A DNA stretch of 64,000 nucleotides, from contig NZ_JANHDM010000002.1 in NCBI RefSeq assembly GCF_024494685.1, positions 124,001 through 188,000 of the forward strand. Direction: 5' to 3'. This document shows positions 1-64,000 of the stretch, piece after piece. The notes under the pieces are model-generated. The model was not told the origin of the DNA. It ran no database searches and worked only from the letters and a program-made list of their open reading frames with translations. A program made the translations under genes and the position numbers. How positions within the stretch are numbered: the first letter of the stretch is position 1; every line of letters begins with the position of its first letter. The DNA comes from Halorubrum rubrum (GTDB taxonomy: Archaea; Halobacteriota; Halobacteria; Halobacteriales; Haloferacaceae).

Positions 1-1199
1 TCCCGCGGACGGTCGAGGACGCGGTCGCCGGCCACATCACGACGACGGGCGTGCCCTGGGAGCAGCCCCGCTACGACGACCCGGCGGCGGACATCACCGC
101 GCCGAACCACCGCGCGGAGCTCGCGGACCGGTACGACGCGATCGGCGAGCCCGCACCGGTGAACACGGTCCTCACGCGGGTGACCGAGGCGATCACCAAC
201 GACGACGCGCCGGAAAACGAGGGGTTGACGACCACGGACGCCGGCGTCGAGGCGGTCGCACTGCTCGAGAGCGACCCGGAGGCGGTGCCGACGTTCGGCG
301 GCGTCGCGGTCGTCCGCGACGTCGAGCCGGGCGAGCACCGGCTCACGGTCAACGGCGCGGGTCGAGCCCCGCACAGCGAGCGGGTGACGGTTCCGGACGC
401 CGGATCCGACGAGACTGACGACGACGGGAGCGGAGGCGACGGCGACGCCACCGACCGGGTGACGGCCGCCGGGGTCGACGGGGAGGTCCCGCTCGTCGCG
501 CGCGAGGACGCCACGAAACTGGAGGTCACGGACGAGGAGGCCGAGACCGACGTGGTCGAGACGGCCGTCGAGGACGACTTCGCGGGCCGGATCTACGCGT
601 CGCCCGTCGACGACGGGACCGACGCCGTGTACGTCCACGCCGGCGGCGCGTACACGACCGAGGTGCGCGACGCCGCCGACGAGGTCGGCGCGTACCGAGT
701 TAATCCGGATCCGGAGTCCGACGACGGGATCCGGATCGAGCGTCCGGAGACCGGGGCGGCCCCGCTCGCCGGCTACGTCGCCGACGTGGCGGAGGAGACG
801 CGCGCCGCGGTCGCGGCCGCGGCGGGGAGCGATGCCGGCGACGACGATGACGACGATTCCGGCGGCGGGAGCGGTGGCGGCTCCGGCGGTGGAAGCTCCG
901 GTGGCGGCTCCGGCGGTGGAAGCTCCGGCGGCGGCCCGTCGAACGCGGTGAACGGGCTCGAGCGAGCCCTCGCCGCCGCGGTCGCGGCCGCACGGCGGGC
1001 CGAGGAGCGCGCTCGCGAGGGCGACGGCGAGGGAACGGAGCGCCAGCTGGCGAACGTGCTCGAACGGATCGCCCGGATCGAAGAGCGGCTCGCGGCGGCA
1101 CGAGAGGGACTTCCGCCCGGACTCGCGAACGCGACGGGGAAGCGGGTCGAGCAGGCGACGCGACGCGTCGAGCAGGCGCGAAACGCCGAGAAGCTGTAG
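1..1199 (+). CDS. Hypothetical acidic protein with Gly/Ser linker, 5'-truncated
   Basis: The reading frame is open from base 3, so the gene begins before the window; the first internal start would be a GTG at base 51. I do not recognise the family. The visible part has two small mixed regions separated by an Asp/Gly-rich segment, then a run of Gly and Ser built on GGGS units (about bases 850-935), then an Ala/Glu/Arg-rich helical tail of about 85 residues that looks like a coiled coil. A stretch reading VRDVEPGEHRLTVNG resembles the beta-sandwich domains of secreted carboxypeptidase-regulatory type. No membrane segment is visible. A flexible linker between a folded body and a coiled coil suggests an extracellular or scaffold protein, but that is inference. 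Confidence 0.7.
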   Translation, partial: PRTVEDAVAGHITTTGVPWEQPRYDDPAADITAPNHRAELADRYDAIGEPAPVNTVLTRVTEAITNDDAPENEGLTTTDAGVEAVALLESDPEAVPTFGGVAVVRDVEPGEHRLTVNGAGRAPHSERVTVPDAGSDETDDDGSGGDGDATDRVTAAGVDGEVPLVAREDATKLEVTDEEAETDVVETAVEDDFAGRIYASPVDDGTDAVYVHAGGAYTTEVRDAADEVGAYRVNPDPESDDGIRIERPETGAAPLAGYVADVAEETRAAVAAAAGSDAGDDDDDDSGGGSGGGSGGGSSGGGSGGGSSGGGPSNAVNGLERALAAAVAAARRAEERAREGDGEGTERQLANVLERIARIEERLAAAREGLPPGLANATGKRVEQATRRVEQARNAEKL

Positions 1200-1241
1200 G
1201 CGTCCTCGCCGGTTCGACCGCCCCGGTCCGACCCCGCCGGT

Positions 1242-2471
1242 TCAGTCGCCCTCGCCGTACCGCTCGACCACGTCGCCGATGGCGGGGTCGATCCCGTCGA
1301 CCTCCCCGCCGGCCCGCATCCCGCTCTCGGTGTCCTTCAGTCCGTTCCCGGTGACGACGACGACGACCGACTCGCCGGACTCGACGATCCCCGCCTCGCG
1401 GGCCGTCCGGAGGCCGGCGACCGGGGTGGCGCCCGCGGGCTCGGCGTAGATCCCCTCGGTCCGTCCCAGAAGCGACTCCGCCGCGAGGATCTCCTCGTCG
1501 CTCACGAGGACCGACTCGCCGCCGCTCTCCTCGAGCGCCGCGCAGGCCTTCACCGTGTTCCGCGGCCGGCCGACGGAGATGCTGTCCGCGACCGTGTCGG
1601 CCACCTCGTCGACGTCGTCGTGCTCGTGGAACGCGTCGTGGATCGCGCTCGCGCCCTCGGCTTGAACGCCGAGCATCCGCGGGGTCTCCTCGACGAAGTC
1701 AAGATCCGCGAACTCCCTGAACCCCTTCCAGCCGCCGGCGATCGTACAGCCGTCGCCCATCGAGAACACCAGCCAGTCGGGGACGTCGCCGCGGGTCCCC
1801 TCGGCGAGTTCGTGGCCGACGGTGCGTTTCCCCTCCACTTGAAACGGGTTGACGGCGGCGTTGCGGTTGTACCAGCCGAACCGCTCGGTCACTTCCATGC
1901 TCAGGTCGTACGCCTCGTCGTAGCTGTCCCGGACGCCGAGCACGTCCGCGCCGTAGACGAGCGGCTGTGCCAGTTTTCCCTCGGGGGCGTCGTCGGGGAC
2001 GAACAGACGACAGTCGAAGCCGCCGCGGGCCGAAAAACCGGCGAGCGACGCGGCCGCGTTTCCGGTGGAGGCGCAGGTGATGACGTCGAGCCCGAACTCC
2101 CGCGCCTTCGTCAACGAGACCGCGGTCGCCCGATCCTTCAACACGCCCGTCGGGTTGCGGCCGTCGTCTTTCACGCGGAGGTCGACGCCGAGTTCCTCGC
2201 CCAACCGTGGCGCGTCGAGGAGCGGCGTTCCGCCCTCGCCGAGCGTCACGGGCTCGACGCCGTCGGCGACCGGGAGGAACGCCCGGTACTTCCACTGCGA
2301 GTCGATACGTCCGTCGAGCGGCTCGTCGAACCGGTCGAGGACGCGATCGTAGTCGTACGTGACGTCGAGGATGCCCTTCACCCCCGGATGGTTCGGACAC
2401 GTGTAGATCACCTGATCGGGGTCGTACTCCGCGCCGCAGAGCGTACACTCCAGCGTTTCGACGTGGTCCAT
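1242..2471 (-). CDS. thrC: Threonine synthase
   Basis: PLP-dependent enzyme converting O-phosphohomoserine to threonine, 409 residues. An N-terminal metal-binding-like segment carries C9, C12, C25 and H28. The PLP lysine is expected at K112 in the conserved NPTGVLKDRATA segment, and the phosphate-binding STGNAAAS loop follows. The C-terminal VVVTGNGLKDT segment is typical of archaeal and plant-type threonine synthases (fold type II). The start was set at the ATG giving MDHVETLEC because the eight codons upstream lack conservation and this ATG directly precedes the zinc-ribbon-like motif. It is divergent from leuS with 97 bp between the two start codons. Confidence 0.95.
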   Translation of the reverse strand: MDHVETLECTLCGAEYDPDQVIYTCPNHPGVKGILDVTYDYDRVLDRFDEPLDGRIDSQWKYRAFLPVADGVEPVTLGEGGTPLLDAPRLGEELGVDLRVKDDGRNPTGVLKDRATAVSLTKAREFGLDVITCASTGNAAASLAGFSARGGFDCRLFVPDDAPEGKLAQPLVYGADVLGVRDSYDEAYDLSMEVTERFGWYNRNAAVNPFQVEGKRTVGHELAEGTRGDVPDWLVFSMGDGCTIAGGWKGFREFADLDFVEETPRMLGVQAEGASAIHDAFHEHDDVDEVADTVADSISVGRPRNTVKACAALEESGGESVLVSDEEILAAESLLGRTEGIYAEPAGATPVAGLRTAREAGIVESGESVVVVVTGNGLKDTESGMRAGGEVDGIDPAIGDVVERYGEGD

Positions 2472-2568
2472 GTACGGAGGTCGGGGAGGGAACACGAGAA
2501 CCTACTGGTCGCCGCACCCGTGGATGGAAAGCTATACGACGGCGACCGCACCACGAGTATATAAGCAG

Positions 2569-5241
2569 ATGTCTCAGGAGGCTTACGACCACACCGCGGT
2601 CGAGAGTCGGTGGCAGGAGGCGTGGGCGGACGCCTCCGTGTACCGCACGGCGGACGACGTCGACGACCCGACGTACGTCCTCGGGATGTACCCGTACCCG
2701 TCCGGAAAGCTCCACATGGGTCACGTCCGCAACTACACGATCACGGACGCGTACGCTCGCTACCGCCGGATGCGCGGCGACGACGTGCTCCATCCGATGG
2801 GATGGGACGCGTTCGGCCTCCCCGCCGAGAACGCCGCCAAGGAGCGCGACACGAACCCCCGCGACTGGACGTTCGACTGCATCGACACGATGCGCGGCCA
2901 AATGAAGTCGATGGGGTTCGGCTACGACTGGGACCGCGAGATCACCACCTGTACCCCCGAGTACTACGAGTGGAACCAGTGGCTCTTCTCGCGATTCTCC
3001 GACGCTGGTCTCGTCGAGCGCCGCGAGGCCGAGGTGAACTGGTGTCCCTCCTGTGAGACGGTGCTGGCCGACGAGCAGGTCGAGGGCGACGCGGAGCTGT
3101 GCTGGCGGTGTGACACGCCCGTCGAGACGCGCGACCTGGACCAGTGGTTCCTGAAGATCACCGAGTACGCCGACGAACTCCTGGAGGCCATCGACGACCT
3201 GGAGGGGTGGCCGAATTCCGTGCGTCAGATGCAGCGCAACTGGATCGGCCGGCAGCACGGCAGCGAGGTCGACTTCCGGATCGAGGGCCACGGCTCCGTC
3301 CGCGCGTTCACCACCCGTCTCGACACGATCCACGGCGCGACGTTCTTCGCGCTCGCGCCCGACCACCCGATAAGCGAGGAGCTGGCCGCCGAGGACGACG
3401 CGGTCCACGAGTTCGTCCGCCACGAGGCCGACCCCGACGGCGACGAGCCGAACGGCGTCGAGACGGGGCTGACCGCCACGAACCCCGTCACCGGCGAGGA
3501 GATCCCCGTCTTCGTCGCGGACTTCGTCCTCTCGGACGTGGGGACCGGCGCGCTGATGGCCGTGCCGGCCCACGACGAGCGCGACCACGCGTTCGCGACG
3601 AAGAAGGGCGTCGAGATCCGGCCCGTGATCGCCCCCGAACCCGACGACTGGGACGGGGAGACGATCCCGGACGCGCCCGACGTCAGCGAGGCGGCGTTCA
3701 CCGACGACGGCGTCCTCGTCGACTCCGGCGAGTACGGCGGCCTCGACAGCGAGACCGCCCGCGAGCGGCTGACCGAGGAGATCGAGGGCGCCGAGGAGAG
3801 CACCCAGTACCAGCTTCGCGACTGGGGGATCTCCCGCCAGCGCTACTGGGGGACGCCGATCCCGGTCGTCCACTGTGACGACTGCGGGCCCGTCTCGGTG
3901 CCCGACGAGGACCTGCCGGTGGAGCTGCCGGAGTTCATCAACACGACCGGCAATCCGCTGGACGCCGCCGAGGAGTGGAAGGCGACGACGTGTCCCGACT
4001 GCGGCGCGGCCGCGACCCGCGAGACCGACACGATGGACACGTTCGTCGACTCCTCGTGGTACTTCCTGCGGTACGTCTCGCCGGACCTGGCCGACGCGCC
4101 CTTCGATCTCGACCGCGCCAACGACTGGATGCCGGTCGACCAGTACGTCGGCGGCATCGAACACGCCGTGATGCACCTGCTGTACTCGCGCTTCTTCACC
4201 AAGGTGCTCGCCGACGAGGAGGGGCTCGACCACCGCGAGCCGTTCACGAACCTGCTCGCGCAGGGGATGGTCCAGCTGGACGGCGAGAAGATGTCCAAAT
4301 CGAAGGGGAACGTCGTCTCTCCCCAGCGGATCGTCGAGGAGTACGGCGCGGACACCGCCCGGCTGTTCATGCTACAGGCGGCCCAGCCCGAGCGCGACTT
4401 CGACTGGTCCGAGGAGGGCGTCAAGTCGACGCACCGATTCCTGGCCCGCCTCTCGGACCTCGTCGAGGGGTACGCCGCCGGCGACGTCGCGACGGTCGGC
4501 CGCGACGCCGACCGCGACACCGTCGACGAGTACGTGGCCGACGAGGTCGACGCCGCCGTCGCCATCGCCGGCGACGAGTACGACGACCTCACGTTCAACG
4601 TCGCGCTGCGTGAGGCCCAAGACCTCGTCCGGACGCTCCGGAGCTACCGCGAGCACGCGGAGCCGCACCCGGACGTCTACGAGCGCGGGCTGGACGTCGC
4701 CGTCCGGCTGCTCGCGCCGGTCGCCCCGCACCTCGCCGAGGAGCTGTGGGAGACGCTCGGCCGCGACGGGTTCGTCGTCGAGGCCGACTGGCCGAGCGCG
4801 ACCGCCGACCGCGAGACCGTCGAACGTCGGCGACGGCTCGTGGCGAACACGCGCGAGGACGTCCGCGACATCGTCGAGGTCGCCGGGATCGAGGATCCGG
4901 AGCGGATCGACGTCGTCGTCGCCCCCGACTGGAAGTACGACGCCCTCGAGATCGCGATCGACAGCGACGCCGACAACCTGATCTCGGAGCTGATGCAGGA
5001 GAGCCACATCCGCGCGCAGGGCGACGAGGCGGCGTCCTACGGGCAGGACCTCCAGGCGGAGCGGGAGGCGCTCTCGGGGACCCTCTCCGGCGACGAGGAG
5101 TACGCCGCGCTACGCGCGGCCGCCTGGCTGATCGAGCGGGAGTTCGACGCGCCGGTCGTCGTCGAGCGTGCGAACGACGCGCCCGACGACGTGGCCCGGA
5201 AGGCCGAACCCGGTCGCCCCGCGATCGACATCGCGGAGTGA
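2569..5241 (+). CDS. leuS: Leucyl-tRNA synthetase, bacterial type
   Basis: Class I aminoacyl-tRNA synthetase charging tRNA-Leu, 890 residues. The ATP-binding signature is PYPSGKLHMGH (HIGH variant, about residues 42-52) and the second is GEKMSKSKGN near residue 574. Between them lie a zinc-type CPSC...CWRC region and the CP1 editing domain with TTRLDTIHGATF and the GTGALMAVPAHDERD segment. The sequence MYPYPSGKLHMGHVRNY and the overall length match the bacterial LeuRS form rather than the longer archaeal/eukaryotic form; bacterial-type LeuRS is known in haloarchaea and is ascribed to lateral transfer. The start is the ATG giving MSQEAYDHT; a TATA-like TATATAAG lies only 6-11 nt before it, too close for a TATA box for this start. 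Confidence 0.95.
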   Translation: MSQEAYDHTAVESRWQEAWADASVYRTADDVDDPTYVLGMYPYPSGKLHMGHVRNYTITDAYARYRRMRGDDVLHPMGWDAFGLPAENAAKERDTNPRDWTFDCIDTMRGQMKSMGFGYDWDREITTCTPEYYEWNQWLFSRFSDAGLVERREAEVNWCPSCETVLADEQVEGDAELCWRCDTPVETRDLDQWFLKITEYADELLEAIDDLEGWPNSVRQMQRNWIGRQHGSEVDFRIEGHGSVRAFTTRLDTIHGATFFALAPDHPISEELAAEDDAVHEFVRHEADPDGDEPNGVETGLTATNPVTGEEIPVFVADFVLSDVGTGALMAVPAHDERDHAFATKKGVEIRPVIAPEPDDWDGETIPDAPDVSEAAFTDDGVLVDSGEYGGLDSETARERLTEEIEGAEESTQYQLRDWGISRQRYWGTPIPVVHCDDCGPVSVPDEDLPVELPEFINTTGNPLDAAEEWKATTCPDCGAAATRETDTMDTFVDSSWYFLRYVSPDLADAPFDLDRANDWMPVDQYVGGIEHAVMHLLYSRFFTKVLADEEGLDHREPFTNLLAQGMVQLDGEKMSKSKGNVVSPQRIVEEYGADTARLFMLQAAQPERDFDWSEEGVKSTHRFLARLSDLVEGYAAGDVATVGRDADRDTVDEYVADEVDAAVAIAGDEYDDLTFNVALREAQDLVRTLRSYREHAEPHPDVYERGLDVAVRLLAPVAPHLAEELWETLGRDGFVVEADWPSATADRETVERRRRLVANTREDVRDIVEVAGIEDPERIDVVVAPDWKYDALEIAIDSDADNLISELMQESHIRAQGDEAASYGQDLQAEREALSGTLSGDEEYAALRAAAWLIEREFDAPVVVERANDAPDDVARKAEPGRPAIDIAE

Positions 5242-5259
5242 TCGGGCAGTCCGGTCGAC

Positions 5260-5505
5260 GGGGTGAGCGATCGATCGTTGCGGCGGGGACACCGCAGCGA
5301 AGGAGCAACGGGACCGAGCGAGGCGCACAGCGAGCCGCGCGAGTCGTGCGAGGGCGACCGAAGGGAGCCCTCGAATAGCGAACGGCCGCGAGGCGCTCCT
5401 CGCCTCTGGAAGCCGGCGGCTCCGCCGCCGGCGAGGGAGCCGTGAACCGAGCGGCTGGGGCGTTGGCGGTGTTCACCGCGCCGGCAACGATCCCGGACCG
5501 ATCGA
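5260..5505 (+). repeat. Interspersed intergenic repeat, copy A
   Basis: Non-coding stretch between the convergent leuS and glycosyltransferase genes. It contains a hairpin with 8-bp arms at 5412-5432 (GCCGGCGG...CCGCCGGC) and a tail reading GGCTGGGGCGTTGGCGG then GTTCACCGCGCCGGCAACG (about 5450-5497). The 21-base hairpin sequence is identical to one at 53723-53743, and the tail matches those of the copies at 41800 (reversed), 51240 and, more weakly, 53715. It occupies almost the whole 289-base gap. Confidence 0.7.
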
Positions 5506-5530
5506 TCCGATCACGCGAAAGAGAGCCGTC

Positions 5531-7693
5531 TCACCCGTCGTCTCCGTCATCGATCCAGGCACCCAACGGCCCGATCCCGTCGCCGGGCGACTCGTCGGCG
5601 TCGACCACCCAGACGTAGCCCTCCCGACCCTCCCCGTCGGCGAACTCGCGCGTCCAGACGAACCCGCCGTCGCCGACTCCGTCGCTCGGATCCGTGGTCC
5701 AGACGAACCCGCCGTCGCCCACGCCGAGCGAGAAGTCCGTCGTCGCGACGAGGCGGCCGGAGGCGGGATCGCCGTCGTCCCCGAACACCCAGACGAATCC
5801 GCCGTCACCCACTCCCACGGAGGGGTCCGTGGTCCAGACGAACCCGCCGTCGCCGACGCCCTCCGAGAAGTCGGTGGTCCACACGAATCCGCCGTCGTCC
5901 ACGCCGTTTCGCGGGTCCGGCGTCCGGAGGAAGCCGCCGACGGCTCCCCCGACTGTCGTCGAGGGCGGTTCCGCCTCCCCTTCCGCGGACGATCCTGTCT
6001 CCACGGACGACTCCGCCTCCGCAAGGGGTCCTCCGGCCGCGGACGAGTCCACCCCCGCGATCCGGGCGATCCAGCGGACCCCGTCGGTGCCGGGCTCCTC
6101 GACGAGGTCGTCGATCCAGTTGAAGTCGTCGACGGCGTCCGGGTCGGGAAGGTCGTCGGCGAACCGGTCGACCCACACGAACCCCCCGGAGTCGCCCGGA
6201 TCCGTCTCCGCGTCGGTCGTCACGTCCGGGGGGTCGCCGGCGGCGGTGCCGGCGGCCGCGACCGAGCCGCCCGACGCCCCGCCGAACCCGCGCCGCTCCA
6301 TCACGCCCCAGGACGTCTCACCGCGGAGGAACTCGACGAGCCCGTGCCAGGCGACCGCCGTCTTCCACTGACGGTAGCCGAAGTTCTCGAGGACGCCGTA
6401 CCACAGCAGCCGGACCACGTCCCTGGGGTCCTCGTAGCGATTGAAGCTCCACACCTCGCTGAACACGCCGAACCACGAGAGGAAGACGCCGACGCCGACG
6501 GTGAGAAGCAGGAACGCGAGGAAGAACTCGACGTTCAAGATCCCGAAGTACCACGCCAGCGGGAGGAGGACGTAGCCGAAGCCCTCGATGAGCGGCCCGA
6601 GCGCCTCCGCGGCGGTGAAGAAGGGCAGGATCGCGGTCCCGACGCGGCCGTAGCGCCGCCTGAAGAACACTCCGCGGTTGGCGACGACCGTCTCGAGCAT
6701 CCCGCGGTACCAGCGGCGTCGCTGGCGCCCGAGCCCCACGAGGGTCTCCGGAACCTCCGTCCACGCGACCGGCTCCGGGAGGAAATCGACCGTGTACTCC
6801 ACCTCCTCGTCGGAGAGGTACCGGTGGAGCCGGACGACCACGTCGAAGTCCTCGGTGACCGTGTCGTGGCGGTAGCCGCCGATCTCGCGGACCCGGTCGG
6901 TTCGGAAGACGCCGAACGCCCCGGAGATGAGCACCAACCCCTTGAGGCGGCTCAACCCGAGCCGGCCGGAGTAGAACGCGCGGAGGTACTCCATCACCTG
7001 GAGTCCGGGCAGCCCGGTCCTCGGGAGGTTGATCTCCTGGACCTCGCCGTCCTCGACGACGCAGTCGTTGGCGACCCGGATCGTCCCCCCGCTGGCGACC
7101 GCCTTCTCGGGCTCCTCGAGGAACGGGCGGACGATCTGGAGCAGGGCGTCCCGGTCGATGACCGTGTCGGAGTCGACCGCACAGAACAGCTCCTGGTCGG
7201 TGAGCCACAGCCCCGCGTTGAGCGCGTCGCTTTTCCCGCCGTTCTCCTTGTCGACGACGAGGAGGTCCTCGTGACGCGTCGAGCGGTACACCCCACGGAT
7301 GGGTTCGGCGGGGACCCCGTAAGGGACCGCCGCGTCGATCCGTTCCAGGTCGAACGCCCCGCGGAGCCGGTCCATCGTGGCGTCCGTCGAGCCGTCGTTG
7401 ACGACGACGACCTCCTGGTCCGGGTAGTTCAGCGTCAGCATCGACCGGACGCTCTCGACGATGGTCGCCGCCTCGTTGTACGCGGGAACGACCATCGCGA
7501 CGCCGGGATAGAAGGGGCTGTCGAACGCCCGGAACGGCGGGCTCCACTCCGACTCGCGCACGCTGTCGCGCAGCTCGAACAGCGCGAGGACGTGGATGAG
7601 GAGGTAGCCCGCGTTGACGAGGAGGTAGTAGCCGACGATGAACACGCCGGATCCGACGACCAGCGCGACGGCGAGGTCCTCGACGACCGTCAT
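5531..7693 (-). CDS. Membrane GT2 glycosyltransferase with C-terminal GGFVW repeats
   Basis: Processive-type family 2 glycosyltransferase of 720 residues, expected to build or transfer a polysaccharide at the membrane. One long N-terminal hydrophobic segment (about 7-40) precedes the catalytic domain, which has VVPAYNE (68-74), VNDGSTD (98-104), AVDSDT (172-177), TEDFD (280-284) and QRRRW (324-328), the D,D,D,QxxRW set of cellulose/hyaluronan-synthase-like enzymes. Further membrane helices lie at about 353-412. The tail from about 500 is acidic and low-complexity with GGFVW at 503, 601, 617, 631, 661 and 677 and GYVW at 692, spaced 14-16 residues apart (or twice that). The ATG at 7693 overlaps the previous gene's stop as ATGA. 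The tail is the odd part; I know no named domain for it. Confidence 0.9.
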   Translation of the reverse strand: MTVVEDLAVALVVGSGVFIVGYYLLVNAGYLLIHVLALFELRDSVRESEWSPPFRAFDSPFYPGVAMVVPAYNEAATIVESVRSMLTLNYPDQEVVVVNDGSTDATMDRLRGAFDLERIDAAVPYGVPAEPIRGVYRSTRHEDLLVVDKENGGKSDALNAGLWLTDQELFCAVDSDTVIDRDALLQIVRPFLEEPEKAVASGGTIRVANDCVVEDGEVQEINLPRTGLPGLQVMEYLRAFYSGRLGLSRLKGLVLISGAFGVFRTDRVREIGGYRHDTVTEDFDVVVRLHRYLSDEEVEYTVDFLPEPVAWTEVPETLVGLGRQRRRWYRGMLETVVANRGVFFRRRYGRVGTAILPFFTAAEALGPLIEGFGYVLLPLAWYFGILNVEFFLAFLLLTVGVGVFLSWFGVFSEVWSFNRYEDPRDVVRLLWYGVLENFGYRQWKTAVAWHGLVEFLRGETSWGVMERRGFGGASGGSVAAAGTAAGDPPDVTTDAETDPGDSGGFVWVDRFADDLPDPDAVDDFNWIDDLVEEPGTDGVRWIARIAGVDSSAAGGPLAEAESSVETGSSAEGEAEPPSTTVGGAVGGFLRTPDPRNGVDDGGFVWTTDFSEGVGDGGFVWTTDPSVGVGDGGFVWVFGDDGDPASGRLVATTDFSLGVGDGGFVWTTDPSDGVGDGGFVWTREFADGEGREGYVWVVDADESPGDGIGPLGAWIDDGDDG

Positions 7694-8958
7694 CGGGACG
7701 AACCCTCCGAACCGCGCGAGGCGGTTCCGTGCCCGAGGGCACCCCGTCGGGGGACGTCGCGCGCCAGGTCGTCGAACCGGGCGTGCTCGACGGCCCACGC
7801 CCACGCGTCGGCGAGTCCGCCAGGAGACGCACTCTCGGGTCCGCCGGGAGGCTCGCTCCCGAGACCGGCGGGGAACTCGAGCGACCGACCGCCCCCGCGA
7901 CCGCGGTGTGACAGCAGGGCCTCGGCCGCCGCGACGCGGGTCCGTCCGTCGGGCTCCGCGGCCGCGACCGTCCGGAGCGCGGACAGCGCCTCCGCGTCGC
8001 CCCACGCGCCGAGCAGCCGGTAGGCGCTCGCCCGGACGACCGGAGAGGGGTCATCGAGCGCCGCGGTCGGATCGATCCGGGCCCGCAGCGGGGCGTTCCA
8101 GCCGTACGCGGCGAGCGCGCGCCAGGCGGCGACCCTGACCCGCTCCTCCGGGCTCGAGACCGCCCCGACGACCCACGAGAGGTCGGCGTCGCCGACGACC
8201 GTGTGGAGGTGCCCCGTCACGGACAACACCTGCTGTTGGACCGCGGGGTCCCACCCGTCGAACTCGGCCGCCGCCCGGTCGAAGAGCGGTCCGGGATCGG
8301 TCTCGCCGACCCGATACAGGGTATCGATCCCGAACACCGAGAAGGCGGAGGGGTCGTCGCCGAGGAGGAGGTCGACGCCGGTCGTCGCGAGGTCGGGCGC
8401 GTCGCTCGCGTACAGGACGCGCACGGCCGCCGCGCGCTCGCGCGGCGTGTCGGTACAGCGCGCCTCGAGCAGGGCACGGTCGGGCGGGTCCCGGAGGAGC
8501 GCGAGCCAGGTCAGCGCGTCGAGCCGATCCCAATAGTCGCCATCGCGGATCTCCCGACGAGAGCGCTCGGGGATCCCGAGCGCGGCGCCGAGCCGTGCCA
8601 ACCGCTCCGCGTCGCGTCCCTCGATCCGGCGGAGGTAGACGTCGAGGAGGGACCGGAGCTCGTCGCGGCGGGCCGCCGACAGCGACGCGGCCCACGTCTC
8701 CCAGCCGGGGTCCTCCCGGCCGTACAGCCGCTCGAGGAGTTCGGACCGGAGGTCCGCCCGGACCGGCTCGCGCCGGCGGCGACGCCGTGCCGCGAGAAGC
8801 GAGTACCCGACCGTGACGAGGACGGCCGAGACGAGAAGCGACCCGAGGACGACGATGCCGATCGAGACCGCGAGCGACGGGAGGTCGACCTGTGCGGTGC
8901 CGACCGGCGGTCCCGGATCGGGCGGAACGCCGACGGTTCGCGACGCGGAGGCGTACAC
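7690..8958 (-). CDS. Membrane-anchored HEAT-repeat protein
   Basis: 422 residues. A hydrophobic segment (about 27-55, VSIGIVVLGSLLVSAVLVTVGYSLL) is followed by an Arg-rich stretch, so the large helical C-terminal part should be cytoplasmic. That part is alpha-helical with HEAT/armadillo-like units, clearest near the C terminus: DPSPVVRASAYRLLGAWGD and GRTRVAAAEALLSH. Such repeats usually form protein-docking surfaces. The start is a GTG one base after the upstream receiver gene's stop; the stop overlaps the glycosyltransferase start (ATGA). The order receiver, HEAT scaffold, synthase suggests a regulator acting through a scaffold on a membrane glycosyltransferase, which is inference from context. 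Confidence 0.8.
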   Translation of the reverse strand: MYASASRTVGVPPDPGPPVGTAQVDLPSLAVSIGIVVLGSLLVSAVLVTVGYSLLAARRRRRREPVRADLRSELLERLYGREDPGWETWAASLSAARRDELRSLLDVYLRRIEGRDAERLARLGAALGIPERSRREIRDGDYWDRLDALTWLALLRDPPDRALLEARCTDTPRERAAAVRVLYASDAPDLATTGVDLLLGDDPSAFSVFGIDTLYRVGETDPGPLFDRAAAEFDGWDPAVQQQVLSVTGHLHTVVGDADLSWVVGAVSSPEERVRVAAWRALAAYGWNAPLRARIDPTAALDDPSPVVRASAYRLLGAWGDAEALSALRTVAAAEPDGRTRVAAAEALLSHRGRGGGRSLEFPAGLGSEPPGGPESASPGGLADAWAWAVEHARFDDLARDVPRRGALGHGTASRGSEGSSR

Positions 8959-8959
8959 G

Positions 8960-9355
8960 TCATCCCTCCAGCAGCTTCTCGATGCGCGCCAGCAGTTCGT
9001 TCGGGCTGAACGGCTTGGTGAGGTACTCGTCCGCTCCCGCCTCGAGCCCGGTCAACACGTCCTCCTCGCGGCCGCGGGAGGTGAGCATGACCACCGGAAC
9101 GTCGGGGTCGACGGCGAGTTCCCCCCGGCGGATCGCACGGAGCAGGTCGGTCCCCTTCAGCCGCGGCATCATCACGTCGAGGACGACCACGTCGGGGTCC
9201 GCGCCGGGCGCGTCGAGTGTCTCGCGCGCCTCGTGGCCGTCGCGACAGACGTCGAGGTCGAACCCGGCCATCGACAGTTTGTACTGGAGGATCGACCGGA
9301 TCGCCTCGTCGTCGTCGGCTATCACCGCGGACCTGGACACGTCACCCACCAGCAC
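8960..9355 (-). CDS. Single-domain response regulator (receiver only)
   Basis: CheY-like receiver of 131 residues with no output domain. The acidic pocket is at D14-D16, the phosphorylation site is D60 (VVVLDVMMP), followed by T92 (VVMLTS) and K114 (TKPFSP), so all residues for phosphoryl switching are present. The start is a GTG; an in-frame GTG two codons downstream is equally possible. It is the first gene of the operon that continues into the HEAT-repeat protein and glycosyltransferase, and it is divergent from ribE. No histidine kinase lies nearby, so the phosphodonor must be encoded elsewhere. Confidence 0.9.
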   Translation of the reverse strand: MLVGDVSRSAVIADDDEAIRSILQYKLSMAGFDLDVCRDGHEARETLDAPGADPDVVVLDVMMPRLKGTDLLRAIRRGELAVDPDVPVVMLTSRGREEDVLTGLEAGADEYLTKPFSPNELLARIEKLLEG

Positions 9356-9470
9356 GGTCGACGACTTGAGGGTGTCGGGAGCGCGACGACGACCGGCGAC
9401 GCTCGACGCGACGACGACCGGCGACGCCCGAACCCAGAACGGCTATCCGTCGGCCGCCCGCAGACCGGGT

Positions 9471-10112
9471 ATGTTCACCGGCATCGTCGAGGGAACCGGG
9501 ACCGTCCGGGCGCGAACCGAGACGGAAGACGGCCTCCGGCTGCGGATCGCCGTCGACGGGGTCGACGGCTTCGACGACCTCGCGCACGGCCAGTCGATAA
9601 GCGTGAGCGGCGTCTGTCTGACCGTCGAGGAACACGGGGTCGCGGACGACGTGGACGCGACCGCGGACTCGGAGGGGGCGAACGCCTGGTTCGAGGTCTT
9701 TCTCGCGGCGGAGACGGTCGCGAAGACGTACCTCGGCGACCTCCGCGTCGGCGACGCGGTCAACCTCGAGCGGGCGATGCCCGCGGACGGGCGGTTCGAC
9801 GGCCACGTCGTCCAGGGACACGTCGACACGGTGGCGGCGGTGGAAGGCGTCGAGCGGATCGGCGAGGATTGGCGGTTCACCTTCTCGATCCCCGAGGGTC
9901 ACGGCCGCTACCTCGTCGACAAGGGCTCGGTGACGCTCGACGGGATCTCGCTCACGATCGCGGAGAAGCGCGCCGACGAGTTCGACGTGGCGATCATCCC
10001 GACCACGTACGAACTGACGACGCTCTCGGAGAAGTCCGCGGGTGACCCGGTCCACCTGGAGGTGGACGTGATCGCCAAGTACGTAGAGAACATGCTAGAG
10101 GGCTACGTCTAG
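9471..10112 (+). CDS. ribE: Riboflavin synthase, bacterial-type alpha subunit
   Basis: Dismutates two 6,7-dimethyl-8-ribityllumazine molecules to riboflavin. It has 213 residues and the internal duplication of the family: MFTGIVEGTG at the N terminus, GVCLTV in lumazine-binding domain one, then GHVVQGHVD and the second copy with GSVTLDGISLTI. A haloarchaeal insertion of about 15 acidic residues (VADDVDATADSEGANAW) lengthens the first domain. Most archaea use an unrelated riboflavin synthase derived from lumazine synthase; haloarchaea carry this bacterial type. The ATG at 9471 fits MFTGIV, which is nearly invariant as the N terminus, and a weak TATA-like GGCTATCC lies about 26 nt upstream. Confidence 0.95.
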   Translation: MFTGIVEGTGTVRARTETEDGLRLRIAVDGVDGFDDLAHGQSISVSGVCLTVEEHGVADDVDATADSEGANAWFEVFLAAETVAKTYLGDLRVGDAVNLERAMPADGRFDGHVVQGHVDTVAAVEGVERIGEDWRFTFSIPEGHGRYLVDKGSVTLDGISLTIAEKRADEFDVAIIPTTYELTTLSEKSAGDPVHLEVDVIAKYVENMLEGYV

Positions 10113-10129
10113 GCCGACTCCGAGGCGGT

Positions 10130-10828
10130 TCACGCGTCCTTCGCGCCCCGAACGGTCTCGCGGACCGCGTCGACGCCCTCGTCGTGGAGGAGGTCGCCGA
10201 CGACGATCACGTCGCTGTGTGCCGCCATCGTGTTCGCCGACTCGTAATCGTGGATCCCGCCGCCGTAAAACAGCGTGGCGTCGTCGAGCGCGTCGTGGGC
10301 GGCGGCGACCTTCTCCGTATCGCCGAAGGTGCCCGAGTACTCGAGATAGACGATCTCCTGGCCGAACATCCGTTCCGCGACCTTGGCGTACGCCTCCACG
10401 TCGTCGGCGGTGAGGTCGCAGTTCGCGTTCGTCAGCTCCGCGACGGACGCGTCGGGGTTCATCACGATGTACGCCTCGGTGTGGGTCCGGTCCCAGTCGA
10501 GGTCGTCGATGCGGACCCACTCCTTGTGTGCACCCGTGATCCAGAAGGGGCCGCCGGCGTTGAACACCGTCGGGATCAGGTACCCCTCGAGCGCCGGCGA
10601 GTCGATGACGACGCCGGGGTTCGACGGCTCCTGGTAGAGCGGGACGTCGTACTCGGCGGCGGCGTCGATGACCCGCGTCATCTTCTCGGCGGTGACGTCG
10701 AGGGTCCCGCCGATCTCGATCGCGTCGGTCCCGGTCCGGCACACGTCCTCGAAGGTCTCCCCGTCACAGAGGTCCTTGTCGGGGTCGACCTTCAGCACGT
10801 GGTCCCAATCGTCCCACGGATTGCTCAT
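10130..10828 (-). CDS. Geranylgeranylglyceryl phosphate synthase (PcrB/GGGPS family)
   Basis: TIM-barrel prenyltransferase of 232 residues joining geranylgeranyl diphosphate to sn-glycerol-1-phosphate, the first ether-bond step of archaeal membrane lipids. Family marks are [12 protein letters not shown] at the N terminus, [55 protein letters not shown] and [11 protein letters not shown]; the phosphate-binding GGGI and GD loops are intact. It belongs to the group I GGGPS/PcrB branch used by haloarchaea. The ATG giving [10 protein letters not shown] fixes the start. It converges with ribE (17 bp between stops) and has its own promoter region upstream. Confidence 0.93.
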
Positions 10829-10929
10829 CGCTCGGGTCTCCACCGGGCGGAACCAAAAAGGTGCGGAAGCGTCGCGGCGGGCGGCGATCCGTCTCGGCGG
10901 GCGCTCCGCGCCGAGCGCCCGCGACCGCC

Positions 10930-12009
10930 TCACAGCAGGTCGTCGATCTCGTCGTTGCGGAACGCCGCGGCGGGATCCGGCGTCGCCTCCGGCTCGTCGC
11001 GGACGGCCTGTCTGGCGCGCTCGAGGAACTCCTCGACGCGCTTCGAGCGCTCGACGCCCGCGAGCAGTACGACGGCCGCGATCCGATCGGAGTTCATCGG
11101 GAAGTCGCCGCCGCGGACCTGCATCGACCCCGTCTCCTCCTGGAGCCACTTGCGGGCCTTCTCCGCGCCCTTGCGGGAGATCCGGTCCGGGTCGCCGGCG
11201 ACCGCGACGAGCCCGGCGTCGGCGTCGGTGGCGTTCGGCAGCGAGAGGCCGGTCATCACCGCGCTGCGGACCGCGCTCGTCACCGTGTTGACGTTCTCGC
11301 CAGGGTCCTCGGCGGCGGGCGAGGAGGCGTAGCCGACCGCCGCCATCCCGCCGGCCCGCAGCGTGTTGATCACCTCGCTGGTGTCGACGACGGACTCGCC
11401 GACCCCCTGCGTGGCCTCGCCCGCCGCGAGCAGCAGGCCGACGCGTTTCGCCATCGACTCGTTGATCGCGGCGTAGCCGCCCTCGACGCTCTCGCCCGCC
11501 GAGCGCCAGGCGTCGTTGTCGAGGAGGATCGTCGCGTCGGCCTCCCGGACGAGCGTCTTCAGCGACCGGCCGGCGTTCACCTGATACAGCGCTCCCTCGT
11601 CGCGACCGGGAAGCACGCCGAGCGCGTAGATCGGCACGTCGTACACCCGCGAGAGCTCGCGGACGAGCACCGGCGCGCCGCCGGAACCCGTGCCGCCGCC
11701 GAGGCCGGCGACGACGACGACCGCCTCGATCTCGGCGGTCATCCGGGGGGCGAGCGCGTCCAGCACCTCGATGGAGTCCTCGTCCATCACCTCCGCGCCG
11801 AGCTCGTTGTCGCCGCCGACGCCGTGACCGCTCACGCGGGACTGCCCGATGAGAACCGTATCGAGCGGAAGCGGGTCGAGGTCGGCTACGGCGGTGTTGA
11901 CGGCGAGCGCGTCACGGACCGAACCGAACCCCATCTCCGCGTCGAACTCGGAGAGGGCGGTCGTGAGCTTCCCGCCTGCCTGTCCGACGCCGACGAGGAG
12001 GGCCTTCAT
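10930..12009 (-). CDS. cetZ: CetZ tubulin/FtsZ-superfamily GTPase
   Basis: Cytoskeletal GTPase of 359 residues. The N terminus [14 protein letters not shown] and the tubulin signature GGGTGSG at 104-110 identify the superfamily; [21 protein letters not shown] and the GTP-contacting N in LLDNDAW fit the CetZ branch, which controls cell shape and motility in haloarchaea, rather than FtsZ. The C terminus ends in an acidic [10 protein letters not shown] tail, a typical partner-binding peptide. The start at 12009 is favoured over one eight codons upstream because [13 protein letters not shown] aligns with family N termini and a TATA-like GTATTGAT sits about 27 nt before it. Which of the several haloarchaeal CetZ paralogues this is cannot be told from sequence alone. 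Confidence 0.92.
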
Positions 12010-12052
12010 GCGTTCACGATACGTGTCTGACATCAATACTCTTTCCCCCGAC

Positions 12053-12060
12053 CGGTTAAG
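12053..12060 (+). promoter_or_regulatory. TATA box of the pilus-like cluster's first gene
   Basis: GGTTAAGT centred about 28 nt before the ATG at 12085, the spacing of leaderless haloarchaeal promoters. It sits in a 75-base gap shared with the divergent cetZ gene. Confidence 0.55.
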
Positions 12061-12084
12061 TACGAAACCGCGGCCAGCTGGGAC

Positions 12085-12630
12085 ATGGCAAACGAGACGA
12101 ACGCGAGCGGATCGCCGGACGACCGTGCCCGCCTCGAGCAACGGCTCGACGCGGTCGAGCGCGCGCTCACCGGGACGGATCGGTCGGTCGCGGGAGTCGT
12201 CGACGGCGCGACGGCCGACGCCGAGCGCGAGGCGATCGCGGAGCGGCTCGACGCGGTCGAGGCGCGGATCGAGGAGCTCGAGGCGGCGACGCAGGCCGTC
12301 CGCGGGTACGCGGGCGCGATCCGTGCGGTCAACCGCGAGGTCGAGCGCCGCGCCGACCTGGCGCTCGCGCGGGCCACGGCCGCCCGAGACGGTGGACCTC
12401 CCGACGCCGATGCGTCGTCCAGCGACGGGATGGTCGGGGGCGTAACCTCCGGAAACGGGATCGACGAGAACGGGATCGACGAGAATCGAACCACCGAGAA
12501 CGACGAGATCCCCGGCGACGACGCGCTCGACGCGGCGATCCCGGACGATGCCCGATCGACGGGAGAGAGATCGGTCGGGAGCACCGAGGAGGAGGCGAGT
12601 CCACTCGAACGGCTTCGTGAGGCCCTGTAA
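12085..12630 (+). CDS. Coiled-coil protein of the pilus-like cluster
   Basis: 181 residues, no signal peptide or membrane segment. Residues about 15-105 are heptad-rich (RLEQRLDAVERAL, ERLDAVEARIEELEAATQAV) and should form a two-stranded coiled coil. The remainder is acidic and disordered, with a short GNGIDENGIDEN direct repeat, and ends with SPLERLREAL, which could be a docking peptide. It is the first of a run of plus-strand genes that includes the PilB-like ATPase and PilC-like protein; proteins of this shape commonly precede the ATPase in haloarchaeal pilus-like clusters. A cytoplasmic adaptor for the ATPase is a reasonable guess, not a demonstrated role. Confidence 0.8.
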   Translation: MANETNASGSPDDRARLEQRLDAVERALTGTDRSVAGVVDGATADAEREAIAERLDAVEARIEELEAATQAVRGYAGAIRAVNREVERRADLALARATAARDGGPPDADASSSDGMVGGVTSGNGIDENGIDENRTTENDEIPGDDALDAAIPDDARSTGERSVGSTEEEASPLERLREAL

Positions 12631-12684
12631 ACTGAACCGGCGTGGGATCGGCCGCGCGACCGCCGACGACGAGGGCGGGAAGCC

Positions 12685-13173
12685 GTGATCCGCGTCGTCC
12701 TGACGGTCCTCCTCGCGGTCGCGCTCCTGACCGCCTCGATGCCGGCGATCGAGGACGCCGGACGAGACACGGTCGTCGAGCGACTCGGAACGGAGGCGAG
12801 CCACATCGAGCGCGCCGCAGGCGGGGTGACCGCCGACTCGGTCGCCGTCGCGGACCCGAGTCTCGCCGCGCGAACGTCCCTCGTCGTGTCCGCGCCGACC
12901 GGGGTCCTCGCGGCCCCGATCGATCGGCTCGCGCTCGCGGATCCGACGCGGACCGACACGACGACCGAGGCCCGCGTCTCCGAGGGAGCCGCCCTCGTGT
13001 ATCGGCTCCGGCACGGGTCGGTTCGACGGGTCTCGATCGTGCCGCCGACGGACGCGATCGGGATCTCCCTCCGCGACGGACCGATCGAACTCGAACCGGA
13101 CGGCGAGACGGAACTCGAGCTTCGGCTGGTCGACGACGGCGGGCCGACGGTCCGGATCGCCCGGGCCGGGTGA
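12685..13173 (+). CDS. Small secreted or membrane-anchored protein of the pilus-like cluster
   Basis: 162 residues starting at a GTG. The N terminus MIRVVLTVLLAVALLTASMPAI is a signal-anchor with almost no preceding charge, and the remainder is a predicted beta-rich extracellular domain (ARTSLVVSAPTGV, EGAALVYRLRHGSVRRVSIVP, ELELRLVDDGG). No catalytic motif is visible. It sits 54 bp after the coiled-coil gene and 60 bp before the ATPase, whose own promoter lies in that gap. The lack of an E5-type pilin motif argues for an accessory envelope protein, not a pilin. Function unknown. Confidence 0.75.
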   Translation: MIRVVLTVLLAVALLTASMPAIEDAGRDTVVERLGTEASHIERAAGGVTADSVAVADPSLAARTSLVVSAPTGVLAAPIDRLALADPTRTDTTTEARVSEGAALVYRLRHGSVRRVSIVPPTDAIGISLRDGPIELEPDGETELELRLVDDGGPTVRIARAG

Positions 13174-13204
13174 CCGGGAACGCCGGATCGTCCCGGACGA
13201 CCCC

Positions 13205-13212
13205 TTATATAC
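13205..13212 (+). promoter_or_regulatory. TATA box of the pilus-like ATPase gene
   Basis: TTATATAC centred 26 nt before the ATG at 13234, giving a leaderless transcript. It is nearly identical in sequence and spacing to the TATA box at 17133-17141 in the same cluster. Confidence 0.8.
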
Positions 13213-13233
13213 GATGTCGCGGCCACGGTCGCC

Positions 13234-15102
13234 ATGAAACTCGATCTCTCCTCGCTCCCCAGGTTCGGAACCGGCGGCGAGTGTACCTGTGACGCGTCGT
13301 TCGAGCGACCCGTCGGAACGGGCGTCGACGACCGCGTCGTCCTCGCGATCGACGCGAACGACTGTCCGGGCGGCGGCGACCTCGCCGAGAGCCCGGCGTG
13401 TCTGGCCGCCGCGATCGAGGCGCTCGCCGACCGCGACGCCGACGTCGTCCGGACCGAACACGCGGGCCGCGAACGCGCTTACACCGGCCGATCGGCCGCG
13501 TGTCTGCTCGCCGCGGGGCGCTTTCGCGAGCGCGTCGAGTTCCACGAAACGCGGCTCGCGGAGCGCGTGGTCCGAGACCCGGTCGGAGCCGCACGGGAGG
13601 CGGCCGGGCGCGCCGGACCGGTCGGGCGGATCGTCGCCGAGACGGGGCTCGAGGAGGCGGTCGCCGGGATCGACCGGACGGCGGACGCGGTCCGGGCGCA
13701 CGTCGGGCCGACCGTGGCGGCGACGCGGGTCGCGGCCGACCCGCCGCCGGGAGCGACGCTCGTCGACCGGTGGAACCTCGAGACGGGCGCGACGGTCAGG
13801 CTCTACGAGGGGACGGGCGCGCTTCGGACGTACCACCTCACGCCGCCGATGGCGGCGTTCGACGCGGACGCGTTCGAGACGCTCGACGCCGCGAGAGAGC
13901 GGCTACTCGCCGACCCGAGAGGCGGCGAGCGGGCACCCGGCCGAGCGGTTCGAGCGGTGGCGGGTCCGGACGACCCCGTCGACGCGCTCGCTGCCACGCT
14001 CCGCCGACACACCAACGGGTACGGCGCGTTCGAACACGTCTTCGCCGACGACCGCGTCAGCGACGCGACCCTCTCCGCGCCGGTCACTGAGAACCCCCTC
14101 CGCGTCGTCCTCGACGGCGAGCGGTGTCAGACGAACGTCAGGCTTCCGCCGGAGGGGGCCGCGACGCTCGCGTCCCGGCTCCGCCGAACGAGCGGTCGGG
14201 CGTTCTCCCGAGCGACGCCGACGCTCGATTCGACCGTCGACGCCGAGTCGGGGACGGTCCGGGTGGCGGCGACGACGGCGCCCGCGAGCGACGGGCTCTC
14301 GTTCACCTTCCGCCGCGGCGACCCGGAGGCCTGGACGCTCGCCCGTCTCGTCGCCGCCGGGACGCTCTCGCCCGCGGCGGCCGGACTCCTCTCGATCGCC
14401 GTCGAGCGCGGCGTCACGGGGCTCGTCGCCGGCGGACGCGGGGCCGGAAAGACGACCGCGCTCGGCTCCCTGTTGTGGGAGCTTCCGCCCGACGCGCGAT
14501 CGATCCTGATCGAGGACACGCCCGAACTCCCCGCGGACGCGCTCGCCGCCGCGGGTAGAGACGTCCAGCGGCTCCGCGTCGGCGACGACGCGGAACCGAC
14601 GCCGACCGAGGCGGTTCGGACCGCGCTCCGGCTCGGGGGCGGGGCCCTGGTCGTCGGCGAGGTTCGCGGCGAGGAGGCGAAGGCGCTGTACGAGGCGATG
14701 CGCGTCGGGGCCGCCGGCGAGACCGTCCTCGGGACGATCCACGGCGAGAACCCGGCGGCGGTCCGCGAACGCGTCGTCACGGACCTCGGCGTGGCCCGCT
14801 CGTCGTTCGCGTCCACGGATCTCCTCGTGCTGTTGGACGATCACCGGGTCGAGACGGTCGTCGAGGTGACCGATCACGACGACGTGGTGAGCTTCGACGC
14901 GCTGTTCGAGCGGACGGTCGACGGGCTCGCGTCCACCGGCCGGATCGGTAGGGGCGAGAGCCGTCTCGTCGACGACCTCGCCGAGACCGAGGAGTCGTAT
15001 GCCGACGTCCGGGAGGCGATCGGTCGACGCGAAGGGCGGATCCGCACGGCATCGACGACCGGACGGACGACGCCCGACCGCTACGCGGGGTGGGGACGGT
15101 GA
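13234..15102 (+). CDS. PilB/VirB11-like type II/IV secretion ATPase
   Basis: Hexameric secretion/assembly ATPase of 622 residues. Walker A is GGRGAGKTT (400-408), the Asp box lies at LIEDTPE (425-431), Walker B at GGGALVVGEVRGE (468-480, catalytic E476) and the His box at TIHGEN (501-506): all parts of the GspE/PilB/ArlI fold. The N-terminal 110 residues carry scattered cysteines (C17, C19, C44, C56, C90), possibly a metal site. It powers pilin or substrate movement through the membrane protein encoded next. The ATG is fixed by a perfect TATA box 26 nt upstream; the stop overlaps the next gene's GTG as GTGA. Confidence 0.93.
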   Translation: MKLDLSSLPRFGTGGECTCDASFERPVGTGVDDRVVLAIDANDCPGGGDLAESPACLAAAIEALADRDADVVRTEHAGRERAYTGRSAACLLAAGRFRERVEFHETRLAERVVRDPVGAAREAAGRAGPVGRIVAETGLEEAVAGIDRTADAVRAHVGPTVAATRVAADPPPGATLVDRWNLETGATVRLYEGTGALRTYHLTPPMAAFDADAFETLDAARERLLADPRGGERAPGRAVRAVAGPDDPVDALAATLRRHTNGYGAFEHVFADDRVSDATLSAPVTENPLRVVLDGERCQTNVRLPPEGAATLASRLRRTSGRAFSRATPTLDSTVDAESGTVRVAATTAPASDGLSFTFRRGDPEAWTLARLVAAGTLSPAAAGLLSIAVERGVTGLVAGGRGAGKTTALGSLLWELPPDARSILIEDTPELPADALAAAGRDVQRLRVGDDAEPTPTEAVRTALRLGGGALVVGEVRGEEAKALYEAMRVGAAGETVLGTIHGENPAAVRERVVTDLGVARSSFASTDLLVLLDDHRVETVVEVTDHDDVVSFDALFERTVDGLASTGRIGRGESRLVDDLAETEESYADVREAIGRREGRIRTASTTGRTTPDRYAGWGR

Positions 15103-17078
15103 CGGAGCCGCGTTCGACTCGACGCGCCGAGGGAATCGCATCGAATCGAAGGGGCGACTCGGGACCGGCCCGGAGCGCGACCGATCGGAAGGACGAGAGA
15201 CCGATCGATCCGGAGATCGAGGGCCCAGCCGAGCGAGACGGTGGCGACGCGACCGCCGAACGATCGACGGTGAGATCCGCGGCCGCGGCGATCGCCGCGT
15301 TCGCGGGCGGGGACGGAGCGTCGGCCGGCGGCGGATCGACCGAAGCGGGATCGCACGAACTCCGACGAGCGATCGCGTTCCTCGAGTGGGAATCGACGGC
15401 CGAACGGGTGATCGAGGCGGGACATCGCGCCGGGATCGGTGCGGGGCTCTGTTTCGTCGTGGCCGGTGTGCTCCTCGCCGGGACCGTCTCGGGATCGCTC
15501 GCGGGCGTCTCGGGCGGACTCGCGGCGATCCACGCGGTACACCGAGGTCCCGTGTGGCTCGCGGCGCTACGGCGAACCCGCGCGCTCGGGGCGACGCCCG
15601 GACTCGTCGGACGCCTCGTCCTCCGGATGCGTCTCGACCCGTCGACGGAGCGCGCGGTGCGGTTCGCCGCGCGGACCGGTCGCGGACCGCTCGCGGAGAA
15701 CCTGGCGCGACACGAACGACGGTGCGTCAACGGCCCGACGAGCGGACTCCGCGAGTTCGCCCGCGAGTGGGGAGCGTGGTTTCCGGCGATCGAACGGGCG
15801 TCGACGCTCGTTCGGACGGCGGCGGCCGCGCCGCCGGAGCGCCGCGGCCGGTGTCTCGATCGGGCGCTCGAGACGACGCTCTCGGGGACGACGGAGCGGC
15901 TGGCCGAGTTCGTCGGGGACGTCCAGGGCCCGGTGTCGGCGCTGTACGCCTTCGGCGTGCTCCTTCCCTTGGCGCTCGTGGCGCTGCTCCCGGCCGCGGC
16001 AGCCTCGGGCGTGCCGATCCCGCCGTCGGCCGTCGCCGGGGGGTATCTGGTAGCGCTTCCCGTCGGTCTCCTCGTCGCGGCCGCGTGGCTCCTCTCGAAG
16101 CGCCCCGTCGCGTTCCCGCCGCCGACGATCCGAAGCGACCATCCCGACGTCCCGGACAGACGTCTCCACGCGGTCGCCGTCGGCGTCGGAACCGGCGTCG
16201 TTGCCGGCGTCGGCTCGGGATCGCTCGTCGCGTCGTGGGCGGCCCCGATCGGCGCGGTCGGCGTCGGGATCGGAGCGGCGCTGGTCGTCGTCGTCCGGCC
16301 GCGGCGAGCGGTGCTCTCGACGGTCACGGCGATCGAGAGCGGCCTCCCCGACGCGATGACGATCGTCGGCGGGGACGTCGCCGAGGGCGTCTCGGTCGAA
16401 CGCGCGGTCGGGAACGCCGGCGACAAGCTCGACGGTGCGACCGGCGAGGTCTTCGAACTCGCCGCACGGCGAAGCGACACCCTTCGCGTCGACGTTCGCG
16501 AGGCGTTTTTGGGTGACGGGGGGCCGGCGGCGACGGTCCCCTCTCCGAGGGTTCAGGGAACCGTCGCCCTGCTGGCGATCGCCGCGCGGGAGGGGCGGCC
16601 GGCCGGGGACGTGCTGTTGGAACTCGCGGACCAGCTCGAGCGGCTTCGGGAGCTGGAACGCGACGCGCGGAGACAGCTCGCGACCGTGACGGGGACGCTG
16701 GCGAACACCGCGGCAGTGTTCGCCCCGCTAGTCGGCGGCGCGACGGTCGCGCTCGCGACCGGCGTCGAGGCGATCGGGACCGGCGGGCTCGAGACGACCG
16801 CCGCGATGGCGAGCGATCCGATCGCGGTCGACGCCGCCGGATCGGTTCCGCGGACCGGGAGCGAAAGCGAGGAAGTCGTGACCGCGCTGTCGGTGCCGGT
16901 CCTCGGTCGGATCGTCGGCGTCTACGTGATCCTCCTCGCCGGGATCCTCACCGCGCTAGGGACGGGACTCGAACGGGGCTTCGACGGGACGCTCGTGGCG
17001 TACCGGATCGGGATCGCGCTGCCGACGGCGACGACGACGTACCTCCTGGCGTTCGCCGCGGCGGGGGCGTTGCTGTAG
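15099..17078 (+). CDS. TadC/PilC-like membrane platform protein
   Basis: 659 residues; polytopic partner of the ATPase, expected to form the inner-membrane platform of the pilus-like machine. About 85 N-terminal residues are hydrophilic and low-complexity. Two type II secretion F-like halves follow, each a helical cytoplasmic block plus membrane helices: first helices near 110-145 and 280-330, then 360-400, then the conserved second block (VTAIESGLPDAMTIVGGDVAEGVS ... AIAAREGRPAGDVLLELADQLERLR), and C-terminal helices. GTG at 15099 is chosen since it overlaps the ATPase stop by four bases; another in-frame GTG lies nine bases upstream. The pairing with the ATPase is the diagnostic core of an archaeal type IV pilus-like system. 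Confidence 0.9.
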   Translation: MTEPRSTRRAEGIASNRRGDSGPARSATDRKDERPIDPEIEGPAERDGGDATAERSTVRSAAAAIAAFAGGDGASAGGGSTEAGSHELRRAIAFLEWESTAERVIEAGHRAGIGAGLCFVVAGVLLAGTVSGSLAGVSGGLAAIHAVHRGPVWLAALRRTRALGATPGLVGRLVLRMRLDPSTERAVRFAARTGRGPLAENLARHERRCVNGPTSGLREFAREWGAWFPAIERASTLVRTAAAAPPERRGRCLDRALETTLSGTTERLAEFVGDVQGPVSALYAFGVLLPLALVALLPAAAASGVPIPPSAVAGGYLVALPVGLLVAAAWLLSKRPVAFPPPTIRSDHPDVPDRRLHAVAVGVGTGVVAGVGSGSLVASWAAPIGAVGVGIGAALVVVVRPRRAVLSTVTAIESGLPDAMTIVGGDVAEGVSVERAVGNAGDKLDGATGEVFELAARRSDTLRVDVREAFLGDGGPAATVPSPRVQGTVALLAIAAREGRPAGDVLLELADQLERLRELERDARRQLATVTGTLANTAAVFAPLVGGATVALATGVEAIGTGGLETTAAMASDPIAVDAAGSVPRTGSESEEVVTALSVPVLGRIVGVYVILLAGILTALGTGLERGFDGTLVAYRIGIALPTATTTYLLAFAAAGALL

Positions 17079-17132
17079 CCCGTTACGACGTGGCGACGCG
17101 TTCGCGACGTGGAGCGATCCGCCGGGCGACGG

Positions 17133-17141
17133 TTTATATAC
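17133..17141 (+). promoter_or_regulatory. TATA box of the pseudopilin-like operon
   Basis: TTTATATAC centred 26 nt before the ATG at 17163. Sequence and spacing match the ATPase promoter at 13205-13212, suggesting two co-expressed transcription units. Confidence 0.8.
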
Positions 17142-17162
17142 CATACCGAGGCCACCCGACCC

Positions 17163-17645
17163 ATGTTCGAGACCCACCTCGACGCCACCTACGCGTGGCT
17201 CGGCCTCGCGCTGGTGAGCGTCGTGACCGTCGGCGTGGTCGCCGCGCTCCCCGCGGCCCCGCCGCCGGACGCGGACGGAATCGCACACACGATCGGAGCG
17301 GTCGCCGACGGCGAGTACGTCTCGACCGCCGAACACGGACTGGCGGCCGACCGGATGCGACTCACACCGCACACGGTCGAACTCGAGAACGGCGGCGGTT
17401 CCGCCCGTTCGGCTCTCCGAGGACCGCCGATAACGCCCGTCGTTCCCGGCGGGACCGCCGTCGACCGACGACTTCGCCGGGTTCTGGACGGCGTTCCGCC
17501 GCGAACCGTGTTCGAGGATCCTGAAGCGTTCTCCGACGCGGCGGCCCAGGCGAGATCGAGGAACCATCGGTGGCGGACCGCCCCACAGCGGCTGACCGTT
17601 CGACAGGTCCGGTACGGAGGAACTCGTGTCACGCTCGTCGGGTGA
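17163..17645 (+). CDS. Pilus-like cluster protein with N-terminal membrane anchor
   Basis: 160 residues. The N terminus MFETHLDATYAWLGLALVSVVTVGVVAALP places a single hydrophobic helix after a short hydrophilic head, as in pilin-like proteins, with the C-terminal domain outside the cell. The domain is unremarkable, containing a conserved-looking VDRRLRRVLDGVPPRTVFED segment and Arg-rich C-terminal strands. It is the first gene of a four-gene run (17163, 17626, 18048, 18594) with overlapping or abutting ends. I recall similar short membrane proteins next to pilus ATPase/platform pairs in other haloarchaea, classed only as domains of unknown function. Confidence 0.75.
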   Translation: MFETHLDATYAWLGLALVSVVTVGVVAALPAAPPPDADGIAHTIGAVADGEYVSTAEHGLAADRMRLTPHTVELENGGGSARSALRGPPITPVVPGGTAVDRRLRRVLDGVPPRTVFEDPEAFSDAAAQARSRNHRWRTAPQRLTVRQVRYGGTRVTLVG

Positions 17646-18051
17646 GCGGCTCGACGGGGCCGACCGCGCCGCGGTCGAGCCGCTCGCCGCACTGGTCGCC
17701 GTGCTCGCCGTCGGCGCGGCCCTCGGTCTGTACGCGACCGCCCTCGACGACGCGACTCCGGATGCGGAAGAACCCGCCGCCGACGTCGTCCTCGACCGGA
17801 TCGAACGCGACGCGACGGTCGGCGGGATCGTCCGTCCGGAGCGCCTGCGTCACCTCGAGGAGGAAACGCCTGCGGTCGTCGAGTTGGAGACGGAGCGGCG
17901 GCGGTGGCGAGTCGGCGTCGGCTCGGTCTCCCCGTCCGCCGGCGGGCGGCTCGACCCCCGATCGCCCGCGGTCGCGCAGCGATCGGTGACGGTGGCCGTC
18001 GCTCCCGGCGAGAACGTTCGTGGCAGACTCCGGCTGGCGGTGCGTCGATGA
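17626..18051 (+). CDS. Pseudopilin-like protein
   Basis: 141 residues, GTG start overlapping the preceding gene by 20 bases. The segment DRAAVEPLAALVAVLAVGAALGLYA has the arrangement of a class III signal: a short charged head, then a hydrophobic helix with Glu near position +5, here as RAAVEPLAAL. This resembles prepilin-peptidase substrates, although the residue at the presumed cleavage site is not the usual Gly. The rest is a small beta-rich domain with VELETERRRWRVGVGSVSP. It is likely a minor pilin-like subunit of the machine encoded upstream; the assignment rests on the N terminus and context. Confidence 0.75.
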   Translation: MSRSSGERLDGADRAAVEPLAALVAVLAVGAALGLYATALDDATPDAEEPAADVVLDRIERDATVGGIVRPERLRHLEEETPAVVELETERRRWRVGVGSVSPSAGGRLDPRSPAVAQRSVTVAVAPGENVRGRLRLAVRR

Positions 18052-18593
18052 CGAGCACCGTTCTCGACGTGACGGTCATGCTGCTCTGTGTCTCCGCGAG
18101 CGTCGTCGCACTCGGGAGCGTCGGAAGTGACTCCGAGACGGCAGGATACGCCGCCTCGGATGCCGCCGACCGGCTCGCGACCGAGACCGCGACGGTGACC
18201 TACGAGGTGAGCGAGGGAGACCACGACTCGCGAACGGTTCACGCGACGCTGGCGGAGCTGCTCGCGACGGCCGTACGGGGACCGCCGGGAACCGACGGCG
18301 AGATCGAAGATCGGTTCCGATCCCGAGTGATAGAACGCGTGACGAACGCGCTCGGCGGGCGAACCCGTGTCGACGTGCGGTACGAGACGGACGACGAGTC
18401 GTCCGGGCCTCACGCTCGAGACGACGACGTTCACGTACGATCCGGCGACGGTGGAGGGGCTTGGACGCTTACAGTCGGGAACGAACCACCCGTGGGTACC
18501 GACGTGACCGCGGCCGTCCTCACACACCCCGGTTCGGAGCGGATCGAAGGGAACGGACGGGGACGATTTCGGATCATCGTGAGGGCATGGTAG
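18048..18593 (+). CDS. Pilus-like cluster protein with N-terminal helix
   Basis: 181 residues, starting at an ATG that overlaps the previous stop (ATGA). The N terminus MTSTVLDVTVMLLCVSASVVALGSV is a hydrophobic helix with an almost uncharged head, followed by an acidic extracellular domain rich in Thr, Asp and Gly (TATVTYEVSEGDHDSRTVHATLAELLATAVRG). No enzymatic motif. The TAG stop directly abuts the ATG of the large downstream protein, so the two are probably translated together and may form a complex. Function unknown. Confidence 0.75.
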   Translation: MTSTVLDVTVMLLCVSASVVALGSVGSDSETAGYAASDAADRLATETATVTYEVSEGDHDSRTVHATLAELLATAVRGPPGTDGEIEDRFRSRVIERVTNALGGRTRVDVRYETDDESSGPHARDDDVHVRSGDGGGAWTLTVGNEPPVGTDVTAAVLTHPGSERIEGNGRGRFRIIVRAW

Positions 18594-21500
18594 ATGGCGG
18601 GTTCACCACGCGGTCGTTCGGTGTCGCTCGCCGACGACGATCGGGCCCGCGTTCCGTTCGCGCTGGTCGGCGTGTTGCTCCTCGTGACCAGTTCGGCGTA
18701 CGCCGCCGGCATCGTGGATCAGGGGCTCGTGAGCGAGGACCGAAGCGTCGAGCGAGCCGTCGAACGCGCCGAGGCGGACGCGACGGCGGCGCTCAGACAC
18801 GCCGCGCGGGAGGCGGCACACGAGGCCGCCGCGAGGCCGGTCACCAAGGCGACGACGGTCGGCGGCGGTGCGGATCCCTCGTGGCGGGCCGCCGGTGGGA
18901 CCGCGACGGACGCAGTCCGTTCCGGTTCGGCCTTCGAGGACGCGTTTCGGATCCGAACGGCGCTCGCCGGCGTGGAGGCGCTGGACGCGGTGACCGCCGA
19001 GGTCGGCGACGTCTCTGCTACCGTCGACTTCGAGCGTATCGACGGTCGGATCGCGCCGAGCGATCTGGAGACGCTCCGCGAGACGGTCCGCGTGAGCGCC
19101 GTCGCGGACGGAACGGCGACCCGCGCGGTCTTCGAGGACGTGACGGTGACCGTGACGCGGCGAGGACGCACCGTCGCCGAACGGACGGAGAACCGAACCG
19201 TCGTCGTTGCCGTGCCGACGTTCGCCGCGCACGAGCGGACCGAACGGTTCGAGACGCGTCTGAACCGCGGTCCCGTCGAAGGACCGGGGCTCGGCCGGCA
19301 ACTGACCGCCAGCATCTATCCGATCGCGTGGGCGCGGGGGTACGGCCAGTACGCGCGTGCACCGATCCAGAACGTGATCGCGAACCGGCACGTCGAGCTG
19401 TCGACGAACGCTGGGATCGTCAGAACCCAGCGGGACGTGTTCGGCACGAGCGACCCGGACGCACGCGGCGGCGTCGCCGAAGCGACGGCGAAAACCGGAG
19501 TGACCGATCTCCTCGCGCCGACGGACCTGGACGAGTCGGCGTGGAGCGATCGCGTCCTCGACGCGCCGGCGCCGGACTCGAAGACCGGAGCAGACGGGTT
19601 CGCCACGGCGAGGAACCACTCCGACGAGACGACATCGATCTCGGTTGGCCACGCGGCCGACGTGGCTGCCGTGTCGGTCCACGACGACCTCGAGGATGAG
19701 ATTCGAGACAGCTACCGCGTGGAGGCGTCGCTCGACGTCTCTGCAGACCGGTTCGTCGATGGCGGCCGACCGCGACCGCCGCGGCCGAGCGGCGGTGCGG
19801 GCAGGTGGCAGCGCGTCGGCGTGAGCGTCGACGAGACGACGCGCGTCGTCCCCGGTGAGGAGGTCCCGACGGGCGTCCCGTCCGGCACCGTCGAGTCCGG
19901 CGAGGAGGTCGAGTTCGGCTCGGCGAGTCGAGAGGTTCGGGTCGAACGGGTCGTGACCGGGCGATGGAAGCGGGTCGTCCGGCGAAAGGTCGTCGTCGAA
20001 CCGGCGGAGGTGGGTCCGAATGGGACCGTGCTGGATCCGGCGACCTACGGGACGCGTGAGGTGGTGGTCGACCGGGAGACGACGCGGGCGACCGCGACCG
20101 ACCGATACCGCGTCTCGGTCGACGTGAGCGGGAGATACGAGCCGCGAGACCGCGCACCCGACCGGCCCACCGCGACGTTCGGTGCCGGACGCGGAGCCGC
20201 CGGGATCGACCTCTCCGGAACGCCCGACGCCGCCCGGTCGGACCTCGGCGTCGACGACGCTCGCGACGTCGACCGTCTCGCTCACGACGCGGTCGATCGC
20301 GGTGGGGTCGAACGATCGACGGTGGTGGTCGGCGAGCGGTCGGAGAGAGCGGTCGATCGAGTCAGATCCGACCTCAACGACCTTCGAGAGGCGGTCCGCG
20401 GGATCGACTCCGAGCAATCCATGGAGGAGATGGCGGTCGGCGAGGCGGATCCGTACGGCGGGCTCGCCGACACGCTCCGCGACCGCCGCCGCGACCTCGT
20501 GGATGCGCCGCGAACCTACGACGGCGCAGTCGATCGGGCGCGGATCTCCGTTCGGATCGCCTATCTGGAGGCGGTCGTCGACGAGCTAGAGTCGGCGAGC
20601 GGGGACGAGGAGGTCACCACCGACGCGTTCCTCGAACGAGTGGAGGACGCGTTCGGCGGACCGTCGATCGGAGAGACCATCGCCAGCCGCGAGGCCGCGC
20701 GCGACACGGAAGCGTACCGGATCGGCGAGGACGGTCCCGGCGGCTCCGTCGAATTGACGCCGAACGCCTCACCCGGATACCTCCCGCGGACCGCCGTCGA
20801 TGGGGCGAGCGTCGAGGCGGTCGACGGAACGACGACCCGGCCGCTCGCCGTTCGAAACCTCAACTACGTGACGGTCCCGTACGGCGACGTGGCGAGCGGC
20901 GTCGTCGAACGCGTCCTCGGAAGCGGCGACAGCGTGCGGATCGGCACCGCCGGACGCGTTCTTCTCGCGGCCGATCGATCGCTCGTCGGTCGCGACGACC
21001 CGGATCTCCGTGCCGACCGGGACGAACTCGCCGAGCGGGTCGAATCGGCGAGAGGGATCGTCGATCGCGAACTGGTCGCCGCACTCGGCGAGCGGAGCAC
21101 GCTGACGCGCGACGAACGGCGGTCGATCGTCGAGTCAGTGGCCGCGGAGTACGGTTCGAGGGGATCGCGTGCCGTCGCCATCGGTGACGGAGAGTACGCG
21201 GACCGGATCGCCGCCGAGACCGCAAGGGTCGAGTCGCTCTCGGACGGGCAGGAGGGAGCGCTCGCCGCGCGGCTCCGCGTCTCGCTCATGGAGGCGACCG
21301 GTCGGGACGCCGTTCGGATCCCGGCGAGGTTCGTCGACGGCCCAGCAGAGACGGTACGCGGCCACGTCCGGAGCGAACTCGAGGGAACGGTCGAGGACGA
21401 ACTGCGGCGCGGCGGCGAGGCGGCCGTCGAGCGCTGGGCGTCGGACTCCGATCGGGCCGTCGCGCGCTGGGCGAGAGAGCCCAACCGTAGCGTCGGCGCG

Positions 21501-21806
21501 GGTCTTCCAGTCGCTCCCGTTCCGGGGTACTGGGTGGCGACGGTCAACGCGTGGCGCGTGGAGGCGCGCGGCGAGTACCCGCGATTCACGCTGTCCGGCG
21601 ACGTCGGGACGCCGGGTCGTCCCTTCGAGTACGTTCGCGAGGAGTCGACGGTGACCGTCGACGTCGGGGGCGAGCGAGTCCAGCTGGGTCGAACGGAGCC
21701 GGTGCGGTTCGAGACCGAGACGGTGGTCGTCGTCGCGGTTCCCGCGGGGCCGCCGGGCGTCGGCGACGTGAACGGAGTGCGGGACGAGACGTCTCCCGGC
21801 TGGTGA
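18594..21806 (+). CDS. Very large extracellular protein of the pilus-like cluster
   Basis: 1070 residues. After a short basic/acidic head (RGRSVSLADDDRARVP) one hydrophobic helix, FALVGVLLLVTSSAYAAG, precedes a long extracellular region, so the layout is a pseudopilin-like anchor carrying a giant ectodomain. The ectodomain alternates Ala/Arg/Glu helical segments (for example 45-75 and 590-690) with beta-rich Thr/Val blocks (DVTVTVTRRGRTVAERTENRTVVVAVP). One conserved-looking stretch reads SIYPIAWARGYGQYARAP, followed by IQNVIANRHVELSTNAGI. The C-terminal part ends with FEYVREESTVTVDVGGERVQ and no sortase or archaeosortase tail. It is the least understood and most distinctive component of the cluster. 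Confidence 0.85.
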   Translation: MAGSPRGRSVSLADDDRARVPFALVGVLLLVTSSAYAAGIVDQGLVSEDRSVERAVERAEADATAALRHAAREAAHEAAARPVTKATTVGGGADPSWRAAGGTATDAVRSGSAFEDAFRIRTALAGVEALDAVTAEVGDVSATVDFERIDGRIAPSDLETLRETVRVSAVADGTATRAVFEDVTVTVTRRGRTVAERTENRTVVVAVPTFAAHERTERFETRLNRGPVEGPGLGRQLTASIYPIAWARGYGQYARAPIQNVIANRHVELSTNAGIVRTQRDVFGTSDPDARGGVAEATAKTGVTDLLAPTDLDESAWSDRVLDAPAPDSKTGADGFATARNHSDETTSISVGHAADVAAVSVHDDLEDEIRDSYRVEASLDVSADRFVDGGRPRPPRPSGGAGRWQRVGVSVDETTRVVPGEEVPTGVPSGTVESGEEVEFGSASREVRVERVVTGRWKRVVRRKVVVEPAEVGPNGTVLDPATYGTREVVVDRETTRATATDRYRVSVDVSGRYEPRDRAPDRPTATFGAGRGAAGIDLSGTPDAARSDLGVDDARDVDRLAHDAVDRGGVERSTVVVGERSERAVDRVRSDLNDLREAVRGIDSEQSMEEMAVGEADPYGGLADTLRDRRRDLVDAPRTYDGAVDRARISVRIAYLEAVVDELESASGDEEVTTDAFLERVEDAFGGPSIGETIASREAARDTEAYRIGEDGPGGSVELTPNASPGYLPRTAVDGASVEAVDGTTTRPLAVRNLNYVTVPYGDVASGVVERVLGSGDSVRIGTAGRVLLAADRSLVGRDDPDLRADRDELAERVESARGIVDRELVAALGERSTLTRDERRSIVESVAAEYGSRGSRAVAIGDGEYADRIAAETARVESLSDGQEGALAARLRVSLMEATGRDAVRIPARFVDGPAETVRGHVRSELEGTVEDELRRGGEAAVERWASDSDRAVARWAREPNRSVGAGLPVAPVPGYWVATVNAWRVEARGEYPRFTLSGDVGTPGRPFEYVREESTVTVDVGGERVQLGRTEPVRFETETVVVVAVPAGPPGVGDVNGVRDETSPGW

Positions 21807-21874
21807 GCGCGGGGAGCGAGACGACGAATGCCGCCGATCGGAGGCGTTTTGGGACGCGACCGCCGATCGCGGGT

Positions 21875-22375
21875 ATGTTCCATGAGGTCGTCGAGGGGTC
21901 GGGCGGACCCGCCTCGATCGACGGCGAGGAGACCGGCGGAGGCGAAGGATCCGAAGGGGAGGACGGCGAGGGGGTCGCGGCGGCCGCGTTGCTGACGGCC
22001 TTCGAGACGATGTTGGTCGAGGCGGTCGACGAGGTCGAGTCGACCGGTCGCGCCGGCGTCGACGACGGCACGACCCTCGATCCGGCGACGGTCGAGACGA
22101 TCGGCGACGGCGACGCCGCGACCCTCACTGTCGAGGAGGCCGCGGCGGTCCTCGCGGCCGCCGACGGCCGCGACGCCGACGCGATGGTCGCCGAGCTCCG
22201 GGATCACCTCCTGATGGGGATGGCGACGGCGGTGCTCGACGTCGACACGATCGCGGCCTCGATCGACGCCGATCTCACCGGCCAGGAGGTCCAGCAGGTC
22301 CTCGAGGGGCGCGCGGCGATGACGCTCGAGCAGCTCGCGGAGGTCATGGCGGTCGTCGAGACGCGGAAGCCATGA
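21875..22375 (+). CDS. Hypothetical acidic helical protein
   Basis: 166 residues, soluble, Ala/Asp/Glu-rich. After a Gly/Glu/Asp linker (about 8-32) come four to five amphipathic helices, including a LTAFETMLVEAVDEVES segment and a LTLEQLAEVMAVVE end. No known motif is visible. A promoter-like GCGTTTTGG lies 26 nt before the ATG, so it may not be co-transcribed with the pilus-like genes upstream. Its stop overlaps the start of the following SDR gene as ATGA, which couples those two. Confidence 0.7.
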   Translation: MFHEVVEGSGGPASIDGEETGGGEGSEGEDGEGVAAAALLTAFETMLVEAVDEVESTGRAGVDDGTTLDPATVETIGDGDAATLTVEEAAAVLAAADGRDADAMVAELRDHLLMGMATAVLDVDTIAASIDADLTGQEVQQVLEGRAAMTLEQLAEVMAVVETRKP

Positions 22376-23274
22376 GGGTCGTGATCGTCGGCTGCGGCTA
22401 CGTCGGGCTGGAGCTCGCGCGGGGGCTTGCCGCCCGCGACCACGACGTGATCGGCGTCCGGCGGTCGGACGACGGGCTCGACGCGATCGAGGCAGTCGAC
22501 GAGGGCGTCGAGGCGGTTCGGGCGGACGCGACCGATCCCGAATCGCTCGCCGCGCTTCCCGACGTGGACGCGGTCGTGTTCGCGGCCAGCTCGGGCGGCC
22601 GAGGCGCGGAGGCGGCCCGCGAGGTCTACGTCGACGGACTCCGGAACGTCGTCGAGGAGTACGGCGACCGAACCCGAGCGCCCGACCGGCTGGTGTACAC
22701 GTCGTCGACCGGCGTGTACGGCGATCACGGCGGCGCGTGGGTCGACGAGGGGACGCCGATCGAGCCGACGACCGAGAAGACGCGGGTGCTCGCCGAGGCC
22801 GAACGCGTCGCGCTCGAGGACGCGGCCGCGGCCGGGATCGACGGCACGGTCGCACGGTTCGCGGGGCTGTACGGGCCGGATCGGTATCGGCTCGACCGGT
22901 ACCTCGAGGGACCGGTGACCGCCGGCTACCTCAACATGGTTCACCGCGACGACGCCGCGGGTGCGATACGGTTCCTCCTCGAAAGCGACGCCGCCCGCGG
23001 CGAACCCGTGGTCGTCGTCGACGACGAGCCGGTCGAGAAACACGCGTTCGCCGACTGGCTCGCCGACGAGTGCGGAGTCGACCGTCCGGAGAAGCGTTCG
23101 AAGGAGACGCGGATCGCCGCGGGGGACCTCTCTCCGGCGGCAGAACGCCGGATCCGAACGAGCAAGCGCTGCTCGAACGACCGGCTTCGAGAACTCGGAT
23201 ACGCGTTCGCGTACCCGACGTTCCGCGAGGGGTACCGCGACGCGGTCGACGGGTTCCGCCGCGCGCGAGAGTGA
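22372..23274 (+). CDS. NAD(P)-dependent SDR/epimerase-like protein, atypical
   Basis: 300 residues of the extended short-chain dehydrogenase/NAD-dependent epimerase family. The dinucleotide loop is VVIVGCGYVGLELARGL (GxGxxG form) and VVFAAS follows the fourth strand; YTSSTGVYGDHGG supplies the catalytic Ser/Thr region. The usual YxxxK pair is not intact: a Lys is present in EPTTEKTRV, but the position of the Tyr holds Pro. The protein may therefore bind NAD(P) without classical reductase chemistry, as in YeeZ-like relatives. It is coupled to the acidic helical protein upstream by an ATGA overlap. Substrate unknown. Confidence 0.85.
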   Translation: MRVVIVGCGYVGLELARGLAARDHDVIGVRRSDDGLDAIEAVDEGVEAVRADATDPESLAALPDVDAVVFAASSGGRGAEAAREVYVDGLRNVVEEYGDRTRAPDRLVYTSSTGVYGDHGGAWVDEGTPIEPTTEKTRVLAEAERVALEDAAAAGIDGTVARFAGLYGPDRYRLDRYLEGPVTAGYLNMVHRDDAAGAIRFLLESDAARGEPVVVVDDEPVEKHAFADWLADECGVDRPEKRSKETRIAAGDLSPAAERRIRTSKRCSNDRLRELGYAFAYPTFREGYRDAVDGFRRARE

Positions 23275-23391
23275 GGCGAGCGGCGGCCGCGCGGCGGTCT
23301 CCACGGCCGCCGACGGCCGGGATCCGGTTGGATTCGCGAGGTCGGAACCGCCACGAACCTTCTTGTGGGACCGGTGACTCCGGGGAGACGT

Positions 23392-24567
23392 ATGTGGGCC
23401 CCAGCAACGGTCAGCGGGTGGCTCTCGGAGGCGGAGACGTTCATTCGGGAGAACCCCGAACTGGCCGCCACCGCGATCCTCGTCGCGGTCGTCGTACTCG
23501 TCAGCGCGTACGCGTTCGTCCGGGCACGTCGGCCGGCCGGCGAGGAGTTTCGTCGGCTACTGGGGGAGCAGTCGGAGATCGCGGTGCTGATGCACCCCAA
23601 TCCGGATCCCGACGCGATGGCGGCCGCGGTCGGCGTCTCGTCGCTGGCGGACCAGCTCGACGTCGAGGCGACGATCCAGTATCCGGGTCAGATCCGCCAC
23701 CAGGAGAACCGCGCGTTCCGGACGGTGTTGGACCTCGAGCTCGATCGGGTCGACCACGTCAGCGACCTCGCGGCGGAGACGGTCGTCCTCGTCGACCACA
23801 ACGAGGCACGCGGGTTCGCCGGGGCCGACGGCGTGTTGCCGGCCGCCGTCGTCGACCACCATCCGGGAGACGGACGCGGCGACGAGTTCACCGACGTCCG
23901 GACCGACTACGGGGCGACCGCCTCCGTCGTCGCCGAGTACTTCGACGACGTCGGCGCGGTGCCGGTGCCTCCCGATAAACACGCGAGCGAGACGGACGCG
24001 GACCTCGTGTTGTCGACGCGGGCGGCGACCGGGCTCCTCTACGGAATCCTCACCGACACCAAACACCTCACCGTCGGGGCGAGCGAGCCGGACTTCGCCT
24101 CGGCCGCGTACGTCTATCCCGGCGTCGACCAGGACCGGCTGGACCGGATCGCCAACCCGGCCGTCGACGCGGAGGTGCTGGAAGTGAAAGCTCGCGCGAT
24201 CGCCGGCAGACAGGTCGAGGGCTCGTTCGCGGTCGCCGACGTCGGCGGCGTGAACAACGTCGACGCGATCCCGCAGGCGGCCGACGAGCTGATCCAGCTC
24301 GAGGGCGTCAGTGCGGTCGTCGTCATCGGCGAGCGGGACGGGACGGTCCACCTCTCTGGGCGCTCACGCGACGACCGAGTCCACATGGGCAACGCCATCG
24401 AGTCGGTGCTCTCGGAGGTCACGAACGGGGACGGCGGCGGTCATTCGCGAATGGGCGGCGGCACGATCACCCCGGAAGTGGATCCCACGGGAGAGACGGA
24501 GCCGGAGACGGTCGATCGCGACGGACTGACCGACGCGCTGTTCCGGGCCATGGCCGGCGACGTGTGA
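23392..24567 (+). CDS. Membrane-anchored DHH-family phosphoesterase
   Basis: 391 residues. A single membrane helix at about 23-43 (ELAATAILVAVVVLVSAYAFV) is followed by a DHH/DHHA1 phosphoesterase with metal-binding motifs HPNPDPDAMA, VDHNEA and VDHHPG and a C-terminal GGGHSRMGGG substrate loop. This matches RecJ/NrnA-like or cyclic-di-nucleotide phosphodiesterase chemistry on short oligonucleotides. The anchor would hold the domain on the cytoplasmic face. The ATG at 23392 places the helix near the N terminus; the alternative start nine codons earlier gives no better fit. It lies 117 bp after the SDR gene and stands alone. Confidence 0.85.
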   Translation: MWAPATVSGWLSEAETFIRENPELAATAILVAVVVLVSAYAFVRARRPAGEEFRRLLGEQSEIAVLMHPNPDPDAMAAAVGVSSLADQLDVEATIQYPGQIRHQENRAFRTVLDLELDRVDHVSDLAAETVVLVDHNEARGFAGADGVLPAAVVDHHPGDGRGDEFTDVRTDYGATASVVAEYFDDVGAVPVPPDKHASETDADLVLSTRAATGLLYGILTDTKHLTVGASEPDFASAAYVYPGVDQDRLDRIANPAVDAEVLEVKARAIAGRQVEGSFAVADVGGVNNVDAIPQAADELIQLEGVSAVVVIGERDGTVHLSGRSRDDRVHMGNAIESVLSEVTNGDGGGHSRMGGGTITPEVDPTGETEPETVDRDGLTDALFRAMAGDV

Positions 24568-24592
24568 TCGGTCGAGCGGGGGCGACAGAACG

Positions 24593-24598
24593 GTTAAG
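24593..24598 (+). promoter_or_regulatory. TATA-like box of the 42-residue membrane protein gene
   Basis: GTTAAG centred about 26 nt before the ATG at 24622, consistent with a leaderless transcript. Confidence 0.5.
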
Positions 24599-24621
24599 CC
24601 GCCGCGGTCGCACCGGAGCGT

Positions 24622-24750
24622 ATGGAGATCGAACGAGTCGACGGCAGGTGGCTGACGCTCGCGGGGGTCGGCGCGGGCTACGCGATCGCGACGGGGCTGA
24701 TCTTTCTCGCGTTCTTCCTCGTCCCCTACCTGATCGTGAGCGCGCTCTAG
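24622..24750 (+). CDS. Small membrane protein, 42 residues
   Basis: Short gene reading MEIERVDGRWLTLAGVGAGY onward, ending with a hydrophobic run through IATGLIFLAFFLVPYLIVSAL. About 27 of the 42 residues form one or two membrane helices after an acidic head. A promoter-like GTTAAG at the leaderless distance and intact GC-rich codon use support it as a real gene despite its length. It lies between the DHH phosphoesterase and the convergent ABC exporter. Function unknown. Confidence 0.7.
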   Translation: MEIERVDGRWLTLAGVGAGYAIATGLIFLAFFLVPYLIVSAL

Positions 24751-24779
24751 GCTCGGGGCGAACCGGATAGACGATCCGG

Positions 24780-25535
24780 TCAGTCGGTTCGCGGCACCGC
24801 GTACGCGCCGAGCGCGAGGAACCCGGCCGCGAGCGCCGCGAGCACGGCCAGATCGCCGACCCACGCGCCCGGCTCGTGGACGATCGCTCGCGTCCCGCGG
24901 GCGAAGTAGGTGAGCGGCGAGGCGGCGACGGCCGGCAGGAACCAGTCCGGGAGCAGCGCCGGCGGGACGAACGTCTCCGAGAGGAACAGAAGGGGGAGCG
25001 CCACCGTGTTGCTCGCGGCGATCACCCCGTCCTGTGAGTCCGCGAGCGCGCCGAGGACCGCGCCGAGCCCGCAGAAGAGCGCGACCGCGAGCGCGACGAA
25101 GGCGGGTAGGGCGGCGAGCGCCGGCGAGACGACGAGCGTCGCGTCGGTCACCGCGAGCACGAGTCCGAGTATCAGGAGGCTCGCCGCGCCGATGATCGCG
25201 ACGTTGACGAGCGTGTGCGCGAACAGCCACTCCGCGCGGGAAAGCGGCGTGGTCGCGAGCTTCTCGAAGCGGCCGCCGTCGCGATGGCGGGCGATCTCCG
25301 AGCCGACCCGCGAGAGCGGCGTGAAGAGCACGACGACCGCGAGATAGCCGGGGATGTAGTAGCCGGCCGGCTCGGCGAAGAGACCGCCGCCGGTCGGCTG
25401 GGTCCGGACCAGCGCGCCGAAGATGACGACGAGGATCACGGGGAAGAAGAACGTGAAGAAGACGGCGGTTCGTCGCCGGAGGAACGACCTGGCGGCCGCA
25501 GTCGCCTCCGTGAGGACTCGCGAGAGCCGGCTCAT
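24780..25535 (-). CDS. ABC-2 type exporter permease
   Basis: 251 residues with six predicted membrane helices, beginning RRTAVFFTFFFPVILVVIFGALV and including the ABC-2 conserved PLSRAEWLFAHTLVN cytoplasmic region and LFLSETFVPPALLP before the last helices. This is the transmembrane half of an ABC exporter of drug, lipid or polysaccharide type; substrate cannot be inferred. Its start overlaps the stop of the upstream ATPase gene as ATGA, so the two are translated together. Confidence 0.9.
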   Translation of the reverse strand: MSRLSRVLTEATAAARSFLRRRTAVFFTFFFPVILVVIFGALVRTQPTGGGLFAEPAGYYIPGYLAVVVLFTPLSRVGSEIARHRDGGRFEKLATTPLSRAEWLFAHTLVNVAIIGAASLLILGLVLAVTDATLVVSPALAALPAFVALAVALFCGLGAVLGALADSQDGVIAASNTVALPLLFLSETFVPPALLPDWFLPAVAASPLTYFARGTRAIVHEPGAWVGDLAVLAALAAGFLALGAYAVPRTD

Positions 25536-26578
25536 CGTCCCTCTCCCTCCTCCGAGTCTCCGAGCGCGGTCCCGCCGGCTCGCGGCGAGTACTCCTCGCC
25601 GGTCAGCCGGAGGTACACGTCCTCCAGGGACGGCTCGGCCCACGTCAGCGACTCGAACTCGACGCCGGCCGAACCGAGCGCGTCGACGACCGCGCCGATC
25701 CCCTCCGGGCGCACGCCGAGTACCCGGAGGCCGTCGGCGGTCGACTCGACCGCCGGGCAGTCTGCCGTCGCCTCCGCTTCGATCCCGGCGAGCGCGCCCC
25801 GGACGCCGTCGAGGTCGGCGTCGTCCGGTTTCGATCCGCCCAATTCGACCTCCAGTCGTGGATCTCCGCCGTGTTCGGCGATCAGGTCGGCGGGCGCGCC
25901 GACGGCGACGACCGCGCCGTCGCGCAAGAGCGCCACGCGGTCGGCGAGCCGCTCGACCTCGTCCATCGCGTGGCTCGTGAGGAACACCGTGGTCCCGTCG
26001 GCCGCGAGCCGCTCGATCAGCCGGTGGATCGATCTCCGGCCCGCGGGGTCGATCCCGGTCGTCGGCTCGTCCAGGAAGAGGAGGTCGGGGTCGTTGACGA
26101 TGGCGGTCGCGACGCAGGTCCGGCGTTTCTGGCCGCCCGAGAGCGTCTCGTACCAGGCGTCGGCGTCGTCCGTCATCCCCACGTCACCCAGTACGGCCTC
26201 GGGGTCGCGGGCGTCCTCGTAGAGTCCGCCGTAGTAGCCGACGAGTTCGCGCGCGGTGAGCCGCTCCGGCGGGTCGAACGACTGGGGGAGGAGGCCGATC
26301 CGCTGGGGATCGACCGCGTCGGGCGGCGAGCCGAAGACGCGGATCGTTCCCTCGGCGTCGGTCGTCCCGGTGAGCGCGCGCACGAGCGTCGTCTTGCCCG
26401 CGCCGTTCGGCCCGATCAGTCCGAACACCTCGCCGGGCTCGACGACCACGTCGACGCCGTCGAGCGCGACGACGTCGCCGTACGACCGCCGGACCCCCTC
26501 GCCGACGACGACGGAGACGTCCTCCTCCGTCACGTCGTCCGCGGACGCCGAGGCCGACGCGGCTGCCGTCTCGTTCAT
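25532..26578 (-). CDS. ABC-2 type exporter ATPase
   Basis: 348 residues. The nucleotide-binding domain has Walker A GPNGAGKT (56-63), Q-loop near Q99, signature LSGGQ (146-150), Walker B LLFLDEP (166-172) and the H-loop in TSHAMDEVERLADRV. A C-terminal extension of about 110 residues (from ELGGSKPDDADL) carries the regulatory fold common in CcmA/DrrA-type subunits. The N-terminal 20 residues are Ala/Ser/Asp-rich and probably disordered. It pairs with the downstream ABC-2 permease. A 46-codon leader ORF upstream overlaps its ATG by four bases. Confidence 0.93.
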   Translation of the reverse strand: MNETAAASASASADDVTEEDVSVVVGEGVRRSYGDVVALDGVDVVVEPGEVFGLIGPNGAGKTTLVRALTGTTDAEGTIRVFGSPPDAVDPQRIGLLPQSFDPPERLTARELVGYYGGLYEDARDPEAVLGDVGMTDDADAWYETLSGGQKRRTCVATAIVNDPDLLFLDEPTTGIDPAGRRSIHRLIERLAADGTTVFLTSHAMDEVERLADRVALLRDGAVVAVGAPADLIAEHGGDPRLEVELGGSKPDDADLDGVRGALAGIEAEATADCPAVESTADGLRVLGVRPEGIGAVVDALGSAGVEFESLTWAEPSLEDVYLRLTGEEYSPRAGGTALGDSEEGEGR

Positions 26579-26715
26579 ACGTTCGGATCCGGGGGCCGCG
26601 CGCGTAAGGGTTGCTTTTCCGGGTCGACTACCAGGCCGAGCGGCGCGCGGATGACGATCCGCCCGCCTTCCGTCGAGTCTGCGATCAGTGTCTTCGATCG
26701 ACGTCCGCCGAACAT
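26575..26715 (-). CDS. Candidate 46-residue leader ORF of the ABC exporter operon
   Basis: Small ORF starting MFGGRRSKTLIADSTEGG and ending RPPDPNV, whose TGA overlaps the ATPase ATG as ATGA. A TATA box (AATTATAAGG on this strand, 26739-26748) lies 28 nt before its ATG and not before the ATPase ATG, so a leaderless transcript would begin here and translate the ATPase by coupling. The peptide is basic and contains GGRIVIRAPLGLVVD, a strand-like stretch. It has one rare TTA Leu codon. It could be a regulator, a leader peptide, or chance; existence is likelier than any function. Confidence 0.5.
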   Translation of the reverse strand: MFGGRRSKTLIADSTEGGRIVIRAPLGLVVDPEKQPLRARPPDPNV

Positions 26716-26738
26716 GATCGATCGGTATAGTTCTATTT

Positions 26739-26748
26739 CCTTATAATT
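26739..26748 (-). promoter_or_regulatory. TATA box for the ABC exporter operon
   Basis: AATTATAAGG on the minus strand, 28 nt upstream of the leader ATG at 26715, in an AT-rich island (26710-26860) that contrasts with the surrounding high-GC sequence. The remainder of the gap from 26579 to 26887 holds this promoter, the plus-strand promoter at 26856 and the leader ORF; I see nothing else in it. Confidence 0.65.
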
Positions 26749-26855
26749 ATGTAGACGATATCATGGTACACCTTACATGATGTTTTCACGCGTTTCAGAC
26801 CATATATCTCCATGAGTAGTGATACCATTCATCAAAACATATTTGTAATATGAAA

Positions 26856-26863
26856 GTTTTATG
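26856..26863 (+). promoter_or_regulatory. TATA-like box of the 92-residue membrane protein gene
   Basis: GTTTTATG centred about 29 nt before the ATG at 26888. A GGGGAG purine stretch also sits just before that ATG and could act as a ribosome binding site; both favour 26888 over the in-frame ATG at 26861, which overlaps the box. Confidence 0.55.
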
Positions 26864-26887
26864 TCCGCGCGGAGCCAAGGGGAGAGT

Positions 26888-27166
26888 ATGTCACAGACTG
26901 ACCGAACATCGACTCGACACCCCGGCCTCCTGATCGACCCGCCCTCGGTCGCCAGCTCGCTCGGCGCGATCCTCGCGCTGCTCCTGCTCGTGACCGGCGT
27001 GCTCATGGCCGTGGAGAACCCGGCGATCATGCTCGGCCTGCTGGCCGGCGCGGTCGTCGTCCTCGCGGCCGTCCGCTTCCTTTCGGACCGCTCCATGCCG
27101 CGGAGCGCGTCGCGGCCGTTCGGCCGGATCATCCGGTTCGGCCCGCGCCGCCGTTACCGGCTGTAG
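26888..27166 (+). CDS. Small membrane protein, 92 residues
   Basis: Two adjacent hydrophobic helices, SLGAILALLLLVTGVLMAV and PAIMLGLLAGAVVVLAAV (about 22-62), between a hydrophilic head and a strongly basic tail (RPFGRIIRFGPRRRYRL). The basic tail should stay in the cytoplasm, giving a hairpin topology. It stands alone behind an unusually AT-rich promoter region. No family recognised. Confidence 0.75.
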   Translation: MSQTDRTSTRHPGLLIDPPSVASSLGAILALLLLVTGVLMAVENPAIMLGLLAGAVVVLAAVRFLSDRSMPRSASRPFGRIIRFGPRRRYRL

Positions 27167-27294
27167 ACCGTTTCCGACCGCGTTTCGACGTTTTTCCGTC
27201 CGTTCCGCTCGCCGTGGAGCCGACGGTGTCCATCCGACCACCCGCCCGAGCGTCCGGCCTCCGTGACGCCGAGCGGTCCCAGTCCTGACGCCGA

Positions 27295-27552
27295 TCAGCC
27301 CCAGTGCCAGAAGGAGTGTCCGTCCTCCTCGACCGGGTCGGTCCGTTCGCGGAGGTCGGCGACGTCCTCGGCGGTCGGCTCGACGTCCTCGGGCAGCGAC
27401 TCCATACAGTCGAAACAGAGGAAGAACTCGGAGCCGTCGGCGAGTTCCAGGGTCATCCCCTGGGTCGACTCGAACGCGAAGTTCCAGAGGTCGCCGATCC
27501 CGCCGGCGATCCTGACGGACCGCTCACAGACGTCGCACGGCTCCGAGGCCAT
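27295..27552 (-). CDS. Small zinc-ribbon protein, 85 residues
   Basis: Two cysteine pairs, CDVC near the N terminus (residues 6-9) and CFDC (46-49), form a probable zinc site around a short beta hairpin; the remainder is acidic (LPEDVEPTAEDVADLRERTDPVEEDG) and ends HSFWHWG. Haloarchaea encode many such stand-alone zinc-finger microproteins of unknown role. The ATG at 27552 is the only sensible start. It stands alone, with non-coding gaps of 128 and 205 bases on either side. Confidence 0.8.
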   Translation of the reverse strand: MASEPCDVCERSVRIAGGIGDLWNFAFESTQGMTLELADGSEFFLCFDCMESLPEDVEPTAEDVADLRERTDPVEEDGHSFWHWG

Positions 27553-27757
27553 ACGCGACCTTGGGTGCCGGGCGGTTAAGACGTGTCGGCCGCCGGAACG
27601 GAGCCGCGGGTCCGGCCGTGAACACCGTCACCACGCCGGCCGCTCGGCGCTACACGGTCGTCACGACCGACATCGGGGTGTCGCGGGATCGTCCACGGGA
27701 ATCGGAAAGGAACGGGTCCCGTTCCGCGTCGAAGACGGTCGCTCTCGCCGCGTGCTC

Positions 27758-28240
27758 TCAGTCGGAGGCAGTTCCGATCGATCCCCTCTCGGCGTCGAAC
27801 TCATCCAGTACCGTCCGGAACGCACGTGTCTCCACCTCGATACCCGCATCCGGACGACCGCTGCTGAAGTTGACCTCGTCGTTCCGGAAGATATCGGCGT
27901 CCATGTAGATCGGACAGTCCCTGCCGGGGAAGAAGGGGGGAATCGCGCCGATGGTGTACCCGAGATCGTCCTCGATGACCTCCTCGTCGGCGAATTTCAG
28001 GCTGTCGATGTCGGCGATCTCTCTGAGCGATCCCAGATCGACTTTCCGTTCGGCGGGAACGATCGCGACGACGACTTCGCGGTCGTCGTCCAGGAACACC
28101 ATCGATTTCACCATTTCGGCGAGCGGAACGTCGCGCAGTTTGGCCGCTTTTTCCGAGGTTACCGCGTCGTCACTGTGCTCCAATAGCTCGTATTCGATCC
28201 CGCGCTCGCGAAGATAGTCCGTGATCTCCGTCCGTACCAT
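27758..28240 (-). CDS. YbaK/EbsC-family aminoacyl-tRNA deacylase
   Basis: 160 residues of the YbaK/ProX fold, which hydrolyses mischarged aminoacyl-tRNA (Cys- or Ala-tRNAPro in characterised relatives). Family features are the N-terminal EITDYLRERGIEYELLEH, a central LAEMVKSMVFLDDDREVVVAIVPAERKVD with the expected catalytic Lys (EMVKSM), and GYTIGAIPPFF followed by IYMDADIF. All core strands are present, and the length is standard for a free-standing editing domain. It is not linked to its neighbours. Confidence 0.88.
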   Translation of the reverse strand: MVRTEITDYLRERGIEYELLEHSDDAVTSEKAAKLRDVPLAEMVKSMVFLDDDREVVVAIVPAERKVDLGSLREIADIDSLKFADEEVIEDDLGYTIGAIPPFFPGRDCPIYMDADIFRNDEVNFSSGRPDAGIEVETRAFRTVLDEFDAERGSIGTASD

Positions 28241-28426
28241 GCGTTTCTCGACCGCGACTCGTCCCCGTGCCGGATTAATCCCATCTATGGGTCAAATCGA
28301 GGTTGAAGTCAGCGACCGAGCGAACACGACTGGTTGACTCGACGCTCCCAGACGAGACGGTACAGGACGTCCCGTCAACACGGCTCCACACCTCGCGTCT
28401 CCCCGGTCGCGCAGGGATACGACCCC

Positions 28427-29575
28427 TCAGTCGCCGACGTCGATCACGTGTGCGTCCTCGGGGTCGAACCCCACGACGACCGTTCCGTCGAGCGGATCCT
28501 CGGCCCGCACGACGAGGTCGCGGCCGTCACAGTCGAGGTGGACGCGCGTCGTCTCTCCGAGGAACTCCGCGCTCGCGACCGTCGCCCGGAGCCCGTTCTC
28601 GGCTCGCCCCACCCGGAGGTGTTGCGGGCGGACGCAGAACGTCACCCGGTCGCCGGGACCCGGCGTCCCGGTCGCGGCGTCTTCGCGCTCGTCGACCGCG
28701 ACGCGGAGGGTCTCGCCGCCGATGTCGACGAGGACGGTTCGGGCGGGCGAGTCCGTCCCGCCGCCCGCGCTCTCGTCGTCCGTTCCAGCGACGACCCCCT
28801 CGAACACGTTGTTGTCGCCGACGAACTCGGCGACGAACCGCGACGCGGGCCGGCGGTACACGGACCGGGGCGGCGCGACCTGCTCGGGCGTTCCGCCACG
28901 CATCACCGCGACGCGGTCGGAGACGGAGAGCGCCTCCTCCTGGTCGTGGGTGACGTAGACGGTGGTGATCCCCAGCTCGCGCTGGATCTCACGTACCTGA
29001 AGCCGGAGGCGCTCGCGCAGGCGCGCGTCGAGCGCGCTCATCGGCTCGTCTAAGAGCAGGAGGTCGGGGCCGGGCGCGAGTGCCCGCGCCATCGCGACCC
29101 GCTGCTGTTGGCCCCCCGAGAGGCTCTCCGGGTCGCGGTCGGCGGTCCCCGAAAGGTCCACGAGGTCGAGCAGGTCGCGGACGCGCTCGGCGCGGCTCGC
29201 GCCGCCCGGCGGCTCCGAGAAGCGCAGCCCGTAGCCCACGTTCTCGCCGACGGTCATGTGCGGGAACAGCGCGTAGTTCTGGAACACCACGCCCACGTTC
29301 CGCTCCTCCGGCGGGACGCCAGAGACGTCGCGGCCGCCGAACCGTATCCGTCCCTCGGTGGGTGCCTCGAATCCCGCGATCAGCCGCAGCGTCGTCGTCT
29401 TCCCGCAGCCGGACGGCCCCACGAGCGTGAAGAACTCCCCCTCCCGGATCCGCAGGTCCACGTCCTCGACGGCGACCGTCCCGTCGTAGTGCTTGCTCAC
29501 GCCCGCGAGGTCGACCGCGGGGGGTCCCGCGTCGGCGTCGCGGTCCGCCGCCGGAGCGTCGCGCTCAGATCCCAT
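28427..29575 (-). CDS. thiQ: Thiamine-type ABC importer ATPase
   Basis: 382 residues. Walker A GPSGCGKTT (53-61), Q-loop FQNYALFPHMTVGENVGYGL (Q99), signature LSGGQ (152-156), Walker B LLLLDEP (172-178), H-loop THDQEEALS; a C-terminal TOBE-like regulatory domain follows (RVTFCVRPQHLRVGRAENG). This layout is that of spermidine/iron/thiamine importer ATPases (MalK/PotA type). The thiamine assignment comes from the binding protein in the same operon. ATG at 29575 is preferred to the GTG three codons upstream; it overlaps the permease by 11 bases. Confidence 0.88.
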   Translation of the reverse strand: MGSERDAPAADRDADAGPPAVDLAGVSKHYDGTVAVEDVDLRIREGEFFTLVGPSGCGKTTTLRLIAGFEAPTEGRIRFGGRDVSGVPPEERNVGVVFQNYALFPHMTVGENVGYGLRFSEPPGGASRAERVRDLLDLVDLSGTADRDPESLSGGQQQRVAMARALAPGPDLLLLDEPMSALDARLRERLRLQVREIQRELGITTVYVTHDQEEALSVSDRVAVMRGGTPEQVAPPRSVYRRPASRFVAEFVGDNNVFEGVVAGTDDESAGGGTDSPARTVLVDIGGETLRVAVDEREDAATGTPGPGDRVTFCVRPQHLRVGRAENGLRATVASAEFLGETTRVHLDCDGRDLVVRAEDPLDGTVVVGFDPEDAHVIDVGD

Positions 29576-31436
29576 CGTACTCACCCCCGAGCCGCTCGAT
29601 CACGACGAAGCTCAGCCCGGTCACGAAGAGGAGGACGACGCCCATCGCGGTCGCGGGTCCGAGCCGCCGCCCGATGAAGCGTTCGATCGCGACCGGCATC
29701 GTGTAGGCGTCCGCGCCGGTCGCGAGGACGACCGTCGCCGTGAACTCGCCCATCGAGATGGCGACCGCGAACGCCGCGCCCGCGACGACGCCCGGCCACA
29801 CGAGGGGGAGTTCGACGTCCCGGAGCACCCGCGCCCGCGACGCGCCGAGCGCGCGGGCGGACTCCACCAACGCCCGGTCGAGCGACTCCAGGCCGGGCGC
29901 GACCGTGCGGACGACGAACGGGTAGCCCGCCACGGCGTGGGCGGCGACGATCGCCGCCGAGCCCGCGACCGCGATCCGCCACCCGGCGACCTCGACGCCG
30001 AACACCAGCCCGCGGAGCAGTCCGAGTCCGACGAGGATCCCGGAGACGGCGAAGGGGGCCATCGCGACCGCGTCGACGAGCTTCCGTCCGCGGTACTCGC
30101 GGGTGGTGATCACCGCGACGACGACCCCCATCGGCAGCGCCACGAGCGCCGACGCGGCCGCGAAGACGAGCGAGTTGCGGACGGCGGGCCACGGCCGCAC
30201 CTGGAACGCCGCTCCCGTGCGCTGGCGCTCCAGGAGGAACCGGTAGTGGTCGAGCGTGAGCGCCCCGTCACCCCCGGTGACGCTCGCGAGGATCATCGAG
30301 ACGATCGGCGCGAGGAAGACGAGCGCCGCGACGACGCCGTAGACCCCGAGCCCGAGCCGGGGAAGGAGTTCCCGCGGGGTCGGCGCGGACGGGAGGAGGG
30401 GTTTCCGCGGGAGCGGCCTGACGCCCCGCGAGGTCACCGTGTGTCGGGCCTCGTACCGGAGGTACGCGCCGAGCACCGACAGCGAGACCACGAGCTCGAC
30501 GACCGCGAGCGCCGCCGCCTCCGCGTAGTTCAGATCGCGCGCGAGCCGGTAGACGAACACCTCGACGGTCGCCAGCTCGAACCCGCCGAGCGCCAACACG
30601 ATCGGGAACGTCCCGAAGGTGAAGACGAAGGTGAGCGCCGCGCCCATCAGGACGGCGGGGTACACCTGCGGCGCGACGACGTGGAGGAACGCCCGGATCG
30701 GGCTCGCTCCGAGGCTCCGGGCGGTCTCGACCGCGCCGGCGTCGACGGACTCCCAGGCGGCCGTCGTCACCCGCGCGACGAGCGGCGCGTTGTAGAAGGC
30801 GTGGGCGATCACGATCGCCTCGAGCGTGAACATGAGCTCCACGGGACCGAGCCCGACCGCCCCGAGGAGGGCGTTGAGCGTCCCGTTCCGGCCGAAGGTG
30901 GCGACGTACCCCACCGCGACCATGATCGACGGGAGCACGAACGGGACGATGGTGAGCGAGCGAAGCGTCCGTCGGCCGGGGAACTCGAAGCGCGCGAGCA
31001 GGTAGGCGGCGGGGAGGCCGAGGGCGACGCTCGCGAGCGTCGACAGGACGGCCTGGTAGGCGGTGAACCCGACGATACCGAGCCGCCGATCGGGCGAGAG
31101 CAGCGCCCGCGCGACCGCGAGCGGACCCTCGCCCGCGAACAGTCGCGACAGCTCGCCGAAGTAGAACGGCTCCCGAAGCAGGTCGGCGAAGACGCCGAGC
31201 GTGACCGCGCCGTCGACGACGACGGACTCGACGAGGACGGTCCCGACCGGGTAGTAGAAGACGAGGACCAACACCGCGACCGTCGCGGTCGCGAGCGCGG
31301 CCAGCGCGTGTCGCTCGAGCCCCCCGAGGAACCGGCTCGTCCGGTTCCCGTCGCGGATTCCCTCCGTCCGCCTCGTCCGGTCCCGCCGCTCCTCGGAAGC
31401 GTCCGGCGCGTCGGGATCCCGCGATCCGTCGGTCAC
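29565..31436 (-). CDS. thiP: Thiamine-type ABC importer permease, two-domain
   Basis: 623 residues with about twelve membrane helices in two homologous halves, each with the EAA cytoplasmic loop that docks the ATPase: first ETARSLGASPIRAFLHVVAPQVYPA, second ESARALGASRARVLRDVELPLVWPG. Such fused permeases are typical of ThiP and FbpB-type importers. The GTG at 31436 is chosen because it follows the binding-protein stop by ten bases and gives an N terminus (VTDGSRDPDAP) with haloarchaeal character; an acidic head of about 30 residues precedes the first helix. Middle gene of the importer operon. Confidence 0.9.
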   Translation of the reverse strand: MTDGSRDPDAPDASEERRDRTRRTEGIRDGNRTSRFLGGLERHALAALATATVAVLVLVFYYPVGTVLVESVVVDGAVTLGVFADLLREPFYFGELSRLFAGEGPLAVARALLSPDRRLGIVGFTAYQAVLSTLASVALGLPAAYLLARFEFPGRRTLRSLTIVPFVLPSIMVAVGYVATFGRNGTLNALLGAVGLGPVELMFTLEAIVIAHAFYNAPLVARVTTAAWESVDAGAVETARSLGASPIRAFLHVVAPQVYPAVLMGAALTFVFTFGTFPIVLALGGFELATVEVFVYRLARDLNYAEAAALAVVELVVSLSVLGAYLRYEARHTVTSRGVRPLPRKPLLPSAPTPRELLPRLGLGVYGVVAALVFLAPIVSMILASVTGGDGALTLDHYRFLLERQRTGAAFQVRPWPAVRNSLVFAAASALVALPMGVVVAVITTREYRGRKLVDAVAMAPFAVSGILVGLGLLRGLVFGVEVAGWRIAVAGSAAIVAAHAVAGYPFVVRTVAPGLESLDRALVESARALGASRARVLRDVELPLVWPGVVAGAAFAVAISMGEFTATVVLATGADAYTMPVAIERFIGRRLGPATAMGVVLLFVTGLSFVVIERLGGEYDGI

Positions 31437-31446
31437 GGGCCGGGGC

Positions 31447-32688
31447 TCAGTTGCCCGCGTACTGGCGTTCCCACGCGGTGATCCATCCGTCGAGCGACCC
31501 TTGGAGCTGGTCGTACGTGAACGTGACCGGCTCGTCGGGCTCCTGGGCGAGGTCGGCGTAGTCGTCGGGCAGCTCCGCGGTGTCGGTCGCGGGGAACGCG
31601 ACGTTGCGCTGGGCGATCTCCCCCTGGACCGCGGGTTCGAGCATGAACGACATGAACTCGCGGGCGAGGTCGGGCTCGTCGGCGTCGGCGAAGACCGCCA
31701 TTCCCTCGGGGGTCGCATACGCCTGGTCGTTCAGGAAGCGGATCTGGTGTTCCTGGAGGTCCTCGCCCTCCATGTCCGCGAACACCTGATCGGTGGAGTA
31801 CGACACCACGATGGGCGCTTCCCCCTCCGACCACGAGGTGTAGGCGTCGTCCCAGGAGCCGAGCACGCGGACGTCGTTCTCCTGGAGCTCCGCCCAGTAG
31901 TCGAGGTAGTCGTAGTCGGGGTCGCCGTCGCCCCCATCGACGTCACCGTCCTCGCCGTCGCCGAACCGGGCGACCGTGTGTAACATGAACGCCCGGCCCG
32001 TCGAGGAGCCGCCGGGGTTCTGCGCGATGAGGTCGCCGCGATGGTCCTCCGCGAGCAGCCCCTCGAACGTCTCGGGGGCCTCCGTCTCGGTGCCGTCGTA
32101 CACGAGGCTGACGTAGCCGGTGTCGAACGGGACCGCTCGCTCGAACGGGTCGAACCGGAGCCCGTCGCGGACCGCGTCGCTTCCCTCGATCTCACCGGCG
32201 GGGGCGAAGAGGTCGTCGTCGACCGCCTCGTCGATCCGGACCAGGTCCTCGGCGGTGAGCCCGACGTAGAGGTCGGCGTCGATCGACGCCCCCGAGGCCG
32301 CGCGCTCGACGTAGTAGTTCACCTCGTTGTCGGGGGTTGCCCACTCCAACTCGGCGTCGACGCGCGACTCGAACTCCTCTTTCAGCCACTCGCCGGGGCT
32401 CACGGAGGGCGCGTCGATGAACGCGCCGTAGGTCGCGACCGTCAGCGTCGGCGTCTCGTCCTCCTCGCCGTTCTCGCCGTCCTCGCTTCCGTCGTCCCCG
32501 TCGTCGCCGTTTCCGTTACCGCCGTCGCTCTCTCCATCGCCGTCGGAGCCGCCCGAATCGCCCGATCCCCCGTCCCCCGTTCGTTCCGCGCTACAGCCGG
32601 CGAGCCCCGCCACGCCCGCCGCGCCGCCGAGCGCGAGGAACCGCCGCCGCGTGTGTCGTCCGTCGATCGCGTCCGTCTCGTCTGTCAT
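31447..32688 (-). CDS. thiB: Thiamine-binding ABC transporter lipoprotein
   Basis: 413 residues. A twin-arginine signal RRRFLALGGAAGVAGLAGC ends in a lipobox Cys, so the protein is exported folded and anchored by lipid; an acidic Gly/Asp/Ser linker (about 34-72) follows. The ligand domain follows the ThiB/TbpA pattern: LTVATYGAFID, DLYVGLTAEDLVRIDEA, PFDTGYVSLVYDG, GSSTGRAFMLHT, GSWDDAYTSWSEGEAPIVVSYSTDQV and a C terminus LDGWITAWERQYAGN close to that of E. coli ThiB. A TATA box precedes the gene by 28 nt. Thiamine, its phosphates or a related cation are the probable ligands; iron is less likely. Confidence 0.9.
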   Translation of the reverse strand: MTDETDAIDGRHTRRRFLALGGAAGVAGLAGCSAERTGDGGSGDSGGSDGDGESDGGNGNGDDGDDGSEDGENGEEDETPTLTVATYGAFIDAPSVSPGEWLKEEFESRVDAELEWATPDNEVNYYVERAASGASIDADLYVGLTAEDLVRIDEAVDDDLFAPAGEIEGSDAVRDGLRFDPFERAVPFDTGYVSLVYDGTETEAPETFEGLLAEDHRGDLIAQNPGGSSTGRAFMLHTVARFGDGEDGDVDGGDGDPDYDYLDYWAELQENDVRVLGSWDDAYTSWSEGEAPIVVSYSTDQVFADMEGEDLQEHQIRFLNDQAYATPEGMAVFADADEPDLAREFMSFMLEPAVQGEIAQRNVAFPATDTAELPDDYADLAQEPDEPVTFTYDQLQGSLDGWITAWERQYAGN

Positions 32689-32711
32689 TACTTGGTTGTT
32701 GTACTCGGTGA

Positions 32712-32721
32712 TTACATAAGG
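32712..32721 (-). promoter_or_regulatory. TATA box of the thiBPQ operon
   Basis: CCTTATGTAA on the minus strand, about 28 nt upstream of the thiB ATG at 32688. No TPP riboswitch fits, because the transcript has essentially no leader. Confidence 0.65.
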
Positions 32722-32785
32722 GATCCGTGTCGGCGGCGGGTCGTCTCCGATGCCGACCCCCGTTGCCGCCGCCCGAGACCGACCC

Positions 32786-32792
32786 GTTTAAT
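32786..32792 (+). promoter_or_regulatory. TATA-like box of hisA
   Basis: GTTTAAT centred about 28 nt before the hisA ATG at 32817. Confidence 0.6.
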
Positions 32793-32816
32793 CGACGCCC
32801 GCGCCAGTCTCCCCGT

Positions 32817-33557
32817 ATGAGCGGATTCCCCGAGTTCGAGGTGATCCCCGCGGTCGACGTCCAGGACGGCTCCGTCGTCCAGCTGGTCGGCGGCGAGCGC
32901 GGCACGGGCAAACGCTACGGCGACCCGGTCGAGGCGGCGACGCGCTGGATCGACGAGGGGGCCGCGACCCTCCACCTCGTCGACCTCGACGGGGCGTTCG
33001 AGGGCGAGCGCGAGAACGCCGCCGCGATCGAGGCGGTCGTCGACGCCGTCGACGACGCCGTCGGTCTCCAGCTCGGCGGCGGGATCCGGACCGCGGCCGA
33101 CGCCCGTGGACTGTTGAACGCCGGCATCGACCGCGTGATCGTGGGCACCGCGGCGGTCGAGAACCCGGAGATCGTCGCCGAGGTCGACGAAACGCATCCG
33201 GAGAGCGTCGTCGTCAGCCTCGACGCGAAGGAGGGGGAGGTCGTCGTCTCGGGATGGACGGAGGGGACCGGCCTCGACCCCGCCGACGCCGCCGCGCGCT
33301 ACGAGGAGCTCGGCGCGGGCGCGATCCTCTTCACGAACGTGGACGTCGAGGGGCGACTGGAGGGGATCGATCGGGAGGCGGTCGAGAGCATGGTCGAGGC
33401 GGTCGACATCCCGGTGATCGCGTCGGGCGGCGTCGCGACCGTGGACGACGCGGTCGCGTTGAAGCGGGCCGGCGCGGCCGCGGTCGTGGTGGGGACGGCG
33501 CTGTACGAGGGTCGGTTCACGCTGCGGGAGGCACAGGCCGCGACCGACGAGGCCTGA
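32817..33557 (+). CDS. hisA: ProFAR isomerase, histidine biosynthesis
   Basis: TIM-barrel enzyme of 246 residues performing the Amadori rearrangement of the fourth histidine step. Typical marks: VIPAVDVQDGSVVQL with the catalytic Asp, HLVDLDGAF, LQLGGGIRT, RVIVGTAAVENP and SVVVSLDAKEGEVVVSGW, then VDIPVIASGGVATVDD. The two phosphate-binding loops (GGGI and ASGGV) are intact. The start follows a TATA-like box at leaderless distance. hisB lies 2.4 kb downstream on the same strand but is separated by two minus-strand genes and has its own promoter. Confidence 0.95.
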   Translation: MSGFPEFEVIPAVDVQDGSVVQLVGGERGTGKRYGDPVEAATRWIDEGAATLHLVDLDGAFEGERENAAAIEAVVDAVDDAVGLQLGGGIRTAADARGLLNAGIDRVIVGTAAVENPEIVAEVDETHPESVVVSLDAKEGEVVVSGWTEGTGLDPADAAARYEELGAGAILFTNVDVEGRLEGIDREAVESMVEAVDIPVIASGGVATVDDAVALKRAGAAAVVVGTALYEGRFTLREAQAATDEA

Positions 33558-33593
33558 GTTCGTCGACCGTCGCGGTCGGCGGATCCGCGCCGG

Positions 33594-34391
33594 CTACTCC
33601 TCGGGTCGCTTCCGTTGAACGACCAACACCGGACCGAGAAAGCGCTCCGCCACCTGTTCGGAGGGCATCCCGAAGACGAACGTGGTGACCGACGGGTCCG
33701 TCTCGCCCATGACCACCGCGTCGTGGTTCTCGCCGTGGCGGGCGATCGCGTCGACGGCCGCCCCCGCGTCCTCGACGGCGACCCCGATCTGCTCGGGGTC
33801 CATCCCGCGCTCGACGAGGTCGGCTCGCACGCCGTCCAGGAACGACTCCCCGTCCGCGGGCGACTCCCCCTCGTCGAGCGCGTGGTACAGCGTCACCGCC
33901 ACGTCCGACTCGGCGAACAACCCGGCGACGAGCCGCGCGCTTCGGTCGATCCCGACCGTCCCGCGGAGCGCGACGAGGACGGACTCGACGCGATCCGTGC
34001 TGTTCGGGACTAACACGGCGAGACAGTCGTACTCGTAGATGAGCCGATCGACGGTCGTCCGCTCGTCGTGAGTGAACACGAGTCGCACCTCGACGGTCGC
34101 GCCGGCGTCCGTCAGCGCGCCGGCGAACTCCTCGAGTTTCGACATCGCCGTCTCGCCGAACTGCGCTCTCGCCTGCTCCGCGGCCGTCTGCTCGGGGATA
34201 ACGTGGTACCCCAACAGGACGACGTGGGCGTTCGAGAGCAGCTCTGTCGTCCCCGCCGGAAGCGACTCGCCCTCCAGCACCTCCAGCGGGACGAGCACCG
34301 CGGGACGGTCGGTCACGGTTCCCGCCGTGTCGTCCGGTGGCGTCGTGTCGTCCGGTGGTGTCGTGTCGTCCGATGGCGTCGTGTCAGTCAT
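33594..34391 (-). CDS. UspA-domain protein, partner of the APC transporter
   Basis: 265 residues. After an N-terminal low-complexity head made of three [12 protein letters not shown] units (18-bp DNA repeats at about 34326-34385), the protein has a universal-stress fold: [72 protein letters not shown]. The final GxxSExVxxxxxxPVLVV region is the ATP-binding signature in altered form (FGMPSEQV). It overlaps the transporter stop by eight bases (ATGACTGA). UspA domains are often fused to or encoded beside APC transporters in archaea, suggesting regulation of the permease. Confidence 0.88.
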
Positions 34392-35832
34392 TTCGGAATC
34401 TCCCCTCGAGTTCGACGTCCGTCGCGTAGTGGCGGTACCAGCCGTAGGCCGCGACCATCACCGCGATACCGATCCCGATCGACGCCGGGCGCATGAACGC
34501 GATGAGCGCGAAGCTCGCGGCCGCCCCGCAGGTCGCTATCGCGAGTCCGGCCGGACAGCGGAACGACGGCGCGTACCAGTCGGGTCGCTCGCGTCGAAGC
34601 CGGATCAGCGCGACACAGATCAGCCCGTACATCACGAGATGGAGGAAGGAGGCGACCTCCGCGAGCACCTCCACCTGCCCGGTCGCGGCGAGGGCGACGA
34701 TCGGTCCGCCTGCGAGCCCCAACGCGACGTGCGGCGTCCCGTACCGGAGATTGATCCGGCTCGCGGCCGCGGGGATGAGGTCGTCGCGGCTCACCGCGTA
34801 CACCGCCCGCGAGGCGCTGAGGATCGACGCGTTCGCGCTCGAGAACGTCGCCAACAGCCCCGCGACGACGATGGCGATCGCCCCCGGAAGGCCGACGAAC
34901 TCGCGGGCGACCTCGACCATGGCGGTTTCGCCGAACTCGCCGAGGCGGCCGCTGCCGAACGCGCTCGTCGCGACGAAGACGGTCACGACGTAGAACACGC
35001 CCACGACGAGAACGGACGCGACCATCGCCAGCGGGAGGTTTCGCGAGGGGTCCTTGATGTCGCCCGCGACGGTCGCCACCTGCGCGAAGCCGAGATACGA
35101 GGTGAACACGAGCGCCGCGGTCTGGAAGACCGGAAGCAGGCCGCCGGGCGGGAAGAAGCGCTCCGGGGTGCGCTCCGTCCCGAACACCCCGAGCGCGTCG
35201 AGGCTGCCGTAGCTCAGAAACAGCGTGAGGATGACGAGCAGGACCGCCACGATCCCGTTCTGGAGCGACGCGGTGTTATCGGTCCCGAAGAGGCTGAGCG
35301 CCGTGAGTCCCGCCCCGAACGCGACGCCGAGGGGGACGGCCGGGTCCAGGGGCAGCGCGATCCCCGCCTCGAGGAACACCTGCCCGGCGTAGCTCCCGAG
35401 CCCGACGAGGTAGAACGCCGACGCGAACACGAGTCCGAGCCAGAGCCCGATCCCGACGATCGCGCCGGGAGCGGTACCGAGCGCGCGCGAGATGAAGAAG
35501 TAGCCGCCGCCGCTGCGCGGCATCGCCGTCGCGAGTTCGGAGGTCGGCAGAGCCACGAGCAGCGCGACGATCGCTCCGATGGCGAACGACAGCGACGCGG
35601 CCGGACCGGCGCTCTCGGCCGCGAGTCCGGGGAACACGAAGATCCCCGCGCCGATCATCGTCCCGATCCCGATCGCGAGCCCGCCCGAGAGGCCGATCGT
35701 CCGCTCGAGCTCCCCCTCGCCCGTGTCTGCGTCGACGGCGTCGGCGATCCCGTCCGGGACGTCGACGGCGGCGGCATCGGCGTCGCTCGGACCGTCCGAT
35801 CCCGGCCCGATCGGACCGTCTGGAGCCTCCAT
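34384..35832 (-). CDS. APC-family amino acid transporter
   Basis: 482 residues, about twelve membrane helices. The first helix is broken by the conserved unwound substrate site ([22 protein letters not shown]), and [16 protein letters not shown] and [22 protein letters not shown] match the APC amino acid/polyamine/cationate family. An acidic head of about 45 residues precedes helix one. ATG at 35832 starts the gene; its stop overlaps the UspA gene. Substrate cannot be assigned. The hydrophilic C terminus is short (about 15 residues), so the UspA partner supplies the cytoplasmic regulatory part that is fused in some relatives. Confidence 0.92.
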
Positions 35833-35936
35833 GCCACGGGAGACGACTCCCGCACGGGGGAAATAGCCACCGCCGCAGTCGAAACCGTCTCGTCCGCCTC
35901 GCCGGTAAGCGCCTCGCGTCGCCATACCCGCAACCG

Positions 35937-35945
35937 CCTTAAGAG
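35937..35945 (+). promoter_or_regulatory. TATA-like box of hisB
   Basis: CCTTAAGAG centred about 25 nt before the hisB ATG at 35965. Confidence 0.6.
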
Positions 35946-35964
35946 CCCCCGCCGACGGTCCCGT

Positions 35965-36561
35965 ATGGGCGATCACGACCGGACCGCGGCCGTCTCCCGC
36001 GAGACGGCGGAGACGACGATCGATCTGGCCCTCGCCATCGACGGCGACGGGGAGAGCGAGGTCGACACCGGGATCGGGTTTTACGACCACATGCTCGAAT
36101 CGTTCGCGAAACACGGCCTCTTCGATCTCACCGTTCGCTGTGACGGCGACACCCACATCGACGATCACCACACCGTCGAGGACGTGGCGATCTGCCTCGG
36201 CGAGGCGTTCGAGGAGGCGCTCGGCGACAAACGCGGGATCCGGCGGTACGCCGACCGCCGAGTCCCGCTCGACGAGGCGGTGGCGAGCGTCGTCGTCGAC
36301 GTGGCGGGGCGGCCGTACTACGACTTCTCGGGCGAGTTCTCCCAGGAGCGGGTCGGGGAGTTCACGAGCGTCATGGCCGACCACGTCGCGCTCTCTTTGG
36401 CCAACAACGCCGGGCTCACGCTCCACGCCGCGGTCGAGACGGGCGACAACGCCCACCACGAGGTCGAGGCGCTGTTCAAGGCGCTCGCGCGCGCCCTCGA
36501 CGACGCGACCCGGATCGACGGCCGCCGGAGCGACACGCCGAGCACGAAAGGCGAGTTGTAA
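35965..36561 (+). CDS. hisB: Imidazoleglycerol-phosphate dehydratase
   Basis: 198 residues, manganese-dependent dehydratase of histidine biosynthesis. It contains both metal-binding His clusters of the duplicated fold: [12 protein letters not shown] in the first half and [18 protein letters not shown] in the second, along with [16 protein letters not shown] near the N terminus. Only the dehydratase domain is present, without the phosphatase domain fused in enterobacterial HisB. The ATG at 35965 follows a promoter at leaderless spacing. Confidence 0.95.
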
Positions 36562-36698
36562 CCGTCTCACGCTCCCCGCCTACCACGGCTCTCGTCTCCC
36601 ACGCCTCCCGCTCACGGCGCCTCGATCGCGGCTGGATCACTCAAACGCGTGTTTCAGCCATCGGGACCCACATGGTTCCGTCGGTCGAAGCGGCACGT

Positions 36699-37058
36699 AT
36701 GGGACGACCGTCCCCGTCAGACCCCCTCCACGTACCGTCGACGACCGACGATAGCACCCGCTGGCGGCTCGAGAGCGAGGACCTCCACGTCCGCAACCAC
36801 GACCGTCGAACCGAACACGACGTCCGACTGGAGATCCGTCGCGACGACGAGCTTCGCCACCGCGGTGACTACCGCCTGCTTTCCGACCAGTCAGGGAGTT
36901 CGGTGAACCTCCTCGCGGCCGGCGAGTACACCGTCACGGCCACCGTCGACGACGCGGAGTCGGAGACGGCTACGGTTCGCGTCTCCGACGACCCGAACGA
37001 GACGATCGTCGTCGAGATCATCAACGGCGCGGTGCGGATATCCGAGGGCGTCAACTGA
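36699..37058 (+). CDS. Hypothetical small beta-sandwich protein
   Basis: 119 residues from this ATG; an in-frame ATG nine codons upstream (36672) is an alternative. The C-terminal half, NLLAAGEYTVTATVDDAESETATVRVSDDPNETIVVEII, reads as an immunoglobulin-like or carboxypeptidase-regulatory beta sandwich; the N-terminal half is charged (RNHDRRTEHDVRLEIRRDDELRHRG) with strand periodicity. No signal peptide or membrane anchor. Acidic/basic composition and GC3 are consistent with a real gene. Not recognised. Confidence 0.65.
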   Translation: MGRPSPSDPLHVPSTTDDSTRWRLESEDLHVRNHDRRTEHDVRLEIRRDDELRHRGDYRLLSDQSGSSVNLLAAGEYTVTATVDDAESETATVRVSDDPNETIVVEIINGAVRISEGVN

Positions 37059-37151
37059 GCCGCGTTCCGGCCGCCATCGTGCGGCTTCGGCGTCCGCCGA
37101 CCCGTATCCTCCCGATCCGTTTTACGTGTGCGAACCGTCAGCACGGACGAG

Positions 37152-38066
37152 ATGGAGCTCCGCTGTGAGGGGTGTGCCGGCTGCTGTGTCGACTGGCGAC
37201 CGCTCACGCCCGAGGCCGCCGGCTCCGACCGGGCGGGCCGTCGTCCGCCGCTCGACGACGTCTACGACCTCGTGCCGCTCACCCGCGACGAAGCGGTGAG
37301 GTTTCTCGACCGCGGGCTCGGCGACGTGATGACGCCCCGCCTCTTCGAGCCCGCCGAGGGCGACGACCGCGTCCGGATCGACGGGGTCGACCTCGCCGCG
37401 GTCGACGGCCGCCCGGTGTTCGTGGTCGGCCTACGGAAGCCGCCGAAGCCGGTCGCGCCGATCGGGACCGACGAGCCCCGGTGGCTCGACGCCTGCGTCT
37501 TCCTCGATCCGACCACCCTCCAGTGTCGGATCCACGACGACGACGCGTACCCCCGGACCTGCGCGGCGTACCCCGGTCACAACCTCGCGCTCGACGCCGA
37601 GACCGAGTGCGAGCGCGTCGAGGCCGCCGGCGGCGGCGAGCGCCTCCTCGGCGACGAGCCGCCCGCGGACCTCCCCGCGCCGGCGTTCGGTCCGCAGGCG
37701 CTCGGATCGACCGTCTTCGCGTACCCCGACCAGGACGACCTCGAGGGCGCGGTCATGCGGATCCGCGACGGCGAAACGACCGCCGCCGACCGCGCCCGGT
37801 TCGTCGGGGCCGCCGCCGGCTCCCGACCCGGATCGCTCTCCGTCGACCGCGACCGCATGGCGGAGGCGCGCGCTCGGGCCCGCGCCGCCGACTCGTGGGC
37901 GGGGCGGGCGATCCGGGAGTGGTCGAAGCGAGCCGGTGACGACGGGGCCGGCGACGACGGAACCACGGACGGTGCCGGCGTCGGTCTCGGCGCGGACGCC
38001 CGCGAGCGGCTGGTCCGCGAACTGGAGGACGACGCCGGCGCGCCGCCGACGCCGGGGTGGGACTGA
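37152..38066 (+). CDS. YkgJ-family cysteine-cluster protein
   Basis: 304 residues. An N-terminal CEGCAGCC cluster followed by CVFLDP, then CRIHD and CAAYPGH reproduces the Cx2Cx2CC...C...C...C pattern of the YkgJ/UPF0153 family, likely a zinc or Fe-S site. The C-terminal half is helical and acidic, ending with a low-complexity AGDDGAGDDGTTDG linker and a final helix. Family members act in modification or assembly but no activity is settled. The ATG giving MELRCEGC is placed directly before the cluster; an upstream in-frame GTG at 37128 would add eight residues. Confidence 0.85.
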   Translation: MELRCEGCAGCCVDWRPLTPEAAGSDRAGRRPPLDDVYDLVPLTRDEAVRFLDRGLGDVMTPRLFEPAEGDDRVRIDGVDLAAVDGRPVFVVGLRKPPKPVAPIGTDEPRWLDACVFLDPTTLQCRIHDDDAYPRTCAAYPGHNLALDAETECERVEAAGGGERLLGDEPPADLPAPAFGPQALGSTVFAYPDQDDLEGAVMRIRDGETTAADRARFVGAAAGSRPGSLSVDRDRMAEARARARAADSWAGRAIREWSKRAGDDGAGDDGTTDGAGVGLGADARERLVRELEDDAGAPPTPGWD

Positions 38067-38105
38067 GGGGTCGCTCTCTTTCACCCGATCCCTCCCGGAC
38101 ACCCG

Positions 38106-39266
38106 TCACCCGAACGACCCTGGCCGCCACACCCCCTGTTTCCCGTCGAGCCACGCGACGACGACGACGTGTGGAAGCGTCAACGCCGCGATCGCGACGA
38201 GCGAGACCGCGAGGAGGTCTCCGGCGTCGCCGACGTTCGAGGGAACCGCGAGGGCCACGCCGCCCACCACCAGAAAGCCGCCGAGCGTGAGCGGCGCGGC
38301 GTCGCGGGCGAACCGCGCGAGCGCGGCGCGAACGCCCCCCGTTCCGTCCGTCACGTCCGAGACGGCGTCCGGATCCACCAACAGCAGCCGCCCGACGTGG
38401 CGCAGCGAGTGCCAGGCGGCGAAGTAGACGCCGATCGCGAAGACGGGAGCGGCGAGCAGAAACCACGCCCACAGGACGACCGTCTCGCCGGCGTCCCGGA
38501 GCCACCCGCGTCGGTCCGCGCCGGCCCGAACGCGACGGTAGCCGAGCCCCAACGACAGCAGCGTCGCGCCGGCCATGACTGCGCCGACCGCGAACCGCGT
38601 CGACGGCGCAAAGAGCGGGTCGAGGGCGGCAGCCGCCACGTCGGCCGTGGGGATCGTGGCCTCCGCGCCGACCGCATCGGGGGCGCCGGTCGTGCCGGAC
38701 GCGTCGGCGACGAACAGCCCGACGACCCACTCGGCGACCAGCCGGTACTCCTCGGGGTGGCTCACCAGCGGAACGGCCATCGGGAGCCCGCCGCGGACGA
38801 CGAGCGTGAGCGTCCGCTCAACCGGGGTCGGGAGGTGGTCGACGCCCGCGATCGACAGCGTCGCCACGTCGCCCTGTCCCCAGTGGAGCCACGTGAGGCC
38901 GACGAACCCGACGAACGCGGCGACGGGCGCGAGGAAGAACGCGACGACGACCGCGCCGCCGAGGACCGCGTAGACGACCGAGACGGCCGCCACCGACCGC
39001 CGGAGCGACACGCCGGGGCCCTCTCCGCCCCCGGCGGCCGCCCGCAGCGGAACCAAGTGGTCGACCGCACCGTGAGCCATCCCGACGACGAGCGTGCCGA
39101 GCGCGAAGACGGCGACGCCGATCTCGACCGGAAACAGGGGGGTAACGGCCCCGACCGGGAGCAGCGCCGCGAGCGCGATCGCGGGCCGGCGCGCGAACCA
39201 GCGGTCGACGAGGGACCGCACGGTGCGGTCGTCGGACGCGTCGGCAGTCGCGGCGAGATCAGTCAT
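38106..39266 (-). CDS. blh: Brp/Blh-family beta-carotene 15,15'-dioxygenase
   Basis: 386 residues, membrane-embedded enzyme splitting beta-carotene into two retinals, the chromophore of bacteriorhodopsin-type pumps. About ten hydrophobic helices carry the iron-binding histidines expected for the family: AHGAVDH, TWLHWGQGD, AAWHSLRHVGR and LPHVVVVAW. It is translationally coupled to the lycopene cyclase gene by an eight-base ATGACTGA overlap, so the operon makes beta-carotene and cleaves it. No opsin gene is in the window. Confidence 0.92.
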   Translation of the reverse strand: MTDLAATADASDDRTVRSLVDRWFARRPAIALAALLPVGAVTPLFPVEIGVAVFALGTLVVGMAHGAVDHLVPLRAAAGGGEGPGVSLRRSVAAVSVVYAVLGGAVVVAFFLAPVAAFVGFVGLTWLHWGQGDVATLSIAGVDHLPTPVERTLTLVVRGGLPMAVPLVSHPEEYRLVAEWVVGLFVADASGTTGAPDAVGAEATIPTADVAAAALDPLFAPSTRFAVGAVMAGATLLSLGLGYRRVRAGADRRGWLRDAGETVVLWAWFLLAAPVFAIGVYFAAWHSLRHVGRLLLVDPDAVSDVTDGTGGVRAALARFARDAAPLTLGGFLVVGGVALAVPSNVGDAGDLLAVSLVAIAALTLPHVVVVAWLDGKQGVWRPGSFG

Positions 39267-40119
39267 CGACGGGATCGAGGTCGACGCTCGGCTCGATGTC
39301 GACGCTCGGCTCGATGTCGACGCTCGATTCGGCAGACGTGTCGACGCGATCGATCGCGTCGCCGTGACGCTCCCCAACCGCCGCGGTCCGACGGTCGTTC
39401 CGGTCGAGGACCCACTCGAACAGGACGAGCCCGTTCGCGGCCATCAGCCCGGCGGCGACGAAGAAGCACGCCTCCTCGATCGGGAGCCCGAGGACGGCCA
39501 CGCCGGTGGTGAACTCCGGGGAGACGCGCCACGTCCCCAACCCGATCGCGATCCGGTCGACGACACAGAGGTACGCCGCCGGGACGAGCGTCGCCGCGAG
39601 CCACGGCCGGGGCGCGCGGACGAGGTGGCCGCCGCCGACCGCCCACTGGAGCGCGAGGACGGGTCCGATCCACGCGAGGAGGCCGCCGAGATAACGGAAC
39701 GACGCGTCGAGCGAGACGAGCCACAGCCCGCATACCAGCGCGGCGAGGCCGACGAGGACGCCGGCGACCCGCGGACGACGGTCGAGGTCCCCGTCGCGAA
39801 AGCTCGGATCGAAACCGACCCGGTGGAGCACGAGCGCGACGAGAAGCGTCTGTATCGCGAAGAAGAGGTACTCCCCGAGCGGGATCGACAGCGCCCGGAC
39901 GAGCACCGCGCCGTCGGCGTACGACCACGCTCCGCGGCGGATCATGTAGGCGATCCACGGCGTCGTGTACGCGTACGCGATCCCGACGAGAACCGCGATA
40001 CCCGCGGCCGCACGGCGACGGCGGACACCCTCGTACCGCGGCGCGAGCGCCCACAGCACCGCGAGCGCGGGGAGGGTGAAGACGAGGTGGAACTGGAGGT
40101 ACGTCGGCGTGGGGATCAC
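39259..40119 (-). CDS. crtY: Lycopene beta-cyclase, membrane type (CrtYc/Yd fusion)
   Basis: 286 residues with about seven membrane helices in two tandem CrtYc/CrtYd-like halves. Each half keeps the acidic PxE motif: IPLGEYLFF in the first and LPIEEACFF in the second. It cyclises lycopene to beta-carotene. The hydrophilic C terminus ends in three SVDIEP-type units encoded by an 18-bp DNA repeat at about 39278-39331. The start is a GTG overlapped by the stop of a nine-codon leader ORF (GTGA). First full gene of the retinal operon. Confidence 0.92.
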   Translation of the reverse strand: MIPTPTYLQFHLVFTLPALAVLWALAPRYEGVRRRRAAAGIAVLVGIAYAYTTPWIAYMIRRGAWSYADGAVLVRALSIPLGEYLFFAIQTLLVALVLHRVGFDPSFRDGDLDRRPRVAGVLVGLAALVCGLWLVSLDASFRYLGGLLAWIGPVLALQWAVGGGHLVRAPRPWLAATLVPAAYLCVVDRIAIGLGTWRVSPEFTTGVAVLGLPIEEACFFVAAGLMAANGLVLFEWVLDRNDRRTAAVGERHGDAIDRVDTSAESSVDIEPSVDIEPSVDLDPVDD

Positions 40120-40145
40120 GGCACCACCCGAACGGAAACGGCCAT
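40116..40145 (-). CDS. Candidate nine-residue leader ORF of the retinal operon
   Basis: ATG at 40145 begins MAVSVRVVP and stops at 40116, the TGA overlapping the crtY GTG as GTGA. A TATA-like TTGATTAGG (40165-40173, minus strand) is centred 26 nt before this ATG and 52 nt before crtY, so a leaderless transcript would start at the leader, with crtY reached by reinitiation. The alternative is that this is just a short untranslated leader containing a chance ATG. Confidence 0.45.
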   Translation of the reverse strand: MAVSVRVVP

Positions 40146-40164
40146 GAGGGATCCTCCGGGCCGA

Positions 40165-40173
40165 CCCTAATCA
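40165..40173 (-). promoter_or_regulatory. TATA-like box of the crtY-blh operon
   Basis: TTGATTAGG on the minus strand, 26 nt before the leader ATG at 40145. Confidence 0.5.
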
Positions 40174-40205
40174 AGCATGGGTCCCGATTATCGAAACGAC
40201 GAGGC

Positions 40206-40853
40206 TCACTCCGCGCTCGAGAGCACGCCGTGTGCCTCCAGCACCTTCCCGAGCCGGTACATCGAGGCGACCACCGCGTCACACGCCGGCCTGACAGCCG
40301 GCTTCGGGACGAATCCCACCGAGAGTCCCGCGACCTCGAGCATCGGGAGGTCGTTCGCGCCGTCGCCGACCGCGACCGTGGACGCCATCGGGACGCCGAG
40401 CTCCGCGGCGAGACCCTCCAACGCGTCGTCCTTCGTCCCCTCGATCAACGGCCCCTCGGCCTCGCCGGTGAGCCGTCCGTCCGCGATCGGCAGCCGATTG
40501 GCGAGTATCGTGTCCACCTCGACGCCCTCGCGTTCGAGCGCGCGCTCGACGCCGCGCTCGAAGCCGCCGGTGAGCACCGCGACGTGGTGGCCGTCGGCCC
40601 GCAGGCGCGCTATCAGTCGCGCCGCGCCCGGCCGGATCCGGACCGCGTCGAACGCCGCGGCCGCGGCGTCCTCGTCGAGCCCGCCGAGCAGCTCCGCCCG
40701 GCTGTAGAGGCTCTCGGCGTAGCTGATCTCGTCGTTCATCGCCCGCTCCGTGATCTCGGCGACCTCGTCGGCGACGCCCGCCCGCTCGGCGAGCAGCACC
40801 GTCATCTCGGAGTCGGAGAGCGTGCCGTCGAAGTCGAACGCGACCAGGCTCAT
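40206..40853 (-). CDS. serB: Phosphoserine phosphatase
   Basis: HAD-superfamily enzyme of 215 residues, last step of serine synthesis. Motif I is FDFDGTLSD with D7 nucleophile and D9 acid, motif II LTGGFERG, motif III K in EGTKDDAL, motif IV VGDGANDLPML. The cap domain between motifs I and II has the short helical form of archaeal SerB. ATG at 40853 directly precedes motif I and lies 28 nt from a TATA box. The VGDGAND motif and no ACT domain fit SerB rather than histidinol- or phosphoglycolate phosphatases. Confidence 0.92.
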   Translation of the reverse strand: MSLVAFDFDGTLSDSEMTVLLAERAGVADEVAEITERAMNDEISYAESLYSRAELLGGLDEDAAAAAFDAVRIRPGAARLIARLRADGHHVAVLTGGFERGVERALEREGVEVDTILANRLPIADGRLTGEAEGPLIEGTKDDALEGLAAELGVPMASTVAVGDGANDLPMLEVAGLSVGFVPKPAVRPACDAVVASMYRLGKVLEAHGVLSSAE

Positions 40854-40876
40854 GCCCACCGTTGGGCCGGCAGGGG

Positions 40877-40884
40877 TCTTTAAG
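40877..40884 (-). promoter_or_regulatory. TATA-like box of serB
   Basis: CTTAAAGA on the minus strand, centred about 28 nt upstream of the serB ATG. Confidence 0.6.
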
Positions 40885-40968
40885 CGCCTGATCGGCGGTC
40901 GAGACGGCGCTCGACCGACGCCGCCCGCCTCCGGTGGGCTTTTGCCCACGCCGGGCGTTTTCGCCTCC

Positions 40969-41157
40969 ATGACCCGCGCCGAGATCGACGTCGACGACCT
41001 CCTGAAGATCGTTCTCGGACTCGCCGTCGTGTGGCTTCTCCTGGAGGTCCTCGGGACGGTGCTTGACCTGACGTTCGCGCTGCTCGACGCCCTCCCGACG
41101 CTCATCGTCGTCATCATCGTCGTCCTGATCGCCTTACGGCTCGCCGATCGGATCTGA
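40969..41157 (+). CDS. Small membrane protein, 62 residues
   Basis: Begins MTRAEIDVDDLLKIVLGLAV; two hydrophobic helices (about 12-33 and 43-58) separated by a short loop, ending LRLADRI. A GGCTTTT box lies about 28 nt upstream. The stop is 13 bases before the GTG of the next gene, so they are probably co-transcribed. Short helical-hairpin proteins of this type are frequent in haloarchaea; function unknown. Confidence 0.8.
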   Translation: MTRAEIDVDDLLKIVLGLAVVWLLLEVLGTVLDLTFALLDALPTLIVVIIVVLIALRLADRI

Positions 41158-41170
41158 CCACGTAGCGTCC

Positions 41171-41752
41171 GTGTTCAGCCTCAACGTTCCGCTTCCGCCC
41201 GCCGTGGGGCGTCTCGCCGACGATCTCCAGCCGAAACTGTCGGGGTTCGATCGGGTCCGCGACCGCCACACCCTGGTGTGTAAGCGGTTCGGCGTCGACG
41301 ACGTGACAGCCGGCGCGGAGCCGGCTCCGGGCGCGGACGCGAGGGAGGGGCTCGACGGCGACGGCGCCCCGCCGCGGTCGGTGGCGCTCGATCGCCTCCG
41401 CGACCGGCTCCGGCGACCCCTCGCCGGAACGCCCCCGTTCGCGGTCGAGGTCACCGGTGTCGACGCGTTCGATTCGCCCGCGTCCGGCTCCGGCCCGGTC
41501 GTCTACCTCGCCGTCGAGAGCGAGGGGCTCGTCCGGCTCCACCGCCGGCTGTGTGCCGTCTTCGGCGTGGTCGACGGGATCGAGGGCGACGCGTACGTCC
41601 CGCACGTCACGCTCGCGCGGGGCGGGGGACCGGCTTCCGAAACCATCGATCGCCTCCGCCGGATCGGGTTCGACCCGATCCGGTGGCGGGTCCACGCGCT
41701 CGACCTGTACGACCCCGCGTTCCGCGAGATCGCCGCGACGATCGAGTTGTGA
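41171..41752 (+). CDS. 2H phosphoesterase (2'-5' RNA ligase family)
   Basis: 193 residues. The two catalytic HxT/S motifs are DRHTLVCKRF (H33) and VPHVTLARGG near residue 143; a LigT/ThpR-like arrangement. Between them is an acidic linker GAEPAPGADAREGLDGDG. Family members are cyclic phosphodiesterases or 2'-5' RNA ligases acting on RNA ends. The start is GTG; no better in-frame codon precedes it, and it immediately follows the small membrane protein gene. Confidence 0.85.
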   Translation: MFSLNVPLPPAVGRLADDLQPKLSGFDRVRDRHTLVCKRFGVDDVTAGAEPAPGADAREGLDGDGAPPRSVALDRLRDRLRRPLAGTPPFAVEVTGVDAFDSPASGSGPVVYLAVESEGLVRLHRRLCAVFGVVDGIEGDAYVPHVTLARGGGPASETIDRLRRIGFDPIRWRVHALDLYDPAFREIAATIEL

Positions 41753-41799
41753 GGGGGTGAAAGCGGGAGGAGACGTGGCCGATACGTCGGCCGCGCAGT

Positions 41800-41965
41800 G
41801 CGAAATCGTTGCTGGCGCGGTGAACGCCGCCAAAGCCCCACCCCGCACAGCACCGCACCTCACGCCTCCCCAGCCTCGTCAGTCGCCTCCGGCGACTGAC
41901 TCCCTCGCGTTCCGGTCGCGGGCCGCGGCCCGCGACCGGGCGCGCCGGGACGCTTCGGAGGACCT
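41800..41965 (-). repeat. Interspersed intergenic repeat, copy B
   Basis: Fills the gap between the convergent 2H phosphoesterase and P450 genes. Read on the minus strand it has a hairpin (CAGTCGCC arms at 41880-41898), then CGAGGCTGGGGAGGCG, and ends GGCGGCGTTCACCGCGCC followed by AGCAACGATT. A 27-base block (41852-41878) is identical, reversed, to 51357-51383, and the end matches copy A. Confidence 0.75.
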
Positions 41966-41980
41966 GTGACACGGCTTCGC

Positions 41981-43375
41981 TCACCGCTCGCGGATCCGCA
42001 TCGGCACCGGGTGGTCCGGGTGCATCGTCAGCGACCCGCGAAGCGAGAGGTCGGGCCCCTCGTAGTCGAGCTCGTAGCGCGAACAGACGCACGCGAGGAT
42101 GAGCTTCGCTTCCAGCAGCGAGAACGCCTTCCCGATACAGTGGCGCGGCCCGCCGCCGAACGGGAAGTACGCGAACCGGGGCCGCGCGCTCCGGCGCTCG
42201 GGCGTCCACCGGCTCGGGTCGAACGTCTCGGGGTCGTCGTACCACCGCGAGGAGCGGTGGACCACCCACTGCGAGCACATCAGCGCGGAGCCCTCGGGGA
42301 TCCGGTAGCCGTCGATCTTCACGTCGAGCTTGGGCTCGCGAAACAGGGTGTAGACGGGCGGGTACAGCCGCATCGACTCCGAGAGGACCCGGTCGGTGTA
42401 CGTCATCTCCCTGGCGTCCGCGGCGTCGGGCGACCCCGACTCGGTCGCGGCCGCCGCCTCCCGCTCCACGCGCGCTCTCGCGTCGGGGTGCTTCGAGAGG
42501 AGGTAGAACGTGTACGTCAACGCGAGCGCGGTCGTGTCGTGGCCGGCCAGGAGCATCGTCACCAGCTCGTCGCGTAGGTTCTCGTCGGTCTGCTCGCCGC
42601 GGTCGCGCGCACGCAGCAGGACCGACAGCAGGTCCATCGGCAGGTCGCCGTCCGGATCCCCCGACGGGCCCGCCACGGCGACCCCTTCGGGACCGGCCGG
42701 ATCGACGGCGGGGTCGCGCTCGGTGCCCCGCCGGCGCTCGACGATCCCGTCGATCACCGACTCGAGGGTGTCGACGGCGGCGTCGAACTCGCGGTTCTCG
42801 CGGGTCGGCACCCAGTTCGGGATCAGGAACCGGCGCGGATCCGGCTCGAATCGCGCGCCGAGCGGCTCCAACTCCTCCTGGACCGTCTTCACTTCCTCGT
42901 CCGTGACGTCCGCACCGAACATCGCAGAGACGATGATCCGGACGGTGAGGCGGGCGACCTCCAGCTGGACGTCGACGACGTCGCCGTCGCCCCAGTTCGC
43001 GAGCTGCGACTCGGTGTGATCGACCATCGTTCCCGCGAGCGCGCCGATCCGGCGATTGTGGAATGAGGGGTTCGCGAGGTTCCGCTGGCGCCGCCAGGTG
43101 TCGCCCTCGCTCATGAGCAGTCCCTGGCCGAGCAGCCGGTCCATCGCGTCGTCGCCGAACTGCGGTTTGCGGTACCGTTCCGCCTCCGAGACGAGCACGC
43201 GCTCGATGTCGTCGGGGTTCGTGAGCAGGTACGTTTCGCGCGGCCCGAGATCGAAGCGCACGACGTCGCCGTAGCTATCGGCGCAGGCGCGCATGAAACT
43301 GAAGGGGTCGTCGGCGTACTGGCGGCCGTTGCCGAAGAGGGGGTCCCCGATGGGTCCGGGCGGCGTGACGGACAT
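41981..43375 (-). CDS. Cytochrome P450
   Basis: 464 residues, soluble (no N-terminal anchor), heme-thiolate mono-oxygenase. Key motifs: oxygen-activation helix AGHDTT, ExxR as ESMRLYPPV, PERF-like DPSRWTPERR, and the heme loop FGGGPRHCIG with ligand Cys413. The sequence resembles the CYP4/CYP102-like haloarchaeal P450 group that includes CYP174; the natural substrate is unknown and could be a terpenoid or carotenoid, since carotenoid genes lie 2 kb upstream. The P450 has no ferredoxin partner gene here. ATG at 43375 gives MSVTPPGPIGDPLFGN. Confidence 0.93.
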   Translation of the reverse strand: MSVTPPGPIGDPLFGNGRQYADDPFSFMRACADSYGDVVRFDLGPRETYLLTNPDDIERVLVSEAERYRKPQFGDDAMDRLLGQGLLMSEGDTWRRQRNLANPSFHNRRIGALAGTMVDHTESQLANWGDGDVVDVQLEVARLTVRIIVSAMFGADVTDEEVKTVQEELEPLGARFEPDPRRFLIPNWVPTRENREFDAAVDTLESVIDGIVERRRGTERDPAVDPAGPEGVAVAGPSGDPDGDLPMDLLSVLLRARDRGEQTDENLRDELVTMLLAGHDTTALALTYTFYLLSKHPDARARVEREAAAATESGSPDAADAREMTYTDRVLSESMRLYPPVYTLFREPKLDVKIDGYRIPEGSALMCSQWVVHRSSRWYDDPETFDPSRWTPERRSARPRFAYFPFGGGPRHCIGKAFSLLEAKLILACVCSRYELDYEGPDLSLRGSLTMHPDHPVPMRIRER

Positions 43376-43504
43376 ACGAGTTCTGGGGGTTGAGCAGGGT
43401 TAAACGTTCGGCGAGGCGAGAAACGCGGGAGACGAGGTACGGGGCGTTGGCTCCGAGAATGCGACGGGATCGCCGCTGTGAAACGGCGGGCCGCCAGCGC
43501 TCGG

Positions 43505-45130
43505 TCACCGGGCGTCGAGCCGTTCGACCCAGTCGATGAGCTCTTCCACGGCCGCCTCCTGGTTCTCGGTGGCGTCGACGATGCGGTCGGTCGCGTCCTC
43601 GGTGCGGTCGGAACGCTCGCGGACCGCCTCCAGCGACGAGGTGAGCTCCTCGACGGTGGCGGCTTGGTCGTCGGTCGTGCGCGCCACCTCCGCGACGCCC
43701 GCCGCCGCCTCGTCGACGGCGTCCGCGATCTCTTCGAGCGAATCGAGAACGGTCTCGATCTCGATGCCGGCGTCCTCGATGCGCTCGTGGGAGCGCTCGA
43801 CCGCGGTCGTCGTCTCCGCGGACTGCTCCTGGAGCTTGTCGAGGCTCTCCGTGATCTCCTCGGTGTAGCCGCGGGTCTCGTCGGCGAGCTTCTTCACCTC
43901 CTCGGCGACGACCGCGAAGCCGTTGCCGTCCTCGCCGGCGCGGGCAGCCTCGATGTTGGCGTTTAACGCGAGCAGGTTCGTCTGCTCGGCCACGTCGGAT
44001 ATCACCTCGATCACCTCCTCGATGTCGTCCATCCGCTCGGAGAGCGCGCCGACGCTGTCGACCAGCTCGTCGCCGATCTCGACGACGTCTCCCGTCGCCT
44101 CGCGGGCGTCCTCGCTGGCGTCGAGCCCCTCGTCCACGGCCTCGCTGGCGGCGACGGCGGCGGAGTCGACCTGGTCGGCGGTGGCGGCGACCTCTTCCAT
44201 CCCCGCCGAGAAGGACTGCATCTCCGAGACGCTCTCCTCTAACAACTCGTTCTGCTCGTCAACGTTCTCCGCGATGTCCGCGGCCGCGCTACCGGCCTCT
44301 TCGACGGTCGCGTCGAGGTCGCGCGCCTTCGAGTGGACGCTCGAGGAGAGCTCGTCGAGGTTCTCGGCCATCCCGTTGACGACGTCGACGACGCGGAGGA
44401 GTTCGTCGTTGAGGTGCTCGAACGATTCCCGCCGCGCCGCGCGGACGTCGAGGTCGCCGTCGCCGATCGCGTCCGCGGTCTGGCGCACCTCTTCGAGCAG
44501 CGCCGCGGTCGCGTCGCGCTCGGTCACCGTCTCAGTCCGGTCGATGACCACCTCGGTCACGCCCACGAACTCGCCGGTGTCGTCGTCGTACAGCGGGGTC
44601 GCGGTGAAGTCGATGTGCCGCTCGTCGCCGTGGCGGTCGACCATCGTGCTGGAGTCTCGGTATCGGTTCTTGGCCGGATCGCGCCGCTCGACGTCGTACA
44701 CCTCGTCCGCGTCTTCCGGCGCGTCGAGCACCTTGTCGGCGAGCGTGTCGGCCCGGCGGCCGTCCGGGTAGAACAGCTCGGAAACGTGGCCGTGACCGAT
44801 CGCGTCCTCGCGGTCGACCCCGGTGAGCGCGGCGATCGACTCGTTCCACTCGGCGACGTGGCCTTCACGGTCGAGAATGAACGTCGGAACGCTCATCGCG
44901 TTGAACACCTGTTGGAACCCGGCACTCGCGAGCGTCTTCGCTCGGTCGACGCCGTCCTCGTCGCTGACGGTGTGTCGTTCGCCCGTTCGTCTCCCCGTCG
45001 CGTCTCCGTCGTCCGCCTTCCGGAGTCCCCCGTCCGACGACTCGTCAACGACGACGCCGCCGTCCGGAACCGACCGTGCGTTCCGGTCCCTCCCGAACAC
45101 GCGACGGAGGAGCCCTCGAAATCCCGCCAT
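43505..45130 (-). CDS. Soluble PAS-domain methyl-accepting transducer
   Basis: 541 residues with no membrane segment. A PAS domain (about residues 62-180: [29 protein letters not shown]) is followed by a HAMP-like linker ([19 protein letters not shown]) and a long signalling coiled coil with the near-universal hairpin tip [45 protein letters not shown], where CheA and CheW dock. It probably senses a cytoplasmic redox or small-molecule signal. ATG at 45130 is preferred to an upstream GTG (45256) because a TATA box lies 30 nt before it. No che genes are nearby. Confidence 0.93.
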
Positions 45131-45154
45131 GATCACCCGAACCTCTCCGAACCG

Positions 45155-45167
45155 CCTATATAATATC
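45155..45167 (-). promoter_or_regulatory. TATA box of the transducer gene
   Basis: GATATTATATAGG on the minus strand, about 30 nt before the ATG at 45130. Confidence 0.7.
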
Positions 45168-45258
45168 CGGCCCTGGAAAATCAGATCTGATACTTCCATC
45201 CGTCGCCGACGGATCCCGCCCGCAGCGTTCAAGCGCGTCCGTCGGCTACGTGCCATCG

Positions 45259-47058
45259 ATGGATGTCGACGCCGTGAGAGCCCGTGCGGCCGATCTCCCG
45301 ACGGAACCCGGCGTGTACCAGTTCCGGTCCGGAGAGACGACCCTGTACGTCGGCAAGGCGGTCGATCTCCGTGATCGAGTCCGGTCGTACGCCGATCCGC
45401 GGTCGGCCCGGATCCGCGGAATGGTCGAGCGGGCGGACCAGGTCGAGTTCGCCGTCACCGACACCGAGACGCAGGCGCTGCTGCTCGAGGCCAACCTGAT
45501 AAAGCGACTCCGGCCGCGGTACAACGTCCGGCTGAAGGACGACAAGTCCTATCCACTGGTTGCGTTTTCCGATCACGAGGTTTCGCGGATCGAGGTGACA
45601 CGCGATCCCGACGAGGGCGCACTCGCGTACGGCCCGTTCACGAACAAGGGGCGCGTCGAGACGGTCGTGAAGGCGATCCGAGACGAGTACCGGCTCCGCG
45701 GCTGTTCGGACCACAAGTACGCGAATCGTGACCGACCGTGTCTCGACTACGAGATGGGGATCTGCTCGGCACCCTGTACCGGCGAGATCGATCCCGAGAG
45801 CTACGCCGAGGACGTCGCCGCCGCACGCCGCTTCTTCGAAGGTGAGACCGGCGCACTCGCCGACCCGCTCCGCCGCCGAATGGAGGCGGCCGCCGAGAAC
45901 GCCGAGTTCGAGCGCGCGGCGAACCTCCGCGACCGGCTCGAGGCCGTCGAGGCGTTTCACGGTGAGGGCGGCGAGGCGGTGAGCGACCGATCCGACGACC
46001 GCACCGTCGACGTGCTCGCCGCCGTCGTCGAGGGCGATACCGCCCGCGTGGCGCGCCTCCACAGCGAGCGCGGCCAGCTCGTCGACCGGAGTCGCCACCG
46101 GCTCGACACGCCGACGGTGACCGCGGCGGTGGAGAACGCGAACGACGGGGAGGTGGTCGGTGACGCCGAGGAATCCGTCGTCGACGCGCACACACCGGCG
46201 GCGGTGCTCTCGGCGTTTCTCACCCAGTACTACGCCGAACGCGAGTTCCCCGACGCGGTCCTCCTCGCGGAACGTCCGTCCGACCCCGACGTGATCGAGT
46301 GGCTCGAACGCGAGGGCGTCTCGGTCCGCGTCCCCGGCGCCGGACGGGAGGCGAAGCTCGTCGAGCTCGCGTTGAAGAACGCCCGAAAGCGCGGCGGCCG
46401 CGACGACCCCGTCGGCGCGCTGGCCGACCGTCTCGGGATCGACCGCCCGGCGCGGATCGAGGGGTTCGACGTGAGCCACGCGTCCGGGACCGCGGTCGTC
46501 GGTTCGAACGTCTGTTTCGTCGACGGGAGCGCTCGGACGAGCGAGTACCGCCGGAAGAAGCTCACCGATCGCAACGACGACTACGCCAACGTGCGGGAGC
46601 TGGTCCGCTGGCGTGCGATCCGGGCGATCGAGGGCCGCGACGACCGCCCGGACCCGGATCTGCTTCTCATCGACGGCGGCGAGGGGCAGCTCGGTGCGGC
46701 GCGCGATGCGCTCGTCGAGACCGACTGGGAGGTGCCGGCGATCGCCTTGGCGAAGGCCGAAGAGCTGGTGGTGACGCCGAACGGGCCGCTGCGGTGGCCC
46801 GACGACGCGCCGGAGCTCCACCTGCTCCAGCGCGTCCGCGACGAGGCGCACCGCTTCGCCGTCCAGTACCACCAGACCGTCCGCGACGAAGTGAAGACGG
46901 TGCTCGACGACGTTCCCGGCGTGGGCCCGGAGACGCGAAAGGGACTGCTCCGACGGTTCGGGTCGGTCGAGAACGTCCGCGAGGCCTCGTTGGAGGATCT
47001 CACCGATATCGACGGCGTCGGCGACACGACGGCCCGACGGCTCCGGGACCGGTTGTAG
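45259..47058 (+). CDS. uvrC: UvrABC excinuclease subunit C
   Basis: 599 residues, dual nuclease of nucleotide-excision repair. In order: GIY-YIG nuclease (GVYQF ... [17 protein letters not shown]), a zinc-like [13 protein letters not shown] segment, UVR UvrB-interaction motif ([16 protein letters not shown] near residue 215-230), RNase H-like nuclease with GFDVSH and [11 protein letters not shown], and two C-terminal helix-hairpin-helix units ([25 protein letters not shown]). It is a bacterial-type enzyme present in haloarchaea. ATG giving MDVDAVRAR is chosen; a GTG three codons earlier is possible. uvrA and uvrB are not in the window. Confidence 0.95.
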
Positions 47059-47218
47059 TGGCGAGCAGGCGGCGAACCCTCCCGGAACGACCGCCGCGCA
47101 CCCGCCCCCCGTTCCGGGCCTCCATCAGACCACGGGGTGGATGGCCGCGGCTTCGAATGTATACTCACGGACCGCGCGAGTCGACGACGGGGATCGACCG
47201 CGGCGAGGCGGTCGGTGC

Positions 47219-48283
47219 TCAGTTACCGGCCTCGTCCGCGACGAGTTCGTCGTACCGCGCGCCGGTCTGTTTCAGCGTCTCCGTCGAGTAGAGCCGCTCG
47301 TGCTCGAACGGGAGGTACTCCGCGGCGAGCTCGTCGATCTTCGCGTCGACCGCCTCGGCCTCGCGGCCGTGGATCATCGTGAACAGGTCGTACTCCCACC
47401 CCTGCTCGGGGCGGCGCGGCCGGTGGTAACAGAGGGTGACGTACGGGAGGCTTCCGACCGCCTCGCCGCGCGCGTCGAGCTCGTCGTCGGGCACGTCCCA
47501 GACGACCATACAGTTGTTCGTGAAACCGGTGACGACGTGGTTGACGACGCAGCCGATACGCTTGATACAGCCGTCGGCGAGCAGGCGGTCGACCGCCGCG
47601 AGCACGTCGTCGACGTCGGCACCGATCTCGCGAGCCACGTCGGCGTAGGGGGTCGCGGACAGCGGGAAGCCGTCCTGGATCGCGACGAGGAGGTCGGCCT
47701 CGAGCGCGTTCAGGTCGCCACGGGCGTCCTCGGAGATGCGGGTGGCCGACACGTCCGTCCGTTCCAGCGATTCCCTGGCGAACCGGTCGCCGTTCACCAC
47801 GGGGAACTCCAGGTCGATGTAGTAGTCCGTGAGCATCGGGAGGTTCAACACGTCACAACCGGTTCGCTCCTCGATCTCGACGAGGATCGCGTCGCGCCTC
47901 TCGCGGGAGCCGGCGGTGACGACGAACCACTGGTTCCACTCGTGGTCCCGACGGTAGTTGTGGTTCACCTGTCGGTAGCCGTTGATGACCTCGGCGATCT
48001 CGTCGAACCGGTCCTCGGGCGCGCGCACGGCCGCCAGCGTCGAGGAGCCGATGACGGGCGGGTTGAGCACCGCGCCGAACCGCCGGAACACGCCGCGTTC
48101 GCGGAGGTCGCGAACGCGGTCGAGGACCTCGTCGCCGTCGACGTCGACGCCCGTTTCGACCGCGATCTCCGCCGCGACGCGCTCGAACGGCCGCGACTCG
48201 ACGGGGAAGCCGCTCTGGTATCCGTCGATGAGCGCGGCGTCGACCGCGTCGATCCCGGCCCGCCAGTCGGCGTCCAGACTCAT
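47219..48283 (-). CDS. Two-domain siroheme decarboxylase (AhbA-AhbB fusion)
   Basis: 354 residues made of two AsnC/Lrp-like halves. First half: QSGFPVESRPFERVAAEI, RGVFRRFGAVLNPP, NHNYRRDHEWNQWFVVTAGS. Second half: QDGFPLSATPYADVAREI, DGCIKRIGCVVNHVVTG, TLCYHRPRRPEQGWEYDLFTMIHG. The paired YRRDHEWNxWFV and CYxRPxxxxxWxYxLFxMIHG signatures mark NirDL/Ahb-type siroheme decarboxylases of heme synthesis, not ordinary transcription regulators, though both share the fold. In many archaea the two subunits are separate genes. ATG at 48283 starts MSLDADWRAGID. Confidence 0.88.
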   Translation of the reverse strand: MSLDADWRAGIDAVDAALIDGYQSGFPVESRPFERVAAEIAVETGVDVDGDEVLDRVRDLRERGVFRRFGAVLNPPVIGSSTLAAVRAPEDRFDEIAEVINGYRQVNHNYRRDHEWNQWFVVTAGSRERRDAILVEIEERTGCDVLNLPMLTDYYIDLEFPVVNGDRFARESLERTDVSATRISEDARGDLNALEADLLVAIQDGFPLSATPYADVAREIGADVDDVLAAVDRLLADGCIKRIGCVVNHVVTGFTNNCMVVWDVPDDELDARGEAVGSLPYVTLCYHRPRRPEQGWEYDLFTMIHGREAEAVDAKIDELAAEYLPFEHERLYSTETLKQTGARYDELVADEAGN

Positions 48284-48363
48284 TACCGGTAGCAGGGGTC
48301 GCGCGTACCTACGCGTTTCGGAGGATCGTTCCGCAAGGTAGTCGCCGTTCGGAGCGCGGGAGT

Positions 48364-48522
48364 TCAGTCGTCGGCGGGGTGCCGGGCGGAGACCGGCGCG
48401 AACGCCCGAGCGCTCTCCTCGAGCTGTGCCGTAGAGCAGCCACCGACGGTTGCGGCCTGCTCGAGCGTCAGCGTGCGGGAGCGATACAGCGTGAGTGCGG
48501 TCGCCACGGATTTGGACGTCAT
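48364..48522 (-). CDS. Small haloarchaeal protein, 52 residues
   Basis: Reads MTSKSVATALTLYRSRTLTL then EQAATVGGCSTAQLEESARA and ends HPADD. The pattern T-L-E-Q-A-A-xx-G-G-C-S resembles a short helix-turn-helix or helical hairpin, and the MTSKSVATALTLYRS opening matches my memory of a conserved haloarchaeal microprotein family (unverified). GC3 is high and a TATTATATG box (48552-48560, minus strand) lies about 34 nt before the ATG. It stands alone downstream of a strongly AT-rich spacer. Confidence 0.75.
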   Translation of the reverse strand: MTSKSVATALTLYRSRTLTLEQAATVGGCSTAQLEESARAFAPVSARHPADD

Positions 48523-48551
48523 CTGGTACGAGTCACACGTGGATGGACGAA

Positions 48552-48560
48552 CATATAATA
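48552..48560 (-). promoter_or_regulatory. TATA box of the 52-residue protein gene
   Basis: TATTATATG on the minus strand, about 34 nt before the ATG. It opens an AT-rich stretch (48540-48665) unlike the surroundings; the remaining bases up to 48875 show no gene and no clear promoter for the TrpD2-like gene. Confidence 0.55.
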
Positions 48561-48875
48561 GTATCGGATTTTAGAACCGGTAACGGACAGTAGAGATCGG
48601 ATATTGTTTCGTATATTCATATACTGGCCATAAAAGTGTACGTCTAATCGGTTTTAATTTGGTAACGAGTCTCACGATCTCGGCTTCACGCGGCTCCCGT
48701 CGTATCTCGTTCGACGTTCCCCACGTCTCGCGCTCGACGACGGTCCACCGGCGGTCAACGCCCCGTCATCGAGGGACCCGACCGAGACGCTCTCGATCGA
48801 CGGGGGCCTCGACACCGTTCCCGCCGCGTGGGAGTCGAGCGAGAGGCTTTTCGTTCGAGAACCCGAACGTCGCAT

Positions 48876-49964
48876 ATGGCTCAGGCGACCCAGGAGTTCG
48901 GCGAGTGGCCCCTCAAGCGGCTGATGACCGAGGTCTGCGGCTCCGGGCACAAGTCGGCCGACGACCTGACCCGCGCGCAGGCGACGGAGGCGTTCGAACG
49001 TATCCTCGCGGACGAGCCCGACCCGACGACCCTCGGAGCGTTCTGGCTCGCGAACCGCTGGAAGCGCAACACGCCCGAGGAGCTCGGAGCGTACGTCGAC
49101 GTCATGTGCGATCGCGTCGAGTACGCGGAGCCCGACGCCGACCCCGTCGATTGTGGCGCGAACTACGACGGGAAGGGTCGGACCGCGATCCTCGGCGTGG
49201 CCGCCGGCGCGGTCGCGGCCGCGGCGGGCACGCCCGTCGTCGTCCACTCGGGCGACCGCGTCCCGACCCAGAAGCAGGACGCGTACAAACACGTCCTCGA
49301 CGAGCTGGGCGTCCACACCGAGCTGACGCCCCGTGACTCCGCCGACATGGTCGACGAGACCGGCTTCGGCTTCTACTACCAGCCCGCGTTCAACCCCGCG
49401 ATCGACGAGCTGTTCGAGCGCCGCGACATGATGGGCGTCCGGACGTTCGTCAACACCATCGAGACGCTGGCGAACCCCGCGGGCGCGTCGATCCACCTCG
49501 GCTCGTTCTACCACCTCGCGTTCGCGAAGAAGGTGGTCGACACGTTCGTCGAGAGCGAGTTCCACGACCTCGACCGCGTCCTGATGTTTCAGGGGATGGA
49601 GGGGTACGACGACGTGCGGCCGGGGTACACCAAGGTCGCCGAGTGGGACGCGGCGGGAGACGACGCCGGCAGCGACGGCGCGTCCTTCGACGACTTCGAG
49701 ATCGAGACCGCCGAGTACGGGATGGACCTCGAGGAGGCGGATCTCGCGGTCGACGACGTCGCGGCCGAGTCGGCCGCCATCACCGAGGAGATCCTGGCGG
49801 GCGAGCGCGACGGGGCGTTCGCCGACGCGGTCGCGGTCAACGCGGCGCTACGGATCTACGCCCGCGAAGACGCCGACTCGATCGAGGAGGGCCTCGAGGC
49901 GGCCCGTGCGGCCATCGACGACGGCTCCGCCCGCGAGGTCCTCGAGGCGCTCCGCGACTTCTGA
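48876..49964 (+). CDS. Anthranilate phosphoribosyltransferase-like protein (TrpD2/YbiB type)
   Basis: 362 residues. N-terminal helices (LTRAQATEAFERILADEPDPTTLGAFWLANRWKRNTPEEL) and VDCGANYDGKGRTAILG match the TrpD/nucleoside-phosphorylase fold; GTPVVVHSGDRVPTQKQDAY and GSFYHLAFAKKVVDTF continue it. In genuine anthranilate enzymes the PRPP loop reads GTGGD; here the equivalent is CGANYDGKGR, as in the TrpD2/YbiB branch, which binds nucleic acid and lacks anthranilate activity in the case studied. No trp genes are adjacent. The C-terminal DDAGSDGASFDD insert is acidic. A tryptophan role is therefore doubtful. Confidence 0.85.
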   Translation: MAQATQEFGEWPLKRLMTEVCGSGHKSADDLTRAQATEAFERILADEPDPTTLGAFWLANRWKRNTPEELGAYVDVMCDRVEYAEPDADPVDCGANYDGKGRTAILGVAAGAVAAAAGTPVVVHSGDRVPTQKQDAYKHVLDELGVHTELTPRDSADMVDETGFGFYYQPAFNPAIDELFERRDMMGVRTFVNTIETLANPAGASIHLGSFYHLAFAKKVVDTFVESEFHDLDRVLMFQGMEGYDDVRPGYTKVAEWDAAGDDAGSDGASFDDFEIETAEYGMDLEEADLAVDDVAAESAAITEEILAGERDGAFADAVAVNAALRIYAREDADSIEEGLEAARAAIDDGSAREVLEALRDF

Positions 49965-50114
49965 GGGCACCGTTCGAACGCGGTTTCGTCGCCCGCTCTC
50001 GCGACCGAATCAGCCGATCCGGGTCGAATTTTGGACGAAATTCGGAAAGCCGTCTTGAGTCTCCGGAGCCAAGGGAACGTGTACCGAACATGACCCACGA
50101 TACCCCGTCACATC

Positions 50115-50264
50115 ATGCCGACGTGTGAACACTGTCAGGCGCACGTCTCCGAACGGTTCGTCCGGGTGTTCGCGGACGCTCGCGGCCGGATACACGCGTG
50201 TCCGAACTGCTCGGCGAACGCCGGGATCGCGGAGGTCGCGAAGGAACGGGCCCACGACGCCTGA
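50115..50264 (+). CDS. Small zinc-finger protein, 49 residues
   Basis: Reads MPTCEHCQAHVSERFVRVFA and continues with ACPNCSANAGIAE. The CEHC and CPNC pairs form a rubredoxin-knuckle zinc site around a short hairpin. It lies in a gap between the TrpD2-like gene and nadE and has typical GC-rich codons. Haloarchaeal genomes hold families of these microproteins, several of them with regulatory effects on biofilm or swarming in Haloferax; role here unknown. Confidence 0.8.
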   Translation: MPTCEHCQAHVSERFVRVFADARGRIHACPNCSANAGIAEVAKERAHDA

Positions 50265-50302
50265 TCCGCCCGAAACCGGACGAAGAAAGCGAAAACGGCC
50301 GC

Positions 50303-51136
50303 CTAGCGGGTCGGTGCGGGCGGCATCGACCGCTTGTGCGCGCTTCGCTCGTACAGCTCGACGACCCGATCGACGGCCTCCTCGGGAAGACCCAGCTCTC
50401 GAACCGTCGCCGCTCGCGAGAGCCCGCCGTCGACGTGGACCGCGAGGATCGCGTCGACGGTGTCGTAATCGAGGCCCATCTCCTCGGCGTCTGTCTGTCC
50501 CTCCCACATCCCGGCGGTCGGCTCCTGCATCACGAGGTCGCGGGGGACGCCGACGTGGGCGGCCAGCTGGCGCACCTGCTGTTTGTAGAGGTTGCCGATC
50601 GGGTTACAGTCGACCGCCTGGTCGCCGTACTTGGTGAAGTATCCCGTCATCGCCTCCGCGCGGTTACCCGTCCCGAGCACCACCCGGTTCTCCGCGTTGG
50701 CGACGAAGTAGTTCAGGACCGCACGGGTCCGAACGTACACGTTCCCCGCCGCCGTCCGGTCCTCGGCGGCCTCCGGAAACGCAGCGAAGAACGACTCCGC
50801 GATCGGCTGGATCTCAACCACGTCGTACTCGATCCCGAGGTCGTGAGCCACCCGCTCGGCGTCGCTCATCACGTCCGGGTCGTTCATCGCGGCGGGCATC
50901 GTGATCCCGTGGAGGCCGTCCTCGCCGAGCGCCTCGACCGCGAGGTGGGCGGTGAGTGTCGAGTCGATCCCGCCCGAGAGACCGAGGACGGCCCCCTCCG
51001 CACCCGCGTCGTCGACGACGTCGGCGATGAACGAGACGATGCGCTCGCGCGCCTCCTCCAGTTCCGCCTCCGAGAGTCGCAGATCGATCGGGGGGTCCTC
51101 CGACAGCAACACTGACTGCTCCGGCGTCTGGCTCAT
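50303..51136 (-). CDS. nadE: NAD+ synthase, ammonia-dependent
   Basis: 277 residues, amidating nicotinate adenine dinucleotide to NAD. The ATP-pyrophosphatase loop is LGLSGGIDSTL (SGGIDS at 54-59), and VVLGTGNRAEAMTGYFTKYGDQAVDCNPIGNLYK is the family signature of NadE. No glutaminase domain is fused, so free ammonia is the donor. The ATG at 51136 gives MSQTPEQSVLL. It stands alone on the minus strand, separated from the NUDIX gene by a repeat. Confidence 0.95.
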   Translation of the reverse strand: MSQTPEQSVLLSEDPPIDLRLSEAELEEARERIVSFIADVVDDAGAEGAVLGLSGGIDSTLTAHLAVEALGEDGLHGITMPAAMNDPDVMSDAERVAHDLGIEYDVVEIQPIAESFFAAFPEAAEDRTAAGNVYVRTRAVLNYFVANAENRVVLGTGNRAEAMTGYFTKYGDQAVDCNPIGNLYKQQVRQLAAHVGVPRDLVMQEPTAGMWEGQTDAEEMGLDYDTVDAILAVHVDGGLSRAATVRELGLPEEAVDRVVELYERSAHKRSMPPAPTR

Positions 51137-51239
51137 GAAGGAAGGGTGGGGCCGAGACGACTAATAGCTCCCCGTTCCGGACTCGAACTGGACGCACGTC
51201 CGGTTTTCGATGGATATCGTGAAGATGGCCCTCGTGAAC

Positions 51240-51455
51240 GGAGCGAGACAAATCGGTTCGCTGTCGGCGCGCGCCTCCGAGCGCCCGGAGGGCGCGAGGA
51301 GTCCGCGCGAGGGAGGTCGAGGTGACCCGCCGGCGGTTCCGGCGGGTCGGCGAGACCGAGGCTGGGGAGGCGTGAGGTGCGGTCGCGGCGCCGTCCGCGG
51401 CCGGGATTCGGCGGTCGTCACCGCGCCGCCGACGACGCGTAGCCGGTCGTTCGAC
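51240..51455 (+). repeat. Interspersed intergenic repeat, copy C
   Basis: Non-coding stretch between nadE and the NUDIX gene. It contains GAACGGAGCGAGAC, a ten-bp-arm hairpin GACCCGCCGG...CCGGCGGGTC at about 51330-51354, the 27-base block 51357-51383 shared with copy B, and a tail TCGTCACCGCGCCGCCGACG. Parts of it could be read as an ORF on the minus strand, but the same string occurring in other gaps shows it is repeat, not gene. Confidence 0.75.
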
Positions 51456-51469
51456 CCCTCGAGGACGCG

Positions 51470-52171
51470 CTACTCCAACATCCCGTCGCGCTCGGCCAGC
51501 AGCAACCCCTCCAGGGTCGCGTCGTTCGTCGGGGTCTCGCGCGCGATCGCGAGCGCCTCGTCGACCGGCACGGTCCGCGGGACGAGGAACTCGTTGCTGT
51601 CGGCGTCGACGTCGACCGGCTCCAACCCCTCGGCGAACACGTATCCCCGCCGGTGTCGCAACACGCCGGTCGAACACCACACCTCCTGGAGCAGCGTCGT
51701 CGACGAGGGGGCGAAGCCGGTCTCCTCGGCGAGCTCGCGGGCCCCCGCGGCGGTGTAGGACTCGCCGGGCTCGACGATCCCGGCCGGTAGCTCCAGCTGG
51801 GTGTTCCGCACCGTCGGGCGGTACTGCTCGACGAACAGGACCGCGTCGTCGGCGACCGCGACCACGACCGTCGCGGGCGGGAGCTCCGCCCAGTAGTAGT
51901 TCTTCTCCGTCCCGTCGGGCTGTTCGACCCGGTCGTATCCCCCGACGAACCAGCCGGGGTCGTACTCGACGGCGACCTCCCGGACCGGCCACTCCGGCTC
52001 GCCCGGCAGCGAGTGGAGCCGCCCGTCTGAAAAGGCCGGCAGGTCGCGTAAATCGCTCGCGGGGTGACCCCACGGCGAACCGGTCGGGTCGTCGCCGCCG
52101 CGGATCGGGTCGACCTCGCGGTCCGCGCCGTCGCCCTGGTCCGCGCCGTCGTGGTCCGCGTCGTCGGTCAT
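51470..52171 (-). CDS. NUDIX hydrolase, ADP-ribose pyrophosphatase-like
   Basis: 233 residues. The NUDIX box reads GIVEPGESYTAAGARELAEETG with the catalytic E/E pair intact, and QYRPTVRNTQLELPAG precedes it as in ADP-ribose/NADH pyrophosphatases. The N terminus is acidic and low-complexity (about 30 residues), then YDPGWFVGGYDRVEQPDG. It probably hydrolyses nucleoside diphosphate sugars. ATG at 52171 overlaps the stop of the upstream membrane-anchored gene (ATGA), so the two form an operon, possibly coupling the hydrolase to the envelope. Confidence 0.9.
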   Translation of the reverse strand: MTDDADHDGADQGDGADREVDPIRGGDDPTGSPWGHPASDLRDLPAFSDGRLHSLPGEPEWPVREVAVEYDPGWFVGGYDRVEQPDGTEKNYYWAELPPATVVVAVADDAVLFVEQYRPTVRNTQLELPAGIVEPGESYTAAGARELAEETGFAPSSTTLLQEVWCSTGVLRHRRGYVFAEGLEPVDVDADSNEFLVPRTVPVDEALAIARETPTNDATLEGLLLAERDGMLE

Positions 52172-52557
52172 GTCGGGGACTGCGTCACCTCGACGTAATA
52201 CGTTTGGCCGTCGCGCTCGACCCGGACGCCGCCGTCGGTCCCCGCCTCCGGCGCGCGCCGGGTGAGCGCGTCCACCTCGTCGAACGGCGTGTGGGTGAAC
52301 CACTCCTTCATCCCGTAGGGACCCATCAGGTACGGCTCCGAGCGGCCGTCCTCGCTTCCGATCGCGGCCGTCAGGTACGGGTAGCGGCGCTCGGAGAGAC
52401 CTGTGGCGTTCGCGGTCGGCTCGTCGGTCTCGATCGGCTCGGCGGTGAGGTAGTAGGGATCGCCGCTCCCGAGGTAGCTCGGCAGCGCGCCCAACGCCAG
52501 CAGCGCGAGCGCGATCACCGCGAGCGCGACGAGGAGGTTCCGCGTGACCGGGCGCAT
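52168..52557 (-). CDS. Membrane-anchored extracellular protein of unknown function
   Basis: 129 residues. A single N-terminal helix, TRNLLVALAVIALALLALGALP (about 5-26), is followed by an outward domain of beta character with many Tyr (GDPYYLTAEPIETDEPTANATGL, ERDGQTYYVEVT). No lipobox or Tat motif; anchoring by the uncleaved helix is likely. Its stop overlaps the NUDIX start. I do not recognise it. Confidence 0.78.
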   Translation of the reverse strand: MRPVTRNLLVALAVIALALLALGALPSYLGSGDPYYLTAEPIETDEPTANATGLSERRYPYLTAAIGSEDGRSEPYLMGPYGMKEWFTHTPFDEVDALTRRAPEAGTDGGVRVERDGQTYYVEVTQSPT

Positions 52558-52679
52558 ACCTGGAATAGGGAGCGGCGTCGAATACGGGTTTCGGCCGCGG
52601 CCGCCGCCGCACTCCCTCCGTCGGCGGACGGGACGGTCGACGCCGACGACTTTTAGATCTCGGCGGCCCTCCCTCGAAC

Positions 52680-53636
52680 ATGGAGTTCCGGTTCGAGCTG
52701 GCCCTCTGTGCGGCCCTCGAGTCCCCGGACCGCGTGGTCGCCCGCCAGCTCGGCGCGGGCGTGACGCGGCCGGGGGCGCGGATCGTCGACGTCTGCGTGC
52801 TGACGCCGGGGCCCGACTTCGACGCGCGGGCCGCCCTGACGCCCGACCGGATCCCGCACGCGGCGGTCGAGGGGCGCGTCGGCCCCGGCGAGGCCGTCCC
52901 GGTCGCCGACGCGTTCGACCTCCCGCCGGAGCGCGCGAGCGCGGTCGCCGACGCCGCCGTCGAGGCCGGCTACCTCGAGCGCGAGCGCCGCGGCGGGCGA
53001 CCGGTCGTGCGCGCGACCGCCCGCTACCCCGACGACTGGGTCGGGTCGCTGACCGCGATCGAGAACAAGCCCGACCTCGGGACGCCCGGCGACCTGTCGG
53101 CCCAGCTCCGGTACGACGCCGCGCTCGGGCTCTTCGATCGGGTCGTGCTCGCGACCGCCTCCTACGTCACCCGTGCGCACCTCAACCGGATCCCCGACCC
53201 GGTCGGCGTCTGGCGGTTCGACCCGGAGACGGGCGAACGCGAGGTGGTCCGGAAACCGGCCGCCCTCGATCCGGACGCGCCGGGCGTCGAGATCCGCGAG
53301 AAGCGGTCGACCCGGACCGACGTCGCGCTCGTCTCGCCCGAGGCGAAGGCGCGGAAGCGCCGCCGGATCGCCGAGCGCGCCTACGGGAAGGGGTGGCGAC
53401 CGGAGCCGCCGGCGTGCGCGCACGCGAGGGGCACGGACGACGGTCGACCCCACTGTGAGCGGTTCGACCGCGTGGTCGATCCGGGTCGCGAGTGCGGTCC
53501 CGGCTGTCCCGAACGCGACCCCGCCGACCCGCCGGCGCTCGACCGCGACCGCCTCCGCGACGGGCGAACGGCGTGGGTCGCGGACCCCGACGGCGACGGC
53601 CCGCGCAGGCAGTCGGGGCTCTCCCGGTTCCAGTGA
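52680..53636 (+). CDS. DUF5787-type protein, possible PD-(D/E)xK nuclease
   Basis: 318 residues, soluble. The centre has VGSLTAIENKPDLGTPGDLSAQLRYDAALGLFDRVVLATASY: an E-x-K after a strand, then an amphipathic helix, then a strand, the arrangement of the restriction-endonuclease-like fold (with upstream IVDVCVLTPG as a possible first strand). The C-terminal third has cysteines (ACAH, HCERF, ECGPGCPERDP) suggesting a zinc element. I recall this as a haloarchaeal family of unknown function (DUF5787), unverified; nuclease activity is inference. A TTTTAG box lies 27 nt before the ATG. Confidence 0.75.
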   Translation: MEFRFELALCAALESPDRVVARQLGAGVTRPGARIVDVCVLTPGPDFDARAALTPDRIPHAAVEGRVGPGEAVPVADAFDLPPERASAVADAAVEAGYLERERRGGRPVVRATARYPDDWVGSLTAIENKPDLGTPGDLSAQLRYDAALGLFDRVVLATASYVTRAHLNRIPDPVGVWRFDPETGEREVVRKPAALDPDAPGVEIREKRSTRTDVALVSPEAKARKRRRIAERAYGKGWRPEPPACAHARGTDDGRPHCERFDRVVDPGRECGPGCPERDPADPPALDRDRLRDGRTAWVADPDGDGPRRQSGLSRFQ

Positions 53637-53714
53637 CGGCTCGGTTGAAACTCCCAGCAGGCGATACGTTCTGGCCGGGAGGGGTTAGTACAGACAAAAC
53701 ACCGACTGATCGCG

Positions 53715-53900
53715 GTGTCGTCGCCGGCGGCTCCGCCGCCGGCTGTCAGAGGCGCGGAGCGCCTCGCTGCCACGAGGACGAAGCTCGACGACGTAAGCCC
53801 TGGAAGGAACGAACGGAGTGGGTGACTGAAGCGCGCAACGAGTCGCGCGAGTCCTCGCGGCTGGGACTTTGGAGGCGTTCTCCACAGTCGGTTGTTTCAC
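53715..53900 (+). repeat. Interspersed intergenic repeat, copy D (degenerate)
   Basis: Lies in the 507-base gap before the CBS gene. It carries the same 21-base hairpin as copy A (53723-53743), followed by CAGAGGCGCGGAGCGCCTCG (copy A has CGAGGCGCTCCTCGCCTCTG just before its hairpin) and later CGGCTGGGACTTTGGAGGCG, a decayed form of the tail. The rest of the gap (53901-54112) contains nothing I can support as a gene; its base composition is more even than usual. Confidence 0.6.
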
Positions 53901-54114
53901 CGCGTACAGCCGAGCGACTCGGGCTTTGTGAGTGTTCACTCCGTCAGCAACGATCTCCCTCTATCTATCCAATTTCCCACCGAAACACCCGTTCTACGAG
54001 CACTACTCACCGATCGACGGTTTCGGACGAGATCGCATCCGAAAAGGAGGGTCTCGACGGGTTCGGACGACGTCAAGACTCGTCCCGATACCCGGTATCC
54101 CGCCCGTGAGAACG

Positions 54115-54121
54115 CTTATAC
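54115..54121 (+). promoter_or_regulatory. TATA box of the CBS-domain gene
   Basis: CTTATAC centred about 26 nt before the ATG at 54144. Confidence 0.7.
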
Positions 54122-54143
54122 GGCGACGGTGGGATCTCTCCGT

Positions 54144-54551
54144 ATGAACGACATCGAGGACGTCTTCGTCGCTCGGTTGATGACGACCGACCTCCACACC
54201 GTCACCCCGGACACGCTCGTCGAGGACGCCGCGGCCGTCCTCCTCGAGAACGACATCAGCTCCGCGCTCGTCGTGGAGGACGGCCGGTTGGTCGGGATCC
54301 TCACCACCACCGACTTCGTCGAGATCGTCGCGAAGAGCCAACCCAAAGCCGAGACGACGGTCGAGCGATACATGACGCCGGACCCGATCACGGCGGGCGC
54401 ACAGGACGCCGTCTCGGCGATCGCCGCCACGATGATCGACCACGGGTTCCATCACGTGCCGGTCGTCGACGACGAGGGGACCCCCATCGGTATCATCACC
54501 ACCTCGGACTTCGCGGCGTACGTCTCCGGTTCCTCGCCGCTCGCGTCGTAG
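54144..54551 (+). CDS. Paired CBS-domain protein
   Basis: 135 residues, one CBS pair (Bateman module) and nothing else: VARLMTTDLHTVTPDTLVEDAAAVLLENDISSALVVEDGRLVGILTTTDFVEI and YMTPDPITAGAQDAVSAIAATMIDHGFHHVPVVDDEGTPIGIITTSDFAAY. Such modules bind adenosine nucleotides (AMP, ATP, SAM) and act as sensors for partner proteins. The ATG is fixed by the TATA box. It stands alone, with no obvious partner next to it. Confidence 0.92.
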   Translation: MNDIEDVFVARLMTTDLHTVTPDTLVEDAAAVLLENDISSALVVEDGRLVGILTTTDFVEIVAKSQPKAETTVERYMTPDPITAGAQDAVSAIAATMIDHGFHHVPVVDDEGTPIGIITTSDFAAYVSGSSPLAS

Positions 54552-54823
54552 GCGACGCGGTCCGCTCACCCCTCGAGGACGCTCGCGTCCGCGTCCGAGA
54601 TCCCGTCAAGAGACGACCCTATCTCCGGGGAGTTTCCGGCGGCGACCCCACGGAAACCGTGACCGATCGCGTACGCCGCAACCCCTTCACAATGGCCTCC
54701 GTCGAGCACGTCTCGCCGAGGTCGTGGAGGTATCCGGACGACCGCCACTCCGGTCGCCGAGTTCCTCACGGTTATTAAGTAAACGGCTATCGTTAACACG
54801 TCGTATCTGCCGCCCCCGGCACC

Positions 54824-54829
54824 GTTAAG
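54824..54829 (+). promoter_or_regulatory. TATA-like box of the candidate structured RNA
   Basis: GTTAAG whose centre is about 26 nt before 54853, where the first perfect hairpin begins; no coding frame starts there. Confidence 0.45.
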
Positions 54830-54850
54830 TGGTTCACGCGCCAGTCATCA

Positions 54851-54945
54851 GGTGACGCTTCGCTTGGAGGGCCGAAGCGTCAGCGGGGACCTACTGAACG
54901 ACCCCGCGTGCCACTTTTTGTCGGCACGCGGGGTCGTTCGTTCAT
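54851..54945 (+). ncRNA. Candidate structured small RNA with two perfect hairpins
   Basis: Hairpin one, 54853-54882, has 10-bp arms TGACGCTTCG/CGAAGCGTCA around the loop CTTGGAGGGC. After a 13-base spacer, hairpin two, 54896-54939, has perfect 17-bp arms (GAACGACCCCGCGTGCC with its complement) around ACTTTTTGTC. A TATA-like box lies at the right distance upstream and a TTCATTTTG run follows. No ORF, tRNA or C/D-box signature fits. The loop GGAGG could pair with a pyrimidine-rich partner. The alternative is a large 3' hairpin for the convergent dut gene, whose stop is 40 bases away; the first hairpin is not needed for that. Confidence 0.5.
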
Positions 54946-54979
54946 TTTGAACCACGAGCCGTGGCGCCGTGACCGCCGC

Positions 54980-55453
54980 TCAGAGCCCCTCGGACTGGTA
55001 GTCGCCGTCGTACGTCCCGTCGTGATCGGCGCGCGCGAACACCAGCTGAGCGATCCGCGCGCCGGGTTCGATCTCGAGTTCGTGTCCCACGTCGAGACGC
55101 CCCTCGCCGACCCCCTCGTAGCCGGCGTCCCACACCGCGGTGTCGAGCGTACACGAGTTGCGAAGCAGCGTCGACCGCGGGAGCACGAATCCGACGTGCC
55201 CCTCGGGGATCCGCACCGGCTCGCCGTACCGGACGACGTAGGTGCCGCGGTCCAGCCGGTACGTGCCGTCGTCCGTCTCGAGTTCGACCCGGTCGCCGAC
55301 GCGTTTCCCCTCGCGACCGATGCGTCCGGGATCGGTCTGCCGGAAGACGGCCCCAGCCGTGAGATCGACCCCGTTCGGCTGTCGCTGGTTCGGTTCGATC
55401 GTCGCACCCGCGGCCGCTAAGGCGGCCGCCACGAACTCCCCCGATTCGAACAT
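54980..55453 (-). CDS. dut: dUTP pyrophosphatase (archaeal dUTPase of the dCTP-deaminase family)
   Basis: 157 residues of the trimeric dUTPase/dCTP deaminase fold. PNGVDLTAGAVF at the N terminus, GFVLPRSTLLRNSCTLDTAVWDAGYEGVGEGRLDVGHELEI in the core and PGARIAQLVFARADH near the end are conserved. The short length and the start MFESGEFVAAALAAAG fit the archaeal dUTPase branch; the longer dCTP deaminases carry an N-terminal MILSDxDI segment that is absent. Substrate preference cannot be settled by eye. ATG at 55453 is chosen; upstream codons are low-complexity. Confidence 0.82.
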   Translation of the reverse strand: MFESGEFVAAALAAAGATIEPNQRQPNGVDLTAGAVFRQTDPGRIGREGKRVGDRVELETDDGTYRLDRGTYVVRYGEPVRIPEGHVGFVLPRSTLLRNSCTLDTAVWDAGYEGVGEGRLDVGHELEIEPGARIAQLVFARADHDGTYDGDYQSEGL

Positions 55454-55620
55454 GTCATCCCGGAGCCGCGGCGGGGGCAAAACCGTATCGTCCGCGCGTC
55501 GCGAGCCCGAGAGACCCCCGACGGATCCGCCGCCGTTCGGTGTGTCATCACGGTCGTGTTCGCTCAATTCTTGCTGGATCCGGCGTTCCACACGTTCGAT
55601 CCGGCGGAACACTCGCGGGT

Positions 55621-55629
55621 TTTATATTC
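55621..55629 (+). promoter_or_regulatory. TATA box of acnA
   Basis: TTTATATTC centred about 29 nt before the ATG at 55654. Confidence 0.7.
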
Positions 55630-55653
55630 ACGGGACGGCCATCTTCGACCGAT

Positions 55654-57636
55654 ATGGGAAAGACGATAACTGAGAAGATCCTCGACGACCACCTCGTCGA
55701 GGGCGAGCTGACTCCCGGAGAGGAGATCGGCATCGACATCGACCAAGTGCTCACACAGGACACTACGGGGACGATGGTCTGGCTCCAGTTCGAGGCGCTC
55801 GATCTCGACGAGGTCCAGACCGAACTCGCCGCGCAGTACTGTGACCACCAGACGTACCAGTTCGACTTCAAGAACACCGACGACCACCGTTTCCTCCGCT
55901 CTGCCGCCGGCACCTACGGCGCGTACTTCTCCCGGCCCGGCAACGGCATCTGCCACCAGGTCCACAAGGAGAACTTCGCCGCGCCCGGCAAGACGCTGCT
56001 CGGCTCCGACTCGCACACCCCGACGCCCGGCGGGCTCGGCCAGCTCGCGATCGGCGCGGGCGGGCTCGACATCGCCGTCGCGATGGGCGGCGGTCCCTAC
56101 TACGTCGAGATGCCCGAGGTCGTCAACGTCCACCTCACCGGCGAGCTCCCCGAGTGGGCGACCGCCAAGGACGTCGCGCTCCACCTGCTCGGCGAGCTGA
56201 CCGTCAAGGGCGGAGTCGGGAAGATCTTCGAGTACACCGGCCCCGGCGCCGAGAAGCTCACGATCCCCGAGCGGACGACGATCACGAACCTCGGCACCGA
56301 GCTCGGCGCCACCTCCTCGATCTTCGGCACCGACGAGAAGACCAAGGACTGGCTCGCCCGCCAGGACCGCGAGGAGGAGTTCGTCGAGCTCTCGCCCGAC
56401 GAGGACGCCGAGTACGCCGAGACGATCGAGGTCGACCTCGACGAGCTCGAGCCGCTCGTGGCCGCGCCGTCGATGCCCGACAACGTCGCTCCCGTCAGCG
56501 AGTACGAGGGGACCGACGTCGAGCAGGTCATCGTCGGCTCCTGTACCAACGGCGCGTACGAGGACATCCTCCCCGCGGCGAAGATGCTGGAGGGTCGCGA
56601 GGTCGCCAAACAGACCGAGATGATCGTCGCGCCCGGCTCCAAGCAGGCCTCCGAGATGCTGGCCCGCGAGGGGTGGACCGCGGAGATGATGGCGGCCGGC
56701 GTCAACTTCTCCGAGGCGACGTGTGGCGCCTGTATCGGCATCGGCCACGTGCCCGCCTCCGACTCCGTGTCGCTGCGCACCTTCAACCGCAACTTCGAGG
56801 GTCGCTCCGGCATCGAGGACGACTCCGTCTTCCTCTGCTCGCCCGAGGTCGCCACCGCGGCGGCCATCACCGGCGAGATCGTCGACCCGCGTGACCTCGC
56901 CGACGAGCTCGGCGACCTCGAGGCGCCCGGCCTCGAGATGGGAACGAAGTACGGCCCCGGCATGGGGAAGGACGACTCCGACATCATCTCGCCCGACGAG
57001 GCGATCGACGACGGCCTCGTCAAGGGCCCGAACATCGGCGACGTGCCCCTGAAGGACGGGATCGACGTGGACGGCGGCGAGGCGCTCCTCAAGATGGAGG
57101 ACAACATCACCACCGACCACATCATCCCGGCGACCGCGGACATCCTGAAGTTCCGCTCGAACATCGAGAAGCTCTCGGAGTTCACGCTCTCGCGCGTCGA
57201 CGACACGTTCGCGCAGCGCGCGCTCGACGCCGACGGCGGCGTCCTCGTGGCCGGCGAGAACTACGGGCAGGGCTCCTCGCGCGAGCACGCCGCCCTCTGT
57301 CCGATGTACCTCGGGATCGAGGCCGTCTTCGCACAGAGCTTCGCGCGCATCCACAAGGCGAACCTGTTCAACTTCGGGATCGTCCCGCTCGCCATCGACG
57401 CGGAGACCTACGAGAAGATCGACCAGGGCGACGACATCGAGATCGTCGACGACGTGCCCGCGGGCGTCAACTCCGGGGAGACCGAGTTCACCGCACGCGT
57501 GAACGACGACTGGGAGTTCACCGCCGAGCTCGACGCCTCCGAGCGCGAACGCGAGATCCTCGCCTCCGGCGGCAAGCTCTCGTGGGTCAAACAGCAGCAC
57601 GACGGCGGCTCCGACGCCGCGCCCGCCGACGACTGA
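55654..57636 (+). CDS. acnA: Aconitate hydratase
   Basis: 660 residues, Fe-S enzyme interconverting citrate and isocitrate in the TCA cycle. The cluster ligands are C297 (GSCTNG), C357 and C360 (ATCGACIGIG). SDSHTPTPGGLGQLAIGAGG and the fourth-domain ENYGQGSSREHAALCPMYLG arginine/serine region are intact. At 660 residues it is shorter than the bacterial AcnA form and matches the haloarchaeal/mitochondrial-like type. The leaderless-type promoter fixes the ATG. It stands alone; a T-run follows the stop. Confidence 0.95.
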   Translation: MGKTITEKILDDHLVEGELTPGEEIGIDIDQVLTQDTTGTMVWLQFEALDLDEVQTELAAQYCDHQTYQFDFKNTDDHRFLRSAAGTYGAYFSRPGNGICHQVHKENFAAPGKTLLGSDSHTPTPGGLGQLAIGAGGLDIAVAMGGGPYYVEMPEVVNVHLTGELPEWATAKDVALHLLGELTVKGGVGKIFEYTGPGAEKLTIPERTTITNLGTELGATSSIFGTDEKTKDWLARQDREEEFVELSPDEDAEYAETIEVDLDELEPLVAAPSMPDNVAPVSEYEGTDVEQVIVGSCTNGAYEDILPAAKMLEGREVAKQTEMIVAPGSKQASEMLAREGWTAEMMAAGVNFSEATCGACIGIGHVPASDSVSLRTFNRNFEGRSGIEDDSVFLCSPEVATAAAITGEIVDPRDLADELGDLEAPGLEMGTKYGPGMGKDDSDIISPDEAIDDGLVKGPNIGDVPLKDGIDVDGGEALLKMEDNITTDHIIPATADILKFRSNIEKLSEFTLSRVDDTFAQRALDADGGVLVAGENYGQGSSREHAALCPMYLGIEAVFAQSFARIHKANLFNFGIVPLAIDAETYEKIDQGDDIEIVDDVPAGVNSGETEFTARVNDDWEFTAELDASEREREILASGGKLSWVKQQHDGGSDAAPADD

Positions 57637-57666
57637 ACCCGCATCGGGGTTCGGACTCTTCTCTTC

Positions 57667-57676
57667 TCTCTTTTTC
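57667..57676 (+). terminator. Oligo-T terminator of acnA
   Basis: A pyrimidine tract ending in TTTTT (57671-57675), 35 bases after the acnA stop; archaeal polymerase terminates at such runs. The 188-base gap to rps7 otherwise holds only the minus-strand terminator. Confidence 0.5.
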
Positions 57677-57794
57677 ACCTCCGGAGCGACCGCTCTCCGG
57701 GACCGGTGATGATTCCGAACCGGGGGTCGACAACGCGAGCGACCGTCCGACTCGACGGCACGGCCGCTCACCGCCTCGCAGTTCTCGAGAAACG

Positions 57795-57799
57795 AAAAA
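57795..57799 (-). terminator. Oligo-T terminator of the rps12-rps7 operon
   Basis: TTTTT on the minus strand, 26 bases after the rps7 stop, preceded by a GC-rich stretch. Confidence 0.5.
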
Positions 57800-57824
57800 C
57801 CGCCCGTCGCTCGGTCTTCCCGCG

Positions 57825-58475
57825 TCAGCGGGCCGCGGCGGCGACGCGTTCGCGCTCCTCCTTCTGGGAGATGGAGTAGGAGGCGTTGGCGTCGTAGTCG
57901 GCGGCCGCGATCAGCTCGTTCGCGAGCGCCTCGGCGGCCGAGGTGCTGGACTTGTACGTCGCGTTCGCGACGCCGTCGGAGATGAACAACAGCGCCTGGT
58001 CGACGCGGCGCTGGGGCGCGACGTCGACGGCCTTCGGGACGGAGATCCCGCCGTACTTCAGGCGGACCGTCTCCTCGCGGGGCGCGGCGTTCTCGACGGC
58101 GCGCACGAGGATCTGGACCGGGTTCTCCTCGGTGCGCTCGAAGATCACGTCGAACGCGTCGCGGACGATCCGCGTCGCCTGCTGTTTCTTCCCCGTGTTC
58201 TCGTCGGTCTGCATCAGCCGGTTGATCAGCCGCTCGACGAGCGAGATCTCGCTCTTCTGGAACTGCTTGGACGCGTGTCGCCCCATCGTGTGGGCGATCG
58301 GCGTCACCGTCATGTACCGCTTCGTCGAGGGGTCCTCGTAGGCGATCTCGGTGACGTCCCAGACGCCGAACAGCTCCGCGTTCTCGTTCGCGGCCTCGCT
58401 GGCGGCGGGCGCATCGGGCTCGGGCTCGTCGGCAGCGGCGTCCGCGTCGTCCGCCTCGACTTCCTCCCCGCTCAT
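57825..58475 (-). CDS. rps7: Ribosomal protein S7
   Basis: 216 residues. An acidic N-terminal extension of about 35 residues, common in haloarchaeal S7, precedes the fold ([32 protein letters not shown] ... [44 protein letters not shown]). It nucleates the 30S head by binding 16S rRNA. Its start overlaps the rps12 stop by four bases (ATGA). Confidence 0.96.
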
Positions 58476-58900
58476 CGGACCGGTTTCTCCGCGTTGCCGC
58501 GAACCAGTTCGATCATCGATACGCCGTTGACCTTCTCGACCTTGTAGTTGACGCCGGAGAGGTCGCCCATCGCGCGACCCTTCGCGCCGCCGATCCCCGC
58601 GATCGTGACCTCGTCGTGCTCGTCGATGAAGGAGATCGCGCCGTCACCGGGACAGAAGGCCGTGACCTGCTTGCCGTTCTTGATGAGCTGAACCCGGACG
58701 CACTTCCGGATCGCCGAGTTCGGTTGCTTCGCCTCGATCCCGACCTTCTCTAAGACGATCCCGCGGGCCTGCGGGGCGCCCTCGAGGGGGTCGGACTTCT
58801 TCTTGAGCCCGCGCTCGCGCCGAGCGTACTCGGAGTCGGACCAGCGGCGCTTCTGCCGGTCCTGTTTGAGCTTACGGGCGGCATATTTGCCGTTCGCCAT
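58472..58900 (-). CDS. rps12: Ribosomal protein S12
   Basis: 142 residues of decoding-centre protein S12, archaeal/eukaryal S23 type. Conserved [31 protein letters not shown] holds the decoding-site PNSA loop, and [20 protein letters not shown] follows. The ATG giving [11 protein letters not shown] is preceded by a TATA box 30 nt upstream (58926-58933). Confidence 0.96.
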
Positions 58901-58925
58901 CGTACGCTCCATTCCCGACGGAGCT

Positions 58926-58933
58926 ACTTAAGC
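58926..58933 (-). promoter_or_regulatory. TATA-like box of rps12
   Basis: GCTTAAGT on the minus strand, about 30 nt before the rps12 ATG, showing that rps12-rps7 can be transcribed apart from the RNA polymerase operon. The rest of the 214-base gap up to 59114 shows no gene. Confidence 0.6.
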
Positions 58934-59114
58934 GTCGTCTTTCAGCCCGGAGAAACGCGCGCAGAACGCTCGAGCGGTACCTCTCGTCAGATCTGCGCGC
59001 GTTTCTTCGATCGAGAACGACGGGCGCTCGCGACCGCTGAACCGATAAGCCACCCTGAGAGGCCGTCGTTGACCGGAGACGGACGCCGTCGCCGACCGTC
59101 CCGCCGACCCCGTC

Positions 59115-59951
59115 TCAGTCCGTCGTCTCCTCGCGGGCCTCCTCGACCCACTCGGGCACTGCGACCGTCGCGCCCCGGTCGCGGTACGCGACGTCGACCG
59201 CGACGGTCGCGGTGCCGTCGTCGTGTGGTCCCTCCCACGACTGCGCGATCCGCGGAACGAATCCCGACTCGAACACGTGGGCGGTCGCCGACGCCGTCTC
59301 GACGGTCGCCGGGACGTCCCTGTCGCCGTCGAAGGAGTCGGCGACGAACCGGGCGGTCGCTCGTCCGTCGACCTCGCCTTCCCCGTCGGCTCTCGGGTCC
59401 CAGTTCTCGAGCCCCTCGTACGTGGTCTCCCCGTTTCGCTCCCGTGGAACCCGGATCCCCACGCGCGCCTCCGACCGAAGCGCCGATTCGAAGTCGTCAG
59501 ACGTGCGCTCGACCGCCTGCCGGTCGTATCGGACCTCCTCGCCGACCCGCTCGCGGACCAGCGCCTCGCCGTCCTCGACGTACCGCTCGAGCACCTCCGG
59601 CACCTCGGTTCCGGTCAGCTCCTGTCTCACGTACCACCGACCGTTCTCGAGGTCGTAGCTCGATTCGTACTCCTGTGAGGGAAGCCACGGGCTCGGGTCC
59701 TCGCCGTCGAACGTCGTTTCCGCCGTCGACGAGAGGGTCACGCCGCCGGCGTCGACCGCCGACTCGACGTGGCTCTCGACCAGCGCCGCGACGTCCAGCC
59801 CGTCGCCCTCGCGCCAGTCGGCGTCCGGGAAGGGGCCGTCCACACCCTCGCTCCCGATACAGCCCGCGAGGCCGACGCCGACGGCGGTCCCCGTCGCCGT
59901 GAGAACGCGCCGTCTGTTCACACGCCTTCCGTTCACGCGTCGCTCGTTCAT
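59115..59951 (-). CDS. Tat-exported lipoprotein of unknown function
   Basis: 278 residues. RRRVLTATGTAVGVGLAGC combines a twin-arginine motif with a lipobox Cys, so the protein is exported folded and lipid-anchored. The mature part reads like the haloarchaeal lipoproteins that resemble LolA/LppX carriers: a beta-rich fold with YESSYDLENGRWYVRQELTGTEVPEVLERYVEDGEALVRERVGEEVRYDRQ. No enzymatic motif. It interrupts the expected nusA-rps12 order and has a CTTTTTCC stretch 27 nt before its ATG, making it a separate unit. Confidence 0.82.
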   Translation of the reverse strand: MNERRVNGRRVNRRRVLTATGTAVGVGLAGCIGSEGVDGPFPDADWREGDGLDVAALVESHVESAVDAGGVTLSSTAETTFDGEDPSPWLPSQEYESSYDLENGRWYVRQELTGTEVPEVLERYVEDGEALVRERVGEEVRYDRQAVERTSDDFESALRSEARVGIRVPRERNGETTYEGLENWDPRADGEGEVDGRATARFVADSFDGDRDVPATVETASATAHVFESGFVPRIAQSWEGPHDDGTATVAVDVAYRDRGATVAVPEWVEEAREETTD

Positions 59952-59973
59952 ACTCGCCCGTGGCGGTGGATCG

Positions 59974-59980
59974 GAAAAAG
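59974..59980 (-). terminator. Oligo-T run after nusA
   Basis: CTTTTTC on the minus strand, about 40 bases after the nusA stop, a probable end of the rpo-nusA transcript. It could equally serve as the TATA-like box of the lipoprotein gene. Confidence 0.4.
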
Positions 59981-60016
59981 CCCGCCGGACCCGTCGACGA
60001 GTCGGCGGCGGCTCGG

Positions 60017-60436
60017 CTAGGTCAGCTGGATGTCGTCGACGTCGTGGTGACGTTTCGCCAGCGTCCGCGCGGTCTCGATGTTGCGCCCGTTCGCACCGAT
60101 CGCGACGCCCCGGTCCGGCTCGGGCACCTCCACGTACGCGACCCGGTCGTCCTGCTCCGAGACGGTCACGGCGTTGACCGCCGCCGGCGCGAGCGCGCTC
60201 GCGACGAACGCCTCCGGCGTGTCCGCGTCCTCGACGAGGTCGATCGACTTGCCGAGCGTCCGCTCGGCCGCCTCGACGGTCTCGCCGGCCTGCCCGATCG
60301 CCGACGCCATCTCGCCGGCCGGCAGCAGGAACACGAGCCGATCGCCCTCCACGAGGCAGTCCTTCGGCGCCACGCCGGTCAGCTCGTCGAACCGACCGAT
60401 GTATCGCCGCGCCTCGTCGGAGAGCTCGACGCGCAT
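60017..60436 (-). CDS. nusA: NusA-like KH-domain transcription factor
   Basis: 139 residues with two KH RNA-binding domains only, lacking the N-terminal polymerase-binding and S1 domains of bacterial NusA, as in all archaea. KH loops are MASAIGQAGETVEAAERTLGK and GVAIGANGRNIETARTLAKRHHD. The start shares one base with the rpoA2 stop (TGATG), so it is co-translated with the polymerase subunit. Confidence 0.94.
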   Translation of the reverse strand: MRVELSDEARRYIGRFDELTGVAPKDCLVEGDRLVFLLPAGEMASAIGQAGETVEAAERTLGKSIDLVEDADTPEAFVASALAPAAVNAVTVSEQDDRVAYVEVPEPDRGVAIGANGRNIETARTLAKRHHDVDDIQLT

Positions 60437-63120
60437 CAGTCGTCGCTCACGACGCGCGATCCCATCCGGAGGTCGACGTCGCCGGTCCCGATCGAGATCG
60501 GCTTGCCCGCGATGACGTTCTCGATGACGCCGTCGAGCTCGTCGTACTCGCCGTGGACCGCCGCGTCGAGCAGGTGGTTGACCGTCACCTCGAAGGCGGC
60601 CCGCGCGAGCACGGAGTCCTTCGAGCCCGAGATCCCGTGGCGGCCGATCGACTCGATCTCGCCGTTGTTCGTCATGATGTCCGCGACGAGCATGAGGTGC
60701 CGGACGTTCACGTCGTCGAGCCCCTGCTCTTCGAGCGTGTTCTTCGTCTCGTCGATGATCGTCTCGCGGGCCGCCTCGACCCCGAGGTTCCGGTAGATCT
60801 CGTGGATGTTGTTACACGTCGTCCGCGAGGCGTCGACGCCCTCGATCTCGAGGACGTCGCCGAAGGCGGACCCCTCGGTGTAGAGGACGAACTCCTCGCC
60901 GTCCTCGAGCTGCTCTTTGCGGATCACGACGCGCTCGACCTCCTCGATCCCCTTGAACACGATGTCGCGGAGCCGCTCGACGAGCTGTAACAGCTCGCGG
61001 TAGCTCGGCTCGTTGGGGCCGAACTCGATCACGGTGCCCGCCTGTCGGGCGTCGACGCCGAGCGAGTCCTCGATCGTCTCCGTGATGATCTCGGCGACCT
61101 CCGTCGGGTCGGAGTGGGTCGGCCACCGCTCCAGGAGGGTGTCGTCGTTGAGGTCGATCCGCACCAGCATGTCCGCGACGTTGGTCGAGACGTCGCCGAG
61201 CGCCAAGATCCGCGTCGACTCGATGGACCAGACGACCTCGTGGGCCTTCTCGCGGTCCGTCGCGTACTCGCCCTCGAGGTGGACCGTCATCATCGGCGTG
61301 TCCGGCGTCTTCCGGGCGTCCACCAGCTCGATGAGCCGGGGAAGCCCCTGCGTGACGTCGATCTCCGCGACGCCGGCGTAGTGGAAGGTGTTCATCGTGT
61401 TGTGGGTCACGACGCCCTCGGCGGTCGTGAACGTCTCCAACCCCTCGACGGAGAAGTCGTACACGTGCTCGTGGTCGTCGGTGATCGTCTCGATCGATTC
61501 GATCCGATCCCAGACCACATCACCCTCGACCGCCCGACGGAGCTCGTCGAGCGAGTCGGAGTCGACACCGGCGTTCTCGCCCTTCGAGACGATCCCTCGA
61601 AGTCGCGTCCGACCGATACGCTGTCGCTTCGACGCGGCGTTCACCTGTCTGCTCGGTATCCCGGCATCGGAGGCGATCTCGCGGAGCGAGTCGCCGAAGT
61701 TCGGGACTTGATCCGTCGAATCGGGACCGCTCGGGTTGATATCCGCCGTGAGTTCCTCGAGCGAGTCCCCTCGTTCGCCGACCATGCCGACCTCGTTCGC
61801 GAACCGGCGAACGTGTTTCTTCGGAACGCGTAGCGTTCGGGATCCGTCCTGCTCCGCGAGAGTCGAGTACACGCCGACCCGCGCGAGCAACAACGCGATC
61901 CCGGCCGTGAGTCGATCGCTCGTGGAGCTGGATCTGACGGCGTTTCGTCCGACGTTTCCGTCCCCGCTGAAGTACCCACGGAGAAGTCCACGAACGAACT
62001 CGTCGCTCGCGCCAAACGCGAATCCGGGGACGGCCTTGTTCCCGTTCTCGGTACATGTCGCGCGAACGAAGTCAGCGAGAACCGTTCCGTTCAGACGGAT
62101 ATCGTATCCGCGAGCGAAGCCGCTGTCGTTCTCGTACTCGTTTGCCGAGAGATCGAACCGGTCGGCGAACGCACGGATCTCGGATTGGAACGTCTCATCG
62201 ACGTTCGAGACCGAGACGTAGTGGTCCGTCACCGACCCTTCCGCGAGCCACGCACCGACGAAGAATCCGGTCGCAGAATCCAACGGGAACCGTTCCGGCA
62301 GTCCGACCGTCCCACCGACGGGATACACGGTTTCTTCGTCGATCTCCCCGGTTTCAAGCGCCTCTCGTTTGGTTCGGAGCTGCGCCTCACCGGCCGGTAC
62401 CGCGTCGACTCCGCCGTCGGTCAGCGTCGACGTATACCAGTAATCGGTAGCCGGGAGATACTCCCGGAGATCGACGGTATCCGTCCCGTCGGATTCGAAT
62501 CGTCCGACGACCGGGAGCCAATCCCCCTCGGTGAGATCCTCACCGGCGACGGGGACTACTTCGTTGTCACGCCGTGTGACGAACGAGTGCGCCTTCGTCG
62601 CTCGGATCGTTCGGCCCGACTCGAGTTCGAATCGGAGCAGTTCCTCGGGCGTCTCGTGTCGACTGACCTCCTCGACCGGTTTCCAGCGAATCTGCTCGTC
62701 TCCGTCGAGGCTCAGGGTTTCGAGCCCGTCCGGAGCCACCGCGACCTCGTGGCCGTCGAACTTTCGAGACTCGCGGGAGTCGACGACGTCGTCGACGAGC
62801 GATCCGATCTCGACGATCTCTGTCTCACCGTCACGGCGAACGACCACTCGCTCGTCGTACGGGACGCTCATCTGCGTTCCGGGTTCACCGATCGACTGCG
62901 CAGAGACGGTTCCCACGGGCTCTAACGGGTCCACGCGGGTCTCGATGTACCGGTTCTCGACGCCGGTCACGATGTCGGTCGCCTGCTCGATGGTGACCTC
63001 GCCGTACTCGTCGGCTTTCGCCTCCAGCGTCTCGTACACCTTCGTCTTCAGCCGCTTCGGGAGCTCCGTCGCCTCGACGACGGCCTCCATGTCCTCGGTG
63101 ACGTGCTCGTACTCAGTCAT
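60436..63120 (-). CDS. rpoA2: RNA polymerase subunit A'' (Rpo1C) with intein
   Basis: 894 residues as translated; 404 after intein removal. Extein residues 1-84 end with [13 protein letters not shown], and the sequence resumes as [32 protein letters not shown], the most conserved part of A'' (trigger loop/bridge-helix neighbourhood). The rest carries the jaw and the clamp-related C terminus ([33 protein letters not shown]). The start overlaps the A' stop by eight bases (ATGACTGA) and the stop overlaps nusA. Splicing is needed for a working polymerase. Confidence 0.95.
61399..62868 (-). mobile_element. Intein with LAGLIDADG homing endonuclease in RpoA''
   Basis: 490 residues (85-574 of the precursor). 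It begins with Ser ([14 protein letters not shown]), has block B with TKAHSFVT, and ends with VVTHN followed by Thr+1 of the extein (THN|TMNT). All residues for protein splicing are present: Ser1, block-B Thr/His, penultimate His, terminal Asn and Thr+1. The middle has two LAGLIDADG-type blocks, [11 protein letters not shown] and [11 protein letters not shown], both with the acidic residue, so the endonuclease looks intact. RpoA'' inteins are known in other archaea (for example Methanocaldococcus and Haloquadratum), possibly at this site. Confidence 0.93.
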
Positions 63121-64000
63121 CCGACTCCACCCCCAGCTCGTCCGCCTTGTTCAGTCCCGGACCCGCGTGCTCCGAGAGGTTCGTCGGCGGCGCGCGCTCG
63201 CCGAGGAACCGCTCCTTCTCGTCGTCGGAGTCGAACTCCGACTCGAGGACGCGGTCGGCGATGCCGTCGACGTCGATGCCGTCCCCCTCGCCGGAGGAGA
63301 CCTTGATCGGCGAGGTTCCGTCCTCGCCGAACTCGAACTGGACGATACGCCCGGAGGTGTCCCGGACCGTGCCGTCGTACTGTGCCTCCAGCTCCGAGAG
63401 CGCGTTGATGAGCCGCCGCTGGAGGTAGCCGGACTTGGAGGTCCGGACCGCCGTGTCGACGAGCCCCTCGCGGCCGCCCATCGCGTGGAAGAAGAACTCC
63501 TCGGGCGTGAGCCCGCCGCGGTAGGAGTTCTCCACGAAGCCGTGCGCCTCCGCGGAGAGGTCGTCGGCCTCGTAGTGGGCAAGCGTGCGGTCCTCGTAGC
63601 CGCGGTTTATCCGCTCGCCGCGAACCGCCTGCTGGCCGACCGAACCGGCCATCTGCGTGAGGTTGAGCATCGAGCCGCGCGCACCCGAGCGGGCCATCAC
63701 GACCGCCGGGTTGTCGTCTCCGAAGTGCTGGTCGGCGATCTCGCCGGCGGAGTCGCGGGCCTTCCCGAGCGTCTGCATGATCTTCATCTCCAGCGTCTCG
63801 TCGACGCTGCGGCCGGGCAGCGACTCCAGCTCGCCCGCCCGATACGTCTCGATCAGCTCGTCGACGCGATCGTACGCGCTCCCGATCGCCTCGTCGACCT
63901 GCTCTTCGGCCGCCGAGGGGATCGATTCGTCGTCGATCCCGATCGAGAAGCCGAAGTGCATGATCGCCCGCATCGCGAGCGAGGCGATCTCGTTGATGAA
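63113..64000 (-). CDS. rpoA1: RNA polymerase subunit A' (Rpo1N), C-terminal part
   Basis: The frame stays open to the window end, so only the last 295 codons are seen. It includes [53 protein letters not shown] and [43 protein letters not shown], the funnel/bridge-helix region conserved in all A' subunits. The C terminus ([22 protein letters not shown]) is the natural A'/A'' split point, with an eight-base overlap onto rpoA2. Confidence 0.96.

Follow-up and report, generated by a model that had tools for sequence, protein, structure and literature searches.

The locus at positions 12085 to 21806 of the window (the whole stretch of 64,000 nucleotides that was analysed, from a haloarchaeal genome of 3.2 Mb) is a typical representative of a class of archaeal type IV pili that has already been published, the subclade 4F or pilB2-C2 regulon. 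Its last gene encodes a protein of 1070 residues, DUF7286, with an N-terminus of the class III prepilin type, and we think it reasonably likely that this protein serves a subclade-4F pilus as a giant minor pilin, placed at its tip. The reading as a type IV pilus machine, which had been made in the original prediction, is well supported by gene content, class III motifs, a conserved operon and the co-inheritance of its parts, while processing, filament assembly, tip position and an adhesive role are what we infer. The class III N-terminus and the strict co-inheritance of the giant protein are, to our knowledge, new. The giant protein is not singled out as a prepilin-type subunit in the available portions of the two articles that describe the system (PMC4858521; PMC9856176), nor do these portions show its co-inheritance with an unlinked methanogen ATPase.

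On its left side the locus has a divergent neighbour, a gene for a CetZ tubulin-like GTPase (10930..12027, minus strand, start codon approximate; CetZ_C E 1.2e-64, Tubulin E 1.2e-27), whose subfamily, CetZ2, we infer from the literature. All the following features lie on the plus strand. DUF7310 (12085..12630; PF23991 E 8.2e-26) is a coiled-coil cytoplasmic protein, in which no hydrophobic segment was found, and probably corresponds to arCOG07564 of subclade 4F. It is followed by DUF7311 (12685..13173; PF23993 E 5.1e-32), a pilin-like protein with a single N-terminal helix. The secretion ATPase and the TadC/PilC-like platform that had been placed next were both confirmed, the former as a PilB-type assembly ATPase (13234..15102; T2SSE E 5.9e-18) with a TATA-like box (13205..13211) about 29 bases upstream of its ATG, and the latter as a PilC/TadC-type membrane platform with several hydrophobic segments (15090..17078; T2SSF E 1.3e-5, with a score of 25.6 bits that is barely above the cut-off of 25.2).

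A further TATA-like box (17133..17140) lies about 30 bases upstream of the first ATG of the pilin operon, which consists, as had been described, of four overlapping or abutting genes (17163..21806) for single-helix proteins. They encode DUF7283 (17163..17645; PF23954 E 4.8e-52), the prepilin-like DUF7285 (17626..18051; PF23956 E 5.7e-24), the pilin-like DUF7284 (18048..18593; PF23955 E 1.7e-20), which overlaps DUF7285 by ATGA, and the prepilin-like DUF7286 (18594..21806; PF23957, 1050 bits over 1-1000 of 1000), whose closest relatives are found in Halorubrum cibi (88%) and H. aquaticum (84%), which indicates that the window comes from a Halorubrum or a very near relative. Each of the four proteins has one N-terminal hydrophobic segment and none further. 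On the right side, DUF5791 (21863..22375, start approximate; PF19104 E 3.6e-40) and an NAD-dependent epimerase (22372..23274; Epimerase E 1.8e-14) are flanks and are not thought to be part of the machine. The frames 12642-13292, 17090-17524 and 17570-17989, as well as an extension at 17904-18047, were dropped, being Arg-rich and in the wrong frame. The expectation that only domains of unknown function would be met held for the unassigned proteins, every one of which matches a Pfam DUF (7310, 7311, 7283, 7285, 7284 and 7286), and an NCBIfam scan gave no names for the DUF proteins scanned at the locus; it did not hold for the system, which is published and hence less mysterious than had been stated.

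Makarova 2016 (PMC4858521) describes the halobacterial subclade 4F as having an ATPase with a Cys-rich N-terminal domain, a coiled-coil protein and predicted pilins, with an S-layer-like protein frequent in the loci and an FtsZ-like gene present. According to Brown and Duggin 2023 (PMC9856176), the pilB2/C2 regulon adjoins cetZ2 in Haloferacales and Halobacteriales, and the flanks of cetZ2, epimerase included, are retained in genomes that lack the pilus genes. The Cys-rich ATPase, TadC, the coiled coil, the pilin-like set, CetZ and the epimerase flank are common to that system and to the window. The ATPase of the locus has an intact Walker A motif (GGRGAGKTT) and a Cys-rich N-terminal domain in which C17, C19, C44 and C56 are invariant, and a related Cys pattern occurs in the methanogen ATPase. 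The placement in 4F was made because the features of the locus match, namely these four cysteines, DUF7310 and CetZ. The H. volcanii PilB2 was put in 4C elsewhere (PMC6491452), which conflicts with the locus description of PMC4858521; of six H. volcanii gene numbers presumed to lie near cetZ2, HVO_0745 alone was mentioned in the literature searched. The solved chains nearest to the ATPase are 2oap, CpaF and FlaI. An archaellum was rejected, given that the ATPase reaches 76.7 bits where the archaellum cut-off is 550 and that no archaellum gene lies beside the locus.

The giant protein had been left with no assigned role. It has an N-terminus of prepilin type and is inherited together with the ATPase, and it belongs to no characterised unrelated family by Pfam, NCBIfam, and PDB sequence and fold comparison. 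A class III motif, R-[A/G]↓x-[V/I]-P-[F/Y] (the arrow marks the cleavage site), directly precedes the helix; cleavage is predicted at A18↓R19, after base 18647, and the sole hydrophobic segment covers residues 20-42, with no C-terminal membrane segment. Of 93 matched DUF7286 sequences, those of methanogens (RA↓YIPFA) included, 86 have R-[A/G] at positions -2/-1, and R17, R19, P21, F22, A23, L24 and G26 were invariant in 57 sequences. The residue at +1 is usually Arg, which is atypical for a class III site. Positions +1 to +10 of the mature protein are free of acidic residues in all 87 sequences, and DUF7286 could, by analogy, cap the filament, since ComZ, which is without Glu5 and closest to GspK, shares this trait. 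An unlikely role is that of a membrane-anchored S-layer-like or scaffold protein, standing around the base of the pilus and outside the filament; it would fit the size of DUF7286, the Arg at +1, which a pilin would not be expected to have, and the S-layer-like proteins frequent in 4F loci (PMC4858521), but the class III motif is conserved across two distant groups and the protein is without a second membrane segment at the C-terminus. A prepilin-type subunit is the better reading of DUF7286, also with respect to a generic extracellular component.

The AlphaFold model of DUF7286 (mean pLDDT 76.8, pTM 0.51) combines long beta strands at 438-515 with stretches of helix and a beta domain at the C-terminus, in an orientation of the domains that is unreliable, and is of low confidence over the N-terminal helix region, residues 1-47. 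Comparison of the model with the PDB gave no match with E below 0.3, a result that says little in view of the poor N-terminal 47 residues. No sequence relatives were found in the PDB, no vWA or other named domain in Pfam, and nothing on the role of DUF7286 in the literature searched. DUF7283 was modelled by AlphaFold as a compact alpha/beta domain (pLDDT 87.9), which had no match among PDB folds.

The original prediction had counted four single-helix proteins; these stand, and a fifth, DUF7311, had been overlooked. It was exposed when, in another haloarchaeon, the profile of a methanogen pilin hit the interval from DUF7310 to the ATPase. In 69 of 70 loci DUF7311 lies directly upstream of PilB. 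In hhalign comparisons DUF7311 matched the methanogen pilin P1 (probability 95.8, E 7.7e-9) and DUF7285 the third gene of the methanogen operon (E 1.1e-6), and the match between the methanogen pilin P2 and DUF7283 was weak (E 0.008, probability 5%). The pseudopilin-like start VEPLAAL noticed earlier belongs to DUF7285, in the class III site DRA↓AVEPLAAL. The class III leader is kept in DUF7285 and DUF7286, and no such site was found at the N-termini of DUF7283 and of haloarchaeal DUF7311. DUF7284 begins with RA↓ISTVLD in many haloarchaea, with a similar site in methanogens, and is leaderless (M↓TSTVLD) in Halorubrum and its relatives; in the window its start codon overlaps the preceding stop codon. 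Judging from these N-termini, the leaderless partners DUF7283, DUF7311 and DUF7284 may be either unprocessed anchored proteins or proteins made already mature. An acidic residue within positions +1 to +10 was found in 64 of 78 DUF7285 and in all 81 DUF7283 sequences; the count of Asp at +6 in DUF7284 was set aside as evidence, because the search pattern itself demanded Asp.

The locus contains no major pilin. The genome has one Peptidase_A24 (prepilin peptidase), on contig C19, and six Pilin_N matches, all of them on contigs other than that of the locus, in agreement with the earlier statement that no prepilin peptidase, major pilin or archaellum gene is nearby. The missing major pilin, the six Pilin_N genes located elsewhere and a set of minor pilins with the largest subunit last would also suit a type II-secretion-like pseudopilus, that is, a short filament across the S-layer space that expels a cargo, in which DUF7286 would be a GspK-like cap or the receptor for the cargo. 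We hold this to be improbable: there is neither an outer membrane nor a secretin that a pseudopilus could serve, the module has no conserved cargo gene as a neighbour, except for the sarcinarray/MAST protein of methanogens, and the nearest ATPases are of the pilus and archaellum type. A pilus remains the reading that we prefer.

Gene order was compared in 81 haloarchaeal loci (80 fetched plus the window), some of them on contigs that end early. The module DUF7283-7285-7284-7286 was found, in that order, in 81 of 81, which supports one machine; PilC was present in 77 and PilB in 73. The commonest order, seen in 38 loci, was CetZ, DUF7310, PilB, PilC, DUF7283, DUF7285, DUF7284, DUF7286, DUF5791 and epimerase. 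Four loci of Halorussus type (L096, L104, L109 and L118) do not have PilB and PilC directly upstream. A TATA-like box about 30 bases before DUF7283 was present in 55 of 78 loci (2.4 expected), at the same distance before PilB in 31 of 60 (1.7 expected) and before DUF7310 in 12 of 62 (1.3 expected), and none was found before DUF7311, PilC, DUF7285, DUF7284 and DUF7286. This distribution suggests that DUF7310-DUF7311, PilB-PilC and the four-gene module are three transcription units, and this would be consistent with the separate fates of these units in other genomes.

Beyond Halobacteria, DUF7286 was found in two families of the phylum, called methanogens here on the basis of a positive Methanosarcina acetivorans control. 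The order in one family is pilin P1, pilin P2, DUF7285, DUF7284 and DUF7286, and the other is partly divergent; a sarcinarray/MAST-domain protein follows DUF7286 in the two loci checked. PilB and PilC are not near this operon, and in 15 methanogens DUF7286 and the 4F-type ATPase lie at separate loci. Among 292 Halobacteria genomes, DUF7286 was present in 224, DUF7283 in 218 and both in 217. For the co-inheritance test, the ATPase alignment was searched in 19 genomes with DUF7286 (4 divergent haloarchaea and 15 methanogens) and in 36 without it. The 4F-type ATPase was detected in 19 of 19 of the former, at 366 bits or more, and in 0 of 36 of the latter, in which no score exceeded 160 bits (Fisher p about 4e-15, a value that ignores relatedness, the genomes not being phylogenetically independent). 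Three further haloarchaea with DUF7286 also have this ATPase. In five genomes with only remnants of DUF7286 the 4F ATPase is gone, in one genome both genes are truncated, and genus g25 comprises species with both and species with neither. Thus, the module does not occur mostly without the ATPase in the loci and genomes compared, and it is the co-loss of DUF7286 and ATPase that speaks most strongly for one machine. That the pilin-like module also works with other ATPases, as a shared surface-display set with no dedicated machine, is very unlikely given how strictly it is present, and lost, together with a single ATPase subfamily, in spite of its unlinking from PilB/PilC in methanogens and some haloarchaea and of the limited cross-complementation between pilB1-C1 and pilB3-C3 (PMC6491452).

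In the pilus that we propose, PilB and PilC would extract from the membrane the small subunits DUF7311, DUF7283, DUF7285 and DUF7284, as well as the giant DUF7286, after at least DUF7285 and DUF7286 have been cut by the prepilin peptidase encoded elsewhere. The N-terminal helix of DUF7286 would top a minor-pilin complex, as is thought for GspK and ComZ, and its outward body of about 1000 residues would ride at the tip of the pilus and act there as adhesin or receptor; the shaft would be built from a major pilin encoded in trans. In this reading, the role is probably adhesive. Counting against a tip pilin are the lack of a major pilin in the locus, the Arg at +1 and the lack of a recognised pilin fold; DUF7283, DUF7311 and DUF7284 of the Halorubrum type, being leaderless, may also escape processing. 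More tentatively, it is possible that DUF7286 is the first of a new class of pilus subunits, about 1000-1400 residues long and with folds unlike solved structures, in haloarchaea and methanogens, and that haloarchaeal DUF7311, DUF7283 and the Halorubrum-type DUF7284 have lost the leader and are made mature, so that the pilus partly bypasses the prepilin peptidase.

With DUF7286 as a prepilin-type subunit tied to a motor ATPase, six families of unknown function become parts of one testable machine. DUF7286 is widespread, occurring in about three quarters of the sampled Halobacteria genomes and in methanogens, and its host group includes Haloferax, a genus well suited to genetics. Should DUF7286 be a pilus tip, it would rank with the largest known pilin-type subunits and be a candidate haloarchaeal surface receptor or adhesin.

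The GspH-I-J-K proteins of the type II secretion system are several minor subunits, the largest of which is encoded last and is without an N-terminal acidic residue. The locus is alike in all these respects, whereas there is no sequence or fold match and the outer-membrane parts of type II secretion are absent here. ComZ is a large pilin-like protein, structurally closest to GspK and argued to be at the pilus tip (PMC6561018). In Thermus thermophilus, ComZ/PilA1-3 resemble DUF7286 and its partners in that an oversized subunit without Glu5 is encoded with smaller minor pilins (PMC6561018). ComZ differs in being smaller and in having a beta-solenoid inserted in a pilin fold, a fold for which DUF7286 gave no match, and the tip position proposed for ComZ would apply to DUF7286 only by analogy. 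Finally, CpaL/TadG of the Tad pilus, although CpaL bears a vWA domain and DUF7286 does not, combines a minor pilin module with a large outward domain and is predicted to lie at the tip (PMC12607857), as in our reading of DUF7286.

The gene list of the original prediction passed over a DUF7311 gene, which was found at window positions 12685-13173, between the genes for DUF7310 and the ATPase, and whose product is related to the pilin encoded first in the operon of methanogens. At the N-terminus of the ATPase (13234-13420), a CxC...C...C pattern is invariant, and it can still be recognised in methanogens; it is possibly a metal or disulfide site within a cytoplasmic motor.

When DUF7284 was compared between the window (18048-18593) and the haloarchaeal loci L044-L123, Halorubrum, Halobellus, Haloferax and relatives showed no prepilin leader (M|TSTVLD), making their DUF7284 a candidate leaderless pilin, while other lineages have RA|ISTVLD.

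Elsewhere in the window, a glycosyltransferase-like membrane protein carries C-terminal tandem repeats (DGGFVWTTDFS-GVG; 5531-6100, minus strand).

Some divergent haloarchaeal genomes (G077 and G116; loci L163, L164 and L165) carry a second DUF7283-7286 module with no PilB/PilC in its vicinity, and have one 4F-type ATPase. In another genome, G266, DUF7286, DUF7283 and the ATPase are jointly truncated or weak, and its pilus locus is apparently undergoing co-decay.

In methanogens, the gene directly 3' of DUF7286 encodes a sarcinarray family MAST-domain protein (TIGR04209; locus L151, 13415-13984; locus L155, 14289-14900), a position that hints at a further surface partner.
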